Shown one piece after another: positions 1-60,038 of a DNA stretch of 60,038 nt. The notes under the pieces were generated by a model. The model did no database searches. It worked only from the letters and a program-made list of their open reading frames with translations, and was not told the origin of the DNA. The position numbers were made by a program, and so were the translations under genes. Source of the stretch: Ruminococcus sp. (GTDB lineage Bacteria; Bacillota; Clostridia; Oscillospirales; Acutalibacteraceae); contig JAFTGC010000028.1 in NCBI GenBank assembly GCA_017458105.1, positions 1-60,038 of the forward strand, in the 5' to 3' direction. The first letter of the stretch is position 1. Every line of letters begins with the position of its first letter.

Positions 1-188
1 TTTAAGAAGGTTCTCAGCCAGCCTTCTTTGCTTTTTCCAAACATTTCGACTTTAGCGTATGATGTTGCGCCGCATATTACTGCCAGCAACATGATAATCA
101 AAACTTCATGCAAAGGATATATTACGCTTCTGCTTCGTCTGATATCTTCTATGCCTTCGAGCACTTCCATTAAGCTCAATTTCTTCAT
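1..188 (-). CDS. ISAs1-family transposase, N-terminal part (partial)
   Basis: A 62-residue reading frame begins MKKLSLMEVLEGIEDIRR and continues through RSVIYPLHEVLIIMLLAVIC and then a GATSY..VEMFGKSKEGWL segment. This is the N-terminal region (DDE_Tnp_1-associated) seen in ISAs1/H-repeat transposases. The ATG at 188 is preceded by an AGAGGTGG ribosome binding site seven bases upstream, so the start looks intact. The catalytic DDE domain lies outside the window, so I cannot say whether the element is complete or active. It is the only transposase visible here. Confidence 0.85.
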   Translation of the reverse strand, partial: MKKLSLMEVLEGIEDIRRSRSVIYPLHEVLIIMLLAVICGATSYAKVEMFGKSKEGWLRTFL

Positions 189-255
189 GATATGACCACC
201 TCTTTTTCAGTGTATCATATCTATTTCCTTTTGTCGGTTACAGCTCGTTTACAAT
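1..255 (-). mobile_element. End of an ISAs1-family insertion sequence (runs off the left edge)
   Basis: The stretch holds the 5' part of an ISAs1-type transposase and its upstream DNA. The outer boundary is not resolved, because I could not identify a terminal inverted repeat or target duplication with only one end in view. The neighbouring TetR-like remnant loses its resemblance to the family near 260-285, which suggests that the element, or a deletion next to it, ends about there. Confidence 0.5.
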
Positions 256-259
256 TTGT

Positions 260-463
260 TTACTCATTCAAAAACCGTGGTTCCCAATTGGTTTCAAAAT
301 ATGAAGTTGCAATCATAGTTGCTATCCCATGAACACATATCCACATTTAAAAATACAGCATCAACGCTTCTTCATATCTGAACCCCGTTTTTTGCAGAAT
401 TATCGGAATAAAAAGATTAAATTCATCGTTAGAATTTTTATCCTCTTTGGAACGGTCACGCAT
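260..463 (-). pseudogene. Remnant of a TetR/AcrR-like regulator (C-terminal part)
   Basis: One minus-strand frame reads MRDRSKEDKNSNDEFNLF, then IPIILQKTGFRYEEALMLYF, an in-frame TAA (347-349), then MWICVHGIATMIATSYFE and a few unrelated residues to a stop at 260. The block ending in WICVHGIATMIATSY, preceded by a helix with EEA, resembles the ligand-binding end of TetR-type regulators. No N-terminal DNA-binding helix-turn-helix is present, because sigF ends directly upstream. The fragment is therefore truncated at both sides and interrupted by a stop, and is taken as a decayed gene. The family call comes from recognising the motif and was not checked by a search. Confidence 0.6.
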
Positions 464-476
464 AATCAGAGTATTA

Positions 477-1109
477 TCAGCACAACATTTTTTGCCGGAT
501 TAATTTAAGGATTTGTTTTTCTTTACGGCAAACCTGCACTTGTGTCATATTAAGTATTTTACCTGTCTGCGATTGGGTTTTATGTTGATAGTAACGCAGG
601 GTTATAAGTTTATTTTCCATAGGATTTAGTTCTTTGAGAGCATTTTCAAGTGAAAGTCTTTCGGTAAATTCTTCTTCACAGGAATTAACAGTTAGGTCAA
701 GCTCGGCATTATCCTCGCCGGTGAGCGACACGGGAACTCTGCCTGCGTTTAATGCCTCGCTGACCTTTTCTTCATCAACTCCTAGTTTTTCGGCTATGGC
801 GGTTATTGTCATACTGTTATCTGATTCCGTTAATTTTACGATTTTCAGATAAAGCTCCTTAATACTTCGGCTGACTTTGACTGTTCCGCCGTCACGGAAA
901 AGCCTTTTTATCTCACCCAATATCACGGGAACTGCGTAGGTGCTTAATCGAAAGCCTCTGCTGTCATCAAAATTATCAACCGCTTTAACAAGTCCCAAAC
1001 ACCCCGCCATATATAGATCATCATACTCAACACCCTTGCCCTTAAACCGCTTACAGCAAGAGTGTACCAAACCGAGGTTTTCCTCAATAATTTTATTCCG
1101 GTTTTTCAT
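477..1109 (-). CDS. sigF: RNA polymerase sporulation sigma factor SigF
   Basis: A sigma-70 family factor of 210 residues that directs early forespore transcription. Region 2 is clear: DDLYMAGCLGLVKAVDNFD, then GFRLSTYAVPVILGEIKR for -10 recognition and strand opening. A VSRSIKELY segment begins region 3, and a region 4 helix-turn-helix (TGKILNMTQVQVCRKEKQI) ends the protein. The choice of SigF over the related SigG rests on the operon: it overlaps spoIIAB by 17 bases and spoIIAA precedes that. At 210 residues it is somewhat shorter than the Bacillus protein (about 255). The spoVA genes that often follow are absent; a gene remnant and IS DNA lie there instead. Confidence 0.93.
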   Translation of the reverse strand: MKNRNKIIEENLGLVHSCCKRFKGKGVEYDDLYMAGCLGLVKAVDNFDDSRGFRLSTYAVPVILGEIKRLFRDGGTVKVSRSIKELYLKIVKLTESDNSMTITAIAEKLGVDEEKVSEALNAGRVPVSLTGEDNAELDLTVNSCEEEFTERLSLENALKELNPMENKLITLRYYQHKTQSQTGKILNMTQVQVCRKEKQILKLIRQKMLC

Positions 1110-1539
1110 TTGTTACCCTGAAAAATTTTTTGTAAAGTGTAACGGTTGTACCTTTGCCTTCCCGTGAAGTTACTTTAACCTTATCCATAAAACTTTCCAT
1201 AACCGCAAAACCAAGTCCTGCACGCTCTTCTCCGCCTGTTGTGAACAGAGGCTCCATTGCCTGTTTTATGTCAGCTATACCTTTGCCTTTATCACGAATT
1301 TTTACGATAAGTACCCTATCGTCTGTAATTTCACTTTTTATGTAAATTTCTCCGTTGGCACTGTTATAAGCATGAACAATGCAGTTTGTAACAGCCTCGG
1401 AAACTGCTGTTTTTATGTCTGCAAGCTCGGCGATTGTAGGGTCAAGCTGCAAACAGAACGCTGCAACAGCCGAACGTGCAAAGCTTTCGTTTATACTTTT
1501 TGAAGGAATTTTTAAATCCATATAATTTTGACTTTTCAT
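1093..1539 (-). CDS. spoIIAB: Anti-sigma F factor and serine kinase SpoIIAB
   Basis: A 148-residue GHKL-type ATPase. In the family it holds SigF inactive and phosphorylates SpoIIAA. The ATP-binding boxes are visible: an N-box helix (AVSEAVTNCIVHAYN), the G1 box (VKIRDKGKGIAD), and the lid/G2 region (FTTGGEERAGLGFAVMESF). The start ATG follows GGGGGT and overlaps the spoIIAA stop by four bases (ATGA), and the 3' end overlaps sigF. This is the tight coupling expected of the spoIIA operon, where the ratio of the three proteins matters. Confidence 0.95.
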   Translation of the reverse strand: MKSQNYMDLKIPSKSINESFARSAVAAFCLQLDPTIAELADIKTAVSEAVTNCIVHAYNSANGEIYIKSEITDDRVLIVKIRDKGKGIADIKQAMEPLFTTGGEERAGLGFAVMESFMDKVKVTSREGKGTTVTLYKKFFRVTNEKPE

Positions 1540-1844
1540 TTCAGTACCCCCAATGTCTGTACTCCCGACAGTTTAACTATCCTATCTATATTTTCAGGGA
1601 GATTTGTAATTTTTAACCGTCCGCCGATTAGCGACATTTGTCTGAATCTACCCATTATTAGACCAATCCCGCTGCTGTCCATAAAACGCACCTTTGAAAA
1701 GTCAAGGCATAAGAGGTTTGGCCGCAGGGCTTCGGTGCGTGAGTCAATTTCTTGTCTTATTGATTTGCTGGTATGCTGGTCGATTTCTCCTGAAAGATAA
1801 ACCGTCATCACACCGTCTTGATAATCTGTGTTAATCATTTTCAA
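1536..1844 (-). CDS. spoIIAA: Anti-sigma F factor antagonist SpoIIAA
   Basis: A 102-residue STAS-domain protein. When unphosphorylated it binds SpoIIAB and releases SigF in the forespore. The phosphorylation loop is present as FMDSSGIGLIMGR, with the target serine in DSSG, after a hydrophobic strand (LLCLDFSKVR). An AAAGGAAG ribosome binding site lies just upstream of the ATG. It is the first gene of the operon. The DNA between it and folC contains a strong hairpin (1865-1892) and no convincing SigH promoter. Confidence 0.95.
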   Translation of the reverse strand: MKMINTDYQDGVMTVYLSGEIDQHTSKSIRQEIDSRTEALRPNLLCLDFSKVRFMDSSGIGLIMGRFRQMSLIGGRLKITNLPENIDRIVKLSGVQTLGVLK

Positions 1845-1864
1845 CTTCCTTTATAAATAAAAAA

Positions 1865-1892
1865 CTCATACTATTATCATAAATAGTATGAG
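1865..1892 (-). terminator. Intrinsic terminator after folC (also lies in the spoIIA leader)
   Basis: Perfect 11-bp inverted repeat (1865-1875 with 1882-1892) around a six-base loop. In the minus-strand transcript it is followed by TTTTTTATTT. It would end the alaS-GHL10-folC transcript 20 bases before spoIIAA. Confidence 0.75.
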
Positions 1893-1923
1893 CTAAAAAA
1901 TTTGTTTTATTCTGTTGGTTGGG

Positions 1924-3216
1924 TTATTTTTTTAACTTTTCAAGGAAAATCGGGCGTATCTCACCGGCAAGATAGAGTGAACCGCAGACAAGAATTGCAC
2001 AGTTTTTTTCTTCTGCTGTTTGTATTGCCCTATTCACTGCATCCTCTGCCGAATCGGCGGTGACAACTGTTGTAAATTTATCTTTGCAAATTTCGGCAAG
2101 CTCACTTGCTGTCAAAGTGCGTGGGTTATCAACCGTAACAGTTATTACCGTACTGAACTTACCCCTGATAAAATCCAAACTGCCCGAAATATCTTTATCT
2201 TTTAACATACCCACAATCAGGATTTTTTCGGCTGAGCCAAAATATTCATCTACACTGTTTGCAAAAGCCTGCATACCGTTAGGGTTGTGAGCACCATCAA
2301 TAACAGTAATCGGAGAATGTGAGATAAGCTCAAACCTTGCAGGGTGCTTTGTTTTGCTTATTCCGAATTCTATATCATCGGCAGTAATAGTAAAAAAACA
2401 GTCCCTCCTAAGAACATCCAAAGTAGTTAGAGCAGTTTTTAGATTTTCAACCTGATGAAGTCCAACAAGCGGCAGCTGCAACTTTTTGTGCTTATATTTT
2501 ACAGTTGATCCGTTCAAATCGGAGGCTATAACCTTAACCTTGCAGTCATCTGCAAAGTAGTAGCAATTGTGTTTATTTATACAATCTTTTACTATCTGCT
2601 TTTCGATTTTGTCGGTAGTTTGTTTTGCTATTACGGTAAATGAATTTTCCTTTATAATCCCACACTTTTGAGATGTAATCTCCTCAACAGTACCGCCCAA
2701 AACAGCAGTGTGGTCAAGGTCAATCGGTGTTATTACCGAACAAAGCGGAGGCGGTATTGTGTTGGTGCAGTCGAGCAAACCGCCCATTCCTGTTTCAAGC
2801 ACAACTACCTCACATTTTTCAATATAAAAATAATAGAAAGCTATAGCGTTGACAAACTCAAATTCCGTAATAATCTCATCTTTTTTTGCCATTTGTTCAA
2901 CATAGGGATAGATGTATTCAACCGCCTTGCAGAGCTTTTCTTTTGGAATCATTTTGGAATCAATCTGTATTCTTTCCCTAAAATCTGTTATATAAGGTGA
3001 GATAAAAAGTCCTGTTTTATAGCCCGACGCAGTGAGCACAGAACATATCATCTGGCTTACAGAACCTTTGCCGTTAGTACCTGCAATATGAACAAACTTG
3101 CATTTATCCTGCGGATTTCCTATAAGGTTAAGCAGTTTTAAAATTCTGTCGAGTCCGGGTCTTGAACCAAAGCGGAGAAGTCCGTGTATTTTTTCAAGTG
3201 CTTCGTTGTATTCCAT
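1924..3216 (-). CDS. folC: Folylpolyglutamate synthase / dihydrofolate synthase
   Basis: A cytoplasmic Mur-ligase-type enzyme of 430 residues that adds glutamate to dihydropteroate and folates in an ATP-dependent reaction. The ATP loop reads HIAGTNGKGSVSQM near residue 45. Further family motifs are VVLETGMGGLLDCTN, TPIDLDHTAVLG and, in the C-terminal domain, VIDGAHNPNGMQAF. The start chosen is ATG 3216 (MEYNEALEK), seven bases after GAGGTG; a GTG five codons upstream lies within that ribosome binding site and is unlikely. Two other folate-linked genes (thyX and 5-formyl-THF cyclo-ligase) are in the neighbouring operon. It follows the secreted GHL10 gene by about ten bases and is last before a terminator. 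Confidence 0.93.
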   Translation of the reverse strand: MEYNEALEKIHGLLRFGSRPGLDRILKLLNLIGNPQDKCKFVHIAGTNGKGSVSQMICSVLTASGYKTGLFISPYITDFRERIQIDSKMIPKEKLCKAVEYIYPYVEQMAKKDEIITEFEFVNAIAFYYFYIEKCEVVVLETGMGGLLDCTNTIPPPLCSVITPIDLDHTAVLGGTVEEITSQKCGIIKENSFTVIAKQTTDKIEKQIVKDCINKHNCYYFADDCKVKVIASDLNGSTVKYKHKKLQLPLVGLHQVENLKTALTTLDVLRRDCFFTITADDIEFGISKTKHPARFELISHSPITVIDGAHNPNGMQAFANSVDEYFGSAEKILIVGMLKDKDISGSLDFIRGKFSTVITVTVDNPRTLTASELAEICKDKFTTVVTADSAEDAVNRAIQTAEEKNCAILVCGSLYLAGEIRPIFLEKLKK

Positions 3217-3227
3217 AAAGCTGCACC

Positions 3228-5294
3228 TCACAATTTATCCTGACTGTATTTTTTAATAGCAACAGCCAAATTTTTGAACTCTGCCTTACTTTGGGAGGTA
3301 ATCATATTGCTGTACCTGAATACCATTACACCATTAGCTGAGTAAGTTTTCATTGACTTGTTAAACTCCTGTTTGAGGATTGTGGTTTTGCCTCGCCAAG
3401 TTGAAAAATCTTCGGTTTTAGAACCTGATTTGTAACCGGCAAGCCCTACATAGAACTTCAAGTCATTGTGAAATTTTAGTTGTGTCCACTTTTTAATTGC
3501 GTTGTCAAAAGTAAGCGTGGGGTTGGTTAAACTCCAATAAATTTGAGGACAAATGTAATCTACATATCCTTTTTTTGTACACCAAGTTTTTACATCGGCG
3601 TAAAGATATGCGTTATTGTTGTAATTACCCTGCGGTGAAATTCCAAACAGTATATATTTGTTAGAATTTTTTATTGTTTTATAAACCGACTTAACCATAT
3701 TGTTGACATTTGATTTTCTCCAAGCCGAGAGAGAAACAGGTGATTTAACGCGCTTTTTATATGCAGAGTATTCTTTACTATCGAAATCTTTAGAGGTAGT
3801 CGGATAAAAATAGTCATCAAACTGAACTCCGTCAATTTTATATTCATTAACAAGCTCCGAAACACTCTTAACAATCAAATCCTGTGCTGAACGGTTTGCT
3901 GGATTAAGATAAATATCATTATTCCAACGCACTCCCATGGAAGGATTTTCAATGTATGGATTGTCACTGCTCAAAGCAAATGAATTTGAGCTTAGCCTAA
4001 CACGGTAAGGGTTTATCCACGCATGGATTGACATTCCCTGCGAATGTGTGTACTCAGACATATATTTAAGTGCATCATACCCCGGGTCTTTGCCCTGCTT
4101 ACCCGAAATAATGTGAGAATACGGAAAATACTCCGAGTAGTACATAGCGTCATTGAACGGATGAACTTGAACAATCAGCGTATTATAACCGTTTGACTTT
4201 GAAGTTTTTACTATACTTTTAAACTTCTTTTTAAAAGCCGAAAAACTGCGGTCGTTATTCGTTAAATTAAAATCAAGATAGCTTATCCATATACCCTTCA
4301 TATTAACAAAATTTACTGCCTTGTACTGTCCGTTAGCGTCAGGTTGGTAGACATTTGACTTATCATATGTATAAGCAGAATAATATTTTTTATTTTTGTA
4401 TGTTTGATAACAGCGTATTCTAACATAGTATAGGTCAAAATCTGACCACTGTGGCGAAATCGCCAAATCAATTGAAGTTGTATTTTTATTTTTAACAATT
4501 TTCCGGTGTGAATTTTCTTTAAAACCACTATCGGTTGAATAATATATCTCGTAACCGTCTGCATTATTGTTTTTATCCCAAGTAAGGTGCAGTTTGCCAT
4601 ATTGGTATGAAACCGCAGAAACAGTCGATTTTGACGGACGGATTGCAAAACGGATAGTTTTGCTTGCTTTTGCTTTGTACTTTCCTTTGAAAGTAATTTT
4701 ACATTTTGCTGTTCCCGGATTTTTATTGTCGGAGTACGAAAGGCTGTAGTCGATGTTCTGTGACAAGATTTTGCCTTTGTGGTTAATAACAGCTATCGGC
4801 TTAACATTAGAACCCGTGTATTGACGGTTCATCAAAGTTGAAATCAAAATGCGTTTACCTGCCTGTTTTTTCCATAATTCTGATTTATACTTGCAGGCGA
4901 CGGTAAGCAGATTCTCACAGCCCGAAAACTGTGTTGAATTTACACCGCAATAAGGATTGATATAAGCATAAGTCAAACTTTTACAGTTGTAGAAGGCATC
5001 CTTTGAAATTTCTTTTACAGAATCATAAATGAAAATATTTTTAAGATACTTTTCATTATTAAATGCTTTAGATGCTATTTTAACCACAGATTTTCCGTTT
5101 ATTTTTGACGGTATATTAACTAGTTCAACCTCACCGTCGTATGCGGTGATTGTAACACCGTTGGCAGACTCGGTATAAGTAAAAGTTCCGTAGGAATCTG
5201 TATATGTCAGTACAGCTGCACTAAAGTCACCGACCACCACAGTTGAAATCAAAACTAAAAATATAAGAACAAAGGAAAATACTTTTTTCAACAT
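3228..5294 (-). CDS. Secreted LRR / Fn3 / GHL10-family (DUF187-like) glycosidase-type protein
   Basis: A 688-residue exported protein. After a basic signal peptide (LKKVFSFVLIFLVLISTVVV) come BspA-type leucine-rich repeats (residues about 45-140; VVKIASKAFNN, VKEISKDAFYNC). Next is a bacterial Ig-like domain of the 'DYSLSYSDN..NPGTAKCKI' type (about 155-220), a fibronectin-III-like domain (about 225-320), and a C-terminal GHL10 barrel (about 333-680). The barrel shows MKGIWISYLD, HAWINPYRVR, DGVQFDDYFYP and FGISPQGN, which are family hallmarks; the two Asp of FDDYF are likely active-site residues. The start ATG follows GGAG by five bases, although GTG codons just upstream are possible. GHL10 proteins are thought to act on cell-wall or other glycans; the substrate here is unknown. 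It lies between alaS and folC in one operon, an unexpected place for an exported enzyme. Confidence 0.85.
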   Translation of the reverse strand: MLKKVFSFVLIFLVLISTVVVGDFSAAVLTYTDSYGTFTYTESANGVTITAYDGEVELVNIPSKINGKSVVKIASKAFNNEKYLKNIFIYDSVKEISKDAFYNCKSLTYAYINPYCGVNSTQFSGCENLLTVACKYKSELWKKQAGKRILISTLMNRQYTGSNVKPIAVINHKGKILSQNIDYSLSYSDNKNPGTAKCKITFKGKYKAKASKTIRFAIRPSKSTVSAVSYQYGKLHLTWDKNNNADGYEIYYSTDSGFKENSHRKIVKNKNTTSIDLAISPQWSDFDLYYVRIRCYQTYKNKKYYSAYTYDKSNVYQPDANGQYKAVNFVNMKGIWISYLDFNLTNNDRSFSAFKKKFKSIVKTSKSNGYNTLIVQVHPFNDAMYYSEYFPYSHIISGKQGKDPGYDALKYMSEYTHSQGMSIHAWINPYRVRLSSNSFALSSDNPYIENPSMGVRWNNDIYLNPANRSAQDLIVKSVSELVNEYKIDGVQFDDYFYPTTSKDFDSKEYSAYKKRVKSPVSLSAWRKSNVNNMVKSVYKTIKNSNKYILFGISPQGNYNNNAYLYADVKTWCTKKGYVDYICPQIYWSLTNPTLTFDNAIKKWTQLKFHNDLKFYVGLAGYKSGSKTEDFSTWRGKTTILKQEFNKSMKTYSANGVMVFRYSNMITSQSKAEFKNLAVAIKKYSQDKL

Positions 5295-5309
5295 CACCAC
5301 TCCGTTAAT

Positions 5310-7955
5310 TTATTCAAAATCAAGTTCATCTGCCATCTTCTTAACAATTTCTTCCACTGCAATTATTGCGTCATCAACCTTTGATTTATCTTTTGCACCT
5401 GCCATAGCCATGTTAGGCTTACCGCCACCGTTACCGCCGGCTATTTGTGCAACCTGCTTTACGATATTACCTGCTTTCAGACCGTTTGCAACAGCATCTT
5501 TTCCGCAGGCACAGGCAAACGCCACTTTATCTCCATTGATACCTGCAAGTAAGATTACCGTCATAGGGTTATCATTAACTGCGTTGGAACATATATCACG
5601 AAGCATATTTGCATCTGCATCATTTATTGCAACAGAAATAATTCTGATACCTTTATAACGCTTTGCGTTTTTGAACATATCCTGAGTAACATTGCCGGCA
5701 AGCTTTTTGTTCAGCTCCTCAATCTTTTTGTCCTTAATACGCATTTCTTCAGCAAATCTTACAGCACCGTCAACAAGTTCTTTAGGATTGTTGATTTTAA
5801 GTGCAGCAGTGCAGTTATTAAGCACATTTATAACACTGCCGAGGTAATTGAGCACGCCCTTGCCTGTTACAGCTTCAATTCTTCTTACACCGGAAGCAAC
5901 AGAATTTTCTGATTTAATCTTGAAAAGACCTATATTTGAGGTATTCGTAACATGGGTACCGCCACAGAATTCAATTGAAAAATCGCCTGCGTTAACTACA
6001 CGCACTCTGTCGCCGTACTTCTCGCCAAAGAGCATCATAGCACCAATCTTTTTTGCCTCTTCTATATCCATTTCTTCCGAAACAACCTCAAGTTGCTCAA
6101 AAATTTTTTCATTTACCAGTTCTTCCACTTTTTCAAGCTCTTCATTTGTCATTGCTTCAAAATGTGTAAAGTCAAAACGGAAGTAACCGTCAGTTACATA
6201 CTGACCTGCCTGTTCAACATGGGTACCGAGAATTTTTCTCAGAGCTGCCTGTAAGAGATGGGCTGCAGTGTGGTTACGGGTTATATCGGCTCTGCGTGTT
6301 GCATTAATTTTTGCCTGAACAGTATCGCCTACAGAAATAACGCCCCTCTCAACTTCTGCCGAGTGCAGGAAAATACCCGTTGCATCCTTTGTTGTATTGT
6401 CAATCTTGATACCGACAACATTGTTGCTTATTACACCTTTGTCGCCAACCTGTCCGCCACTCTCTGCATAGAAAGGTGTTTTATCAAGTATGATTATGCC
6501 TTTTTCGCCCTCAGTAAGTGAATCAACTCTCTCACCATCTTTGACAATACCAATCACCTTTGATTCACACATTGTCACCAAATAACCCTTGAAGTCGGTT
6601 TTAACAAGGTCGGTAAGGTCTGTGCTGTCTGAAATCCAAGCGTCGGCACCTGCGTTTTCTCTTGCATTACGGGAACGCTCCTTCTGCTCTTGGAGAAGTT
6701 CTGAAAACCTCTCCAAATCAACCTGCATACCCTTTTCGCCTGCAATCTCTCTTATCAGATCAATCGGGAAACCGAAAGTATCATTCAGTTTAAAAGCGTC
6801 ATCACCTGAAAGAAGCTTACTCTCTGCATTTGTAATAATATCCTCCAAAAGCGACATACCCTGGTCGATTGTTTTGCCGAAGTTTTCTTCCTCTACTTCG
6901 ATAAGTTTTACTATGAAATCTCTCTTGTCACGAAGTTCAGGATAAGCACTCTCGTTTTCGTTGATCACAGTGTCGGCAATTTTGTAAAGGAAAGTTTTAT
7001 TGTAACCCAGTATCCTTCCGTGGCGTGCTGCTCTTCTGAGAAGCCTTCTGAGCACATAACCCTTGCCCTCGTTTGAAGGCATAACACCGTCGCCAATCAT
7101 AAAGGTTGTGGAACGAATATGGTCGGTTATTACACGCAGTGAAATATCAGTTTTAGGACTTTCACCGTAGTTTACACCTACAATTGAAGAGATATGCTTC
7201 ATAATATTTTGAACTGTGTCAACAAGGAACAGGTTGTCAACTCCCTGCATTACACAGGCAAGCCTTTCAAGACCCATACCTGTATCTATGTTAGGGTGGT
7301 CAAGCGGTGTGTAATTGTTGTTACCATCATTTTCAAATTGAGTGAACACAAGGTTCCATACTTCCATATAACGGTCGCACTCACAGCCTACTTTGCAGTC
7401 CGGTTTACCGCAGCCGTGTTCTTCACCACGGTCATAGTAAATCTCAGAACAAGGCCCGCAAGGACCGCTGCCGTGTTCCCAGAAATTGTCGGCTTTACCC
7501 AAACGAACCATATGGCTCTCCTCTACACCGACTTCCTTTGTCCATATGTCAAAAGCCTCGTCATCATCTTGATATACAGATATAAACAACTTTTCCTTTG
7601 GAATTTCAAGAACCTCTGTAAAGAATTCCCATGCCCATGCAGTTGCTTCCCTCTTAAAATAGTCGCCAAAAGAAAAGTTGCCGAGCATTTCAAAATATGT
7701 TCCGTGACGGTCGGTAATGCCTACTTCTTCAATATCAGGTGTTCTTATACACTTCTGGCAGGTTGTGACACGGCTTTTCGGAGGCGTTACCTCACCTGTG
7801 AAGTATTTCTTCATAGGTGCCATACCGCTGTTTATAAGCAAAAGGCTGTTATCATCCTTTGGTATCAACGAAAACGAAGGCAGCCTGAGGCAACCCTTGC
7901 TCTCCATAAATGAAAGAAATTTTTCCCTTAATTCGTTAAGTCCTGTCCACTGCAT
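5310..7955 (-). CDS. alaS: Alanyl-tRNA synthetase
   Basis: A full-length class II synthetase of 881 residues that charges tRNA-Ala. The N-terminal catalytic core has GMAPMKKYFTGEVTPP, RHGTYFEMLGNFSFGDYF and GMGLERLACVMQG. The editing domain carries zinc-type ligands in HTAAHLLQAAL and FCGGTHVTNT. A DHHA1-like C-terminal domain ends with GGNGGGKPNMAMAGA. The ATG is preceded by AAGGAG. Expression should respond to uncharged tRNA-Ala through the T-box leader at 7978-8208. The GHL10 gene starts about 15 bases downstream and shares the transcript. Confidence 0.97.
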   Translation of the reverse strand: MQWTGLNELREKFLSFMESKGCLRLPSFSLIPKDDNSLLLINSGMAPMKKYFTGEVTPPKSRVTTCQKCIRTPDIEEVGITDRHGTYFEMLGNFSFGDYFKREATAWAWEFFTEVLEIPKEKLFISVYQDDDEAFDIWTKEVGVEESHMVRLGKADNFWEHGSGPCGPCSEIYYDRGEEHGCGKPDCKVGCECDRYMEVWNLVFTQFENDGNNNYTPLDHPNIDTGMGLERLACVMQGVDNLFLVDTVQNIMKHISSIVGVNYGESPKTDISLRVITDHIRSTTFMIGDGVMPSNEGKGYVLRRLLRRAARHGRILGYNKTFLYKIADTVINENESAYPELRDKRDFIVKLIEVEEENFGKTIDQGMSLLEDIITNAESKLLSGDDAFKLNDTFGFPIDLIREIAGEKGMQVDLERFSELLQEQKERSRNARENAGADAWISDSTDLTDLVKTDFKGYLVTMCESKVIGIVKDGERVDSLTEGEKGIIILDKTPFYAESGGQVGDKGVISNNVVGIKIDNTTKDATGIFLHSAEVERGVISVGDTVQAKINATRRADITRNHTAAHLLQAALRKILGTHVEQAGQYVTDGYFRFDFTHFEAMTNEELEKVEELVNEKIFEQLEVVSEEMDIEEAKKIGAMMLFGEKYGDRVRVVNAGDFSIEFCGGTHVTNTSNIGLFKIKSENSVASGVRRIEAVTGKGVLNYLGSVINVLNNCTAALKINNPKELVDGAVRFAEEMRIKDKKIEELNKKLAGNVTQDMFKNAKRYKGIRIISVAINDADANMLRDICSNAVNDNPMTVILLAGINGDKVAFACACGKDAVANGLKAGNIVKQVAQIAGGNGGGKPNMAMAGAKDKSKVDDAIIAVEEIVKKMADELDFE

Positions 7956-7977
7956 TTTTCATTCTCCTTAAATTATG

Positions 7978-8208
7978 CTAAAAAAACTCCCACCCCATAA
8001 GGGGCAGGAGCATATTATCCTGTGGTACCACCCTTGTTGCAGTGCAGAACACTGCCGCTCGGAATCTTTAACGCAGAAATACGCCGTGCTTTATCACACA
8101 GGGCTCACGGGTAGCTGAGTAAACCATCGTAAAGCAGTCGCACCACATCTGCCCTCTCTGAGTACGAAAACTTCTACTCTCGTCCGTTCAATGCCATAAT
8201 TTTGTATT
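7978..8208 (-). promoter_or_regulatory. T-box riboswitch leader of alaS
   Basis: Leader of about 230 bases between a sigma-A promoter and alaS. The minus-strand RNA carries the conserved T-box sequence GGGTGGTACCACAGG (8019-8033), directly before an intrinsic terminator, plus an upstream Stem I region with an AGTAGAAG element. T-boxes let uncharged cognate tRNA stabilise the antiterminator. A GCT triplet (8113-8115) is a plausible alanine specifier, but I did not fold Stem I, so that codon is tentative. Confidence 0.9.
7987..8010 (-). terminator. T-box-controlled terminator in the alaS leader
   Basis: Ten-base-pair GC-rich stem (7987-7996 with 8001-8010) with a four-base loop and a T-rich tail on the minus strand. 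It sits just after the T-box sequence, as expected for the attenuator hairpin that competes with the antiterminator. Confidence 0.9.
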
Positions 8209-8215
8209 TTATATA

Positions 8216-8244
8216 ATTATATCGTTATATTATTAAAAAGTCAA
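8216..8244 (-). promoter_or_regulatory. Sigma-A promoter of the alaS operon
   Basis: TTGACT (8239-8244) and TATAAT (8216-8221) with a 17-base spacer, reading toward alaS. The -35 box overlaps the stop codon of the upstream U32 gene (8241-8243). Confidence 0.85.
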
Positions 8245-9461
8245 GAACGCTTTTTGCGGATTACCGATGATGCAGGAATTTGTTTATCGGTTATCATTGT
8301 CAGTTTTTCCATTGCATGAGGTGCACTCTCTACACTTTCACCAAAGCGGTTTGTAAGACTAAGGCACTTAACCTCAAACGGAATCCCTGACGAAGGAAGT
8401 ACATCAAGAACATCGCCTACATAAAACTTATTACGCTGAGTAATTTCGGCTGTTGTGCCGTTACTATCCTCACATACAGCAACAATATCATAGTGACGAA
8501 TGTAACCTCCGTTAGAAGTCACCTGACCCGGCTCTTTGCCTAAGAAAAAGCCTGTGTTGTATTCCCTATGACTGATTTTTTCGAGTTCTTCTTTTATCCA
8601 CGGTTTAAGAATGTAATTTTCTTTTTCGGCAATATAATCATCTAGTGCATGGCGGTATGCGTTGGTTGTTACCGCACAATAATAGGCACTTTTTGCTCTG
8701 CCCTCAATTTTAAAAGACGAAATTCCACACTCCACAAGCTGAGGAATGTAATCAATCATACACATATCACGGCTGTTATAGAGGTATGTGCCGTGGTTGG
8801 TTTCTTCAACAGGGAAAAACTGCCCCTCACGGTTAGGCTCATATAGGTGATATTTCCACCTGCAAGGCTGAGCACAGTCGCCACGGTTTGCGTCCCTACC
8901 CGTCATATAACTGCTTATCAAACATCTTCCCGAGAATGAAACACACATTGCACCATGAACAAAACACTCAATTTCAAGTTCTCCGGGGATTTTTGCCCTG
9001 ATTTCAGCTATGTCATCAAAAGTCATTTCTCTTGCAAGAACGACCCTTGAAGCACCCATATTATACCATGCGTTTGCGGAATCAGAATTGACTATCCCTG
9101 CCTGTGTAGAAATGTGTCTTTCAACCTTAGGTGCATACTTTTTTGCAAGTTCAAACACGCCCAAATCGGCAATAATAAAGGCATCAACACCAATTTCCTG
9201 AGCGTATGACAAAAAATCCGGCAAAACCGCCATTTCGTTGTTTCTCGGCAAGGTGTTTATTGTTATATACAGCTTACTTCCATAAGAATTTGCAAGTTTA
9301 ACTGCCTGTTTCAGTTCGGCATCATCAAAGTTTTTTGAAGCGGTACGCATACCAAATTGCTTACCTGCAAGGTAAACTGCGTCAGCTCCGAATTTTAATG
9401 AGTTATTTATACACTCCATATCCCCGGCAGGAGATAGGATTTCAGGTCTTTGCATTATCAT
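8241..9461 (-). CDS. U32-family protein, TrhP/YrrO-like tRNA hydroxylation protein
   Basis: A 406-residue member of peptidase family U32. Characterised relatives (TrhP/RlhA, Bacillus YrrO) hydroxylate RNA, notably uridine 34 of tRNA, using prephenate, rather than acting as peptidases. The family signature is ECFVHGAMCVSFSGRCLIS. Cysteines in CVSFSGRC and DCAQPCRWKY probably bind an Fe-S cluster. The opening RPEILSPAGDMECI is typical. The start ATG overlaps the mltG stop (ATGA). The mltG-U32 order matches Bacillus mltG-yrrM-yrrN-yrrO with the middle genes missing. The choice of TrhP over other U32 paralogues rests on length and neighbours. Confidence 0.82.
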   Translation of the reverse strand: MIMQRPEILSPAGDMECINNSLKFGADAVYLAGKQFGMRTASKNFDDAELKQAVKLANSYGSKLYITINTLPRNNEMAVLPDFLSYAQEIGVDAFIIADLGVFELAKKYAPKVERHISTQAGIVNSDSANAWYNMGASRVVLAREMTFDDIAEIRAKIPGELEIECFVHGAMCVSFSGRCLISSYMTGRDANRGDCAQPCRWKYHLYEPNREGQFFPVEETNHGTYLYNSRDMCMIDYIPQLVECGISSFKIEGRAKSAYYCAVTTNAYRHALDDYIAEKENYILKPWIKEELEKISHREYNTGFFLGKEPGQVTSNGGYIRHYDIVAVCEDSNGTTAEITQRNKFYVGDVLDVLPSSGIPFEVKCLSLTNRFGESVESAPHAMEKLTMITDKQIPASSVIRKKRS

Positions 9462-10867
9462 AATACTCCCGCCAACGACATATTGTACTGATGCTCGTCA
9501 AAGCTTGAGGCGTAGTAAGCCTCACCTGTTTCCGAATTATGACAGAAGTAGTAGTAGTCAGTCTTTTTAGGGTTAATTGCTGCCTCTAAAGCTGCCTCTC
9601 CCGGATTACAGATAGGGCCAATCGGTAAACCAACAAAATTATAAGTATCATATGTGCTTTTGAAGTTTGAACCGCCCATAGACTTAGGTACAGACTTAGC
9701 ATCTCTGTAAGGATAGTAGACTGTTGAATCAAGACTGAGTTTTGAATAGTCATAGGCATTGCCCGAATTAAGTCTGTTATATAAGATTGAACTTACATAG
9801 TACATATCCTTCTCGTCAGCTGCTTCGGCCTGAATTAACGAGGCGATTGTAAGAATCTGATCAAAAGAATATCCGGTATCTTCGGCTCTTTCTTGGATTG
9901 AAACTTTATCACTGTAACCGTCAGCTTTGGCAAGAGTGTTTACATTCTTTTCGGCAAAGTTGCTCAACATTCTGCTGACTGTCATTGAAGGGTCTTCATT
10001 TTCATAGAATGTGTATGTGTCAGGATAAAGGTAACCCTCAAGCTTATAGTACCTTCCGTTGTCATTTGCCTTGCCCAGTTTTTTGATAAAGTCATATTTT
10101 TTGTCAAACTCATCACTGTTACACATATCAAGGAAGTCATCTTTATTTGATGTTACGCCTTTGTCTGCAAGCAAATCGGCAATTTCAACAATACTCATAC
10201 CCTCGGTAATCTGTACTGTAACAGTCTTTTCAACCTCATAAGGTTCTTCAAGATAACTTATAATAGCCTCATAGTCAAGGTTAGTCTTTATTGTAAAAGT
10301 ACCTGCCTCAAAATGATCTTCAGCCTTGACAACATGGGCATAAAGTTTGAAAAACTCAGGGTCATTTATAACCCCACTGCTCTCAAGCTTATTAACAATA
10401 TCTTCAAACTTGTCCTCTTTGGCTATTTTGATTTTAACCTGATTATCTTCAGGACGGGAAATAGCAAGCATATCATTTATACCTGTAAGAAGATATTTTG
10501 AAAGCACCACACCAGCCATAACTACCATGATCAACCAAATAAGGGTGAAAACACGCTTATTCTTTTTTGCTTTGCGTTTTTCTCGCTTTTTAGCTTCCTT
10601 TTTTTGACGCTTGTCAGCTTTCTGCATATTTTTTTGAAGCTCTCTCCTGGTTTTACCGCCGCTGAAAGAGTTCAGCTCTTGACTGTCTGTTATCGGCGGA
10701 CTCGGTTTACGGTTATTATCCGTAGATTTTTTCCTCGGTTTTTCCGTATTGCTAAAATCTTTGTCAAGAACATTATCGTCAAGTTCAAGATGGAAGGACT
10801 CAACTTTTTTCTTTCTATCCTGCCTTAATTTCATTTCGTTGTCATTATATTCTCTGTTATTACTCAT
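9458..10867 (-). CDS. mltG: Endolytic transglycosylase MltG
   Basis: A 469-residue membrane-anchored YceG-family enzyme that cuts nascent peptidoglycan strands and sets glycan length. It starts with a long, lysine/arginine-rich cytoplasmic tail (residues 1-105), then one transmembrane helix (FTLIWLIMVVMAGVVLSKYL). LysM-like and catalytic extracellular domains follow. The catalytic region has ILTIASLIQAEAADEKDM, where the Glu in QAEA is the expected catalytic residue, then VSSILYNRLNSG and FVGLPIGPICNPG. The unusually long basic N-terminus is common in Firmicutes. It lies 13 bases after the cyclo-ligase gene. Confidence 0.93.
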   Translation of the reverse strand: MSNNREYNDNEMKLRQDRKKKVESFHLELDDNVLDKDFSNTEKPRKKSTDNNRKPSPPITDSQELNSFSGGKTRRELQKNMQKADKRQKKEAKKREKRKAKKNKRVFTLIWLIMVVMAGVVLSKYLLTGINDMLAISRPEDNQVKIKIAKEDKFEDIVNKLESSGVINDPEFFKLYAHVVKAEDHFEAGTFTIKTNLDYEAIISYLEEPYEVEKTVTVQITEGMSIVEIADLLADKGVTSNKDDFLDMCNSDEFDKKYDFIKKLGKANDNGRYYKLEGYLYPDTYTFYENEDPSMTVSRMLSNFAEKNVNTLAKADGYSDKVSIQERAEDTGYSFDQILTIASLIQAEAADEKDMYYVSSILYNRLNSGNAYDYSKLSLDSTVYYPYRDAKSVPKSMGGSNFKSTYDTYNFVGLPIGPICNPGEAALEAAINPKKTDYYYFCHNSETGEAYYASSFDEHQYNMSLAGVL

Positions 10868-10880
10868 AATGCACCTTCAA

Positions 10881-11474
10881 TCAGATGTTTCTGGTATATT
10901 TTTCAGTAATCAATATATCTATTTTACAGTCAGTTTCTTCAACCGGAATGTTAAACTTTACAAGGTTATGGTAGCAAAGTCCGATTTTTTTGCCGTTGTA
11001 TGTACTTAAAAATCTATCATAGTAACCTTTGCCATAACCTATCCTGTCACCGTTAGGACTAAAACCCAACCCGGGTGCAATCAAGATGCTTGTCCGAAAA
11101 TCCCGAACCTGTTTGCATTTTTTGGGGTCAGGCTCCATAATTCCGTAAGAACCTTTTACTAAGTCATTCAGATTTTTTACAAAGTAAAAATCAAGATTAT
11201 CACCATTGCACCTTGGCAGTGCAACCCGCTTGTGATTTGCAATAGCCGCATAAATCAGCGGAATTGTGTTTATTTCGCTATCTGTTCCAAAATAGCACAG
11301 CAAAATTCTTGCATTGTAGTAATCCTTTGTCATAAGCAAACGACTGATAATTTCTGTATCAGCAGAGTGCTTTTTATTTTCCGGGATATTTGCACGAATC
11401 TCTTTAAGTGCTTTACGAAGTTGATTTTTCTCTTCGGTTATACTAAGCTCTGAGTTATTTTTTAATTCGGACAT
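10881..11474 (-). CDS. 5-formyltetrahydrofolate cyclo-ligase
   Basis: A 197-residue cytoplasmic enzyme that converts 5-formyl-THF to 5,10-methenyl-THF using ATP, recycling an inhibitory folate. Family motifs are LRKALKEIRANIP at the N-terminus, the folate/ATP region LIAPGLGFSPNGDRIGYGKG, and YYDRFLSTY. It overlaps the DJ-1 gene by 13 bases, and its ribosome binding site is weak, which suggests coupled translation. ThyX, encoded earlier in the operon, consumes methylene-THF without oxidising it to dihydrofolate, so the pairing fits a folate theme. Confidence 0.92.
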   Translation of the reverse strand: MSELKNNSELSITEEKNQLRKALKEIRANIPENKKHSADTEIISRLLMTKDYYNARILLCYFGTDSEINTIPLIYAAIANHKRVALPRCNGDNLDFYFVKNLNDLVKGSYGIMEPDPKKCKQVRDFRTSILIAPGLGFSPNGDRIGYGKGYYDRFLSTYNGKKIGLCYHNLVKFNIPVEETDCKIDILITEKYTRNI

Positions 11475-12004
11475 TGCATAGAACCGTACACTTTCCGGGC
11501 AGTTTCTTCATCAGTCAGATTTTCAAGTAAAAGCTTACCGAACTGCAATGCTGCACCGGCACCCTTACCTGTTACTATGTTTTTATCCTGTGTCACAAAG
11601 TCGCCTGTGTACTCTGCACCTACAAGCTCTTTTTCAAAACCCGGAAAACAGGTTGCCTTTTTACCATTTAAAAAGCCGTTGTGACCCAAAATTGACGGTG
11701 CGGCACAAATTGCACCGATGAGAAGGTTATTTTTGTAAGCATATTCAAGTGCATGGTGAACCACGATTGAATCCTCCAGGTTTGTTGTGCCCGGCATACC
11801 TCCGGGTAAAATTACAGCCTCAACATCATCAAGGCGAACTTCGTTTTCCTCTATATCGGCAGTAATCTGTACTCCGTGACTGCCTGTAACTGTTTTGCCG
11901 CCAACACCAACGGTTGTTACCTTAACACCGCCCCTGCGAAGAATATCTAAAGGTGCCATTGCCTCAACTTCTTCTGTTCCGTTAGCAATAAATAAATATA
12001 CCAT
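11462..12004 (-). CDS. DJ-1/PfpI family protein (YajL-like)
   Basis: A 180-residue protein of the DJ-1/ThiJ/PfpI superfamily. It shows the fold's markers: MVYLFIANGTEEVEAMAPLD with the conserved acidic residue, VILPGGMPGTTNLE, and the nucleophile elbow GAICAAPSILG containing the conserved cysteine. Family members have been described as chaperones, glyoxalases or deglycases, and the exact activity is disputed. Close homologues in Clostridia usually sit in folate or thiamine gene neighbourhoods, as here next to the cyclo-ligase. A strong AAAGGAG precedes the ATG. Confidence 0.88.
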   Translation of the reverse strand: MVYLFIANGTEEVEAMAPLDILRRGGVKVTTVGVGGKTVTGSHGVQITADIEENEVRLDDVEAVILPGGMPGTTNLEDSIVVHHALEYAYKNNLLIGAICAAPSILGHNGFLNGKKATCFPGFEKELVGAEYTGDFVTQDKNIVTGKGAGAALQFGKLLLENLTDEETARKVYGSMQCPN

Positions 12005-12015
12005 AGTTATCTCCT

Positions 12016-12855
12016 TTACTGATTGCGAAGCCCAATGTAAGCCTCAGACAATTTATAATCCGATAAATATTTTAACATTCCGTCATTTAAAATCTGCTCG
12101 TTTTCAAAAATTTTATATGATGTAGGATAATTAAAATTAAAAGTCGCCGCATTTGTATTCTCAAGCAGTTCGCCAAGAAGTGCGTACAAATCACCTTCAT
12201 CTGCTGTAAGTTCAGAAATTGTACACTCACCGTATTTATCCTCTTTGACGATTGCGTAACCAGCTCCGCTGCAAACTGTGTAACCGCCGTAATGCCGTGT
12301 TGCAGCAACAGAATATTTTATGTACTCTATAGGAAATTTCAGTGAATTTTGCAAAAGCACTTTATTTCTGAGTTCATAAATACCATTTACACTCATTGAA
12401 ACGCAGAATCCGCCGTACTCGGCAACACGCATAAGCTCATCTCTTGAAACTGCGGCAAATTTTCTTTTGCACAATTTTGCGTAACCGAGCTTTTCATAAT
12501 AATGTTCAAAGCGTTCGTTTGCCGTAAACAGAAAAGAAATTTTATCTCCCCTATCACTTGCGTCTTCAAGACTGAAATCTATAAGGTTTTTCATTATTCC
12601 CTTGCAACGGTAATCGTTCAGCGTAGCTGCACCAAAAAGGTAGTGGCACTGCTGTCCGTCAACTGTACACGGTATTTGATATACGCAGGCTACGGGTTTT
12701 GAACCGTCGCAGGCCACATAAACCCTTGTTATTTTTTGAATGTTCTTCCAAAATGTTCTGAAACCCTTTGCTGTGTCATTAAAACAATCAATCCAAATTT
12801 TTTTAAGGGCTGAAACATCTTTAAATTCTCCGTACCGATAATCTATTTTACTCAT
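12016..12855 (-). CDS. GNAT family N-acetyltransferase (Eis-like layout)
   Basis: A 279-residue protein. The N-terminal half is a GNAT fold with the acetyl-CoA motif AATLNDYRCKGIMKNLI, a variant of R-x-x-G-x-G/A, followed by FLFTANERFEHYYEKLGYAKL, which is typical of motif B. The C-terminal part has no recognisable motif and may be a second, degenerate GNAT-like domain, as in Eis-type enzymes. The substrate is unknown. It overlaps tmk by eight bases and is followed 11 bases later by the DJ-1 gene, so it belongs to the thyX operon. Confidence 0.8.
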   Translation of the reverse strand: MSKIDYRYGEFKDVSALKKIWIDCFNDTAKGFRTFWKNIQKITRVYVACDGSKPVACVYQIPCTVDGQQCHYLFGAATLNDYRCKGIMKNLIDFSLEDASDRGDKISFLFTANERFEHYYEKLGYAKLCKRKFAAVSRDELMRVAEYGGFCVSMSVNGIYELRNKVLLQNSLKFPIEYIKYSVAATRHYGGYTVCSGAGYAIVKEDKYGECTISELTADEGDLYALLGELLENTNAATFNFNYPTSYKIFENEQILNDGMLKYLSDYKLSEAYIGLRNQ

Positions 12856-13522
12856 TCATCCACCAAAATGTCAGTAATTTATAAATTTCGTCAGAAATTG
12901 CTTCTATTGTTTTGGGTTCTCCTGCCTCGGCACAGGATATTGTTTTCCATCCGAGTTTATTTGCACAATAGTTTGCGGAGGTACGGCATCTTTCGAGAAA
13001 ATCCCTGTTTTTTTCGTGCAAATCTTTCTTATCTTCGTTGCCGTTGTAGCGTTTTGACAAAAGATTTTGACTAACCTCAGTAGGCATATCAAGATAAACT
13101 ACAACATCGGCACGGGGTACACCGAGCCGGTTATGTTCAAAATCATCAATCCAAAACAAAAATTCGTCATATTTTTCTTTTGGCAGTTTACTGATATGGT
13201 ACAATGGATTAGATGTGCTGTAACGGTCGCAAATAAATATTGTGCCGTTATCATAATCATTCTTCCAGTCACTCAAAAAAGAAGCAACACGGTCAACTGC
13301 ATAGAAAGCCGAGCAGGCATAAGGGTTGACATCGTCAGGATTGTCACCCAATTCACCGCCGAGGTACATTCTGACTAATGCGGAACTGTCGCTGTCATAA
13401 CGAGGGAAAGTCAGTTTTTTTACCTTTTTACCCTCTGCAAGCAGTCTTTGGTAGAGCAATTCAGCCTGAGTTGCCTTACCGCTGCCGTCAAGCCCTTCGA
13501 TAACAATGATTTTACCTGCCAT
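12848..13522 (-). CDS. tmk: Thymidylate kinase
   Basis: A 224-residue P-loop kinase that phosphorylates dTMP to dTDP. The P-loop reads [16 protein letters not shown], with alanine where most bacterial enzymes have threonine (GSGKTTQ). The substrate segment is [20 protein letters not shown], and [11 protein letters not shown] corresponds to the DRY motif. The lid region includes [16 protein letters not shown]. It overlaps thyX by 11 bases, so synthesis of dTMP and its phosphorylation are coupled in one transcript. The ribosome binding site is weak (GAGAG), consistent with coupling. Confidence 0.92.
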
Positions 13523-14312
13523 ATTTTTCTCTCATTTCTTTCATTTTTCCGCAGCTCATCTTACCTTCAGGACAAGGTCCAAACAAACAGGACGGTCCGC
13601 AGTTTTTGAACAAAGTAGGTGCAACCTTGATACAAAGCAAAAGCATTTGCTCGGCAACCTCACGGATTTCCCATTGTGCACGGTTGCAACAGCGATGTGC
13701 AAAAAAGTTATACAAGCTCCTCGCATTGAAAGTACATACAATCTTTGTTGTGCAGGCATTTGGCAGGACAAACCTGGCATCTTCGTTTGCCTTTTTAATA
13801 AAAGTGTTTAACTTAGCTTTATTCTCTGCCTTGAAATTATTGATAATCTCATCGTTGCTGCCCTGCAAATTTTCATTTTTAAACTGTTTTATATACTTAA
13901 CAACAAGGGCGTCACGGATTTTCCCGTAAGCCTCAGACTGCAGATCGATTACTTTTTTATATTCCTCATACGCTTCGGAGCAATCAGCAATTTCGGGAGG
14001 CGTAACAAATTCAAACTTTGAACCGTCAACATAACGCTGTGACTGCTGACTGTAAGAAGCGATTCTGTGGCGAACAAGCTGGTGTGAACAAGCACGGGAT
14101 ATACCTTCTATCCCAAAAGTAAATGATGCGTGTTCCACCGGGCTGCCATGACCGAGGTCACTTAGCATATTTAAAAATGAGGTGGTTTTATCCTCGGTAA
14201 GACCTTCCCTCAAGCTATCAATATCAGATGGCGAGTAGCACAGCTTTGCTGCCATTGCCACCGTTTGTTCTGGCATAGGCGTGTGTGCCAGCAGTGTTAC
14301 CTTAACTGCCAT
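13512..14312 (-). CDS. thyX: Flavin-dependent thymidylate synthase ThyX
   Basis: A 266-residue FAD enzyme that methylates dUMP to dTMP using methylene-THF and NADPH. It is unrelated to ThyA. The diagnostic ThyX motif RHR-x7-S is present in [19 protein letters not shown]. Other conserved parts are [19 protein letters not shown] and [21 protein letters not shown]. The start is ATG 14312 ([10 protein letters not shown]), seven bases after GGAGGT; an in-frame extension of ten codons upstream lacks a ribosome binding site. It is the first gene of a seven-gene operon with its own promoter. No thyA is seen in the window. Confidence 0.95.
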
Positions 14313-14350
14313 ATTTGCTACCTCCAAAACATACTTACACATTTTAAGGT

Positions 14351-14379
14351 ATTATATCATAAATATTTCAATATGTAAA
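14351..14379 (-). promoter_or_regulatory. Promoter of the thyX-tmk operon
   Basis: TTTACA (14374-14379) and TATAAT (14351-14356) with a 17-base spacer, reading into thyX about 30 bases downstream. It lies just past the ybbR terminator, which isolates the two units. Confidence 0.8.
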
Positions 14380-14388
14380 GCAAAAGAA

Positions 14389-14420
14389 AGGCTGTATCAA
14401 ATTAAAATTTGACACAACCT
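14389..14420 (-). terminator. Intrinsic terminator after cdaA-ybbR
   Basis: Fifteen-base-pair stem, including a few G-U pairs, closing on a two-base AT centre. On the minus strand it is followed by TTCTTTTGC. It lies about 50 bases after the ybbR stop. Confidence 0.75.
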
Positions 14421-14468
14421 CTCTAAAGTTAATATGAAACAACACTTTAAAATAAGTACATTATATAA

Positions 14469-15734
14469 TTACTTTTTAGATGTTTTAACAACTGCATTGT
14501 AACTGCCGTATATCCAACATCCGTTGACATCTTTTATTGTAAGTGTAAGAGCCATTTCTTTACTGCCTTCTGAAACCTCACTGTTTGTAAGGTCAACAAC
14601 TGCAGAAATATTAGAGTTTGACAGTTTTTTAAGCTGAGATTCAATTCCGTAAACCGTGACTTCCAATGATGAAGTTGTAACTTCGCCGTCATAAGCCTCA
14701 TCAAGCCCCTCTATATCAAAGTCAGAAATTGTCAAGGTCTTTTTCTTCATCGCACTTAAATCCATATTAACTTCTACGGTGTTGATGGAATTAATATCAA
14801 TGCAATTGTCAGGGAATTCAAGATTTTGCGTAAGTTTGTACTTTTTGTTTTGCAGAGTACTGAAATCTACCGCATCTGTATTGATTAATTTAACATTGGC
14901 AATATCTGCCGATTCACCTGCAACAGAAACCTTCGACGGAGAGATAGAATAATAATTTGACAGCTCTATACCTGTAGGTGCTCCCTGCGTCACAATATTA
15001 ACCCCTACATTTTTCATCTGGAGTACTTTTATTGTGGCAGTAACCTTTGACGGAGTTATAGTAACTGCATCGCTCGTATTGATAACTTCTCCAAACGAAT
15101 CCAGCAATTTAACTTTATACTCTTTTTTGACTGTTTCGGTAAGTTTGTTTTTTACTGTACCGCTGACAACTACGCTGTCAATCTGCTTTATCTCACTTTC
15201 CGGTCCTGAAATAGTGACCTCGTCATCACTAAGGAACACATTTCCATAGTAATAATCGGGAATTGTATAATTAATGTTATTCGTAATCTTTTTTGTAATC
15301 TCTCTTGTTCTGTCAAGTTTGATATAAATTGCACTTGGTGAAACGGAGTTGATTGTATAGTTGGAAATTCCGCCTGTTTTTTTAGCAACAAGGGAAAGCG
15401 TGTATGAACCTGCCGATGTAAGTGAATCGGTTTGTTCGGGTACAATCTGAATATCGTCCTTATCAAGCCTGCCGATTATCGAACGGTTACCTGTTACTGT
15501 TACGGAACCGACAAGGTCATCAGAGTTAAAAATTTCAAGACCTAAATCCTGTGCCTCATCCGGCAAAGTTATTGAAATAGGTATATCATTAACAACATAG
15601 CTGGTTTCTCCGTAGTCGCTCATATTAATATTCATCCAAATATTCAGAGAAACTACAACGGAAAGAATCACAAGAAAAATTTTATTTGAAAATAGCCTTG
15701 ACAAAAAGCCAACACTGTGTTTATTTTTTTTCAT
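14469..15734 (-). CDS. ybbR: YbbR-domain protein, CdaA regulator (CdaR)
   Basis: A 421-residue membrane-anchored protein with one N-terminal transmembrane helix (IFLVILSVVVSLNIWMNI) followed by YbbR repeats outside the membrane. In the family it binds CdaA and modulates c-di-AMP synthesis. Repeat hallmarks are NDIPISITLPDEAQDLGLEI near the start and several VSVAGES- or VTISGPES-type strand ends (residues about 180, 275). The start is ATG 15734 (MKKNKHSVGF), after AAAGGAGAGC; a longer in-frame extension upstream overlaps cdaA and has no ribosome binding site. It overlaps cdaA by 14 bases. The usual third gene, glmM, is missing, and a terminator follows. Confidence 0.9.
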   Translation of the reverse strand: MKKNKHSVGFLSRLFSNKIFLVILSVVVSLNIWMNINMSDYGETSYVVNDIPISITLPDEAQDLGLEIFNSDDLVGSVTVTGNRSIIGRLDKDDIQIVPEQTDSLTSAGSYTLSLVAKKTGGISNYTINSVSPSAIYIKLDRTREITKKITNNINYTIPDYYYGNVFLSDDEVTISGPESEIKQIDSVVVSGTVKNKLTETVKKEYKVKLLDSFGEVINTSDAVTITPSKVTATIKVLQMKNVGVNIVTQGAPTGIELSNYYSISPSKVSVAGESADIANVKLINTDAVDFSTLQNKKYKLTQNLEFPDNCIDINSINTVEVNMDLSAMKKKTLTISDFDIEGLDEAYDGEVTTSSLEVTVYGIESQLKKLSNSNISAVVDLTNSEVSEGSKEMALTLTIKDVNGCWIYGSYNAVVKTSKK

Positions 15735-16599
15735 CGTTTTTGCTCTCCTTTTCCGCAGAGAAAAAACCAAAAAATTTCTTCTTCTCCTTATTTGGCATAA
15801 GCCGGCGTTCAAGTTCCTCACGCAGAGTATCTCGGTCGTAATTTGTGGTAAGAGTACCGTTTTGGGCAATAGAAATTGCACCTGTTTCTTCCGAAACAAC
15901 TACCACAGTTGCATCGGAAACTTCACTTATACCAATGGACGCACGGTGCCTTGTACCAAGCTTCATATCAACATCTTCATTCCTTGAAGTAAGCGGAAGA
16001 ATACAGCCTGCGGACTTTATCCTGCCGTTGCTTATAATTACCGCCCCGTCGTGAAGCGGTGCTTTATTGAAGAATAAATTGCCGAGAATTGCCGTTGAAG
16101 TGTCTGCGTTAATTTCAACGCCTGTGTTGGCAATGTCAGAAAGTTTGGTTTTGTTCTCAAAAACAATGAGTGCACCTACTTTTTCACGACTGAAAATAAC
16201 AGCTGAATCAACAACATCATCAATCGCCTTACGCTGTGTTGTGAGCAACTCGTCCCTTATATTACGGTTAAAAACCTTAAGGTTTTTTATATTTTTTCTG
16301 CCCAGCTGTTCAAGTGCATTGCGGATTTCGGGCTGAAAAATAACCACAATGAGTATAACACCGAACTCAAACATAAGTCTGAGCAGGTTTTCCAGCATGA
16401 GCATATCCAAAAGGGTTGCAGCAAGATACGCAACAAGCAGAATCACTATACCCTTTACAAGCTGTTCCGCCCTTGTATCCCTAACCAACTTAAAAAGGCT
16501 GTAGACAATAAACGCAATTACAGCTATATCTATAAAGTCAACAAATCTAAAGGTATTTAACGTATTCAGCACGTTTTTGAAATATTCTGCGAAATTCAC
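15721..16599 (-). CDS. cdaA: Diadenylate cyclase CdaA
   Basis: A 292-residue membrane enzyme that condenses two ATP into c-di-AMP, a signal for potassium and osmotic control and cell-wall integrity. Three N-terminal helices (DIAVIAFIVYSLFKLV, VKGIVILLVAYLAATLL, FGVILIVVIFQPEI) precede the DAC domain. The catalytic motifs DGAVIISNGRIKSAGCILPL and GTRHRASIGISE are intact. The start chosen is GTG 16599 (VNFAEYFKNV), about ten bases after AAAGG and downstream of the promoter at 16652-16680. A TTG 27 codons upstream is less likely. It overlaps ybbR. Confidence 0.93.
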   Translation of the reverse strand: MNFAEYFKNVLNTLNTFRFVDFIDIAVIAFIVYSLFKLVRDTRAEQLVKGIVILLVAYLAATLLDMLMLENLLRLMFEFGVILIVVIFQPEIRNALEQLGRKNIKNLKVFNRNIRDELLTTQRKAIDDVVDSAVIFSREKVGALIVFENKTKLSDIANTGVEINADTSTAILGNLFFNKAPLHDGAVIISNGRIKSAGCILPLTSRNEDVDMKLGTRHRASIGISEVSDATVVVVSEETGAISIAQNGTLTTNYDRDTLREELERRLMPNKEKKKFFGFFSAEKESKNDEKK

Positions 16600-16651
16600 T
16601 GCAACCCAACCTTTCTTTTGTTCCTGTATATTTATGATATTTTGTTCTTTT

Positions 16652-16680
16652 ATTTTATCACATAATTTAACGCTTAGCAA
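16652..16680 (-). promoter_or_regulatory. Candidate promoter of cdaA-ybbR
   Basis: TTGCTA (16675-16680) and TAAAAT (16652-16657), 17 bases apart. The -35 box lies inside the 3' end of the cysteine desulfurase gene. The transcript would start near 16645 and favours the GTG start of cdaA. Confidence 0.6.
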
Positions 16681-17818
16681 GTAATTTAGGCGAGATGTTT
16701 TTAATTACATATATAAGCCTGTCAATTTCAAACCTGGTACTAAAAATTGACGGCACTACCCTTACTGTTCCGCTGTCGATTGTGTTCATAAATTTATGGG
16801 CAAACGGCGAGCAATGCAGACCGCCACGCACACATATTCCGTTATTATTTAGGACTCTTACAACCTCTTCGGAATGGATTTCGTCAATATTGAAAGACAA
16901 CACAGGAGCAGTTTTTTTAAACTCAAAGTTTTTATTATAGAGCTTGACAAAAGGCAGCTTACCGAGTTCATTATAAAGATGTTTTGCAAGGAAAAACTCG
17001 TGTTTATAGATATTCATTGTACCTCTTTTGCGTACAAAATCCACACCTGCACGAAGCCCTGCAATACCGTTAAGATTTTGTGTTCCGCTTTCAAAGCGTT
17101 CAGGAGGTTCATCGGGCTGCTGAGTATTAATTGAGTCTGTTCCTGTTCCTCCGAATAAAAGTGGTTTAAGCTCGGCATTGTTTATCAATAAAATTCCTGT
17201 TCCCATAGGTCCGTAAAGGCCTTTATGCCCAGATGTGCAGACAAAATCAAAGTCGCTGTTCTGCATATCTATTGGGAATACTCCTGCCGACTGAGCTGCA
17301 TCTATACATATTTTTATCCCGTAAAAATGGCACAAAGCACATATTCTTTCTATCGGGAATTTAAAACCAAAAACATTTGAAGCGTGCATACATACACATA
17401 ACTTTGTTTCAGGTTTGATTGCAGAACGAACATTGTCTATTATTTCATCAGGATCATCTGAATAATCAAAGACAGAGTAGCTTACACCTTTATTTTTAAG
17501 ATATTCCAGCGGTCTGACTACCGAATTATGCTCAAGAGATGAAATCACAACATGGTCGCCTTTTTTTAACATTCCAAAAATCACTGTATTAAGTGCCATT
17601 GTGCAGTTTAGCGTAAAAATTACATTGTCCTCTGAATTTGCATTAAAAAGTTTTTTTATTGATTTTCGACATTCATAAATTTCTGTGGCAGCCATAAGCG
17701 AAAGCCTGTGACCGCTGCGTCCGGGATTTGCACTGTACTTGTTGAAAGATTCGTTTACCTTCAGTTTTACCGACTGAGGCTTCGGAAAGGTTGTTGCACC
17801 GTTATCCAGATATATCAT
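16667..17818 (-). CDS. Cysteine desulfurase family protein (class V aminotransferase fold)
   Basis: A 383-residue PLP enzyme resembling SufS/Csd group II desulfurases, which take sulfur (or selenium) from cysteine (or selenocysteine). It opens IYLDNGATTFPKP. The PLP lysine is in TSGHKGLYGPMG, and the catalytic cysteine is in GICVRGGLHCSPFAH. It lacks the longer N-terminus of SufS. No sufU, iscU or suf genes are nearby. It overlaps a DUF3343 gene by four bases, and DUF3343 proteins have been proposed as sulfur/selenium carriers, so a small sulfur-transfer module is a reasonable inference. The exact acceptor is unknown. Confidence 0.85.
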   Translation of the reverse strand: MIYLDNGATTFPKPQSVKLKVNESFNKYSANPGRSGHRLSLMAATEIYECRKSIKKLFNANSEDNVIFTLNCTMALNTVIFGMLKKGDHVVISSLEHNSVVRPLEYLKNKGVSYSVFDYSDDPDEIIDNVRSAIKPETKLCVCMHASNVFGFKFPIERICALCHFYGIKICIDAAQSAGVFPIDMQNSDFDFVCTSGHKGLYGPMGTGILLINNAELKPLLFGGTGTDSINTQQPDEPPERFESGTQNLNGIAGLRAGVDFVRKRGTMNIYKHEFFLAKHLYNELGKLPFVKLYNKNFEFKKTAPVLSFNIDEIHSEEVVRVLNNNGICVRGGLHCSPFAHKFMNTIDSGTVRVVPSIFSTRFEIDRLIYVIKNISPKLLAKR

Positions 17819-18036
17819 AAACGCCTTGGCAAAATGCCGAGTATCCTTATATTATTTTGCCGAAGTATATACTGGGCGGTGTCGATATTTCCGAAAACCA
17901 AAAGGCTGTAACCACAGGATTTTACTATATTATTCCTGGGTGTTCTTTCAACTGAACTTGGTATATTATTACGGTCAAGAAGCTCCTTTCCCCTCAGGGC
18001 TCTTGACACAGAAGTTACTAAGATATAATTGCTCAT
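17815..18036 (-). CDS. DUF3343 protein (putative sulfur/selenium carrier)
   Basis: A 73-residue protein with the DUF3343 pattern: an N-terminal strand (YILVTSVSRALRGKELL), a central PRN segment, the SCGYSLLVF motif containing the single conserved cysteine, and an LGILPRRL tail. Family members are found next to selenium- or sulfur-handling genes and are suspected persulfide or perselenide carriers, but no activity has been shown that I know of. It overlaps the cysteine desulfurase gene by four bases. Its ribosome binding site (GGGGTG) lies in the 3' arm of a hairpin, which could make translation conditional. Confidence 0.8.
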   Translation of the reverse strand: MSNYILVTSVSRALRGKELLDRNNIPSSVERTPRNNIVKSCGYSLLVFGNIDTAQYILRQNNIRILGILPRRL

Positions 18037-18043
18037 AAAATCA

Positions 18044-18068
18044 CCCCATAGTATTACATACTATGAGG
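18044..18068 (-). promoter_or_regulatory. Hairpin covering the ribosome binding site of the DUF3343 gene
   Basis: Eleven-base-pair stem with one G-U pair and a three-base loop. On the minus strand its 3' arm contains GGGG of the ribosome binding site for the ATG at 18036. No T-run follows, so it is not a normal terminator. Confidence 0.5.
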
Positions 18069-18110
18069 TTAAAATTTAAAGGTTCTAATTATAAGTTTAT
18101 CAGCCGTTCA

Positions 18111-18875
18111 TTATTCAGCCAAAAGGTCTGACATATCGTACATACCCGACTGTTTGTTTTTCATAAATACTGCTGCATTGATGGATCCGACCGCAAACAC
18201 CTCTTTTGAGTGTGCCTCGTGCTTTATTGAAATAACCTCGTCGTGGCCTGCAAAGATCACCTCGTGTTCGCCGACAATTGTGCCGCCGCGAATTGAGTGA
18301 ATACCGATTTCGTTTTTATCTCTCTTTTTGCGGTAAGCGTGCCTGTCATATACATACTGTTTTTCGTTAGGAGCAACATCCGAAATTGCATCTGCAATCA
18401 TCAGAGCTGTTCCGCTTGGTGCGTCAAGTTTTAAATTGTGGTGCTTTTCTATAACTTCAATATCAAAATTGTCGCCGTGGTTTGCAAATACCTTTGTAGC
18501 CAATTTGCAAAGTTCAACCATAAGATTTATGCCCAGCGACATATTTCCCGAATAGAAAATACCGACTTTTTCAGAAGCAGACTTTATTGCCTCAACCTGT
18601 TCTTCAGAATAACCTGTTGTGCATATTACAGCAGGAACAGAATTGGACGATGCATAATTAAGCAGGCTGTCAAGAACAGCAGGATTGCTGAAATCGATGA
18701 TTGCATCATATTTTTCGGTTATATCATCAAACGACTTAAAAACCGTAAAATCATAGTCACCGCAATCAAAAGCGTCAACACCGCAGGCTACCTCAACATC
18801 GTTTCTTTCTGCTATTGATTTTACAATTGCGTGTCCCATTTTTCCGGAACATCCGCTTAAAACTACCTTTGTCAT
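18111..18875 (-). CDS. dapB: 4-hydroxy-tetrahydrodipicolinate reductase
   Basis: A 254-residue NAD(P)H enzyme of the diaminopimelate/lysine pathway, acting after DapA. The nucleotide-binding start is VVLSGCSGKMGHAIVKSI, then VICTTGYSEEQ. The catalytic signature is EKHHNLKLDAPSGTALMIA, with the His and Lys residues expected in the active site, followed by GIHSIRGGTIVGEHEVIF. AAGGGGA precedes the ATG. It is last in the asd-dapA-dapB run; a weak hairpin lies between dapA and dapB. DAP is needed for peptidoglycan and, through dipicolinate, for spores. Confidence 0.96.
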   Translation of the reverse strand: MTKVVLSGCSGKMGHAIVKSIAERNDVEVACGVDAFDCGDYDFTVFKSFDDITEKYDAIIDFSNPAVLDSLLNYASSNSVPAVICTTGYSEEQVEAIKSASEKVGIFYSGNMSLGINLMVELCKLATKVFANHGDNFDIEVIEKHHNLKLDAPSGTALMIADAISDVAPNEKQYVYDRHAYRKKRDKNEIGIHSIRGGTIVGEHEVIFAGHDEVISIKHEAHSKEVFAVGSINAAVFMKNKQSGMYDMSDLLAE

Positions 18876-18911
18876 TATCTTTCCCCTTGATTTTAAATAT
18901 CAGTATAAAAT

Positions 18912-18944
18912 GGACTGCCAAAAATTTTAAATTTAAGACAGCCC
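18912..18944 (-). terminator. Weak hairpin between dapA and dapB (possible attenuating terminator)
   Basis: Eight-base-pair stem (18912-18919 with 18937-18944, G-U pairs included) with a 17-base AT-rich loop. On the minus strand it is followed by ATTTTATAC. Because dapB follows directly, it may lower rather than stop dapB transcription. Confidence 0.35.
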
Positions 18945-18954
18945 ACACTATTAA

Positions 18955-19854
18955 TTACTTATACTTACCGATAAGGTCGTACTTTGCAAGACATTCCTTG
19001 AGGTCCTGATAAACTGATTGGTTCATCTGAACAAGCGGCAATCTGCATTCACCTGCATTAAAGCCGAGAAGGTTCATAGCAGTTTTAACCGGGATTGGGT
19101 TCACATCAGAGAACAGTGCTGACATAAGCTCAATGTAATGGAAGTTAAGCTCTGCTGCCTTTACAAAGTTATTGTCAAGACAATACTGAGTAATTTCGTG
19201 CATTTCTCTTGGACAAACATTTGCAAATACAGAAATTACGCCCTTACCGCCGAGTGACATAAACGGAACAGTCTGCTCATCGTTACCTGAATAAATAGCA
19301 AAATCATCACCGCACAGGCTTCTTGTCTGTGCTACAGCAGAAATATCTCCGTTAGCCTCTTTAGCGGCTACGATGTTCTTATGCTTTGAAAGCTCGGCAT
19401 AAGTCTTAGGCTTAATGTTACAGCCTGTTCTTGACGGAACATTGTAGAGGATAACCGGAATGTCAACTTCGTCGGCAATTGTTGTAAAGTGCTTGATAAG
19501 ACCTGCCTGTGAAGTCTTGTTATAATAAGGTGTAACTGAAAGAAGTGCGTCAACACCGTAAGACTGTGCCGACTTAGAAAGGTCAATTGCAGTGGCAGTA
19601 TCATTGCTGCCTGCACCGCCGATTACAGGCACTCTTTTGTTGACCTTTTCGGCAGTGTAAGAAATAACCTTTTTGTGCTCTTCTACAGTGAGTGTTGCGG
19701 ACTCGCCGGTTGTACCGCAGGTGATAATGGCATCTGTACCGTTTTCAATCTGAAAATCAATCAGTCTGCCGTACTCTTCATAGTTTACCGAACCGTCACT
19801 GTTCATAGGTGTTATAATGGCAACACCCGAACCGGTAAAAATTGGTGTATTCAT
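18955..19854 (-). CDS. dapA: 4-hydroxy-tetrahydrodipicolinate synthase
   Basis: A 299-residue TIM-barrel aldolase that joins pyruvate with aspartate semialdehyde, the first committed step to DAP and lysine. Visible motifs are the GTTGESATLTVEEHKKVI phosphate-loop region, the tyrosine segment VTPYYNKTSQAGL, NVPSRTGCNIKP, and the Schiff-base lysine in IVAAKEANGD. GGAGG precedes the ATG by nine bases. It begins 21 bases after asd, its substrate supplier, so the two are clearly co-transcribed. Confidence 0.96.
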   Translation of the reverse strand: MNTPIFTGSGVAIITPMNSDGSVNYEEYGRLIDFQIENGTDAIITCGTTGESATLTVEEHKKVISYTAEKVNKRVPVIGGAGSNDTATAIDLSKSAQSYGVDALLSVTPYYNKTSQAGLIKHFTTIADEVDIPVILYNVPSRTGCNIKPKTYAELSKHKNIVAAKEANGDISAVAQTRSLCGDDFAIYSGNDEQTVPFMSLGGKGVISVFANVCPREMHEITQYCLDNNFVKAAELNFHYIELMSALFSDVNPIPVKTAMNLLGFNAGECRLPLVQMNQSVYQDLKECLAKYDLIGKYK

Positions 19855-19875
19855 TTTAAAAAACCTCCGTAAGGA

Positions 19876-20958
19876 TTAATCCCCGATGTAACCCTCAGCA
19901 CAGAGAAGCTCTGCCAAAAGAACCGCACCGCCGGCTGCACCACGCAGTGTGTTGTGGCTCATACATACAAACTTCAAATCATACTGTGAATCAGGTCTTA
20001 GTCTGCCAACTGAAACCGCCATGCCGTTCTCGAGAGTTCTTGCACTCTTAAGCTGTGGCTGGTCAGGCTCTGTGAAATAATGCAGGAACTGCTTAGGTGC
20101 ACTCGGAAGCTCAAGTTCCTGAGCTCTGCCCTTATAGCTTTCCCATATTTTAATAATTTTTTCTTCTGAAGGAACTTCGCCCTCAAAAGACATAAACACC
20201 GCTGCGGTGTGTCCGTCAGAAACAGGCACTCTGAGGCACTGTGAAGTAATCTGAATATCATCAGTGTCAACAATAACATCGCCTTCAATGTGACCCCAAA
20301 TTTTCAGAGGCTCTTTCTCAGACTTTTCTTCTTCACCGCCGATGTACGGAATGAGGTTATCTACCATCTCAGGCCATCTTTCAAAAGTCTTACCTGCACC
20401 GGAAATTGCCTGATATGTACAAGCAAGAACCTTGTTACAGCCAAACTCCTTAAGCGGATGGATTGCAGGCACATAACACTGGAGTGAACAATTTGATTTA
20501 ACTGCTACAAAGCCCTTCTTTGTGCCGAGCCTTTTCCTCTGGGAAGGAATAATATTGATATGGTCTGCGTTGATCTCAGGTATTACCATAGGAACATCAG
20601 GTGTGTGCCTGTGTGCTGAGTTATTGGAAACTACAGGACACTCAGCCTTTGCGTACTCTTCTTCAAGTGCTCTGATCTGATCTTTAGGCATATCAACTGC
20701 ACAGAAAACAAAGTCAACCTTTTCTGCAACCTTCTGAACTTCGGCAGCGTCAAGGATAACCATATCTTTAAGCGACTCCGGGATAGGCTCGCTCAAAGCC
20801 CATCTGTTTTCTACACATTCTTTATATGTCTTGCCGGCACTGCGTTTACTTGCAGCAAGGGCTGTAACTGTAAACCATGGGTGATTTTCAAGCAAAGTTG
20901 CAAATCTTTGACCTACCATACCGGTAGCACCTATGATTCCAACATTATAGTTTTTCAT
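19876..20958 (-). CDS. asd: Aspartate-semialdehyde dehydrogenase (archaeal/fungal-type)
   Basis: A 360-residue NADPH enzyme that makes aspartate semialdehyde for lysine, threonine and methionine synthesis. The nucleotide-binding start is VGIIGATGMVGQRFATLL, and the catalytic cysteine is in VKSNCSLQCYVPAIHP. Other family segments are SGAGKTFERWPEM and RVPVSDGHTAAVF, which contains an active-site histidine. Sequence style and length match the archaeal/yeast branch rather than the shorter E. coli type; this is common in Clostridia. The start is ATG 20958 after GGAGG; an in-frame extension of 15 codons upstream lacks a ribosome binding site. Confidence 0.95.
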   Translation of the reverse strand: MKNYNVGIIGATGMVGQRFATLLENHPWFTVTALAASKRSAGKTYKECVENRWALSEPIPESLKDMVILDAAEVQKVAEKVDFVFCAVDMPKDQIRALEEEYAKAECPVVSNNSAHRHTPDVPMVIPEINADHINIIPSQRKRLGTKKGFVAVKSNCSLQCYVPAIHPLKEFGCNKVLACTYQAISGAGKTFERWPEMVDNLIPYIGGEEEKSEKEPLKIWGHIEGDVIVDTDDIQITSQCLRVPVSDGHTAAVFMSFEGEVPSEEKIIKIWESYKGRAQELELPSAPKQFLHYFTEPDQPQLKSARTLENGMAVSVGRLRPDSQYDLKFVCMSHNTLRGAAGGAVLLAELLCAEGYIGD

Positions 20959-21033
20959 TTTTCGTCCTCCATTTTTAAAAAAGTATGTTGCGTTTTTTCT
21001 CACTTTATTATATTATAGATTAGAAAACACAAA

Positions 21034-21062
21034 TTGACCTATTCTCTTTGATATTTTATCAT
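21034..21062 (+). promoter_or_regulatory. Promoter of queA-tgt
   Basis: TTGACC (21034-21039) and TATCAT (21057-21062) with a 17-base spacer, reading into queA about 50 bases downstream. Its -10 box overlaps the -10 box of the opposing asd promoter. Confidence 0.65.
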
Positions 21063-21081
21063 TTAATATCGTATATGTCAA
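21053..21081 (-). promoter_or_regulatory. Promoter of asd-dapA-dapB
   Basis: Consensus TTGACA (21076-21081) and TAAAAT (21053-21058) with a 17-base spacer. Transcription would start near 21046, giving an asd leader of about 90 bases. I saw no lysine riboswitch fold in that leader. Confidence 0.75.
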
Positions 21082-21114
21082 TTATTTTGCTACAATTATA
21101 TGAAGGATTTTTGT

Positions 21115-22140
21115 ATGAAAACAAGTGATTTTTATTATGACCTGCCTGAAGAGCTTATTGCACAAACACCTCTTGAACCGAGAGATTCTTCAAAAATGCT
21201 GGTTCTCGATCGTAAAAGCGGAAGTATAGAGCATAAAATCTTCCGAGATGTAATCGACTTTTTAAACCCGGGAGATACCTTGATTGTGAATGATTCAAGA
21301 GTGCTTCCTGCAAGAATTTACGGCACCAAAGTACCTACGGGAGCAAATGTTGAATTTTTGCTTCTCAAACAAGTGCGTGAAAAAACCTGGGAAACCCTTG
21401 TAAAACCCGGACGAAAGGCAAAACCCGGTGATAAATTCAGTTTTGGCAACGGAATTATGCAAGGCGAGGTTATTGAAATACTTCAGGACGGCAACCGAAT
21501 TGTACAATTCAGCTGTGAAAATAATTTTTATGAAACCCTGGACAAAATCGGACAAATGCCGCTGCCGCCGTACATTCACGAAAAGCTTAAAGACCGTGAG
21601 CGTTATCAAACTGTCTACAGCAACGAGTTAGGCTCTGCCGCAGCACCCACCGCAGGGCTTCACTTTACCAATGAACTGCTTGAAAAAATAAAGTCAAAAG
21701 GTGTCAACATAGGCTATGTTACCTTACATGTAGGGCTGGGAACCTTCCGCCCTGTTAAGGTTGACGATGTGACAAACCACAAAATGCACAGCGAGCATTT
21801 TGAAGTACCGAATGAAACCGCGGAGCTGATTGAACGCACAAAACAAAACGGCAAGCGTGTTATTGCTGTAGGCACAACCTCGTGCAGAACTTTGGAAAGC
21901 GTCGCTAAAGAGCACGGCAAGGTGATTGCTTGTGACGGCTGGACGGATATTTTTATCTATCCGGGGTTTGAGTTTAAAGTACTTGACGGACTTATTACAA
22001 ACTTTCATCTGCCTGAAAGCACGCTGATTATGCTTGTTTCAGCATTTGCAGATTATGATAAAATTATGAATGCGTACAAAACCGCCGTTAAAGAAAAATA
22101 TAGATTTTTCTCCTTTGGTGACAGTATGCTTATAAAGTAG
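21115..22140 (+). CDS. queA: S-adenosylmethionine:tRNA ribosyltransferase-isomerase
   Basis: A 341-residue enzyme that moves the ribosyl part of SAM onto 7-aminomethyl-7-deazaguanine in tRNA, giving epoxyqueuosine. Family motifs are [45 protein letters not shown] and [16 protein letters not shown]. The start is ATG 21115 ([10 protein letters not shown]), seven bases after GAAGGA; an ATG five codons upstream is possible but sits in that ribosome binding site. It is the first of a two-gene queuosine operon with tgt; seven bases separate them. Confidence 0.96.
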
Positions 22141-22147
22141 GTAAATT

Positions 22148-23278
22148 ATGTATAAAATTATTAAAAAAGAAAAAAACGCAAGGCTCGGTGAATTTTCAAC
22201 TCCACACGGAACTTTTAAAACACCGTGCTTTATGAATGTTGCCACTGCTGCCGCAATAAAGGGAGGGCTTTCATCACTGGACCTCAAAGACATTGACTGT
22301 CAGGTTATGTTGTGCAACACATATCATTTGCATGTCAGGACAGGCGATAAAATCATAAGAGAGTTGGGAGGATTGCACCCGCTGACAAAATGGAACGGAC
22401 CTATACTAACCGATTCAGGCGGATTTCAGGTGTTTTCGCTTGCAAAACTGAGAAACATCAAAGAAGAAGGTGTTTACTTTTCTTCTCACATTGACGGCAG
22501 AAAAATCTTTATGGGACCTGAGGAATCCATGCAGATTCAGTCAAACTTAGGCTCAACAATCGCAATGGCTTTTGATGAATGTATTGAAAATCCGTCACCT
22601 TATGATTATGTTGAACAATCAATAAACCGCACAACAAGGTGGTTGGAACGCTGTAAAATAGAAATGGACAGGCTAAACTCACTGCCGAACACTCTCAACA
22701 AAAAACAGTTGCTTTTTGGCATAAATCAAGGTTCAACCTATGAGGATTTGCGAATCAAACATATGAAAGACATAGCCTCACTCGACCTTGACGGCTACGC
22801 AATAGGCGGTCTTGCCGTGGGAGAAACTGCCGACGAAATGTACAAAATTATTGAAACAATCGAACCGTATATGCCCGAAAATAAAATTCGTTATCTTATG
22901 GGAGTGGGTACTCCCGTCAATATTCTTGAAGCAGTAAGTCGTGGTGTAGACCTCTTTGACTGTGTTATGCCAAGCCGAAACGCACGCCACGGACATCTGT
23001 TCACAAAATCGGGGATAATTAATATTAACAACTTAAAATATCAAAAAGACTTGCGTCCTATTGATGAACAATGCAGTTGCCCGGCATGCAAAAGTTTTTC
23101 AAGAGCGTACCTGCGGCATCTAAAAAAAGCCGACGAAATGCTGTATATGCGACTTGCAGTTATGCACAACCTCTATTTCTACAACAACTTAATGAGCGAA
23201 ATACGAACATCGCTTGAAAATAACGAGTTTAAGCAATATTACGATAATCACATAGAAATACTGGGAACCAGAATTTAA
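22148..23278 (+). CDS. tgt: tRNA-guanine transglycosylase
   Basis: A 376-residue TIM-barrel enzyme that swaps guanine 34 for preQ1 in tRNAs with GUN anticodons. The substrate pocket reads TDSGGFQVFSLAK, with the general-base aspartate. The nucleophile region is DLFDCVMPSRNARHGHLF. The zinc site is CSCPACKSF plus a histidine in YLRHL. It follows queA by seven bases with a weak ribosome binding site, so translation may be coupled. Genes for making preQ1 are not in the window. It ends 12 bases before the oppositely oriented dockerin gene. Confidence 0.97.
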   Translation: MYKIIKKEKNARLGEFSTPHGTFKTPCFMNVATAAAIKGGLSSLDLKDIDCQVMLCNTYHLHVRTGDKIIRELGGLHPLTKWNGPILTDSGGFQVFSLAKLRNIKEEGVYFSSHIDGRKIFMGPEESMQIQSNLGSTIAMAFDECIENPSPYDYVEQSINRTTRWLERCKIEMDRLNSLPNTLNKKQLLFGINQGSTYEDLRIKHMKDIASLDLDGYAIGGLAVGETADEMYKIIETIEPYMPENKIRYLMGVGTPVNILEAVSRGVDLFDCVMPSRNARHGHLFTKSGIININNLKYQKDLRPIDEQCSCPACKSFSRAYLRHLKKADEMLYMRLAVMHNLYFYNNLMSEIRTSLENNEFKQYYDNHIEILGTRI

Positions 23279-23289
23279 GAAACCGCTGA

Positions 23290-24693
23290 TTAATTTCTTA
23301 GCCTTGCCATTCTGACTAAATCAGCATTGCTTAGTTTATTGTCGGAATTTGTATCCGCCGAAAGTTTTTCGCTGTTATTTAATTTAACATTACCAAGAAG
23401 ATAATCCGTAAATTTTTGAGTATCTTTAGTATTGACCTTACCGTCGGAATTAACATCACCATTGACAATAATCGTATATTTTATGCTACTGTTACCTGCG
23501 GTAAAGTTTACTTTCATACCTGTTTTGACATATCCCTGTGTTCTCGTAACTCCGTTCTCTGAAAATGAAATTTCATATCCATAAAAATTCAGAGTGTTTT
23601 TAAAAACTGTTATGGAAGTTGAACCGCTGACATTGTTGATATAGCCGTCGCTTAGTTTATAGGTCGGTGATGAAATTTTGGTAGAATTCCCACCGGAGTT
23701 TTCTGTTGTAGATAATGTATTTTCAGTGTCAATGCCATAATCATCTGTATTCTTTTGAGAGGCATTATCAGAGTAAATTATTTTGCTGAAGTCGCTTATT
23801 TTAATCACATTAATTTGCTGTTTTGTCACTGCATACACCGTTGAATTTCCTGCATAAATACCAACTATTACATCGTTTACATAATATTCTTTTGTAGGCT
23901 TATTTTTACCGATTGGAGTAAGTGATATGTTCTTGCCTGAAGCAGTCAAAGCATATTTTCCGCAAACAGCTACCAACGAACTTTTAGACGAAAAAATCTT
24001 TTTACAGTTGTTCTTTAAATCATAAATATTACCGCTTTTAGTTATGTATTGTGAGTTAAGCATGGTTAAAGGATAACCCCAGTGTTCCGATGAAACCGTT
24101 TTTAACTTAGTTCCAATAAAACTATAGCACTCTCTGCCCGTTACTATCAGCAAATCACTGCCGTTATATGTAACAAGCTGAGCTATGTAATCAGGAAGTT
24201 TATATCGGTTGATTAACTTGCCGTCAGAAGAAAATTTTAATAACTCATACTTATTGGTTTCATTTACAGTGTAAAAATTGCCCTTATTATCAGGAACAAA
24301 TAGAAATTTATTATTGTTTTTAAAATCTGCAAATTTATAATTACGAGAAGATTTTTTGCTATAATTGTACGAAGCTGCCGTCATAAACTTTTCTTTATTT
24401 CTTAAAAGAAAATAAAATTCACCGTTTACATAGTTACAATTAATTACCTCGCTATCAAATTTAAGAGTACGGATTTCGACCCCTATTTTGTTTATTAAAA
24501 CATTCGTACCGCTTGTTGAAACATAATAGGCATAGTTATTATCGTTGAAAAAATAATGTTTATCGTTATTATAGTAATGGTAAGTTACGGTATGTGACGA
24601 ATCTTCGGAATTGGCAGTAAAATTGAATAAAGCTGCAAATGCCGAACAACAAAAAACGGCGACAATAAGCAACAGGGATACAACCTTGTTCAT
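23290..24693 (-). CDS. Secreted dockerin-containing protein of unknown function
   Basis: A 467-residue exported protein. A signal peptide (VVSLLLIVAVFCCSAFAALF) is followed by about 300 residues rich in Asn, Lys and Tyr with repeating strand-turn units such as NNYAYYVSTSG, GNFYTVNETN and LTMLNSQYIT, which suggests a beta-propeller-like fold. A Ser/Thr/Asn linker (about 320-345) and a small domain precede a C-terminal type I dockerin. The dockerin has two calcium loops, DVNSDGKVNTKD and DTNSDNKLSNAD. No catalytic domain is recognisable. The start is ATG 24693 after GGTGGTGA. It stands alone with its own promoter. Confidence 0.82.
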   Translation of the reverse strand: MNKVVSLLLIVAVFCCSAFAALFNFTANSEDSSHTVTYHYYNNDKHYFFNDNNYAYYVSTSGTNVLINKIGVEIRTLKFDSEVINCNYVNGEFYFLLRNKEKFMTAASYNYSKKSSRNYKFADFKNNNKFLFVPDNKGNFYTVNETNKYELLKFSSDGKLINRYKLPDYIAQLVTYNGSDLLIVTGRECYSFIGTKLKTVSSEHWGYPLTMLNSQYITKSGNIYDLKNNCKKIFSSKSSLVAVCGKYALTASGKNISLTPIGKNKPTKEYYVNDVIVGIYAGNSTVYAVTKQQINVIKISDFSKIIYSDNASQKNTDDYGIDTENTLSTTENSGGNSTKISSPTYKLSDGYINNVSGSTSITVFKNTLNFYGYEISFSENGVTRTQGYVKTGMKVNFTAGNSSIKYTIIVNGDVNSDGKVNTKDTQKFTDYLLGNVKLNNSEKLSADTNSDNKLSNADLVRMARLRN

Positions 24694-24722
24694 ATTATCA
24701 CCACCAAACATATAATGTTGTA

Positions 24723-24751
24723 ATTATATATTATTCCGCCAACAAATACAA
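24723..24751 (-). promoter_or_regulatory. Candidate promoter of the dockerin gene
   Basis: TTGTAT (24746-24751) and TATAAT (24723-24728), spacer 17 bases, about 30 bases upstream of the start codon and just beyond the yajC terminator. Confidence 0.6.
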
Positions 24752-24783
24752 CTTTTCGTTAAATATAGCCACAATTACAAAAA

Positions 24784-24816
24784 GCACCGAAGATACCGTT
24801 AAAGTTTCTTCGGTGC
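24784..24816 (-). terminator. Intrinsic terminator after yajC
   Basis: Perfect ten-base-pair stem (24784-24793 with 24807-24816) with a 13-base loop and a TTTTT run after it on the minus strand, 15 bases past the yajC stop. Confidence 0.9.
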
Positions 24817-24830
24817 AAATTTTATATAAA

Positions 24831-25235
24831 TTATTTTTCAGCAGGTGAATCTTCACTACCTTCTTTTTTCTTTCTTCCAAAGAAGCTCTTCTTTTCCTGC
24901 TTTTCTGTCTTTTCAGTGTCCTTATCGTTGTTAACTGTTGAAATTGCCCAACGCTTAAAAACAATCTTTGTTTTTTCCGAACCGCTTTCAAGAACTATCT
25001 CATCATCTTCTTCTCTGATTGCAACAACTTTACCGACAATTCCGCCGATAGTTGTTATTTCATCACCAATCTCAAGGCTGTTTCTCAGCTCTTCCTCCTG
25101 CTTTGTTCTCTTGGACTTTGGTCTGATAAGGATAAAATAAATACCCACAAAAATCAGAGCATAGATAATAATGAGTGTCCACATATTACCGCCCTGGCCG
25201 CTTGAACTTGCTGCGTCAAGTAAAATAGTATTCAT
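24831..25235 (-). CDS. yajC: Preprotein translocase subunit YajC
   Basis: A 134-residue membrane protein associated with the SecDF-YajC complex. One helix (WTLIIIYALIFVGIYFILI) is followed by RPKSKRTKQEEELRNSLEIG and the small cytoplasmic domain DEITTIGGIVGKVVAIREED, which is the family's conserved core. The C-terminus is a highly charged, lysine-rich tail. GGAG precedes the ATG by seven bases. secD and secF, usual neighbours, are not here; tgt lies nearby but on the other strand, partly echoing the common queA-tgt-yajC order. Confidence 0.93.
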   Translation of the reverse strand: MNTILLDAASSSGQGGNMWTLIIIYALIFVGIYFILIRPKSKRTKQEEELRNSLEIGDEITTIGGIVGKVVAIREEDDEIVLESGSEKTKIVFKRWAISTVNNDKDTEKTEKQEKKSFFGRKKKEGSEDSPAEK

Positions 25236-25289
25236 AACAATTCTCCATTCCGTATTTTTTAGGCAGTGACCTAATTATCACTTCTAATC

Positions 25290-25318
25290 ATTATACCAGT
25301 TATTGACAATTCTTTCAA
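25290..25318 (-). promoter_or_regulatory. Promoter of yajC
   Basis: TTGAAA (25313-25318) and TATAAT (25290-25295) with a 17-base spacer, placed between the RluA-type gene and yajC. The leader is about 50 bases. Confidence 0.75.
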
Positions 25319-25332
25319 GTATATTTTTTAAA

Positions 25333-26253
25333 TTAGCTGATTCTATTTAAAAACTTCGTGAAATATGGCGGTAAATCTGAGTTAAATTCAATATATTCGC
25401 CTGTCCTTGGGTGGATAAACCCTATTACTTTTGCGTGCAAGCATTGTCCGTTGAGGGATTTTATGACTTTTTTCGGTCCATATACATCGTCACCTGCTAC
25501 CGGGTGACCAATGTGTGCCATATGAACCCTTATCTGATGCGTGCGACCTGTTTCAAGAATACACCTTATATGAGTGAAACTGTTTGCAGAAGTGTTAAAA
25601 GAACTAATCACTTCATAGTGAGTTACAGCATTCTTGGAATTTTCATAAGTTACGCACATCTTTTTTCTGTCAATTTTATTGCGTCCTATAGGTGCATCCA
25701 CCGTGCCGTTTTCTTTAACATTGCCGTAGACAACCGCCTGATATTCCCTTTTAAAGCTATGTTCCTTGATTTGTAACGCAAGATGATTATGTGCTTTATC
25801 ATTCTTCGCAACAATCAAAAGTCCGCTGGTGTTTTTATCAATTCGATGTACTATTCCCGGGCGTAAAACTCCGTTAATACCCGAAAGGCTGTCCTTACAA
25901 TGGTACAAAAGGGCGTTTACCAATGTACCCGAGTAATTTCCCGGTGCAGGATGAACAACCATTCCTTTGGGTTTATTTACCACCAGCAAATCATCGTCCT
26001 CATATACAATATCAAGCGGAATATTTTCAGGCTCAACATCATATTCCACAGGGTCAGGAACGGTGAAGGTTATATTATCGTTTTCTTTCAATTTATATTT
26101 TTTATTAACCGGCTTTCCGTTCACCGTTGCCCCGCCATTTTCAATTATATTTGCAATTGAAGAACGGGAAATTTCATTAATATTCTTTGAAAGAAATTTG
26201 TCAATTCTACTGCCAACAAATTCAGAAGTAGCTTTAAATTCAAAGCTTTGCAT
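25333..26253 (-). CDS. RluA-family (RluD-like) RNA pseudouridine synthase
   Basis: A 306-residue enzyme that isomerises uridine in rRNA or tRNA. An N-terminal S4 RNA-binding domain (SRIDKFLSKNINEISRSSIA) precedes the catalytic domain, with IVYEDDDLLVVNKPKGMVVH and the motif HRIDKNTSGLLIVAKN holding the catalytic aspartate. RTHQIRVHMAHIGHPVAGDD follows. The start is ATG 26253 (MQSFEFKATS), eight bases after AAGGA, giving a 14-base overlap with lspA. The lspA-rluD order is widespread in Firmicutes (YlyB-type). The target uridine is not predictable. Confidence 0.92.
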   Translation of the reverse strand: MQSFEFKATSEFVGSRIDKFLSKNINEISRSSIANIIENGGATVNGKPVNKKYKLKENDNITFTVPDPVEYDVEPENIPLDIVYEDDDLLVVNKPKGMVVHPAPGNYSGTLVNALLYHCKDSLSGINGVLRPGIVHRIDKNTSGLLIVAKNDKAHNHLALQIKEHSFKREYQAVVYGNVKENGTVDAPIGRNKIDRKKMCVTYENSKNAVTHYEVISSFNTSANSFTHIRCILETGRTHQIRVHMAHIGHPVAGDDVYGPKKVIKSLNGQCLHAKVIGFIHPRTGEYIEFNSDLPPYFTKFLNRIS

Positions 26254-26716
26254 TATTGACATCCTTTTTGAAAGTATCTGTAAAGAAAATAAGATATACA
26301 ACCATCAATACAGTGCCAATGGTTATGCAATAATCAGCAAAATTACATACAGGGCTAAAAAAAGAAAGCCTTAAGTAATCAATAACATAACCATACAAAA
26401 CCCTATCAATCAGGTTACCGATTCCTCCACCTATTATCAACGCAGCCGAAATATTGAACAGTTTCGATTTTATCCTTTTAAATATCATAATGTATATCAA
26501 AACGCAGATTATCAATGCGGTTAATACAACAAAAACCCAACGCATATCCTTGAACATTCCAAAGGCTACTCCCCTGTTTTCTACATAAATAAGGTCAAGC
26601 AAATGGGGTATGGCTGTTACCGTACCTGCTTCAGGCAGCGAACCTGCTACAAAGTACTTTATTACCTGGTCGATTACAACAACAGCAGCTGCAATTATAA
26701 GGGATAAAGCAATCAA
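26240..26716 (-). CDS. lspA: Lipoprotein signal peptidase II
   Basis: A 158-residue membrane aspartyl protease that cleaves lipoprotein signal peptides after lipidation. Four hydrophobic helices are apparent. The two catalytic aspartates lie in GGGIGNLIDRVLYG and VCNFADYCITIG. The N-terminus has VIDQVIKYFVA, and VENRGVAFGMF is a family motif. A TTG start is inferred, ten bases after AAGGA. It begins 20 bases after a strong terminator that follows ileS, so it needs read-through or its own unseen promoter. Confidence 0.93.
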   Translation of the reverse strand: MIALSLIIAAAVVVIDQVIKYFVAGSLPEAGTVTAIPHLLDLIYVENRGVAFGMFKDMRWVFVVLTALIICVLIYIMIFKRIKSKLFNISAALIIGGGIGNLIDRVLYGYVIDYLRLSFFSPVCNFADYCITIGTVLMVVYLIFFTDTFKKDVNNAKL

Positions 26717-26735
26717 AAATTACACATCCTTAAAG

Positions 26736-26764
26736 AAAACGGTGTACAAAGAGTACACCGTTTT
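26736..26764 (-). terminator. Intrinsic terminator after ileS
   Basis: Perfect 12-base-pair stem (26736-26747 with 26753-26764) with a five-base loop. On the minus strand the 3' arm ends in TTTT followed by CTTTA. It marks the end of the long miaB-to-ileS run. Confidence 0.85.
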
Positions 26765-26769
26765 ATAAT

Positions 26770-29538
26770 TTATTTTAAAACATCGGCACATCTTGCACAA
26801 AGTGTAGGATGCTCACTGTTCTGACCAACAGTTGTTGAATGTTCCCAACATCTCTCACATTTTTCACCTTCGGCAAGGTCAATTTCAACAGTTAACTCAT
26901 CGTTGCCGTTATCCTTGACATCTACACCCGAAACAATAAATGCGTCTTTAAGCTCATCCTCAACAGACTTGACAAAGTTAAGTGACTCACCACCACAGCT
27001 GAGGATAACCTTTGCGTCTAGTGACTTTCGGATTTTCTTAGCTTTAACAGCATCCTCCAGAGCCTTTTTAACTTCATCTCTAAGATTGTGGATTTTATCC
27101 CACTTTTCCATAAAGTTTGACTCAACTTCAACAGGGATTTCACTCGGAATATCATTGAAAAGTACACACTCGGCATCTGCATCCTTGGTGTGAGGCATAT
27201 ACTTCCAAATCTCGTCCGATGTATAGGCAAGGATTGGACTGATAAGCCTTGTGAGCGAATCAAGGATAATATAAATAGCCGTCTGTGCTGCTCTTCTTGA
27301 TTTACCGTCCGACTTCTCTGTATAAAGTCTGTCCTTTAGAACATCGAGGTAGAAGTTAGACATATCAATTACACAGAAGTTTCTTACCGAATGGTAAACC
27401 TGATGGAACTCGTATTTGTCATAAGATGTTTTTGCCTTTGCAATAAGCTCGTTTAACTTAACAAGTGCCCATTTATCTATTGGATAAAGCTCGTCAACTG
27501 CTACTGCATCTTCGTCAGGATTAAAGTCATAAAGATTACCCAGAATATATCTTGCAGTGTTTCTGATTTTTCTATAGGATTCCGAAAGCTGTTTTAGAAT
27601 TTCTTTGGAAATTCTGATGTCTGCATGGTAATCTGATGAAGCAACCCAAAGTCTGAGAACATCGGCACCGTACTGATTGACAATTTCCTCAGGTTCAATA
27701 CCGTTGCCGAGGGATTTACTCATTTTTCTGCCCTCGCCGTCAACAACCCAACCGTGTGTCAGGATTGCTTTGTAAGGTGCTGTACCCTCGGTTGCTACAG
27801 AAGTAAGCAATGAACTCTGGAACCAACCTCTGTACTGATCGGCACCCTCAAGATAGAGATCTGCCGGCCATTTAAGATAATCACGCTGTTTAAGAACGGC
27901 TGCATGGGATGATCCACTGTCAAACCAAACATCCATAATGTCCTTTTCTTTTTCAAAGTGTGTACCACCACACTTATGACACTTGGTACCCTCAGGGAGA
28001 ATTTCTTCTGCTGACTTAATAAACCATGCGTCACTGCCCTGTTCTTTGAACAGCTCTGACACAGCGGACATTGCCTCTTTTTCAATTAAAGGCTCATTAC
28101 AGTCATTACAGTAGAAGATAGGTATTGGCACGCCCCATTTTCTCTGACGTGAAATACACCAGTCTTTTCTTTCTCTAACCATATTAGTGATACGGTCTTT
28201 GCCCCAAGCAGGAATCCACTCAACTGTATTGATAGCATCAACAGCTTTATCCTTAAAGTCATCAACTGAACAGAACCACTGATCGGTTGCACGGAAAAGC
28301 ACCGGATGCTTACATCTCCAACAGTGTGGATACTGGTGAATAAGCTTTTTAATTGCAAAAAGTCTGCCTGTTTCTTCAAGGTGAAGAGCAATAGGCTTAT
28401 TTGCATCATCTGTTGAAAGTCCGGCAAATTGACCGGCTTCTTCTGTAAGAACTCCGTCGGCATTTACAGGAACGATAATTGGAATTTCAGGATAATTTCT
28501 GCATACATCATAGTCCTCGATACCGTGACCGGGTGCTGTGTGAACACAACCGGTACCGCTTTCAAGTGTTACATGGTCACCTACGATTACAAGTGACTCT
28601 CTGTCAAGGAAAGGATGTGCAGTCTTCATATATTCTAGGTCGCTGCCGCTGAAAGTTGCAACCACCTCATAATTTTCTATTTCTGCGGCTTCCAACGCTG
28701 ATTTATACAACTCTTCAGCCATAACATAATACTCGTCATTTGCCTTGATGACAGAATAAATAAATGATGGGCCAACACAGATTGCGACATTGGCAGGAAG
28801 AGTCCAGGTTGTTGTTGTCCAAATTACAAAGTTGACCTTTTCAGGGTCAATACCAATTGCTGAGAATTTGCCTTTATCATCTGTAACCTTAAACTTTACA
28901 TAAATTGAGTGACAAGGGTCTTCCTCATACTCAATTTCTGCTTCAGCAAGAGCAGTTTTACAATCAGAACACCAATAAACAGGCTTAAGACCCTTATAGA
29001 TATAACCCTTGCAGGCCATTTCTGAGAAAATCTCAATCTGTTTTGCTTCAAAATCATGTGTGAGTGTGATATAAGGATTGTCCCACTCGGCTATTACGCC
29101 CAATCTTTTGAACTGATTACGCTGGTCATCAAGATAACCGAGTGTAAAATCACGGCACATACTTCTAAGCTCAGTATCGGAAATTGTTGTCGAATTACCT
29201 ACACCTGCTTTTGCCCTTGCCTTAAGCTCGGTTGGCAGTCCGTGGGTATCCCAACCCGGCACATAAGGTGCTTTGAATCCGGACATATTTTTGTATCTGA
29301 CAATAAAATCCTTCAGCACTTTGTTAAGTGAAGTACCAAGATGTACATTGCCGTTTGCATAAGGAGGGCCATCGTGAAGCACGAAAAGCGGTTTGCCTTC
29401 ATTTTTCTCCATCAGCTTATCATAAATTCTGCTCTCCTCCCAATTTTTGAGTGTAACAGGCTCGCTCTTAGGCAAACCAGCTCTCATAGGAAAATCGGTT
29501 TTTGGGAGGTTGAGAGTTTTATTATAATCTTGTGACAT
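26770..29538 (-). CDS. ileS: Isoleucyl-tRNA synthetase
   Basis: A 922-residue class I synthetase. The ATP-binding HIGH motif appears as PPYANGNVHLGTSLNK, and KMSKS is intact (GRKMSKSLGNG). CP1 editing segments are TGCVHTAPGHGIEDYD and WTTTTWTLPAN. A C-terminal zinc site is present (CERCWEHSTTVG and CARCADVL), which matches the bacterial type 1 enzyme. The ATG at 29538 (MSQDYNKTLNLP) is preferred; a TTG two codons upstream is closer to the GGAG ribosome binding site and remains possible. Only about 30 bases separate it from divIVA, so there is no T-box leader of its own. Confidence 0.96.
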   Translation of the reverse strand: MSQDYNKTLNLPKTDFPMRAGLPKSEPVTLKNWEESRIYDKLMEKNEGKPLFVLHDGPPYANGNVHLGTSLNKVLKDFIVRYKNMSGFKAPYVPGWDTHGLPTELKARAKAGVGNSTTISDTELRSMCRDFTLGYLDDQRNQFKRLGVIAEWDNPYITLTHDFEAKQIEIFSEMACKGYIYKGLKPVYWCSDCKTALAEAEIEYEEDPCHSIYVKFKVTDDKGKFSAIGIDPEKVNFVIWTTTTWTLPANVAICVGPSFIYSVIKANDEYYVMAEELYKSALEAAEIENYEVVATFSGSDLEYMKTAHPFLDRESLVIVGDHVTLESGTGCVHTAPGHGIEDYDVCRNYPEIPIIVPVNADGVLTEEAGQFAGLSTDDANKPIALHLEETGRLFAIKKLIHQYPHCWRCKHPVLFRATDQWFCSVDDFKDKAVDAINTVEWIPAWGKDRITNMVRERKDWCISRQRKWGVPIPIFYCNDCNEPLIEKEAMSAVSELFKEQGSDAWFIKSAEEILPEGTKCHKCGGTHFEKEKDIMDVWFDSGSSHAAVLKQRDYLKWPADLYLEGADQYRGWFQSSLLTSVATEGTAPYKAILTHGWVVDGEGRKMSKSLGNGIEPEEIVNQYGADVLRLWVASSDYHADIRISKEILKQLSESYRKIRNTARYILGNLYDFNPDEDAVAVDELYPIDKWALVKLNELIAKAKTSYDKYEFHQVYHSVRNFCVIDMSNFYLDVLKDRLYTEKSDGKSRRAAQTAIYIILDSLTRLISPILAYTSDEIWKYMPHTKDADAECVLFNDIPSEIPVEVESNFMEKWDKIHNLRDEVKKALEDAVKAKKIRKSLDAKVILSCGGESLNFVKSVEDELKDAFIVSGVDVKDNGNDELTVEIDLAEGEKCERCWEHSTTVGQNSEHPTLCARCADVLK

Positions 29539-29567
29539 AGTCAAATTCTCTCCATTTATATAAAAAA

Positions 29568-30275
29568 TTATTCATCAACATCATAATTGCTGCCGAACTT
29601 GAGTACACCGAACTTTCTTGTATGTTCACCTACAGCTGCACTCAAATCATCCTCGGAAGCTTCAACCGCTACTGGAGCCTCGATTTTTACAGGCTCTGCA
29701 GGCTTTTCTTCCTCAGATTTTACTGCAAAAGGTTCTGCAGGCTGTGCTACTACTGCTTTTAAGTCTGTTGCCTTTGGTGTAGGGAACTCCTTATCAAGTC
29801 TTGCTTTTAACTCAGCAACATTTTTCTCGGCAGGGAGGGCTGAAACCAAATCAATGCAATCCTTCATTTTTGCAAAAATTTCTGCACGCATTTCTGCAGC
29901 AAGATTATGGAGTGCACTTAAATCTTCTTTCTCTTTAGCTATCTCATTCTGTATATTTACCTGAATCTGCTTTGACTGTTCTTCGGCATTTTTAATGATA
30001 ACCTCTGATTTTTCGTTTGCCTCTTTAAGGGTTGTGTCGGCTACCTTTTGTGCTGAAAGAAGAGCATTTCTTACTGTTTCTTCATCTGAACGATATTGTT
30101 CAATTCTTGTTGCAAGTATGTCCATTTTATGAACAAGCTCAGCTTTTTCGCCGTTCATCTGTTCAAATGTTTCAACTACCTCATCAATAAAAGCATCAAC
30201 ATCCTCTGCTCTATAGTAAGATGAACCTCTGCCTGTTCTAAATTTAACTTCTTTAATTTCATCAATTGTCAACAT
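29568..30275 (-). CDS. divIVA: DivIVA-like cell division/polarity protein
   Basis: A 235-residue coiled-coil protein that gathers at curved membrane and division sites. The N-terminal lipid-binding segment, VKFRTGRGSSYYRAEDVDAF, corresponds to the conserved F..a.rGY...eVD pattern, although the usual GY is replaced by SSYY. A long coiled coil (residues 35-130) and a Glu/Pro/Ala-rich linker follow, then a short conserved-looking tail (HTRKFGVLKFGSNY). It sits in the standard sepF-ylmH-divIVA-ileS order, 13 bases after the S4 gene. Confidence 0.9.
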   Translation of the reverse strand: MLTIDEIKEVKFRTGRGSSYYRAEDVDAFIDEVVETFEQMNGEKAELVHKMDILATRIEQYRSDEETVRNALLSAQKVADTTLKEANEKSEVIIKNAEEQSKQIQVNIQNEIAKEKEDLSALHNLAAEMRAEIFAKMKDCIDLVSALPAEKNVAELKARLDKEFPTPKATDLKAVVAQPAEPFAVKSEEEKPAEPVKIEAPVAVEASEDDLSAAVGEHTRKFGVLKFGSNYDVDE

Positions 30276-30288
30276 TATGCAGCACTCC

Positions 30289-31032
30289 TTATATAAATTG
30301 TTTAACTCTAATTTTAATGCGACCTTTTTTGGTCAATGTGCCGATTTCGGACAAAATAAATTTACCGTATTTCCTTATTGAAAATGTATCGCCTGCTTCA
30401 ACTTTTGCACTGACATTATCGGTTTGAATCTGATTTTTAAAAACCACACCCGACAAAATCAAGACACGGGTTTTCTCTCTGCTTAATCCGGTAATGGCTG
30501 CCACGATATTGTCAAGACGCAATGACGACACTGTATAATCAACCTCTTTGAACTTTAGCGAATAGGTAAAACCTGACAAATCAGCCTTCTTAGATTTTAC
30601 ACCAACTCTTGCCACCTTGTCAACCCGTGATATGATATAATCGCAATGATTTGAAAGAACAAACACATATGTCTTACCCTGCTGACAGATAATATCACCA
30701 ATTACAGCTCTTTCAAGTCCGGTTGATAATATTGTGCCTAGGAACTGACTGTGATTAAGTACATCCTGCCTGCGGTAGGTAAATTCAACAGGCGTTATCG
30801 GGAAGTCCTCATTTTCAGCAAAAAAACCAAGAACAGCACGTTGACTGCCGTTGTATCCGCCAAAAAATTTATAGTCGCTAATACCAAAATCTTTAAGGGC
30901 ATTTAAGCAGACGGAAATTTCCTGCTCATTCAAAAATTTGCTGAAAACAGGTTTATTCCTCTCCAGAGCAAGGTAGTACAAATCGGAAATTCTCGAAATC
31001 AGCAGTCCATTGTTATCACCCGGGGTGTTCAT
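30289..31032 (-). CDS. ylmH: YlmH-type S4 RNA-binding protein
   Basis: A 247-residue protein with a YlmH N-terminal region (FLNEQEISVCLNALKDFG, then GSQRAVLGFFAEN) and a C-terminal S4 domain (SLRLDNIVAAITGLSREKTR). YlmH relatives bind ribosomes and have been linked to rescue of stalled translation and to cell division. The start ATG shares its bases with the sepF stop region (one-base overlap), so translation is coupled. Assignment follows both sequence and the sepF-ylmH-divIVA context. Confidence 0.88.
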   Translation of the reverse strand: MNTPGDNNGLLISRISDLYYLALERNKPVFSKFLNEQEISVCLNALKDFGISDYKFFGGYNGSQRAVLGFFAENEDFPITPVEFTYRRQDVLNHSQFLGTILSTGLERAVIGDIICQQGKTYVFVLSNHCDYIISRVDKVARVGVKSKKADLSGFTYSLKFKEVDYTVSSLRLDNIVAAITGLSREKTRVLILSGVVFKNQIQTDNVSAKVEAGDTFSIRKYGKFILSEIGTLTKKGRIKIRVKQFI

Positions 31033-31544
31033 TATTTAAAGAACATTCCGTTATTTTCAAGCTCCCCCAAAAGATCATCACCTGTTAAATCAACATTGGA
31101 CGGCATAATAATAAATGTACTTTTGGCTATTCTCTTGAGTTTACCCTGCTTTGCGTATGCTACACCGCTGAGGAAATCTATAATTCTTTTTGACATTTCG
31201 TTGTTAGTATCCTCAAGGTTAAGAACAACTGTATTGTTCTTAATAAGCTCGTCAGCAATTTCACTTGTATCAGGGCCAAACCGTTCAGGCTTGAAGAGTA
31301 CAACCTTAATTTTTGCATTGCTTATATTTACAACTTTATTTCTACCCTCGTAGTCTGTGTACGAGTCAGAGTAACTTCTTGCTTCGTTTCTATCCATTCT
31401 GCCATAGTTCCCTTCACTGTCTCTTGCAAGATTATCATCATAATCTACTGCACTACTGTTATAATCATCATATCCGTAATCATCCTGAAATTCATCATCA
31501 GGTGAATCCCACATATTTTTTAATTTATCAAATATACCCGCCAT
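31032..31544 (-). CDS. sepF: Cell division protein SepF
   Basis: A 170-residue FtsZ-interacting protein. The N-terminal membrane-targeting helix is MAGIFDKLKNMW, followed by an acidic, Tyr/Asp-rich linker (residues 15-68). The SepF core (residues about 72-150) has VVLNLEDTNNEMSKRIIDF and LSGVAYAKQGKLKRIAKSTF and then FIIMPSNVDL. In the family, SepF rings bend FtsZ bundles and tether them to the membrane. It lies between ylmE and ylmH as in other Firmicutes. Confidence 0.93.
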   Translation of the reverse strand: MAGIFDKLKNMWDSPDDEFQDDYGYDDYNSSAVDYDDNLARDSEGNYGRMDRNEARSYSDSYTDYEGRNKVVNISNAKIKVVLFKPERFGPDTSEIADELIKNNTVVLNLEDTNNEMSKRIIDFLSGVAYAKQGKLKRIAKSTFIIMPSNVDLTGDDLLGELENNGMFFK

Positions 31545-31559
31545 AATATAAACCTCCTG

Positions 31560-32270
31560 TTATTTATAAACTCTATTGCCGAAAAGTGCCGAACCGATTC
31601 TCACCATATTGGCACCTTCCAAAATAGCTTCGTAGTAATCTGAGGACATCCCCATTGAAAGTATGTCCATAGATACATTATCTATGTTTTTTGCCGATAT
31701 GTCAAGAAAGATATTACGCATATCGTAAAAATATTTTCTGATTTTGTCAGAATTATCACAAATCGGTGGTATTGTCATAAGTCCTTTTATGTTAATTGAC
31801 GGCAAATCAATTATCTGCTCAATCAAATTTTCAAGATTTTGAGGTGAAACCCCTGATTTATTTTCTTCACCGCCGATGTTTACTTCTATAAGAACATCTG
31901 TGGTAAGGTTTTTATTTGTTGAAACTCTCGAAATTTCGCTTGCAAGTTTAACGGAATCCACCGACTGAATCAAATCGACTTTGCCTACAATCTGCCTTAC
32001 TTTATTACTTTGAAGATGTCCGATAAACTGCAGTGAGCAATTATCAAGATTATATTCATCATACTTTGAAAGCAACTCCTGAACACGGTTTTCACCTATA
32101 TGGTCAAGCCCCAGGGAAATAGCATAGTTTATATACTCCGGCTCAACGGTTTTAGTTGCAGAGAGAAATGTTATATCCTCTCTTTTTCTTCCTGAACGAA
32201 TTGCTGCTTCTGCAATTTTTTCATTGATGTATTTGTAGTTATATTCTATATCAGCTAATGATCTTTCCAT
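31560..32270 (-). CDS. ylmE: YggS/YlmE-family PLP-binding protein
   Basis: A 236-residue fold-type III PLP protein (PLPBP/YggS family) that helps keep PLP and amino-acid balance; no firm catalytic activity is known. The PLP lysine is in FLSATKTVEPEYIN. Other conserved parts are IGENRVQELLSKYDE, QFIGHLQSNKVRQIVG, and the C-terminal SMGMSSDYYEAILEGANMVR with phosphate-binding SMGMS. It overlaps the upstream HlyD-like gene by 20 bases and precedes sepF by 15 bases. Confidence 0.92.
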   Translation of the reverse strand: MERSLADIEYNYKYINEKIAEAAIRSGRKREDITFLSATKTVEPEYINYAISLGLDHIGENRVQELLSKYDEYNLDNCSLQFIGHLQSNKVRQIVGKVDLIQSVDSVKLASEISRVSTNKNLTTDVLIEVNIGGEENKSGVSPQNLENLIEQIIDLPSINIKGLMTIPPICDNSDKIRKYFYDMRNIFLDISAKNIDNVSMDILSMGMSSDYYEAILEGANMVRIGSALFGNRVYK

Positions 32271-33552
32271 CCTTTAAGTCACTCCCTTGTGTTACTATGT
32301 TATCATAAAGCGATATTGTTTCTCCTGTAAACAATATTCCTTCATCCGGTGCAGGGTCACAGATTACAAAGTCAGAACCGGAATAAATGACTGAAACTTC
32401 CTTAAACTGCAGTTCATTTCCATAGAGAACATATACACCCTGAACAGTTTTTTCTTCAACTTTAGTATTGCCGTCTTTATCCTCTACTTCTGCCTTGACC
32501 TTATTATTGTGAAGAGCCGACTTACTCACCCTTATTCCCTTATAAAAATCAAGGCAAATTTCTACATTTTCTTTGCGGATTTTTGCAAGATCGGCATTCA
32601 TATAATCGCACTTAAGAATCATAATGCTGTTGTCAGAATTTGAATCTTCATTTATTGCAACAATCGTTGCCGGAAGCGATTCGGTGGATGCGTAAGGAAT
32701 ATTAACTGTTACAGATTCGGCAGAATTGGTTGTGATGCTGAGTGCTTCCTCGGATGTAATTGAACAAACTATGTACCAGTTTACACCGCTTATCACCTTG
32801 CCCACAACATCATCCGAAACCTTTTTAGGCTTTGCGTCAATTATCTTATTAAACTGGGTAGCATTCATATCCATAATTTTGTTGTAATCGAAGATATTTT
32901 CATACCCATCGGTAGAAACAACAAAACAACCTGCACGCTTTGCCTTGACAGAAGCCATTATGTTGCTCGAGTCGGTTTTCAGAGAGTTGCTCTCAGCTGT
33001 CAGGGTGGCTATTCTTGAAGAAATATCAACTGCCCTTCCTGTGACTAAAAATCTTTCTGTAATAAGATAAGAGAGGTTGTCAGAATATGTCTGAGCCGCC
33101 GAAAAATTTTTGTCGGCAACACTTGTGTTCATATTTGTAATTGCATTGTCAATCTGGCTGTTGATTGTATCAATGCCAAAGTCGCCGTTTTTTGCAGTGA
33201 CATTAAGTTTTTTCAAACGATTTATCTCATTATCAATAATATCAAGCTTTTGATTCGTCAGGGCGTCATCTTCACTGTTATATATGTTTGCAATCTTCTG
33301 CCCTTTTGAAACCTGATCACCGTCGGAAACAGCATAAGAGATAACTCCGCTTTTTTCATTTTTAACAAGCACTTCATCCCTTAAAATAATTGCTTCTTTG
33401 TGAAGAGAATCGGCGGCTGTCATTTCAATTGCAACTTCGGTTTTTATTCCGCTCATATCAAACACTGAACTTATAAAAACCAAAACAACATATATTATTA
33501 TAAATACCGCTATCAGGGTGATTAAAAGCCTTTTTATTTTAGATTTATCCAT
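32251..33552 (-). CDS. HlyD-like membrane-anchored adaptor protein
   Basis: A 433-residue protein with one N-terminal transmembrane helix (LLITLIAVFIIIYVVLVFI) and a large outside part. A lipoyl-like segment, GVISYAVSDGDQVSKGQKIA, is split from the C-terminal barrel (VSVIYSGSDFVICDP, LFTGETISLYDNIVTQG) by a helical region (residues 105-200), which is the plan of HlyD/membrane-fusion adaptors. No ABC transporter partner is adjacent. Similar genes are often found beside sepF in Clostridia, so a role near the division site is possible but unproven. It overlaps miaA by eight bases. Confidence 0.75.
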   Translation of the reverse strand: MDKSKIKRLLITLIAVFIIIYVVLVFISSVFDMSGIKTEVAIEMTAADSLHKEAIILRDEVLVKNEKSGVISYAVSDGDQVSKGQKIANIYNSEDDALTNQKLDIIDNEINRLKKLNVTAKNGDFGIDTINSQIDNAITNMNTSVADKNFSAAQTYSDNLSYLITERFLVTGRAVDISSRIATLTAESNSLKTDSSNIMASVKAKRAGCFVVSTDGYENIFDYNKIMDMNATQFNKIIDAKPKKVSDDVVGKVISGVNWYIVCSITSEEALSITTNSAESVTVNIPYASTESLPATIVAINEDSNSDNSIMILKCDYMNADLAKIRKENVEICLDFYKGIRVSKSALHNNKVKAEVEDKDGNTKVEEKTVQGVYVLYGNELQFKEVSVIYSGSDFVICDPAPDEGILFTGETISLYDNIVTQGSDLKDGKIIS

Positions 33553-34477
33553 TATTGAGTCCTTTGCTTATAATTTCAAATGCTCTTTTTTGTATCTCTC
33601 TTTCGTTTATTTCATCAATATAAAGCCAATTTATCTGCTTATCACGCTTAAACCATGTAAGCTGGCGTTTGGCATAACGCCTTGTTTCTCTTTTTAAAAG
33701 CTCTTTACAATTTTCAAGTGTATCACGGTTTTCAAAATAAGGAATAAATTCCTTGTAACCGATTGCCTTTGAGGCAGTAGGGCTGAGGTTAAGTGATAAA
33801 ATCTTTTTTGCTTCATCCAGCAGTCCGTTTTCTGCCATTATATCAACCCTTTTATTTATCTTTTCATACAGGTATTCTCTTTTAGAAGCATTAAGACCGA
33901 TTTTTATGGGAGAATACGGCGATTCAGCGGCAAGAGCCTCTTTGTCAACAAGACTCTTGGGCTTGCCTGTCTGGAAGTAAATTTCCAAAGCACGGGCTAT
34001 TCTCTTGTGATTTTTTTCTATCGAAAGTTTTTCGTAGGATTCCCTGTCAACTTCATAAAGTTTTTTTAGAAGTTCATCGCTTGTTTTTTCCAATAGTTTT
34101 TTGCGAAGCTGTACATCAACCTTATACTCGGTAAACTGAATGTTTTTCAGAAGTGAATCGACATAAAGCCCTGTACCTCCGACAAGTATTGGGAGCTTGC
34201 CACGGGATGTTATTTCGTTTATAACCTGCTTTGCGTCTTCTACAAAATTTGCAACCGAATATTCATCCTCAGGATTTACAAAATCCATAAGATGGTGAGT
34301 AACACCGCACATCTCGTCAGGTGTAGGTTTGGCTGTTGCAATATTCATCTCTTTATAAATCTGCATTGAGTCAGCGGAGATAATTTCGCCGTTAAACTCT
34401 TTTGCAACAGCAATCGACAGCGAGGTTTTGCCCGAGGCTGTCGGTCCGACTATTGAAACAATTTTTACTTTTTCCAT
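33545..34477 (-). CDS. miaA: tRNA dimethylallyltransferase
   Basis: A 310-residue enzyme that adds an isopentenyl group to A37 of tRNAs reading UNN codons. The P-loop is VGPTASGKTSLSIAVA. DSMQIYKEMNIATAKPTPDE and HHLMDFVNPEDEYSVANF are family motifs. LVGGTGLYVDSLL and RRYAKRQLTWFKRD complete the set. The same run encodes MiaB, which uses the MiaA product. It begins five bases after mutL. Confidence 0.96.
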   Translation of the reverse strand: MEKVKIVSIVGPTASGKTSLSIAVAKEFNGEIISADSMQIYKEMNIATAKPTPDEMCGVTHHLMDFVNPEDEYSVANFVEDAKQVINEITSRGKLPILVGGTGLYVDSLLKNIQFTEYKVDVQLRKKLLEKTSDELLKKLYEVDRESYEKLSIEKNHKRIARALEIYFQTGKPKSLVDKEALAAESPYSPIKIGLNASKREYLYEKINKRVDIMAENGLLDEAKKILSLNLSPTASKAIGYKEFIPYFENRDTLENCKELLKRETRRYAKRQLTWFKRDKQINWLYIDEINEREIQKRAFEIISKGLNNG

Positions 34478-34482
34478 CCGTA

Positions 34483-36486
34483 TTATGCCCTGCCAAACTG
34501 CTTTTCTATCTCATATTTTGAGAGTTCTATGCAAACAGGTCTGCCATGCGGGCAATACCTGATTGTATCATCCGAAAACACGGTTTCAGCTATATCAATA
34601 AGCTCCTTAGCCGTACTTTTGTTGCCTGCTTTGATTGCCGAACGGCAGGAAATATTGTGATAAATCCATTCCATATGTTCTGAAATAACTTCCTTGCGAT
34701 TGTCGGCAATGTGACTGCAAATTTCAAGTACCGTTTCCTCAACATCGGTATCCCTCAGATAAGACGGAGCACTACGCACTATAATTGAGTTACCGCCAAA
34801 GTCTTCAACATCAAAGCCGACTTCTTTTAGCATATCAAGGTGTTCTATTGCACTGTTGTACTCGTCTGCATCTAATGTAACAGTTACAGGGACAAGGAGC
34901 ATCTGCACTGAGCCTCTGCCCTTTTCCCTTTTAAGTTTTTCAAAAATAATACGCTCATGAGCTGCGTGCTTGTCTATAAGAACAATCTTATTATTATCGG
35001 TTTCAACAATTATGTAGGTATCCATTGCCTCACCGATATATCTGAATGTGTTTTTATCCTTGTCAATTATGGTTGAAATTTTATGTTGCCCGTCCGTTTT
35101 ACCAAATTCTGCACGAAGTGTAGGCAATTCTGCCTTTGTTTTTTCGGATTCAGAATTATTTGAAATTAGCTGTTCGGGCACTGTATGCAATGTTTGTTCA
35201 GGAACTGAACTCTTTGGTTTCTCTTCTTTAGGCAGAATTTTTTCGCCTGCTGTTTTGAGAATATTTTTGTACGCACGAAAAGGCGAAACACTATCGGCAA
35301 CCTTACTTACCTTTTTTTCGGAATTAAAATCCAGTTCGCTGAAAATCGGAGGAATTTCACTTTTTAACGGCACCGAAATTTTGGGAGCTATAGGTTTTGA
35401 GCCAGGCATATTTTCCGGCTTATCCTTTATCACACGGTTTGCCAGCTCAAAAGGATTAAGTTGCCTTGTCTGTTCAAGAACAACCTCCTTGCGTGTATCG
35501 TTTTTCAGCAAGGATGATTTCACACCGTGATAAACTGCGTCAAATACGGGCCGCTCGTTTATAAAACGGACTTCAATTTTTGACGGGTGAACATTTACAT
35601 CCACAGCTTCTGCCGACATTTCAATATTTAAAACACAGGATGGGAATTTTCCCACCATAATGGAGTTTTTGCAAGCCTCCTGCATTGCCATTGAAACTGT
35701 GTTTGACTTTACAAATCTTCCGTTTATGAACACATTCTGCATTCTTCGGTTTGGTCTGCCGTTGACAGGCTTGCTTATATAGCCGTGTACTTTTATTCCG
35801 TCCAGTTCATAATTAACAGGAATCAAAGTTTTCGCAAAATCTCTCCCATATACCGAATAAATAACCGAAAGGAGTTTGCCGTCACCCGAAGTCTGCAAAA
35901 CCTTCTTGTCATCTCTTATGAAAGTAAACGAAATTTCGGGATGCGAAAGTGCAATTCTGTCAATCACCCCTGAAACCGAGTTCCCCTCGGCGACATCCTT
36001 TTTTAAAAATTTAAACCTTGCAGGAACATTGTAAAAAAGTTCCCTCATAATGAAAGTTGTGCCGTCGGGACAACCTGCATCTTCAAAGGATTTTTCTTCA
36101 CCGCCCTCAATAACATAGGCTGTGCCGTCGGGTTCTTCCTTGGATTTTGTTATAATCTGAACCTTTGAAACGGAAGAAATTGAAGCAAGTGCCTCACCCC
36201 TGAATCCGAGTGTGAGTATTCTCTCTAAATCGCTCTCCTCAGATATTTTACTGGTGGCGTTACGCTTGAAAGCATTGCGTATATCGTCCTTTAAAATTCC
36301 GCTTCCGTTATCGGTAATACGCAAAAAGTCAATACCGCCGCGACGGATTTCAACCGTAATTTTGTCTGCACCTGCATCAATGGAATTTTCCAAAAGTTCT
36401 TTAACAACCGACGATGGGCGTTCAACAACCTCGCCTGCTGCAATAAGCTCTGCGGTGTGTTTATCAAGCACATTTATTTTTCCCAA
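34483..36486 (-). CDS. mutL: DNA mismatch repair protein MutL
   Basis: A 667-residue GHKL ATPase with a C-terminal endonuclease-type domain. The N-terminal ATPase motifs are ELIAAGEVVERPSSVVKELL, ITDNGSGI, TLGFRGEALASI and GTTFIMRELFYNVPARFKF. After a variable linker (about 340-465), the C-terminal domain has IDKHAAHERIIFEKL, a metal-site form of DQHAAHER, then SCRSAIKAGN and CPHGRPVCIEL. These suggest a nicking MutL, as in most Gram-positives. A TTG start at 36486 is chosen, eight bases after GAGG, giving the usual start (L/M)GKINVLDKHTAELI. A GTG three codons earlier lies in the ribosome binding site. Confidence 0.94.
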   Translation of the reverse strand: MGKINVLDKHTAELIAAGEVVERPSSVVKELLENSIDAGADKITVEIRRGGIDFLRITDNGSGILKDDIRNAFKRNATSKISEESDLERILTLGFRGEALASISSVSKVQIITKSKEEPDGTAYVIEGGEEKSFEDAGCPDGTTFIMRELFYNVPARFKFLKKDVAEGNSVSGVIDRIALSHPEISFTFIRDDKKVLQTSGDGKLLSVIYSVYGRDFAKTLIPVNYELDGIKVHGYISKPVNGRPNRRMQNVFINGRFVKSNTVSMAMQEACKNSIMVGKFPSCVLNIEMSAEAVDVNVHPSKIEVRFINERPVFDAVYHGVKSSLLKNDTRKEVVLEQTRQLNPFELANRVIKDKPENMPGSKPIAPKISVPLKSEIPPIFSELDFNSEKKVSKVADSVSPFRAYKNILKTAGEKILPKEEKPKSSVPEQTLHTVPEQLISNNSESEKTKAELPTLRAEFGKTDGQHKISTIIDKDKNTFRYIGEAMDTYIIVETDNNKIVLIDKHAAHERIIFEKLKREKGRGSVQMLLVPVTVTLDADEYNSAIEHLDMLKEVGFDVEDFGGNSIIVRSAPSYLRDTDVEETVLEICSHIADNRKEVISEHMEWIYHNISCRSAIKAGNKSTAKELIDIAETVFSDDTIRYCPHGRPVCIELSKYEIEKQFGRA

Positions 36487-36516
36487 AACGCCCACCTCGC
36501 TTTCTTGAAAAATTTT

Positions 36517-39123
36517 TTAAATCATATTCTTTAGTTCGTAAATCAGGTTCATTGCCTCTATCGGCGTAAGAGTGTTTATATCTGTATTTTTCAATTTTTC
36601 AACAACCGCATTGCTCTGATTGTCAAAAAAGTTGAGCTGTCTATCGTCTTGCTCGTTATTGACAGAAACATTGCTGAGCAGTTCCCTGTCGTTCTTTTTA
36701 TCCGCTGTAAGCTCCTTGAGAATTTGCTTAGCCCTTTTTATGATCCAGTCAGGAAGCCCTGCAAGCTTTGCAACCTCTATACCGTAGCTATCATCTGCTC
36801 CACCGGGGATAATTCTCCTGAGGAAGGTAATATCGTCCCCTCGTTTTTTGACTGCTATATTATAGTTTTTTACACCGTCAAGCAGGTTTTCCATAACGGT
36901 AAGCTCATGATAATGCGTTGCAAAAAGTGCCTTTGCACCGAGTTTTTTCTTATCGGCAACATATTCCAACACAGCACGGGCTATGCTCATACCGTCAAAG
37001 GTACTTGTTCCCCTGCCGATTTCATCAAGAATAAGTAAAGATTTTGAAGTAGCTTTTTTGACGATGTTAGCAACCTCGTTCATCTCCACCATAAAAGTTG
37101 ACTGACCCGAGGCAAGGTCGTCTGACGCACCAACCCTTGTAAAAATGCTGTCAACTATGCCGATTTCAGCATATTTAGCAGGAACGAAACAACCCATTTG
37201 TGCCATAAGCACAATAAGTGCCGTTTGACGCATATATGTTGACTTACCTGCCATATTCGGGCCTGTTATGATAGCCGCACGGTTGCTGTTGCCATCAAGT
37301 GTTACATCATTAGGCACAAACGGAACTCCCGATAGGAGTACCTCAACTACCGGATGCCTTGATTCTTTCAGAATTATTTTATCCGAAGAATTCACCTCAG
37401 GACGGCAATAGTTGTTGTCAGCCGATACATTGGCAAGGCTTGCAAGAACATCAATAGTTGCGATAGCCTTAGCGGTTTTTTCGATTCGTTCAAGATTATC
37501 GGCAACAGCCTTTCTTATTTCATCAAACAATGAATATTCCATTGCAAAAGAACGCTCTTTTGCACCGAGTATTCTGCCCTCAAGCTCTTTCAGTTCAGGA
37601 GTTATGTACCGTTCGCAGTTTGTAAGCGTCTGTTTTCGTATGTAATTTTCCGGCACTTTATCCTTAAAGGAGTTGGTCACTTCTATATAGTAACCGAAAA
37701 CCCGGTTGTAACCGACTTTAAGCTTTGTAATGCCTGTTTTTTCCTTTTGTTCGGCTTCTATCTGAGCAAGAAGCGATGTACCGCCGTTCATATCCTCACG
37801 CACAGAGTCAAGGTCTGCGTTATATCCCTCTCGGATAATTCCGCCCTCTTTAACCGAAAAAGGCGGTTCTTCCGTAACAGCGGAATTTATCAGTGTATAG
37901 ACATCCTCCAACACATCTATATTTTTATAAATTGTACGCATCAGGCGTGAATCAAATTTTTCTATAAGCGACTTAATCTGAGGAAGATTTTCAAACGCCG
38001 AAGCAAGCGAACGCAAGTCCCTGGCATTGGCACTACCGTAGACAATCTTCGTCATAAGTCTTTCTATATCAAAAATTCCGACTAAAGCTTCGGTTATTTC
38101 GATTCTTTGAACAGTGTCCGCAACCAAATCGGCAACGGCACTCTGCCTGTTGAGAATAGTAGAAAGATTTACGAGCGGATGCTCAAGCCAATAACGGATA
38201 AGCCTCTTGCCCATTGCCGTTTTTGTTCTATCAATAAGCCAGATTAACGAACCCCTTTTATCCTTATTCATCATGGTTTGAGTAAGTTCCAGATTACGGC
38301 GAGTATTGAAGTCAAGGTTCATAAACTGGTTATCGTTGTAATATTCAAATGTATTTATACGCTCAAAGCCTGTTTTCTGAGTTTCTTTAAGGTAACTTAG
38401 TAATGCACCCAAAGAAGAAACAAGCTCTCTTTGATCTTTGACTGTTTCAAGTTCTTCACGCTTAAACTGTTTAAGGGCTGAATCCAGACAAATTTCGTAA
38501 CCGTATTCATCATCACTGAGAATTTCAACCGAAGCGGAAAGTTTTTCTCTGATAAAGTTTGGCAGAGTGGAAAATCTTACAATGTCACCGCCAATCAAAA
38601 TCTCGCTTGGACTGTAACTTGTAAACTGATCCTGGAGTTGATCCTGCAAATTTTTACCGCTGAGTTCGGTTACAAATAATTCCCCCGTGGAAATATCACA
38701 GAAAGAAAGTCCGATTTTGTTGTCAGCCATAAAAGCCGAGGCTATAAAGTTGTTTTTACCCTCGTCAAGCATACCGGATTCTATGACTGTTCCGGGTGTG
38801 ATAACACGGATAATATCACGCTTTACTATGCCCTTTGCTTTTGCCGGGTCTTCCGTTTGCTCACAAATTGCCACCTTATAGCCCTTTTGCACAAGCCTTG
38901 CAATGTAACCCTCACAGCTATGGTAAGGTACTCCGCACATAGGGGCTCTTTCCTTTTGTCCGCAGTCCCTGCCAGTTAAAGTAAGGTCAAGCTCTCGGGA
39001 AGCCAGCTTGGCATCTTCAAAAAACATCTCATAAAAATCACCCAGACGGAAAAACAAAATACTGTCTTTGTTTTGTTCTTTAATTTCAAAATACTGCTTC
39101 ATCATTGGGGATAATTCTGCCAT
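36517..39123 (-). CDS. mutS: DNA mismatch repair protein MutS
   Basis: An 868-residue MutS1. Residues 1-110 contain the mismatch-reading motif FFRLGDFYEMFFEDA (the F-x-E wedge), after which come the connector, lever/clamp and ATPase domains. The Walker A is GPNMAGKSTYMRQTA, and the Walker B region is LLILDEIGRGTSTFDGMSIA, then ALFATHYHELT. A C-terminal helical tail ends in a dimer/clamp-like segment. The start is ATG 39123 (MAELSPMMKQYF), after AGGA; a GTG six codons upstream is less likely. mutL follows 30 bases later. Confidence 0.96.
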   Translation of the reverse strand: MAELSPMMKQYFEIKEQNKDSILFFRLGDFYEMFFEDAKLASRELDLTLTGRDCGQKERAPMCGVPYHSCEGYIARLVQKGYKVAICEQTEDPAKAKGIVKRDIIRVITPGTVIESGMLDEGKNNFIASAFMADNKIGLSFCDISTGELFVTELSGKNLQDQLQDQFTSYSPSEILIGGDIVRFSTLPNFIREKLSASVEILSDDEYGYEICLDSALKQFKREELETVKDQRELVSSLGALLSYLKETQKTGFERINTFEYYNDNQFMNLDFNTRRNLELTQTMMNKDKRGSLIWLIDRTKTAMGKRLIRYWLEHPLVNLSTILNRQSAVADLVADTVQRIEITEALVGIFDIERLMTKIVYGSANARDLRSLASAFENLPQIKSLIEKFDSRLMRTIYKNIDVLEDVYTLINSAVTEEPPFSVKEGGIIREGYNADLDSVREDMNGGTSLLAQIEAEQKEKTGITKLKVGYNRVFGYYIEVTNSFKDKVPENYIRKQTLTNCERYITPELKELEGRILGAKERSFAMEYSLFDEIRKAVADNLERIEKTAKAIATIDVLASLANVSADNNYCRPEVNSSDKIILKESRHPVVEVLLSGVPFVPNDVTLDGNSNRAAIITGPNMAGKSTYMRQTALIVLMAQMGCFVPAKYAEIGIVDSIFTRVGASDDLASGQSTFMVEMNEVANIVKKATSKSLLILDEIGRGTSTFDGMSIARAVLEYVADKKKLGAKALFATHYHELTVMENLLDGVKNYNIAVKKRGDDITFLRRIIPGGADDSYGIEVAKLAGLPDWIIKRAKQILKELTADKKNDRELLSNVSVNNEQDDRQLNFFDNQSNAVVEKLKNTDINTLTPIEAMNLIYELKNMI

Positions 39124-39152
39124 TGGCTCACTTCCTTTCACTTAAAATTTTA

Positions 39153-39566
39153 TCAGCCGCAACCAGCACAACCCGAACATTCACCGTGGCAGCTCGCCCT
39201 TAAATCCGTTGTCTGAGGGTCTTCGCCCTGTGCAGACTGGTTTATAATAGCATTGACCCTGTCTAAGAGTTGGTCAAGCTCTGTTTTAGCCTGATTATAT
39301 TCAACCATATGCTCATTATTCATAATAACGCTGTAGATCTCACGGATTTTGTTGTTGTACTCTTGAATTTTATCTTGATCTCTATCCTTCTTCATCGTTT
39401 CTTCATTGAGAGTCATACGGCTGTCATTAAACTCGTTGAACAGTTTCTGAAGCTCTGCATCCTCGTCTGAAGCAATTCTTGCAGCTTCAAGCCTTTTGTA
39501 GCAGTTCTCCTGCTGAATAAGCTCGCCCATCTGTCTTGCGAGCAAGATAATCCTGTTATCTTCCAT
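39153..39566 (-). CDS. YlbF/YmcA-family protein with cysteine-rich tail
   Basis: A 137-residue, mostly helical protein. The pattern ARQMGELIQQENCYKRLEAA and ELQKLFNEFNDSRMTL matches the YlbF/YmcA (RicF/RicA) family. In Bacillus, members of this family form a complex with YaaT that binds Fe-S clusters and affects RNase Y, sporulation and competence. The final residues SCHGECSGCAGCG hold four cysteines, a likely metal or cluster ligand set. The start is ATG 39566 after AAGGAG; an upstream TTG is rejected. It lies between miaB and mutS, a neighbourhood shared with Bacillus ymcA. Confidence 0.82.
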   Translation of the reverse strand: MEDNRIILLARQMGELIQQENCYKRLEAARIASDEDAELQKLFNEFNDSRMTLNEETMKKDRDQDKIQEYNNKIREIYSVIMNNEHMVEYNQAKTELDQLLDRVNAIINQSAQGEDPQTTDLRASCHGECSGCAGCG

Positions 39567-39576
39567 AAGTTTCTCC

Positions 39577-40989
39577 TTAAACAATTTTTCCTTTTAAAAT
39601 CCAATGCCGTGCTTTGATAATCTCTGCATTTTGGAATGTACCTATCAGGGATTTGTCACCCTCACATTCAACAATTATATTACCCGAACTCCTGCACTGA
39701 AGCTCGCCGGTTTTTGCATTTACACTCTCCACAAGGATTTTCTCTTTATTGCCAACCATTGAAGCACAGCGTTTTGAGGCAATTTCCTCCTGAACATCGA
39801 GCAGTTCTCTAAACCACTTCGACTTTTCTTCGGCAGGGATTGGATCATCCATTTTTGCGGCCGGCGTCCCAACCCTAGGGGAATATATAAATGTAAAGAG
39901 TGATGTAAACTCAACCTCTTTTATAAGAGAAAGCGTCTGCTTAAAATCCTCGTAGGTTTCACCCGGAAAACCAACGATAATATCACTGGTAAGCGAAAGG
40001 CCCGGAATTTTCGCCTTGGCATAATTTACAATTTCCAAATATTTTTTTCTGTCATAATGACGGTTCATACATTTTAAAATTCTGTCTGAACCGCTCTGGA
40101 ACGGCAGGTGAATATGCTTGCTGATGTGCTGACTGCTTGCAATTGTGTCAATAAGTTCCTTTGAACAGTCCTTAGGGTGACTGGTCATAAACCTCAGCCA
40201 ATAGTCACCAGGGATTTTGTCAATTTCACCTATAAGCTCGGCAAAGCTTATTTTTTCATCAAGACCCTTGCCGTAGGAGTTGACATTTTGCCCCAACAAA
40301 GTAATATCTTTGTAGCCGTTATTTATCATTTCCGTTGCTTCGGAAATTATGTCGGCTCTTTTACGGCTTCGCTCTCTTCCCCTTACATGGGGTACTATGC
40401 AGTATGTACAAAAGTTGTCACAACCGTACATAATAGAGAGCCAACCCTTAAAAGTGCCGTCCCTTTTAATTGGAATTCCCTCGTAAATAAGCTTATCATC
40501 ATTATCCCGCTCATAGACTCTTTTGCCTGTAAAAAGTGCGTCGTAAAAAAGCTGCGGAAAGTTTTGCAGTGAATGTGTGCCGAATACAAGTGAAACAAAC
40601 GGAAAGCTTTTGTACATTCGCTCGGCAATATGCTTTTGTTCCATCATACAACCGCAGAGTGCAATCATAATCTGAGGATGCTTTCTTTTAAGTGTTTTTA
40701 ATGCCCCTACATTACCGAAAACTCTATCCTCGGCATGCTCACGCACTGCACAGGTGTTGAACAGGATAAAGTCTGCGTTGTCGGGTGCGTCTACAAAGTC
40801 AAAACCGGCACTGCTGAGCATACCTTTGATTTTTTCGCTATCAGCCACATTTTGCTGACAACCGTAGGTATGAATAAAAGCCAGAGGTTTTTCGCCCCTT
40901 TTACGCACCGACATAAGTTCGTTTATAAGATGCAGGTAGTACTCCTGCTTTTCAAGGAAGTTCATTTGTGATGAATCGGTTTTCTGCAA
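39577..40989 (-). CDS. miaB: tRNA-2-methylthio-N6-isopentenyladenosine synthase MiaB
   Basis: A 470-residue radical-SAM methylthiotransferase that modifies i6A37 of tRNA. The N-terminal domain binds one cluster through cysteines in HTYGCQQNVADSEKI, FNTCAVREHAEDR and ALCGCMMEQ. The radical SAM motif is GCDNFCTYCIVPHVRGRERS, and a TRAM domain ends the protein (EKILVESVNAKTGELQCRSS). The start is TTG 40989, seven bases after AGGAG. It is the first gene after a good promoter and leads the longest run in the window, which also contains miaA. Confidence 0.96.
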   Translation of the reverse strand: MQKTDSSQMNFLEKQEYYLHLINELMSVRKRGEKPLAFIHTYGCQQNVADSEKIKGMLSSAGFDFVDAPDNADFILFNTCAVREHAEDRVFGNVGALKTLKRKHPQIMIALCGCMMEQKHIAERMYKSFPFVSLVFGTHSLQNFPQLFYDALFTGKRVYERDNDDKLIYEGIPIKRDGTFKGWLSIMYGCDNFCTYCIVPHVRGRERSRKRADIISEATEMINNGYKDITLLGQNVNSYGKGLDEKISFAELIGEIDKIPGDYWLRFMTSHPKDCSKELIDTIASSQHISKHIHLPFQSGSDRILKCMNRHYDRKKYLEIVNYAKAKIPGLSLTSDIIVGFPGETYEDFKQTLSLIKEVEFTSLFTFIYSPRVGTPAAKMDDPIPAEEKSKWFRELLDVQEEIASKRCASMVGNKEKILVESVNAKTGELQCRSSGNIIVECEGDKSLIGTFQNAEIIKARHWILKGKIV

Positions 40990-41023
40990 GGGAATTCTCC
41001 TATCATTTTATACTATCCTATTT

Positions 41024-41052
41024 ATTTTAACATAAAGTACTCTGTATTTCAA
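41024..41052 (-). promoter_or_regulatory. Promoter upstream of miaB
   Basis: TTGAAA (41047-41052) and TAAAAT (41024-41029) with a 17-base spacer, about 35 bases before miaB. It is the only promoter I see for the run down to ileS, although internal ones may exist. Confidence 0.75.
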
Positions 41053-41075
41053 CAAAAAATTTCAATTGATTATCA

Positions 41076-41705
41076 CTATTCATATTTATAGAAGTAATCA
41101 GGCGTACCGCCGACAAGAACGGTTTCGCTTATTTGGTACTCACTGTTTATCGTCATATTCTCAGACTCCTTAACAGTGATAAAGACTATATCTGCCATTA
41201 CCTCCATATTAATCCTGTGAATAGTCTGATTTATACCTGTTGACTCAAAAGTGCTTTTTAAATTAACTTTCACTGACCCTGTTATATCATAAGAAAACGG
41301 AATATCAGGTCCCACGCCGGACATAAATGAAACTTCAAGCAAGTCGCCAAGCGGTATTTCTATGTAGCCTTCAACAAGGTTATCCAAGCGTTCCTGAAAT
41401 TTTTTTTGAAACTCCGATTCCAGACGGTTAAGCTCCTTGGTGTTGACGCTGAGCGAAGCAGTGGATTTGTCTGAATCTGACTTTATCAGTAACGAATCGT
41501 AGTCGTAATCAGAGCCGGAAGTCACTTCGTCCACTGTTTCTGAAAATTTCTGTTCCACAACAACTTTTGTGCGGTTGACTATCAACCTTTCCTGCAAAGG
41601 TTTTAGGTAACTTTCCACAGAAAAGAGTACAACAGTAATTATAATTGCAGCCGCAAGTAAAATCAGCCTTATTTTTCTTCTGCTTTTACGATGTTTAATC
41701 AGCAA
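41076..41705 (-). CDS. yunB: Sporulation protein YunB
   Basis: A 209-residue protein with a short basic N-terminus, one transmembrane helix (IRLILLAAAIIITVVLFSV) and an outside domain. The family segments are IEIPLGDLLEVSFMSGVGPD and STFESTGINQTIHRINMEV. In Bacillus, yunB is expressed in the mother cell and is needed for efficient spore formation, but its biochemical role is unknown. The TTG start at 41705 is preceded by GGGGG, located within the 3' arm of a terminator hairpin. No SigE-type promoter was recognised. Confidence 0.85.
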   Translation of the reverse strand: MLIKHRKSRRKIRLILLAAAIIITVVLFSVESYLKPLQERLIVNRTKVVVEQKFSETVDEVTSGSDYDYDSLLIKSDSDKSTASLSVNTKELNRLESEFQKKFQERLDNLVEGYIEIPLGDLLEVSFMSGVGPDIPFSYDITGSVKVNLKSTFESTGINQTIHRINMEVMADIVFITVKESENMTINSEYQISETVLVGGTPDYFYKYE

Positions 41706-41711
41706 AAAAAC

Positions 41712-41738
41712 ACCCCCGAGATATATTATCCCGGGAGT
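41712..41738 (-). terminator. Intrinsic terminator after efp/zinc-ribbon gene; overlaps the yunB ribosome binding site
   Basis: Ten-base-pair stem (41712-41721 with 41729-41738, G-U pairs included) followed on the minus strand by a run of seven T. The T-run leads directly into the proposed TTG start of yunB. Confidence 0.8.
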
Positions 41739-41755
41739 TGTAAATTGTTAAGATA

Positions 41756-42238
41756 TTATGACATTAAATCATCTTCGCCGTAGTGTTCGTTACAGCCACA
41801 GCTGCACCCCTCGGCATGGCCTTCTTCGTCAAATGAATCAGAAAAATCAAACTCAAGAATTGCCTGACACTCAGGGCATTCAACTTCGCCATCGAGCAAC
41901 CGCTCTTCATCAACAACAAGTTTATGGTTACACTCAGGACAGGTAACTTCATAAAGAGGGTTGTCCTCGTCTTCTTCATCATCGCGATCATCATAATCGT
42001 CATCGCTCTCGTCATAAGCCTCAATCAAAGCATCCTCAAGATCGTAAAGTTCATCTTCGAGTTCTTCAATTCTCTCTGCGGCTTCGTCATAGAGTTCGCC
42101 GAGTTCATCAACTTCATGAGCCATTTCATCAAGCAAATCAATAATTTTGTTGAGAACTTTAACTTCGTCCTTGCTGTCGTCAAGTGCAAGACCTTCTGCA
42201 TAACCTTTAATGTAAGAAATTTTTTCTGCAAGTTCCAT
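41756..42238 (-). CDS. Acidic zinc-ribbon protein (CD1247-type N-terminal domain)
   Basis: A 160-residue protein common in Clostridia and of unknown function. Residues 1-70 form a helical, coiled-coil-like domain (MELAEKISYIKGYAEGLAL, typical of CD1247-like proteins). A stretch of almost pure Asp/Glu follows (about 75-95). Then comes a zinc ribbon (VTCPECNHKLVVDEE and VECPECQAILEF) and a tail with CSCGC, a possible extra metal site. It starts two bases after efp and ends at a terminator, so it is co-transcribed with elongation factor P. Confidence 0.75.
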   Translation of the reverse strand: MELAEKISYIKGYAEGLALDDSKDEVKVLNKIIDLLDEMAHEVDELGELYDEAAERIEELEDELYDLEDALIEAYDESDDDYDDRDDEEDEDNPLYEVTCPECNHKLVVDEERLLDGEVECPECQAILEFDFSDSFDEEGHAEGCSCGCNEHYGEDDLMS

Positions 42239-42240
42239 AA

Positions 42241-42798
42241 TTATGCCCTACCCATATATTCGCCTGTTCTTGTATCGATCTGGATAACCTCGCCCTCGTC
42301 GATAAACAGCGGTACTTTAATTTCTGCACCTGTTTCAAGTGTTGCAGGCTTTGTTGCGTTTGTTGCTGTGTCGCCCTTAAAACCAGGGTCTGTCTTTGTT
42401 ACCTTAAGTTCAACAAAGTTAGGTGGCTCCACGCCGAACACATTACCCTTATAAGACAAAATTTTGCAAACCATATTTTCCTTAACAAATTTGAAAGCAT
42501 CGCCGAGAACATCACCGCTGATAGGAATCTGCTCCCATGTTTCTGTGTCCATAAAGTAGTAAAGACCGCCGTCCTCGTAGCTGTACTCCATATCCTTTCT
42601 CTCAATGAAAGCTGTAGGATACTTGTCATTAGGGTTGAAAGATTTTTCAACCACTGCACCTGTGATAACATTCTTATATTTTGTTCTTACGAAAGCAGCA
42701 CCCTTACCAGGCTTAACATGCTGGAACTCGATAACCTGAACAACCTGGCCATCCATTTCAAAAGTAATGCCGTTTCTAAAATCACCTGCTGAAATCAT
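42241..42798 (-). CDS. efp: Elongation factor P
   Basis: A 185-residue translation factor that helps ribosomes through polyproline stretches. The three-domain family pattern is present: [20 protein letters not shown], the tip loop [19 protein letters not shown] (lysine in GKGAA at the site often modified), and the C-terminal [20 protein letters not shown] precedes the ATG. No EF-P modifying enzyme is nearby. It has its own promoter and is followed by the zinc-ribbon gene. Confidence 0.97.
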
Positions 42799-42854
42799 TG
42801 GTAATCCTCCTAAATTTTATATAATACGGTCTTGACCGCATATCTATCATCTAC

Positions 42855-42883
42855 ATTATACATATTAATTGACTAAAATGCAA
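42855..42883 (-). promoter_or_regulatory. Promoter of efp
   Basis: TTGCAT (42878-42883) and TATAAT (42855-42860), spacer 17 bases. A 14-base near-palindrome (ACGGTCTTGACCGC, 42826-42839) lies in the early transcript. Confidence 0.7.
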
Positions 42884-42891
42884 CCTTATTT

Positions 42892-43968
42892 TTACAAAAC
42901 AGTTAATTCTTTTGGTAAAGAGGCAAAACTTTCACAGCCGTCCTCGGTAACAATAACTGTATCTTCTATCCTTACACCGAATTTTTCCGGCAGATATATC
43001 CCAGGTTCAATAGTAATTACCATACCTTTTTCAAGTACGGTATCACACCTTCCGCTGACTGTTGGATTTTCGTGAATATCAAGGCCGACTCCGTGACCGG
43101 TTGCGTGACCGAAATAGCCCTCATAACCACTTGAGTAGATAAAATCTCTTGCAATTTTATCTATTTCACTGCATTTTACACCCGGCTTTACAGCCTGCAT
43201 TGCAAGGTTATGAGCCGTCAAAACAATGTTATAAACCTTTATCATCTCATCATCAGGCTCACCGACTGCATATGTTCGTGTCATATCGCTGTGGTATCCG
43301 TTGTAGGTGGAGCCGATGTCAAAGGTAAAGAAATCTCCCTGACGGATTTTATCATCTGACGGAACACCGTGCGGAAGCGAAGTTTTTTTACCTGTAATTG
43401 TAATAAGATCAAACGAAACTGACTGAGCACCACGGATTTTGATCTGATGTTCAAGTTCGTTTGCAATATCTCTTTCCGACACACCCGGCTTAAGCATAGG
43501 CAAAACTGCATCCAATGCCCTCTCGGTTATCTGCTGAGCTTTCAGCAACAACTCACGCTCTGCATCGTCCTTAACAATACGCATTGCGTCAACTATGATG
43601 TTAAGCTCTTCGGAATCCAAAACAATGCAGCTTAGTTTATCGGAAAAGGTCTTAAAAAGGCTTACAGTAATTTGATTTGTTTCCAAAAGTAATTCTTCGG
43701 TTTGTTCCGCCTTTATAAGATTGTTGAGTTCTTCAAAAAGCTTATTAAAAACAATCACCTTTGCCGAAGTTACAGTCTTTTTTGCAACTTCGCCATATCG
43801 GAAATCTACCAACAAAACCGCTGAATTTTTGCCAACAAAAAGGTAGCCGTTGCTGTCCCATAAACCTGTGAAATAGTAAATATTTTTATCGTTTGTCAGC
43901 AAAAAGGATTTGCCGAGTTCACGACTTTTTTTGATAAGCCGAGAAATTCTGTTATTGTAAATATCCAC
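42892..43968 (-). CDS. Xaa-Pro aminopeptidase/dipeptidase (M24B family)
   Basis: A 358-residue metallopeptidase that removes residues next to proline. The N-terminal creatinase-like domain (LLTNDKNIYYFTGLWDSNGY) is followed by the pita-bread domain with metal ligands in FDIGSTYNGYHSDMTRTYA, GHATGHGVGLDIHENP and GMVITIEPGIY. The start is the GTG at 43968, which overlaps the aroQ stop by one base (TAGTG), about nine bases after AAAGG; a longer reading inside aroQ is rejected. aroQ-pepP-efp is a common clostridial order, but here efp has its own promoter. Confidence 0.92.
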   Translation of the reverse strand: MDIYNNRISRLIKKSRELGKSFLLTNDKNIYYFTGLWDSNGYLFVGKNSAVLLVDFRYGEVAKKTVTSAKVIVFNKLFEELNNLIKAEQTEELLLETNQITVSLFKTFSDKLSCIVLDSEELNIIVDAMRIVKDDAERELLLKAQQITERALDAVLPMLKPGVSERDIANELEHQIKIRGAQSVSFDLITITGKKTSLPHGVPSDDKIRQGDFFTFDIGSTYNGYHSDMTRTYAVGEPDDEMIKVYNIVLTAHNLAMQAVKPGVKCSEIDKIARDFIYSSGYEGYFGHATGHGVGLDIHENPTVSGRCDTVLEKGMVITIEPGIYLPEKFGVRIEDTVIVTEDGCESFASLPKELTVL

Positions 43969-44399
43969 TAAATCAAACCTTTCAAAGCTTCTATTGCCAG
44001 GCGGTAGCTGTCCTTGCCAAATCCGCATATTACACCGCTGCAAACAGGCGAAATGACAGATTTATGGCGGAATTCTTCCCTCTTGTGTACATTTGACATA
44101 TGAACCTCAATTGTCGGAACAGCTTCGACAGAAGCAATGGCGTCCCTAAGAGCGTAGCTGTAGTGCGTCAATGCACCCGCATTGAGGACAATACCGTCAT
44201 AAACACCCAATGAAGAATGAATTTTGTCAATTAAATCACCCTCATGGTTGGATTGAAAAATATCGCACTCGAAACCGGCAGATTTTGCATAAGTTTTAAT
44301 AGCTTCGTTTATAGTATTTGCATTTTCTATACCGTATATTGATTTTTCTCTGATACCAACCATATTAAGGTTTGGTCCGAGCAAAACTAAAAGCTTCAT
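43968..44399 (-). CDS. aroQ: 3-dehydroquinate dehydratase, type II
   Basis: A 143-residue shikimate-pathway enzyme that dehydrates 3-dehydroquinate. Family motifs are LLGPNLNMVGIREKSIYG (with the catalytic tyrosine), FQSNHEGDLIDKI, IVLNAGALTHYSYALRDAI, and EVHMSNVHKREEFRHKSV with the catalytic histidine. It lies just after the rpsU terminator and shares one base with the pepP start. GAGG precedes the ATG. Other shikimate genes are not in the window. Confidence 0.96.
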   Translation of the reverse strand: MKLLVLLGPNLNMVGIREKSIYGIENANTINEAIKTYAKSAGFECDIFQSNHEGDLIDKIHSSLGVYDGIVLNAGALTHYSYALRDAIASVEAVPTIEVHMSNVHKREEFRHKSVISPVCSGVICGFGKDSYRLAIEALKGLI

Positions 44400-44424
44400 A
44401 ATTACGCCTCTTGTCTTAAAAAAT

Positions 44425-44449
44425 GCGGACAGTCTATTAAACTGTCCGC
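44425..44449 (-). terminator. Intrinsic terminator after rpsU
   Basis: Perfect nine-base-pair GC-rich stem (44425-44433 with 44441-44449) with a seven-base loop, then ATTTTTT on the minus strand. It separates rpsU from aroQ. Confidence 0.92.
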
Positions 44450-44465
44450 TTCTATATAAGTATTA

Positions 44466-44642
44466 TTACTTATACTTTCTTTTACGAGCTGCTTCAGATT
44501 TTTTCTTACGCTTAACTGATGGCTTCTCGTAAGCTTCTCTCTTACGAACCTCAGCGATAACGCCGGCTCTTGCACACTGCTTTTTAAATCTTCTTAATGC
44601 ACTTTCGAGAGATTCATTTTCTTTTAATCTAACTTCTGCCAC
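44466..44642 (-). CDS. rpsU: 30S ribosomal protein S21
   Basis: A 58-residue, strongly basic ribosomal protein. The sequence [20 protein letters not shown], followed by a tail of lysines and arginines, is characteristic. The GTG start at 44642 is chosen because GGGAGGG lies seven bases upstream and the resulting length equals the family's usual 57-58 residues; an in-frame ATG ten codons earlier would precede that ribosome binding site. It forms a single-gene unit between a strong promoter and a terminator. Confidence 0.96.
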
Positions 44643-44700
44643 TATATTTCCCTCCCATCTGCCACTTGGCATGGGTATTGTTTGCTGAATAGCAATTGTA

Positions 44701-44730
44701 ATTATACTATATTAATACATTAATTGTCAA
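44701..44730 (-). promoter_or_regulatory. Strong promoter of rpsU
   Basis: Consensus TTGACA (44725-44730) and TATAAT (44701-44706) with an 18-base spacer, located right after the leuS stop. No leuS terminator was seen. Confidence 0.85.
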
Positions 44731-44761
44731 GGAAAATATAGAATTTTGGCGGAACTTTGTT

Positions 44762-47179
44762 TTATTGAGGTTTTACTACGATATTTACAAGTCTGCCCTT
44801 TACATAAATTTCCTTGATAATGTTCATACCGTCAATTGCTTTTTTAACATTTTCGTCGGCTTTTGCAAGTTCAAGAGCCTCAGTCTGTTCTGCGTCGGCA
44901 GGAATCAACAGTTTTGCACGGATTTTTCCGTTTACCTGCACGGCAATTTCAATTTCGTCAGCTTTGCACTTACTCTCGTCATACTCAGGCCACTGCCGGT
45001 CTGCTATCAATCCTTCTCCGAGGTTTGCACTGCTCCACACTTCCTCTGTCACATGAGGAGCAAATGGATTCATCAAAATAGAGAAAATTGCGTATTCCTT
45101 TTTATTAATGTTACCGACATTTGAAATGTCGTTCATAAGTGCCATAAGTGCCGCAATAGCGGTGTTAAACTTGATGTTTTCTATGTCATCGCCGACTTTT
45201 TTGATTGTTTTATGGAATGATGCTTCAAGTTCAGGACGAACACTTTCGCCGTCAATTAATTTTGTCTGAAGATTGTAGTATCTTTCGATAAATCTTCTGC
45301 AACCCTTGATGCTTGACTCATTCCACGGTGCAGCCTTTTCAAAGTCACCTATGAACATCTCGTACATTCGCATTGTGTCGGCACCATACTGTTCAACTAT
45401 ATCATCAGGGTTTACAACATTACCCCTTGATTTACTCATTTTTTCACCGTTGGCACCAAGAATCATTCCGTGGCTCGTGCGTTTTGCATATGGCTCAGGA
45501 GTTGGAACAACACCTATGTCATAGAGGAACTTATGCCAGAAACGGCTGTAAAGCAGGTGAAGTGTGGTATGCTCCATACCGCCGTTGTACCAATCAACAG
45601 GCGACCAGTACTCAAGTGCTTCTTTACTTGCAATTGCCTCGGTGTTGTGCGGATCCATATATCGTAAAAAGTACCACGAAGAACCTGCCCACTGAGGCAT
45701 TGTGTCGGTTTCTCTGTGAGCCTTGCCGCCGCAATGCGGACAAGTTGTTTCGACCCAATCAGTCATTTTAGACAACGGTGATTCGCCTGTGTCGGTAGGC
45801 TCGTATGAATCGACCATAGGCAGTTTTAGAGGAAGTTCGCTCTCAGGGATTGCCACAAATCCGCACTTATCACAATGAACAATAGGGATAGGCTCGCCCC
45901 AGTATCTTTGGCGTGAAAAGACCCAGTCACGCAGTTTATAGTTTGTTTTTGCTTTACCGACTCCGTTCTCGGCAAGCCACTCAATCATACTCTTCTTTGC
46001 TTCTTCAACAGAAAGTCCTGTTATAAAGCCCGAGTTCACAAGAACACCTGTTGCACAGTCAGTGAAAGCCTCTTTCTGAACATCCTCACCGCCCTTAACA
46101 ACTTCAACAATAGGCAAATTGAATTTTTTTGCAAATTCCCAGTCACGGGTATCATGAGCAGGAACAGCCATAATGGCACCTGTTCCGTATGAAACAAGTA
46201 CATAGTCAGATACAAAAATAGGAATTTCTTTATTATTAACAGGATTAACCGCCTTTACGCCGTCAATGATAACACCTGTCTTTTCCTTGGCCAGTTCTGT
46301 TCTCTCAAAATCAGACTTTTTGGCTGCCTGTGCCTGATATGCCCTTACTTCGTTAATGTTTGTTATTTTGTCACTCCACTTTTCAATGCAAGGATGTTCA
46401 GGCGAAATAACCATATATGTAACACCAAAGAGTGTATCACATCTTGTGGTGTATACTGTGAGGATGTCACCCTCAGTTGTTGTAAAGTCAACTTCGGCAC
46501 CTGTTGATTTGCCAATCCAGTTTTTTTGCTGAGCCTTAACCCTTGGCGGATAATCTACAAGGTCAAGGTCATTTATCAGTCTGTCGGCGTATTCGGTAAT
46601 TTTGAGCATCCACTGGGATTTTACCTTTCTGACAACATCACTGCCGCAGCGTTCGCACTCGCCGTTTACAACCTCTTCATTGGCAAGCACGCACTTACAT
46701 GAAGTACACCAGTTTACAGCCATTTCCTTTTTATATGCCAGACCCTTTTTGAAGAGCTGTAAAAAGATCCACTGCGTCCACTTGTAGTATTCAGGGTCGG
46801 TTGTGTTAATCTCACGGCTCCAATCAAAAGAGATACCGAGCGACTGAATTTGTTTTTTAAAGCGTGCCACATTCATCTTTGTGACTTCTTCAGGATGAAT
46901 ATGGTTTTTGATAGCGTAATTTTCTGTAGGCAAACCGAAAGCGTCCCAACCGATTGGGTAAAGAACATTGTAGCCCTGAAGGCGTCTTTTTCTTGAAACA
47001 ACATCAAGTGCTGTGTACGGTCTTGGGTGACCTACATGAAGCCCCTGACCTGACGGGTAAGGGAACTCGATAAGTGCATAGAATTTTTCTTTTTCAGAAT
47101 TTTCTTCAGCATGGAAACATCCCTTTTCTTCCCACACCTGCTGCCATTTTGGCTCTACTTCTTTGTGATTATACTTCAA
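44762..47179 (-). CDS. leuS: Leucyl-tRNA synthetase
   Basis: An 805-residue class I synthetase. HIGH appears as [19 protein letters not shown], and KMSKS as [16 protein letters not shown]. The CP1 editing domain has [19 protein letters not shown] and [13 protein letters not shown]. Zinc-type cysteines are in [14 protein letters not shown] and [10 protein letters not shown]-terminal domain ends [15 protein letters not shown]. No T-box lies upstream; it follows rsfS by 61 bases and is last in the ftsY run. Confidence 0.97.
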
Positions 47180-47240
47180 TTTTATCCTCCGTTAATCTGT
47201 ATCAACAACACCACATAAATCTATGATAGCGGTACTCTCC

Positions 47241-47588
47241 TTAGTTATCATTAAACTCAACAACTTCGCCGTCTTGCCATAATCTTTCAAGGTTATAGTA
47301 CTGTCTTGATTCGTCGTCAAAAATATGGACAATAATATCTATATAGTCCATCAGAATCCAACCGTTGCCACGGTAGCCCTCAATGTGGCTGACAGAATAA
47401 CCTGCCTCGTCAAGCTGATATTCAACTTCATCGGCAAGCGACTTTACATGAGTTGAACTTGTACCTGTTGCAATTACCATATAGTCGGCAAGAACAGATA
47501 CATCGGAAATTTTTATAACTTGTACATCAAGTGCCTTTTTACTTGACAGTGCCTTTGCTATAAGGCGAGCCTGTTCTTTAACTTCCAT
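47241..47588 (-). CDS. rsfS: Ribosomal silencing factor RsfS
   Basis: A 115-residue protein of the RsfS/YqeL/Iojap family that binds ribosomal protein uL14 and blocks subunit joining when nutrients are scarce. Family segments are ALSSKKALDVQVIKISDVSV, DYMVIATGTSSTHVKSLADE, GNGWILMDYIDIIVHIF and YYNLERLWQDGE. The start is ATG 47588, eight bases after AAAGGA; the ATG three codons upstream overlaps that ribosome binding site. It overlaps yqeK by 11 bases, in the classic nadD-yqeK-rsfS order. Confidence 0.95.
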   Translation of the reverse strand: MEVKEQARLIAKALSSKKALDVQVIKISDVSVLADYMVIATGTSSTHVKSLADEVEYQLDEAGYSVSHIEGYRGNGWILMDYIDIIVHIFDDESRQYYNLERLWQDGEVVEFNDN

Positions 47589-48156
47589 CTTTTTCATCCT
47601 TTAAAATTAATTCGTTATAGCAAGCAAGTGCATCCGGGTGAATTGTGAGTCCCTTGCCTGCAAGGTCGGTTATTGTAAACTGTAAACCGTAAATTATTGC
47701 TTCGTCAAGGTTTCTGAGTGCCTTTTCACGCATCACATCAACATCACTGTAATTTCGTTCGTCGCCTGTAAAATCGGCAACAAAAATGATTTTCTCAAGC
47801 AAAGACATTCCCGCCCTGCCTGTTGTGTGGTAGCGTATTGCGTTGAGTATATCTTCATCTTCTGTCTTTAAAACATCACGGACAAACACATAACCAGAAA
47901 TTGCGTGCCACAATTTGGTATTTTTACTTTCGACGCTGTCCAGAATTATACCACCGTCGGAAATAATTTTCAACTGTTCTTCAAACGGTGTTTCCTTTGT
48001 AACATCGTGCAAAATTCCCGCAACAACAGCCCTTTCTTCATCACAGCCGAATATTTTTGCAAGACGCTTTGCCTGTTTTGCAACATTTACACTATGAACA
48101 AAACGATACTCGCTCATTCGCCCGTGTATAAGATTTTTATAATCATCAAAAGTCAT
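47578..48156 (-). CDS. yqeK: HD-domain hydrolase YqeK (Ap4A hydrolase type)
   Basis: A 192-residue HD-superfamily metal enzyme. YqeK relatives split diadenosine tetraphosphate into two ADP. The metal-binding residues appear in RFVHSVNVAKQAKRLA, VVAGILHDVTKETPFE (the HD pair), AISGYVFVRDV, IRYHTTGRAGMSLLEKIIFVAD and FTGDERNY. It overlaps nadD by 11 bases. The link to NAD synthesis is positional; the hydrolase activity is inferred from the family. Confidence 0.92.
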   Translation of the reverse strand: MTFDDYKNLIHGRMSEYRFVHSVNVAKQAKRLAKIFGCDEERAVVAGILHDVTKETPFEEQLKIISDGGIILDSVESKNTKLWHAISGYVFVRDVLKTEDEDILNAIRYHTTGRAGMSLLEKIIFVADFTGDERNYSDVDVMREKALRNLDEAIIYGLQFTITDLAGKGLTIHPDALACYNELILKDEKDGS

Positions 48157-48757
48157 TGTTGTTCACTCCGTAAAGACCGTGACTGACAGCGTAGTTATAT
48201 ACCTTTTTATCAATAAGACCTCTTTTGTAACAACCTTCAAAATCATCACGCACCATGGTTGAGGAAAGCTCCATAATCGGTTTTTTCATAATAAATGAAG
48301 AACAGTTGTATTCTTCAAGAATCGCCGAATATTCTCTAAGAGAACTATAATCATCTTCATCCCTAGGGCAGGTGATTATATTTGAAAGGCTGAAAATCTT
48401 TTCGGGATTTTTCCAGCTAAGCAGCGACATATACATATCCGCTCCGACAATCAGAAAAAGCTCGTCCTTAGGATAATTGTCTTTGAGCATACCTAGGGTG
48501 ATATAAGAATAACTCTTGCCCTTGATTTTGCTTTCAAGTTCAGAAACAACAAAACCGCTGTTATCCTCTGATGCAAGCCTGCACATATTCAGCCTGTCGG
48601 TATATGACACCGATTTAGTTGTATCCTTGTGCGGACTTTTATAGGTCGGCATAAAAACTACCCTGTCAATAGCAAACTCGTGCATAGCATTTTCCGCAAG
48701 GCGTGTATGTGCTATATGAATCGGGTTGAATGCACCGCCGAATAACGCTGTTCTCAT
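48146..48757 (-). CDS. nadD: Nicotinate-nucleotide adenylyltransferase
   Basis: A 203-residue enzyme that joins nicotinate mononucleotide with ATP to make deamido-NAD. The nucleotidyl-transferase motif is LFGGAFNPIHIAHTRLAE (GGxFxPxHxxH). Other features are FMPTYKSPHK, LIVGADMYMSLLSWKNPE, and the C-terminal MELSSTMVRDDFEGC, equivalent to the ISSTxIR motif. It overlaps yhbY by four bases and yqeK by 11. Confidence 0.95.
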   Translation of the reverse strand: MRTALFGGAFNPIHIAHTRLAENAMHEFAIDRVVFMPTYKSPHKDTTKSVSYTDRLNMCRLASEDNSGFVVSELESKIKGKSYSYITLGMLKDNYPKDELFLIVGADMYMSLLSWKNPEKIFSLSNIITCPRDEDDYSSLREYSAILEEYNCSSFIMKKPIMELSSTMVRDDFEGCYKRGLIDKKVYNYAVSHGLYGVNNNDF

Positions 48758-49059
48758 TTTTTCTTAATCCTCGGAAGTTTTATCTGCGGTTCGTCAGGGT
48801 TAGGTCTGTACAAAACAAACTTTGAACCTATAACCTGAACGACCTCTGTATTCAGAGTTTCGGAAAGTGCCACGGCAACATCCCTTGAAGACAGTGTGGA
48901 ATTTTCCAGAACTTTGCCCTTGACAAGCTCTCGTGCGGTGAGTGCGTCATCAGTTTGTTTAACAACCTGCTCTGTGATTCCGCCCTTACCAATATATATT
49001 ATAGTATCAATCGGGTTTGCAAGACCACGAAGATACGCCCTTTGTTTTCCGTTTATCAT
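48754..49059 (-). CDS. yhbY: YhbY-type CRM-domain RNA-binding protein
   Basis: A 101-residue protein consisting of one CRM domain, implicated in ribosome assembly. The typical segments are QRAYLRGLANPIDTIIYIGK with the GxxG-type loop GKGGIT, ALTARELVKGKVLENS, and ETLNTEVVQVIGSKFVLYR. It overlaps rdgB and nadD by four bases at each side (ATGA-type junctions), so all three are translationally coupled. Confidence 0.93.
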   Translation of the reverse strand: MINGKQRAYLRGLANPIDTIIYIGKGGITEQVVKQTDDALTARELVKGKVLENSTLSSRDVAVALSETLNTEVVQVIGSKFVLYRPNPDEPQIKLPRIKKK

Positions 49060-49649
49060 TTGATACCTCTCAATGCTTTTTCCAACTTTTTAAGCGAAGC
49101 TCCTCTGTGACTGATTGCATCTTTTTCATCTGACGAAAGTTGGGCAAATGTTCTTCCGTCTGAGGTTATGAAAACCGGGTCATACCCAAAACCGTCTTCA
49201 CCTTTTGGTTCAAAGGCAATTTTTCCCTCGCTGGTACCCTCTACCTTGATTTTTGTACCGTCCTCAAGGATACAACAAATACTGGAAACGAATCTTGCCG
49301 TGCGATTTTCATCGGGAACACCCTTAAGTTCATTCAAAAGTTTTGTATAGCGGTCTTTATCGGTTGCGTTTTCGCCTGCGTAGCGTGCCGAATACACACC
49401 GGGTCTGCCGTTAAGAGCGTCGACCATTAATCCTGAATCATCGGCAACCGACGGTATTCCCGATTTTTCAAAAGCCGCCGTTGCCTTTATCTCAGCATTT
49501 TCTGCAAAGGTAGTGCCGGTTTCTTCAACATCGCCAAGGTCAACTCCCAAATCAGCAGCTGTAAAAGCATTTATACCGAGCGGATTTAAAATCCTGTTAA
49601 TCTCCTGAACTTTATGGGGATTGTTTGAAGCTATTAAAAATTTTCTCAT
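49056..49649 (-). CDS. rdgB: XTP/dITP diphosphatase (RdgB/HAM1 family)
   Basis: A 197-residue enzyme that removes non-canonical purine nucleoside triphosphates from the nucleotide pool. Family motifs are FLIASNNPHKVQEINRIL, SVADDSGLMVDALNGRPGVY with the metal-binding Asp pair, YSARYAGENATD, GEDGFGYDPVFI, and SHRGASLKKLEKAL. It overlaps ftsY and yhbY by four bases each. Confidence 0.96.
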   Translation of the reverse strand: MRKFLIASNNPHKVQEINRILNPLGINAFTAADLGVDLGDVEETGTTFAENAEIKATAAFEKSGIPSVADDSGLMVDALNGRPGVYSARYAGENATDKDRYTKLLNELKGVPDENRTARFVSSICCILEDGTKIKVEGTSEGKIAFEPKGEDGFGYDPVFITSDGRTFAQLSSDEKDAISHRGASLKKLEKALRGIK

Positions 49650-50566
49650 TTTTCTTCACCGTATTCAAAAAGAGCCTTGGAAAAATCTTCAGGAACAAAT
49701 TCCTGTAAATCGTCAATTTGCTCACCAACGCCGATATATTTTACCGGAATGCCCAAACCGTTTTTAATTGCAAGGACAACGCCACCCTTGGCAGTACCAT
49801 CAAGTTTTGTCAGAACAATGCCTGTAATTCCGGTAGCATTGCTGAACTGCTGAGCCTGATTGACAGCGTTTTGTCCGGTTGTTGCATCAAGTACAAGCAA
49901 GTATTCCTTATCTGCATCAGGAAGTTCTCTGTCTATAACTCTGCCTATTTTGGCAAGCTCATCCATAAGGTGCTTTTTATTGTGAAGTCTGCCCGCAGTA
50001 TCACATATAATGACATCGGTATTTCTTGCCTTTGCGGCAGAAATTGCGTCAAAAACAACTGCAGCAGGGTCTGAACCCTCACCCTGTTTTACAATGTCGC
50101 ACTTACTGCGTTCTGCCCAAATCTCAAGCTGATCAATTGCAGCGGCACGAAAAGTATCAGCTGCGGCAAGCAGTACGCTCTTACCCTGTTTTCTAAGGTT
50201 GTTTGCCAGCTTGCCTATAGTAGTAGTTTTTCCAACGCCGTTGACTCCTATTACAAGAATAATAGACGGTTTAGTATTTATTTTTAGTTCTTCTTCGCCC
50301 GAGAGCATCTCAGTAACTACTTCTTGCAACAGATGGTTAATCTCCTGAGGATCCTTTATTCCGTTTTTCTTAACACTGGTACGCAGTTCGTCCGTAATCT
50401 GTTCTGCCGTGGCTATGCCAACATCCCCCATGACAAGAAGCTCTGTGAGTTCTTCAAAAAGTTCTTCATCTATTTTTGTGAAAGACTTAAGCATTGAGTC
50501 AATCTGACCGACAACACTATCTCTGGTCTTTTTTAATCCATCACGAATTTTTTTAAAAAGTCCCAT
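49646..50566 (-). CDS. ftsY: Signal recognition particle receptor FtsY
   Basis: A 306-residue SRP-type GTPase that docks ribosome-SRP complexes at the membrane. It has the N and G domains only and lacks the long acidic A domain of E. coli. GTPase motifs are GVNGVGKTTTIGKLANNL, DTFRAAAIDQLEIWAER, DTAGRLHNKKHLMDELAK and TKLDGTAKGGV. The N-terminus (MGLFKKIRDGLKKTRDS) is an amphipathic membrane-binding helix. It is the first gene of a seven-gene run ending with leuS. smc and ffh, frequent partners, are absent. Confidence 0.96.
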   Translation of the reverse strand: MGLFKKIRDGLKKTRDSVVGQIDSMLKSFTKIDEELFEELTELLVMGDVGIATAEQITDELRTSVKKNGIKDPQEINHLLQEVVTEMLSGEEELKINTKPSIILVIGVNGVGKTTTIGKLANNLRKQGKSVLLAAADTFRAAAIDQLEIWAERSKCDIVKQGEGSDPAAVVFDAISAAKARNTDVIICDTAGRLHNKKHLMDELAKIGRVIDRELPDADKEYLLVLDATTGQNAVNQAQQFSNATGITGIVLTKLDGTAKGGVVLAIKNGLGIPVKYIGVGEQIDDLQEFVPEDFSKALFEYGEEK

Positions 50567-50614
50567 TTTATCTCTCCTGACTTATATTACAATAAATTTA
50601 CCATTTTATATTAA

Positions 50615-50643
50615 AGTATATCATTTTAAGATTAACGGGTCAA
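50615..50643 (-). promoter_or_regulatory. Promoter of the ftsY-leuS run
   Basis: TTGACC (50638-50643) and TATACT (50615-50620) with a 17-base spacer, about 50 bases before ftsY and just past the terminator of the gamma-glutamyl operon. Confidence 0.75.
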
Positions 50644-50678
50644 GTATTAAAAAGAAAAAAGAAGCCATACACAAAAAA

Positions 50679-50716
50679 ACAGGATTGCAGCCGCAAGCAC
50701 GGAATAACAATCCTGT
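50679..50716 (-). terminator. Intrinsic terminator of the gamma-glutamyl operon
   Basis: Nine-base-pair stem (50679-50687 with 50708-50716) around a 20-base loop, followed on the minus strand by TTTTTTT. It lies 12 bases after the last gene. Confidence 0.88.
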
Positions 50717-50728
50717 CTTTATAATCTT

Positions 50729-52117
50729 TTATTTAACCTCGGCATATTCCAAAATAATATTTTCGTAAGAATCGCCGTTTTTGAGTGAACTAAGCATATC
50801 TTTTGCAGGGTTTGTCCGCTTTTCAAGTCTTTTGTAAAGCGGTTTTAAAAATTCTTCCTCACCGAAATTTCTCTGTTTAAGACCGTCATACGAGAGGTCA
50901 AGAACTGCCTTGACAAGCTCAAACAGCTTATTTTCATCTACAAACGAAGGCAGTTTGTCCTTTAAAAAGAGCTTTCTAAGCTCTGTTGCATTGTATCCGT
51001 TATGGTAAATCACAGTATCCTTATCGAGCAGCTCGGTAACTTTTTCAAGATTTTTCTTAATTCCTATATGAAATGCCGCAACCGTCATACTGTCTTTTAT
51101 AGGCTGACAGCAAACACTGCGAAACTCCACCGTTCCACGGAAAGTGACATCTTCAAATTTGAACGCCCTAAGGTAATCTATATCTTCAATTTTAGGTTCA
51201 AATGTGATTTGTTTATACTCGCCGTTTTCGTAATATTCACCCGTAACTTCTTTTTTGTTGAAATACTCGTTAATCTGAACAGGTGTAAAGTTGATGTACT
51301 TTTCACCACGCTCAACGCAATAGATGCTGGTTGTTTCAAGATAAGAAATTATCTCGTCAGCAGTTTCAAACTTGCAGTCATACATACCTATATTGTGGGG
51401 ATTAATTCCGTGAGTGCTGTTTTCCCAAAACATATCTCTGCAGCACAGCAAATCCTCGTGTTCTCCTACAAGCACAGAGTTTGAAAAAAGCAATGCCTTA
51501 ACAGGCTCAAGTTTTGAAAAGGTATTTATCATCGTTGGAAGTTTACCGTAATCCACATCAAGCTGTACCTGTGATGCACTTGAAAAGGTTCCGTACTCGG
51601 GATAGTTGTGAAATTGCATTGGTAAGTCAAGGTAATTTTTATATGAATTCAAATGGTGAAACAGCATACGGTATCTGCCGTTTGGAATAGGTACATTGTT
51701 ATTGTACTTTCGGTACGGATTCACTCCCATACCTGTGAGAGTGTAGTTGTATTTTTTGAACTGTTTTTGAAGAAATTCATAGTACATTATAAACCTTTCA
51801 TTAACTGCAAAGAGGTTAACCTCCTTGCCAAATGAAAACTCCAAATTATTGTACGAACAATCGTAAGAAAGAATATCTCCGTTTTGTTTATTTGATGATG
51901 AATATATATTGCCCTCATCATCTTTTCCAACAGGCAAAAAATTAAACTTTTCAATAAAATCGGCGTTTATACTGTGAACAACATCAAAATCCACTGCCTT
52001 TTTATTTAGGTTTACAATCGGAAGTTCAATCTCTACGCCGATATATTCTTTTTTATTATTTTTTGTTGGCTCAATAAACCGTTTATAAAGTTGTTCTCTC
52101 AATTGGTATATTTCCAT
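50729..52117 (-). CDS. Glutamate-cysteine ligase family protein (GCS2/EgtA-like)
   Basis: A 462-residue protein resembling the GCS2 family (plant-type and actinobacterial EgtA gamma-glutamylcysteine ligases). It has the N-terminal metal/glutamate motif EYIGVEIELPIVNLN and the central SSASQVQLDVDY, equivalent to the QVNLD block of that family. LLFSNSVLVGEHEDLLC and TVEFRSVCCQPIKDSMT are further family-like regions. The expected reaction is ATP-dependent joining of the glutamate gamma-carboxyl to an amine, but the acceptor need not be cysteine, because the same operon already encodes a GshA-type ligase. The start is ATG 52117 after AAGGAG. It lies ten bases after the amidotransferase gene and ends at a terminator. 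Confidence 0.78.
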   Translation of the reverse strand: MEIYQLREQLYKRFIEPTKNNKKEYIGVEIELPIVNLNKKAVDFDVVHSINADFIEKFNFLPVGKDDEGNIYSSSNKQNGDILSYDCSYNNLEFSFGKEVNLFAVNERFIMYYEFLQKQFKKYNYTLTGMGVNPYRKYNNNVPIPNGRYRMLFHHLNSYKNYLDLPMQFHNYPEYGTFSSASQVQLDVDYGKLPTMINTFSKLEPVKALLFSNSVLVGEHEDLLCCRDMFWENSTHGINPHNIGMYDCKFETADEIISYLETTSIYCVERGEKYINFTPVQINEYFNKKEVTGEYYENGEYKQITFEPKIEDIDYLRAFKFEDVTFRGTVEFRSVCCQPIKDSMTVAAFHIGIKKNLEKVTELLDKDTVIYHNGYNATELRKLFLKDKLPSFVDENKLFELVKAVLDLSYDGLKQRNFGEEEFLKPLYKRLEKRTNPAKDMLSSLKNGDSYENIILEYAEVK

Positions 52118-52127
52118 AAATGACTCC

Positions 52128-52901
52128 TTACAAATCGGCAAAAATCTGATACAGATATTTTAGAGATTCCTCGTTATCGAAGAATTCATTCCTGTGGTTT
52201 GTTCCCTTAAAGGCAAGTTTTCCGTTTTTAAATGCGTGAAGTGTTGTAAGCGGCAATTTTCGCCAACCCTCGTCGTTTAACGGAAGTGTTGAAAAAAGCA
52301 TTCCGCCGTCTGTTTCAAGGTAATGCAGTGAACCAAAATAATTGCTGTGTGCATACATATATTCACCGTCAAAAATCAGCAGATTAAGCTTATTACCCTT
52401 TGCCATATCGCATACAATGCTGTCGAGCAAATCAAACCTTTCTTCAGGGTCAAGCGGTCTGCCTATTGCCTTCTGCTGTGTATTTATCTGTTCTATAATA
52501 TACAAAAGTATGCGTTCACTGTCGGTGTCGCCCTTTTGTTTTTTAAAAAATTTATCAAGCGGACTGTATTCAAAAATTGTGCCGTTATGTATCATAGTCC
52601 ATCGTCTTGACCGATTGTCAAATTTTGAATAAGGATGGCAATTACGGTATTCGACATTACCGATAGTTGCATACCTTATATGAGCCATAGCCGTTTTAAC
52701 AATAATTTGATGCGAAAGCCTATTTTTGAGATACAAACTTTTTGACGCCTGAACGGGTTCCTTTTCAACTGATACATTATTACCGTCAGCAATAGCAAGA
52801 CCCCAGCCGTGAGGATGGTTAGGACTGTGGCTGAAAAAAACTTTAAGATATTCGTTTATCTGTTGTTCTTTATGCAGGTTTGCTGCAAAAATTTCGCACA
52901 T
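52128..52901 (-). CDS. Class II glutamine amidotransferase family protein (EgtC/YafJ-like)
   Basis: A 257-residue Ntn-type protein with the catalytic cysteine directly after the initiator Met (MCEIFAANLH), so Met removal should activate it. Conserved substrate-pocket parts are NHPHGWGLAIADG, AMAHIRYATIGNVEYRNCHP, TMIHNGTIFEYSP and KGDTDSERILLYI. Relatives include YafJ and EgtC, the latter of which hydrolyses a gamma-glutamyl bond in ergothioneine synthesis. There is no synthase domain, so it probably acts as a stand-alone gamma-glutamyl hydrolase or transferase. It overlaps the gshA-type gene by 46 bases, which implies tight coupling. Confidence 0.82.
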   Translation of the reverse strand: MCEIFAANLHKEQQINEYLKVFFSHSPNHPHGWGLAIADGNNVSVEKEPVQASKSLYLKNRLSHQIIVKTAMAHIRYATIGNVEYRNCHPYSKFDNRSRRWTMIHNGTIFEYSPLDKFFKKQKGDTDSERILLYIIEQINTQQKAIGRPLDPEERFDLLDSIVCDMAKGNKLNLLIFDGEYMYAHSNYFGSLHYLETDGGMLFSTLPLNDEGWRKLPLTTLHAFKNGKLAFKGTNHRNEFFDNEESLKYLYQIFADL

Positions 52902-54196
52902 TCGACATCCCCCTCCTCATCAATAAAGTCAGCATATTTTTTAGCTGATTCAATGCCTTTATTTACATAATCAGTGCCGAACTTTTCTTTTACGATTTCG
53001 GCATAACGGTAATTTTTATTTTGAATTTTTTTCTTTTGATACTCTATTACTTCCAGTGCATACTGCTCGTTTTGCTGCAAAAAGAATTCTTCCATTTTAG
53101 AAATTTCACGCTCGGCGGCAACCCTTAAAGATATAATTTCTCCCGATATATCGACAAAGTTGTTTTCATCATCAAACTGTGCCGCACTCATAACATTTTT
53201 TACTGCGGCAACCTGCTCTTCCTCGACAAACTCAAAATCATCAATCGACATAAGATAAAGAATTAAAATATGTAAAAATTTTATATCTTCCTTCATAATA
53301 CCGACTTCCGAAAGCGGATTGAGGTCAAGTGTACGCAGTTCAATGTGGTTTACACCTGTATCAGCGAGATTTTCAAGCGAGTTTTCACCCTTTGGTTTGA
53401 GTCTTATAGGATAATAAAGTTCGGAAACCGAACGGAGTTTTCCGCTGCAAACATAGCTGTTTATACTATCGGTATATTCCTTCAGGCTGCCGTACTTAAG
53501 CGTTGGAATGAAATTGTTCCAGTACCCGATTTTACTGCACCTTGCCGAAGAAAAAGGTGTAATAACATCCTTGCCTATTGCCAAATCATCCAAAAACGAA
53601 CCGTCCATAACAGGGCTTGCAGCCGTTAAATAAACTACAAGCCAACTATATTTAGTTATTTTTTTGGCAAGTTCAAGATAAAGATCGTTTTTGAATTCTC
53701 CAAAAGAATTATAATCACTATTTTCAAAGACATATTCGATTAACTCATCATCAAAAGAAAAGTTGAAGTGAATACCCGAAAACAACATCTTTTTTTTGCC
53801 GTATTTTTCAGCAAGATATTCACGGTAAATTTCTTTGTTTTTTAATTTACCGTAGTAACTCGCAATCGGAATATCACCGTCGCCCTTGACAAAAGGAGGG
53901 TTTGAAAACTGCCAAAGAAGCTCCTTACCTGTTTCCAAAACACTTAACTCTCTTACAACTTTTTTGTGCAGAGCAGAAAGTTCGTCATAAACCGTATCGG
54001 GTGAATTACAAACATTGGTCACAATTTCAACCTGATTCTCACAGAAATCACGGTCAATGTTAGGGTTATTTAAAAAAGGATGGCTCGTGTGGGAAAGATA
54101 ACCGTTTTCGTCAATACGCAGGCTCTCTTTTTCGATACCGAAAAATCCTTTGTACATATTCTCTTTTACATACGCATTTTCAAAATTGAATCCCAT
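52856..54196 (-). CDS. gshA: Glutamate-cysteine ligase (GshA / GshAB N-terminal type)
   Basis: A 446-residue enzyme expected to form gamma-glutamylcysteine from glutamate, cysteine and ATP. The family hallmark is GFFGIEKESLRIDENG near the N-terminus, then DFCENQVEIVTN, SGIHFNFSF, HIELRTLDLNPLSEVGI. Its length matches the ligase part of the fused Gram-positive GshAB, but the ATP-grasp glutathione synthetase half is absent and no gshB is seen nearby. The final product may therefore be gamma-glutamylcysteine itself or a different thiol. The start is ATG 54196 (MGFNFENAYV), after AAGGGTGA. A promoter with an operator-like palindrome lies just upstream. Confidence 0.9.
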   Translation of the reverse strand: MGFNFENAYVKENMYKGFFGIEKESLRIDENGYLSHTSHPFLNNPNIDRDFCENQVEIVTNVCNSPDTVYDELSALHKKVVRELSVLETGKELLWQFSNPPFVKGDGDIPIASYYGKLKNKEIYREYLAEKYGKKKMLFSGIHFNFSFDDELIEYVFENSDYNSFGEFKNDLYLELAKKITKYSWLVVYLTAASPVMDGSFLDDLAIGKDVITPFSSARCSKIGYWNNFIPTLKYGSLKEYTDSINSYVCSGKLRSVSELYYPIRLKPKGENSLENLADTGVNHIELRTLDLNPLSEVGIMKEDIKFLHILILYLMSIDDFEFVEEEQVAAVKNVMSAAQFDDENNFVDISGEIISLRVAAEREISKMEEFFLQQNEQYALEVIEYQKKKIQNKNYRYAEIVKEKFGTDYVNKGIESAKKYADFIDEEGDVECAKFLQQTCIKNNR

Positions 54197-54246
54197 AAAA
54201 TCACCCTTTTGATGTTTATGCCACTGAGCCAAAAATTATAATACCT

Positions 54247-54273
54247 TATAACCTATTGTATTTATAGGTTATA
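54247..54273 (-). promoter_or_regulatory. Operator-like inverted repeat at the gshA-type promoter
   Basis: Perfect 10-bp inverted repeat TATAACCTAT-N7-ATAGGTTATA. It abuts the -10 box and covers the predicted transcription start (about 54266). CC/GG-containing palindromes of this size suit Rrf2-type dimers. A nine-of-ten match to one arm occurs upstream of the rrf2 gene. Confidence 0.6.
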
Positions 54274-54301
54274 TGATACTCTCATAAACTTCATTTGTCA
54301 A
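54273..54301 (-). promoter_or_regulatory. Promoter of the gamma-glutamyl operon
   Basis: TTGACA (54296-54301) and TATCAT (54273-54278) with a 17-base spacer. It lies between rrf2 and gshA, so the operon can be controlled separately from the regulator. Confidence 0.8.
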
Positions 54302-54378
54302 GATTTACAATGAAAAAATTCGATATTTCATACCGGTCATCATATGAATTTATAATTAAATATTGGTGCCACAACCGA

Positions 54379-54816
54379 TTAAATCACATAATGGTCGGAC
54401 AAATCCTCGTTGTGCATATCAAGAACATCCTGCAAAGTTATACTGTCAAGGTAATCACAGATTGCTTTTTTCAGACCAATCCAAATTTGCAAAGTACTGC
54501 ACTCGGCACTGTTTTCACAACCAACCGAGTCGTTATCAAGGCACGAAACCGGCGAAAGATCGCCCTCAGTAAGCCGTAAAATATCCCCAATTGTGTAGCT
54601 ATCAGGCGATTTTGACAGCTTGTACCCGCCCTGATAACCACGGTTTGTGTTAAAAATATCAGACTTATTGAGCATAGGAACAATTTGTTCGAGATACTTC
54701 TTTGATATATTCTGCCTGGCTGCAATGTCTTTAAGAGCAATATAACCATCGTTTTGGTGTTCGGCAAGGTCTATCAACATTCGCAGAGCATAGCGTCCTT
54801 TTGTAGAAATTTTCAT
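54379..54816 (-). CDS. Rrf2-family transcriptional regulator
   Basis: A 145-residue DNA-binding protein of the IscR/CymR/NsrR family. The winged helix-turn-helix is MKISTKGRYALRMLIDLAEH, then ALKDIAARQNISKKYLEQIV and the wing RGYQGGYKLSKSP. Three cysteines in CLDNDSVGCENSAEC (spacing 7 and 5) could bind an Fe-S cluster, as in IscR (5 and 5). In Clostridia such regulators respond to cysteine or Fe-S status. Its promoter region contains a half-site matching the operator of the gamma-glutamyl operon, suggesting that it controls both; this is inference. Confidence 0.9.
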   Translation of the reverse strand: MKISTKGRYALRMLIDLAEHQNDGYIALKDIAARQNISKKYLEQIVPMLNKSDIFNTNRGYQGGYKLSKSPDSYTIGDILRLTEGDLSPVSCLDNDSVGCENSAECSTLQIWIGLKKAICDYLDSITLQDVLDMHNEDLSDHYVI

Positions 54817-54879
54817 TTTAAAACCCCTTTTAGATATTAAAACATTGTATAAGTGTGTTATCGGTTATAATTTTATCCT

Positions 54880-54908
54880 ATAATACCATACATTCGGTAG
54901 GTTTTCAA
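54880..54908 (-). promoter_or_regulatory. Promoter of rrf2 with operator-like half-site
   Basis: TTGAAA (54903-54908) and TATTAT (54880-54885), 17 bases apart. Just downstream, TATAACCGAT (54860-54869, minus strand) matches nine of ten bases of the gshA operator arm. The spacer also contains TACC-N8-GGTA. Autoregulation is plausible. Confidence 0.6.
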
Positions 54909-54954
54909 TATATTTTTAAGAGTAACATAAATGTACATATAAAAATGAATTACA

Positions 54955-54984
54955 TTGACACTGCTTTTTGTTTTATGATATAAT
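54955..54984 (+). promoter_or_regulatory. Orphan sigma-A promoter pointing right
   Basis: Consensus TTGACA (54955-54960) and TATAAT (54979-54984) with an 18-base spacer on the plus strand. No plus-strand gene follows before the converging PAP2 gene ends, so what it transcribes is unclear. Together with 55067-55142 it accounts for most of the gene-free stretch 54817-55150. Confidence 0.6.
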
Positions 54985-55066
54985 ACGGATATATCAATTG
55001 TGTAATATAAATACTCGTATTATAATATTCACATATTTAATTAAAATTATTTAATTAAACATTCAA

Positions 55067-55104
55067 GGGGCAGAATCAAAATCTTTTTGATTTTAGACTG
55101 CCCC
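55067..55104 (+). ncRNA. Stable hairpin downstream of an orphan promoter (possible small RNA)
   Basis: A seven-base-pair GC-rich lower stem (GGGGCAG with CTGCCCC), a small internal loop, a six-base-pair upper stem and a TTTTT loop. It lies about 75 bases after the predicted start of the orphan plus-strand promoter. It lacks a clear T-run on either strand, so it is not a standard terminator. Calling it an RNA gene is speculative. Confidence 0.3.
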
Positions 55105-55123
55105 ATAAATATACAATAAAAAA

Positions 55124-55142
55124 GCAGCCCTTAGCGGACTGC
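55124..55142 (-). terminator. Intrinsic terminator after the PAP2 gene
   Basis: Seven-base-pair stem (55124-55130 with 55136-55142, one G-U) and five-base loop, followed on the minus strand by TTTTTT, about ten bases after the stop codon. Confidence 0.8.
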
Positions 55143-55150
55143 CAAAAATA

Positions 55151-55840
55151 TTATGCAATTTTTTTTGATTTTTTTTCCTTTTTTAGCCTTATCAGCTTTA
55201 CCCTTATGATATCGAACACTGACCCTGCATCAAACCATCTTGAAAGATAGAGCCCTGCCTCGGCAACAAATATTCCGGCAAATATATCGACAAAAACATG
55301 CTGTTTCACAAAAACTGTTGACAAACATATTAAAGTAGCCAATATAAACCATGCTGCACTGTATATTGAATGAATCTTCTTACACTTAAACGCCCCTCTG
55401 AAACAAAGCCAACTCTCCATACAGTGTATTGACGGGAAAAGATTATTGGGTTCATCTATTGAGTACATAATACTTGTAAGATAGCTGAAAAAATCCGCTT
55501 TGCAGATATTTGCACGAACCATTTCTGTAGGAATTGCAATAAAGCATATCAGGCAAATGGTTTTACCAATCATCTCTGCGGCAAACATCTCGTTGCACAG
55601 CTTGCGGTTTTCCCTTGCAAATATAACAAAGCCAACTGCCCATAGAATATAAGAAAGGTTATATATTATAATGAAAGAAGGTTCAAAAGGGATTAAACTA
55701 TCAACAGATGATGAAAAATCAAAATGATGCAGACGGTTGGTAAAAATCCTACTTACATGGTAAACAAGCTCATTCCATATTAAACACAATATCACAGGGA
55801 TATAGGCATATTTAGGCAAAATTCTTCGTTTTCTTCTCAT
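55151..55840 (-). CDS. PAP2-superfamily membrane phosphatase
   Basis: A 229-residue membrane protein with about six hydrophobic helices. The PAP2 phosphatase motifs are recognisable as FPSIHCMESW (form of PSGH) and STVFVKQHVFVDIFAG (SR-x5-H-x3-D, with the Arg replaced), after an N-terminal region with little conservation. Likely substrates are lipid or isoprenoid phosphates. The missing first-motif lysine/arginine pattern makes the activity less certain. The start is uncertain: ATG 55840 or GTG 55846, neither with a good ribosome binding site. It stands alone, with a terminator behind it. Confidence 0.78.
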   Translation of the reverse strand: MRRKRRILPKYAYIPVILCLIWNELVYHVSRIFTNRLHHFDFSSSVDSLIPFEPSFIIIYNLSYILWAVGFVIFARENRKLCNEMFAAEMIGKTICLICFIAIPTEMVRANICKADFFSYLTSIMYSIDEPNNLFPSIHCMESWLCFRGAFKCKKIHSIYSAAWFILATLICLSTVFVKQHVFVDIFAGIFVAEAGLYLSRWFDAGSVFDIIRVKLIRLKKEKKSKKIA

Positions 55841-55967
55841 ATGCACATACTACCACATCTTTAAAATAAAATCAATATACAAGATTAACAAATTACCGAC
55901 ATAATTTTAAAATTACACTCTAACATTTTCATTTTTTAATATATAAAAAATCCGGAGGGAATTAAAT

Positions 55968-57689
55968 ATGCAGACAATTCAGACTTTATTAAATAGTATA
56001 GACGAATTTTTATGGGGACCTTGGATGTTGCTGTTACTTGTGGGTACAGGTATTTTTCTAACAATAAGACTGAAGTTTCTTCCTTGGAGGAATCTCTTCT
56101 CTTCACTAAAAAGTCTTTTCAGCAAGGAATCAATGGTCAAAAAAGGCGGTGGTTCGGGGGATGTAACACCGTTTGCCGCACTTATGACAGCCCTTGCGGC
56201 AACTATAGGAACCGGCAACATTGTCGGTGTAGCTACTGCTATGGTTGCAGGCGGTCCCGGGGCATTGGTTTGGATGTGGATATCCGCAGCCTTTGGTATC
56301 TCAACAAAATTTGCAGAATGTGCACTCTCAATAAAACACCGTGTTGTCAACAGCAAGGGTGAAATGCTCGGCGGTCCTATGTATTCGATCAAAGCTGCTT
56401 TTAACAATAAATTACCGGGCAAAATCCTCGCCTGTCTGTTTGCAATTTTCACAATGCTTGCTTCGTTCGGAATAGGCAACCTCACACAAGCTAATTCTAT
56501 TTCAGACGCAATAAACACAACTTTATCAGTTCCGACTTGGATAACAGGTATAGCGATTGCCGCACTAACACTGTCAATTGTACTGGGAGGTATCAAGGTA
56601 ATCTCAAAGGTTTCCAGCGTGCTGGTTCCGTTTATGGCAATTTTATATCTAATAGGCGGATTAATTATAGTTTTCGGCAATATTCAAGGCATACCGAACG
56701 GAATCAAAAACATTTTTATTATGGCGTTTTGTCCGCAGTCAGTTGCCGGAGGTTTGGCAGGAACAGTCACCGTCACTGCAATTAACGCCATGCGGTTTGG
56801 AATAGGCAGAGGTGTTTTCAGCAATGAGTCAGGTATGGGTTCTGCCGCTATAACCGCCGCTGCCTCTCAAACAGAAAGCCACATAAAGCAGGGGTATATC
56901 AATATGTGCGGTACTTTCCTCGATACAATAGTGATGTGTACCGTTACAGGACTTGCGATTGCGGCGTCCGGTGTACTCGGCACTGTAACACCCAAGTGCG
57001 AAGGTACATACACACTAGACGGGAACAATCTGGCAGTATTATCTCAGAATATAGACCGCACTAACGACAAAAGCAAGGTCGTTTACACATTCACTTTGAC
57101 TGACGACGGTTTTTCAATCACGGATGAAAATAATAATATCAGTGAATATTCACCTTGCAAAGAGGAAAAGATAAGCACGGGAATGCAAACAGCTCTTGAC
57201 GAAAAACTGAAAAACACACAGGCACTACTTTCTGATAATTTTATTGAAGGCACATGGGAATCTTTAGACGGAACACATATGAAGTTCACAAATGACGGCA
57301 AGTTTGAAATGTTAACACCTACAACAGGAGCAAAACTCACCATAGAAGCCTTTCGGAGTGTACTGGGTGACATTGGAGCATATATTGTAACAATCGGGCT
57401 AATACTTTTTGCGTTTTCCACAATTTTGGGCTGGGAATACATCGGCGAAAAAGCACTGGAATTTTTGGTTAATAAACCAAAGCTAAATTACATTTACCGA
57501 TTGTTTTTCTCATTAATTGTTTTTGTAGGTGCAACGGTTGCGTTGGACATTGTATGGTCATTTTCAGATATTGCAAATGCACTTATGATTATTCCTAATG
57601 TTACGGCACTGATTCTCCTTAGCAGCAACCTTGCAAAAGATACTAAAAAATTTCATAGTGAAATGAAAAAATATAAGTTGAAAAAGTAA
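55968..57689 (+). CDS. AGCS-family sodium:amino acid (alanine/glycine) symporter with inserted domain
   Basis: A 573-residue transporter, longer than the usual 450-480. The family signature is clear: GGGSGDVTPFAALMTALAAT and GTGNIVGVATAMVAGGPGAL, then GMGSAAITAAAS. About ten helices are visible. Between TLDGNN near residue 349 and GAKLTIEAFRSVLGDIGAY near 455 there are roughly 110 extra residues without helices, containing EGTYTLDG, FTLTDDGFSITDE and GTWESLDGTHMKFTNDGKFE, which look like a lipocalin-type beta structure. The insertion falls in a loop between helices 8 and 9 and is probably outside the cell. GGAGGG precedes the ATG. It has no partner genes. Confidence 0.88.
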   Translation: MQTIQTLLNSIDEFLWGPWMLLLLVGTGIFLTIRLKFLPWRNLFSSLKSLFSKESMVKKGGGSGDVTPFAALMTALAATIGTGNIVGVATAMVAGGPGALVWMWISAAFGISTKFAECALSIKHRVVNSKGEMLGGPMYSIKAAFNNKLPGKILACLFAIFTMLASFGIGNLTQANSISDAINTTLSVPTWITGIAIAALTLSIVLGGIKVISKVSSVLVPFMAILYLIGGLIIVFGNIQGIPNGIKNIFIMAFCPQSVAGGLAGTVTVTAINAMRFGIGRGVFSNESGMGSAAITAAASQTESHIKQGYINMCGTFLDTIVMCTVTGLAIAASGVLGTVTPKCEGTYTLDGNNLAVLSQNIDRTNDKSKVVYTFTLTDDGFSITDENNNISEYSPCKEEKISTGMQTALDEKLKNTQALLSDNFIEGTWESLDGTHMKFTNDGKFEMLTPTTGAKLTIEAFRSVLGDIGAYIVTIGLILFAFSTILGWEYIGEKALEFLVNKPKLNYIYRLFFSLIVFVGATVALDIVWSFSDIANALMIIPNVTALILLSSNLAKDTKKFHSEMKKYKLKK

Positions 57690-57719
57690 AAAACCTGTAA
57701 AATTTTATTACTTAATCAC

Positions 57720-57748
57720 TTGATTATATTATGATTTCTTGTTATAAT
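57720..57748 (+). promoter_or_regulatory. Promoter of the methyltransferase-like gene
   Basis: TTGATT (57720-57725) and TATAAT (57743-57748) with a 17-base spacer, about 50 bases before the TTG start. No AGCS terminator was seen in this gap. Confidence 0.7.
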
Positions 57749-57797
57749 TAACTTATATATAATTAGGCTTTATTTTAAATAATGGAGGTGATAGGTT

Positions 57798-59300
57798 TTG
57801 AATAATGATTTTTTTGAAAGTGCAAAAAATGTCCTGTCGCTTCATTTGAACAAAAACACCAAAGTTATTGACCTTATGTGCGGTGAAAGCGTTTATTCGG
57901 ACTGGATAAAATATGAAAATAACGCACAGACCATACCTCTTACTCCCGAGGATTTGGAACATATAAAGAGCGAAAATCCTTTTGTTGCTTATAATAATTT
58001 TATAAATGACAGTCGTATGTTGCCTACACAGGGCGGCAAGGCAGATGTTGTAATTTTGATGGGACCTCTCTACAGTATGCAAAACACTCAGGAAAGAGCC
58101 GAAACCCTCAATGAAGTCAAAAGATTGCTGGCTCCAAACGGTAAGGTAATAACCGTTTGCAGACAAAACTATCTGCAACCATACAATAACACACAAAACA
58201 ATTCTGATGAAAAATGCGAATTTGAAAATGCAGGTTTTGAGATTGACAGCATAACACCTATGCCGTACGGAATTTCAGAAAATTACAAAAACGGTAAAAC
58301 ACCTAAACAAGAAAACTCCGATAAATTTTTTGCTGTAGCAACAGCAAAACAAATTCCGGAACCGGCAATTTCTAAGGGCATTGTTCCTCCCGATATTGTA
58401 ATTGATACTCCAAAACAAAAAAAAATCAACTATTATTCGTCTGAGCAAACATCTTATAATATCGAAAACAAACCTGCATATATTTCCACTCAAGAAATAA
58501 AAAGCAGTATCGACCTTTCGCTTCAAAATAGAAAGCACATTGCAATCAAACCTTCAATAGACAGTTCGCTGCAAATAAAATCTTCAGTAATATCAAATAC
58601 TGCTTTCACTAACTGCAGTGACGCACTGAATGATGTCATTAAACATTCAGCTGACAGTTCGTTTGTTGAATCAAATATACAAATACCAACAGAAAATGTG
58701 TTTCGTTTACCGAGGATTTCAATGGCTGATACTGACATCAACTCAATTGAAAAAAGACTCAGGGAAATAAGGCACCGACTTCCAATTTTACCTAAAGAAA
58801 TATTGGAAAACTATGCTTCCGAGAATACTGAGGAGCTCTCATCTTCTGAGTCGGAATTAAATTCGGATACAACTACTGAAATTGAATCCGGACAAGCTGA
58901 TAATAACTCCAATACGGAAAATATATTAGCCTTTGAGGATATTTCCGATAAACAAAACACCTTAGCCAAAGCATCGGTTCCTGTTGCACAGCAGACTTCC
59001 GAAAAATTCGGACTGACAGTAAGACCGAGCATTGACAAAAAACTCGTCTACAGAAAAGGTCACAAAAAGTTATTGTCTGTACAAAAAAGTATTGACGAAA
59101 ACCTGGTAATCCGCAGCAACAAGGAAGATATTATTAATAAACACAACATTTCAGCTAAACAGCAAGAAAAAATTGAAGAGCTTCGCAAAGTTCATCCCAG
59201 CATTGAAAAAGCACTTCAAATAAGGATTAAAAAAATTAACCCTAAGTACGCAAAAAAGAAAAGCCGTAAAAAGGGTACCGGAAATTTGATTAAATACTAG
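57798..59300 (+). CDS. Methyltransferase-like protein with C-terminal PSIDxxLxIR repeats (unknown function)
   Basis: A 500-residue protein with no recognised full-length family. Residues 1-185 resemble a class I SAM-methyltransferase: motif I is VIDLMCGESVYSDWI, which lacks the normal G-x-G pattern, then ADVVILMGPLYSM and EVKRLLAPNGKVITVCRQ. SAM binding is therefore doubtful. Residues 186-480 are Ser/Asn/Lys/Glu-rich and probably disordered, and hold five good copies of a short motif (SIDLSLQNR 237, SIDSSLQIK 253, SIDKKLVYR 411, SIDENLVIR 431, SIEKALQIR 468), plus weaker ones at 284 and 316. The C-terminus is very basic. The TTG start follows GGAGGTG. exoA begins 12 bases later. Confidence 0.7.
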   Translation: MNNDFFESAKNVLSLHLNKNTKVIDLMCGESVYSDWIKYENNAQTIPLTPEDLEHIKSENPFVAYNNFINDSRMLPTQGGKADVVILMGPLYSMQNTQERAETLNEVKRLLAPNGKVITVCRQNYLQPYNNTQNNSDEKCEFENAGFEIDSITPMPYGISENYKNGKTPKQENSDKFFAVATAKQIPEPAISKGIVPPDIVIDTPKQKKINYYSSEQTSYNIENKPAYISTQEIKSSIDLSLQNRKHIAIKPSIDSSLQIKSSVISNTAFTNCSDALNDVIKHSADSSFVESNIQIPTENVFRLPRISMADTDINSIEKRLREIRHRLPILPKEILENYASENTEELSSSESELNSDTTTEIESGQADNNSNTENILAFEDISDKQNTLAKASVPVAQQTSEKFGLTVRPSIDKKLVYRKGHKKLLSVQKSIDENLVIRSNKEDIINKHNISAKQQEKIEELRKVHPSIEKALQIRIKKINPKYAKKKSRKKGTGNLIKY

Positions 59301-59312
59301 GGAACAAAAATT

Positions 59313-60038
59313 ATGAAAATGATTTCGTGGAATGTAAACGGGTTGCGTGCCTGTGTTAAAAAAGGCTTTAATGACATATTCAACAACTTTGACGCCGACA
59401 TCTTCTGCTTACAGGAAACAAAACTGCAGGAGGGTCAAATTGACATTGAAACCGAGGGCTATCACCAGTACTGGAATTATGCCGAAAAAAAGGGATATTC
59501 CGGCACGGCGATTTTTACCAGGGCAAAGCCCATTGATGTTACATACGGAATCGGAATAGATGAACACGACCACGAGGGCAGGGTTATCACACTTGAATTT
59601 AAGGACTTTTTCTTCATAACCTGCTACACTCCCAACTCGCAAAACGAGCTTAAGCGTCTTGACTATCGCATGAGGTGGGAAGACGATTTTCTTGCGTATA
59701 TCAAAGAACTTGACGCAATTAAACCTGTGATTTTCTGTGGCGACCTTAATGTTGCACATACCGAAATAGATTTGAAAAATCCGAAAACAAACAGAAAAAA
59801 CGCAGGCTTTACCGATGAAGAACGCAGCAAAATGACTGCTGTTTTATCGGGAGGTTTTACCGACACTTTCCGTTACAAATACCCTGAAACAACAGGCATC
59901 TACAGTTGGTGGAGCTACCGCTTTAACGCACGAAAAAACAATGCAGGATGGCGTATTGACTATTTTATCACATCCGACAGACTTCAAGATAAAATTGTTG
60001 ACGCAAAAATCCACTGCGAAGTAATGGGCAGCGACCAC
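59313..60038 (+). CDS. exoA: Exodeoxyribonuclease III (ExoA/Xth), 3' end beyond the window
   Basis: The first 242 residues of an AP endonuclease/exonuclease III, which cuts DNA at abasic sites during base-excision repair. Active-site segments are [31 protein letters not shown] (metal-binding Glu), [46 protein letters not shown], and [20 protein letters not shown]. The frame is open to the last base; full-length relatives have about 250-255 residues, so little is missing. A GGGA lies before the ATG. It is 12 bases behind the methyltransferase-like gene and probably shares its transcript. Confidence 0.95.

Follow-up and report, generated by a model that had tools for sequence, protein, structure and literature searches.

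The window, which is the whole stretch of 60,038 nucleotides analysed here, carries on its minus strand a compact operon of three genes, in which a GshA/GshF-type ligase (GSHA), a class II amidotransferase-fold protein (GAT) and a GCS2-family ligase (GCS2) are encoded between a promoter-like site and a terminator-like hairpin (Table 1). This layout, as given in the initial annotation, was recovered in full: 46 bases (52856-52901) are shared by GSHA and GAT, GAT and GCS2 are separated by a gap of ten (52118-52127), and both flanking signals are in place on the same strand. An Rrf2-family regulator gene lies upstream of the operon.

Table 1. Features of the three-gene operon and its surroundings (positions in the window)
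Feature	Position	Strand	Description
GSHA	52856..54196	minus	glutamate-cysteine ligase of GshA/GshF type, 446 aa, lacking the ATP-grasp half of GshF
GAT	52128..52901	minus	free-standing class II glutamine amidotransferase-fold protein, 257 aa, catalytic Cys2
GCS2	50729..52117	minus	plant-type GCS2-family carboxylate-amine ligase, 462 aa
Promoter-like site	54273..54301	minus	TTGACA-17-TATCAT, 11/12 consensus matches
Predicted Rrf2-type operator	54252..54268	.	CCTAT-N7-ATAGG, just downstream of the -10 box
Terminator-like hairpin and U run	50675..50720	minus	3' of GCS2, MFE -22 kcal/mol, z -5.6
Rrf2-family regulator gene	54379..54816	minus	CymR/IscR-like, PF02082, upstream of the operon

Signals and protein families of the operon

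The ATG codons at 54196 and 52117 are taken as the starts of GSHA and GCS2, the mechanically derived ORFs opening earlier, at TTG codons (54232 and 52141, respectively). Taken as a class, promoter-like sites are about as frequent as in shuffled sequence (19 versus a mean of 18.5). The hairpin (50720-50675) carries seven U residues at its 3' end and was equalled in stability by none of 200 shuffles; a terminator scan confined to small loops missed it. Control of the cassette by a riboswitch or T-box was rejected on the Rfam results, which comprise zero matches in the window at gathering level and, across eight loci, a single one, a NiCo riboswitch in L021 located far from the cassette. A plasmid location was likewise rejected, GCS2 matching no PLSDB record.

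When considered at the level of protein families, the three products match PF04262, PF13230 and TIGR01436, respectively, which bears out the description of two ligase families around an EgtC-like amidotransferase with Cys2. GSHA matches PF04262 with an E-value of 1.4e-70 and is best matched by the ligase half of GshF (E 7.4e-95 across the N-terminal part of the model), with a score of 318.9 under the cut-off of 425 for a model that includes the ATP-grasp half, which GSHA lacks; its score against the NCBIfam GshA model (157.6) is also below the full-length cut-off of 393.3. All 14 positions taken as metal, glutamate and cysteine-site residues of the E. coli enzyme are identical in 29/29 aligned proteins, and of three further positions E298 is kept, whereas the consensus departs at I146 and D238. 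GSHA is thus predicted to be a GshA/GshF-type glutamate-cysteine ligase that would make gamma-Glu-Cys. Copies with internal stops occur in two genomes for GSHA (G017 and G717) and in two for GCS2 (G002 and G005).

GAT matches PF13230 (E 2.8e-29) and, as a free-standing protein of class II fold with the catalytic Cys2, has the features of an EgtC-type enzyme. Its best NCBIfam match is the EgtC model TIGR03442, at 51.3 versus a cut-off of 218.65, and this model matches 30/30 GAT members, all of them below the cut-off; structure comparison left EgtC and 1te5 tied. GAT probably hydrolyses gamma-glutamyl amides rather than supplying ammonia.

The third protein is more divergent. GCS2 has the fold and the conserved acidic and arginine residues of its family (PF04107/TIGR01436), and its DCSYNNxE segment is invariant; with these, the catalytic positions examined in the cassette are intact. 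TIGR01436, the plant-type glutamate-cysteine ligase model, is the only ligase model that matches the window protein at E ≤1 (E 4.1e-14), at a score of 51.9 versus a cut-off of 463.15, so that GCS2 is not classed as a plant-type ligase by function. There was no match to the EgtA model that the library presumably contains and none of the window protein itself to Pfam GCS2 (PF04107). Among 25 aligned relatives, all match TIGR01436 at E 0.001, and 14 match the Pfam model at E ≤1 (best 1.7e-8). The NNxE difference from the plant enzyme, the low score and the coexistence of a full ligase together suggest that the acceptor of GCS2 may differ from cysteine.

Conservation, gene order and partner genes

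The set is carried by many Clostridia, some of them from the rumen, and has a cultured carrier in Eubacterium oxidoreducens DSM 3217 (L059). Of the 80 GCS2 loci retained from public genomes, 66 have all three genes within 6 kb, in two orders, and two further orders are found in L111, L112 and L114. The initial annotation named two outcomes that would refute it, a lack of joint conservation in relatives and defective active sites in GCS2 and the amidotransferase, and neither was observed. The arrangement GAT-GCS2-GSHA has arisen on distinct branches of the tree of GCS2, and chance adjacency was rejected on the grounds of this linkage and reordering. Distances covary (Spearman 0.78-0.84, 68 loci plus the window), which was not counted as independent proof, as shared ancestry alone predicts it.

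The genes also occur apart. GAT, found within 6 kb of GCS2 in 76/80 loci, accompanies GSHA with no GCS2 match in G609 and GCS2 with no GSHA found in five genomes (G713, G714, G715, G720 and G721); pairing with either ligase or both is what would be expected of a common hydrolase. GSHA stands alone in G009 and G369, GCS2 is found with neither GSHA nor GAT in G049 and G680, and distant GCS2 proteins stand alone in G332 and G450. Since the ligases are able to stand alone, a cycle joining them to the hydrolase would not be obligatory. In both G049 and G680, an M20-type hydrolase gene, presumably of the kind of Dug2, lies directly upstream of GCS2. By locus, genes of this type adjoin GCS2 in L030, L105 and L113 and, on the opposite strand, in L017, blast revealing none beside GCS2 in the other loci.

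With regard to partner genes, the initial annotation held that GshB was missing, and indeed PF02955 has no match in this assembly (83.6% complete), nor has the EgtD model in this 84%-complete genome. Among 26 carrier genome handles, two of which, G003 and G729, appear to be the same genome, 22 have no PF02955 match at E 0.001 and two (G302 and G727) exceed the cut-off, hits that may be other ATP-grasp enzymes, as the model also matches in Bacillus subtilis. GshF-like proteins occur outside this set, in G607 and G719. EgtD (PF10017) was found in 0/26 handles. A glutathione pathway was rejected because GshB is over cut-off in only two of the 26, and an ergothioneine pathway as such because none has EgtD.

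Cysteine-gene context and a shared palindrome

The cassette belongs with cysteine metabolism, an assignment that is new here. CysK, MetY, SufS/IscS, serine acetyltransferase and Rrf2 recur as neighbours, each in 10-20 of the 80 loci, and seven cysteine/sulfur families account for 44/256 ORFs within 2 kb of the cassette versus 20/211 at 5-10 kb. In the window, the same count is 1/53 ORFs, and the only adjacent gene of this context is that of the Rrf2 protein, with no cysteine enzyme gene beside it. In 14/80 loci, GCS2 has an Rrf2 relative no more than 4.5 kb away, and Rrf2 forms the commonest neighbour cluster outside the three genes (23 of the loci clustered, many on short contigs). The window protein matches PF02082 (E 9.8e-38) and the models of CymR (1.8e-35) and IscR (2.0e-34), both below cut-off; CymR and IscR control the cysteine and Fe-S regulons of Firmicutes.

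The palindrome CCTAY-N7-ATAGG, with at most one mismatch, is found ahead of the leading cassette gene in 28/77 loci versus 8/726 other ORFs, a control that included genes without free upstream sequence. A stricter count, with the control restricted to free upstream sequence, gave 23/77 cassette starts versus 3/225 control genes, which lowers the contrast yet keeps it. The position of the palindrome tracks whichever cassette gene comes first. It also precedes CysK (10/26), Rrf2 (13/26) and SufS/IscS (9/15), and is mostly missing before MetY (1/22) and serine acetyltransferase (0/11). At this threshold, 49/77 cassette starts lack it, and in 5/28 hits the last bases are ATATG, which may represent start codons. 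The 60 kb window holds a sole exact copy, the one just after the -10 box of the operon. The window Rrf2 gene product is probably the regulator of the operon, and is predicted to bind this operator-like site.

Proposed gamma-glutamyl cycle, alternatives and known systems

Taken together, we give about an even chance to the cassette being a cysteine-regulated gamma-glutamyl cycle. GSHA would join cysteine to glutamate through the gamma-carboxyl of the latter, and synthesis would halt at gamma-Glu-Cys, as there is no GshB; GCS2, as a second GCS-fold ligase, may couple glutamate to a sulfur amino acid or a related amine, giving a different gamma-glutamyl product, or may yield gamma-Glu-Cys as well when conditions differ. 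GAT, as a hydrolase of Dug3/EgtC type, would return glutamate and the free amino acid, and the CymR/IscR-like Rrf2 protein, acting on the promoter palindrome, would couple this store-and-release loop to cysteine supply. A related reading, possible albeit rather doubtful, is that the two ligases, under Rrf2 control, build from gamma-Glu-Cys a gamma-glutamyl thiol of low molecular weight, ligated twice or modified in some other way, which GAT trims.

A linear route of protection and deprotection, in which gamma-Glu-Cys or the GCS2 product serves as a handle for making a low-molecular-weight thiol or an amide, from which GAT finally strips the gamma-glutamyl moiety as EgtC does in ergothioneine synthesis, appears unlikely, if worth keeping in sight. 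It would account for two ligases, and it is favoured by the EgtC resemblance of GAT in both model and structure and by a PatB C-S lyase in 7/80 loci; however, no third building enzyme is constant (the top neighbour being Rrf2, in 23 clustered loci, many on short contigs), EgtD was found in none of the 26 handles and the three genes need not occur together. As ligases and hydrolase also occur apart in several genomes, the make-and-release cycle fits at least as well. The earlier interpretation is supported in part, namely in the ligase pair, the EgtC-like hydrolase, their co-conservation, the intact active-site positions among those checked and the lack of a GshB match, whereas its specifically ergothioneine-like logic finds no support: the only ligase model that GCS2 matches is the plant-type one, EgtD is not found, and the neighbours are cysteine-assimilation genes. 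It is improbable that GAT acts as glutaminase subunit of GCS2, the pair making an amide with ammonia from glutamine. Its glutamine amidotransferase fold and its proximity to GCS2 in 76/80 loci would suit this, but G609 has GAT and GSHA with no GCS2 match, G049 and G680 have GCS2 without GAT, and a class II domain that supplies a synthase is usually part of the same polypeptide.

A role for GAT in salvaging imported glutathione or gamma-glutamyl peptides of plant origin, the ligases being simply regulated alongside, is similarly hard to credit: the rumen is named in several carrier records (RUG in record titles presumably denoting it) and some cassette copies lie near transporter genes, yet two ligases in the same set run the opposite way and ABC ATPase genes occur in just 18/80 loci. 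Dug3 offers salvage a precedent (PMC7617739). Finally, the idea that GCS2 replaces GshB, joining an amine to the carboxyl of gamma-Glu-Cys to give a glutathione analogue, is very improbable. This genome has no GshB match, and the acceptor varies among GCS-fold ligases; however, it is the gamma-carboxyl of glutamate that such ligases activate, and GCS2 occurs without a GSHA match in G049 and G680.

To our knowledge, the small thiols of rumen and other Clostridia are poorly settled, many of these bacteria having no recognisable glutathione genes. The cassette suggests a glutathione-like thiol economy where no glutathione synthetase is found, and, if the thiol reading is true, such anaerobes would have a dedicated thiol or cysteine reservoir. 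The cassette also points to a function for two protein groups, a set of free-standing proteins of class II amidotransferase fold and a GCS2 subfamily that falls short of the cut-offs of curated ligase models. With a conserved, apparently cysteine-regulated cassette in cultured E. oxidoreducens, the question of Clostridial thiols becomes directly testable.

No description of the three-gene cassette was found in the open-licence PMC literature, and comparison must be made with systems that share parts of it. From mycobacterial EgtA/EgtC it differs in that EgtD was not found in the carrier handles, GCS2 matches the plant-type model instead, and an additional GshA-type ligase and a cysteine-gene context are present. 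From GshF/GshA, of which GSHA keeps the ligase half and all 14 listed residues, it differs by the absence of the ATP-grasp half and by the rarity of PF02955 over cut-off (2/26). The plant-type ligase (2gwc) has 19% identity to GCS2, which scores below the cut-off of its model, and aligns GQFE where GCS2 has NNxE. In yeast, Dug2p-Dug3p is a complex of amidotransferase type whose substrates are gamma-glutamyl peptides, gamma-Glu-Met among them, and dug2 and dug3 deletions are defective in the use of the latter (PMC7617739), which gives the proposed cycle a precedent. GAT is likened to Dug3 by type, and M20-type genes adjoin GCS2 in three loci; in contrast, the cassette has no constant Dug2-like partner and its ligases share the operon. 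As for the CymR/IscR regulons, the open-licence PMC literature yielded no published description of a ligase-hydrolase cassette as a member, and the likeness lies in the Rrf2 gene close by and in a palindrome common to CysK, Rrf2 and SufS/IscS.

Gene order and its exceptions

The cassette, formed by a GshA/GshF-type glutamate-cysteine ligase (GSHA), a free-standing, EgtC-like class II amidotransferase-fold protein (GAT) and a plant-type GCS2-family ligase (GCS2), shows the 46-base overlap and ten-base gap reported in the initial annotation, given ATG starts for its genes. The expectation that this three-gene order is conserved is borne out among relatives. Sampling a single genome for each species gave 568 candidate stretches, of which 478 encode a GCS2 relative; the best 80 of the 478 were retained, so that locus counts describe the closest relatives of GCS2. 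When linkage is counted as tblastn matches above 60 bits within 6 kb, many contigs being short, the order GSHA-GAT-GCS2 is found in 62 of these 80 loci, GAT-GCS2-GSHA in four, GAT-GCS2 without GSHA in ten and GCS2 alone in four. The order GAT-GCS2-GSHA falls in separate branches of the GCS2 tree (FastTree, support values not printed), and the genes have thus been reshuffled yet held close. Further arrangements are GCS2-GSHA-GAT (L111, and L114, where a single gene on the opposite strand intervenes) and, in L112, a GCS2 oriented divergently to GSHA-GAT.

For the 14 loci without nearby GSHA, a genome-wide search (16 genome handles including two added positives, mostly drafts) found a cassette-type GSHA elsewhere for six, a GshF-like protein for one, a 39-residue GSHA scrap for one and no match in the mostly draft genomes for six; in three of the 14 (L119, L120, L122), GSHA and GAT are paired on a separate contig. 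GCS2 is present in 12 of 24 genomes of the genus and in none of 15 drawn from the order's other families, and it is rare in wider draws (6/295 genomes of the order; 8/398 phylum-wide, three of the eight being weak and partial).

Profile searches of 36 genomes detected GAT (E <1e-80) in 15 and GSHA (E <1e-100) in 15. Within the genus (25 genomes including G280), 12 genomes carry GCS2; these include all ten that have GAT (Fisher p 2e-5) and eight of the nine that have GSHA (p 0.004), both values being uncorrected for kinship. GSHA occurs alone in genome G009, whose surroundings (L117) otherwise resemble L014, and, at E 4.7e-103, in G369, where GAT and GCS2 are both absent. GCS2 occurs without GAT or GSHA in G049 and G680, and a distant GCS2 stands alone in G332 and G450. 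G607 has a separate 755-residue GshF-like protein besides its distant GCS2, which shows 33% identity and follows a ribosomal cluster. From these single-gene exceptions it follows that each ligase is able to stand alone; GAT is always accompanied by at least one ligase in the sets searched, including G609, where it lies on a different contig from GSHA, without GCS2. Internal stops were seen in GCS2 of G002 and G005 and in GSHA of G017 and G717. Two GSHA copies occur in Eubacterium oxidoreducens and also in G711.

In G049 and G680 (L113 and L105), an M20-type metallo-hydrolase gene lies immediately upstream of GCS2, and in L030 such a gene sits between GAT and GCS2; blast found none next to the distant GCS2 of L106-L108. 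As a lead from a post hoc observation, this other hydrolase might stand in for GAT.

Features of the window and of related loci
Feature	Sequence	Position	Strand	Remarks
GSHA	window	54196-52856	minus	ATG start
GAT	window	52901-52128	minus	ATG start
GCS2	window	52117-50729	minus	ATG start
Promoter-like site TTGACA-17-TATCAT	window	54301-54273	minus	sequence scan
Predicted operator	window	54252-54268
Strong hairpin and U run	window	3' of GCS2		fold z -5.6
Rrf2-family regulator gene	window	54816-54379	minus	directly upstream of cassette
Cysteine desulfurase-like gene	window	16670-17818
M20-type gene adjoining GCS2	L105	9353-10531
M20-type gene adjoining GCS2	L113	9066-10169
M20-type gene adjoining GCS2	L030	3304-4422
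M20-type gene adjoining GCS2	L017	2382-3608
Distant GCS2	L106	7411-8682		33% identity; segment ELSYNTIE; alone after ribosomal protein cluster; GshF-like enzyme in same genome
Broken GCS2 copy	G002:C24 (L004/L013)	18776-20157		two frames, internal stops
Second GSHA gene	L125 (E. oxidoreducens, G724:C23)	3698-4993		apart from cassette; downstream neighbour chemotaxis receptor-like
NiCo riboswitch	L021	9352-9435	minus	60 bits; away from cassette

Predicted operator and sulfur neighbourhood

The sequence AACCTAT-N7-ATAGGTT, located between the -10 box and GSHA, contains the single copy of CCTA[AT]-N4..8-[AT]TAGG in the 60 kb window. Allowing at most one mismatch to CCTAT-N7-ATAGG, the palindrome precedes the leading gene of the cassette in 28 of 77 loci that have sufficient upstream sequence versus 8 of 726 other-family ORFs (p 3e-24); after removal of five ATATG-ending matches (possible start codons), and with controls of at least 200 aa having at least 80 free upstream bases, the count is 23/77 versus 3/225 (p 2e-12), both p values being too small because the loci share ancestry. 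The palindrome tracks the leading gene, be it GAT (L064, L098, L099, L100) or GCS2 (L054). It also precedes Rrf2 (13/26), CysK (10/26), SufS/IscS (9/15), PatB (3/11) and, once only, MetY (1/22), and is absent at this threshold 5' of SAT (0/11), NadA (0/12), IscU (0/9) and TcdA-like genes (0/9). Its binder would be an Rrf2 protein. Spacing 8 shows no excess; spacing 6 occurs mostly 5' of Rrf2 and SufS/IscS (CCTAT-N6-ATAGG in L050, L056, L057 and L102), where a second Rrf2 regulator, of the IscR-like kind, may bind.

Neighbouring genes were clustered, and one representative per cluster was checked against NCBIfam. Among the best 80 loci, MetY and Rrf2 each occur in 20, CysK in 19, SufS/IscS in 13, serine acetyltransferase in ten, NifU/IscU in nine, and PatB and LuxS in seven each. 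Of 62 loci longer than 8 kb, 35 have one or more of the seven sulfur families. These families make up 44 of 256 ORFs (at least 120 aa) less than 2 kb from the cassette, falling to 30 of 228 between 2 and 5 kb and to 20 of 211 between 5 and 10 kb (nearest versus farthest, p 0.02). In the window, the desulfurase-like gene is the sole sulfur-family member among 53 ORFs, which leaves the regulator as the only cysteine context there. Larger sulfur islands with genes such as HydE, NadA and LarE enclose the cassette or one of its ligase genes (GCS2 or GSHA) in L027, L031 and L118, that of L031 additionally encoding a JAMM-type protease and a MoaD/ThiS-MoeB fusion; this gene content suggests a thiocarboxylate sulfur-transfer route.

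Possible role and relation to known systems

GshB has no match in this genome, and its model PF02955 scores above cut-off in just 2 of 26 carrier genome handles, so the GSHA product should be gamma-Glu-Cys. For a cassette placed in a cysteine regulon, the most straightforward interpretation is that cysteine would be kept as a gamma-glutamyl peptide, with GCS2 perhaps storing a second amino acid in this form and GAT freeing the stored amino acid. EgtC takes off a gamma-glutamyl group. The cassette may alternatively serve an EgtA/EgtC-like biosynthetic route. Passages of PMC6154287 describe EgtA as the maker of gamma-Glu-Cys and EgtC as an amidohydrolase.

The protein kinds of the cassette are each already known. 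Their combination, the predicted Rrf2-type operator and the spread in Clostridia appear undescribed in open-licence PMC literature, searches of which, PMC7730936 included, yielded no description of the GSHA-GAT-GCS2 set. The nearest studied relatives of GAT by fold or kind, EgtC and Dug2p-Dug3p, act on gamma-glutamyl amides. According to parts of PMC7617739, yeast Dug2p-Dug3p deletions impair gamma-Glu-Met use, as does deletion of the transpeptidase Ecm38p, and an excerpt of PMC6508711 has the complex able to transfer the gamma-glutamyl group onto other amines. It is this yeast Dug2-Dug3 pair that the neighbouring M20-type and GCS2 genes recall.
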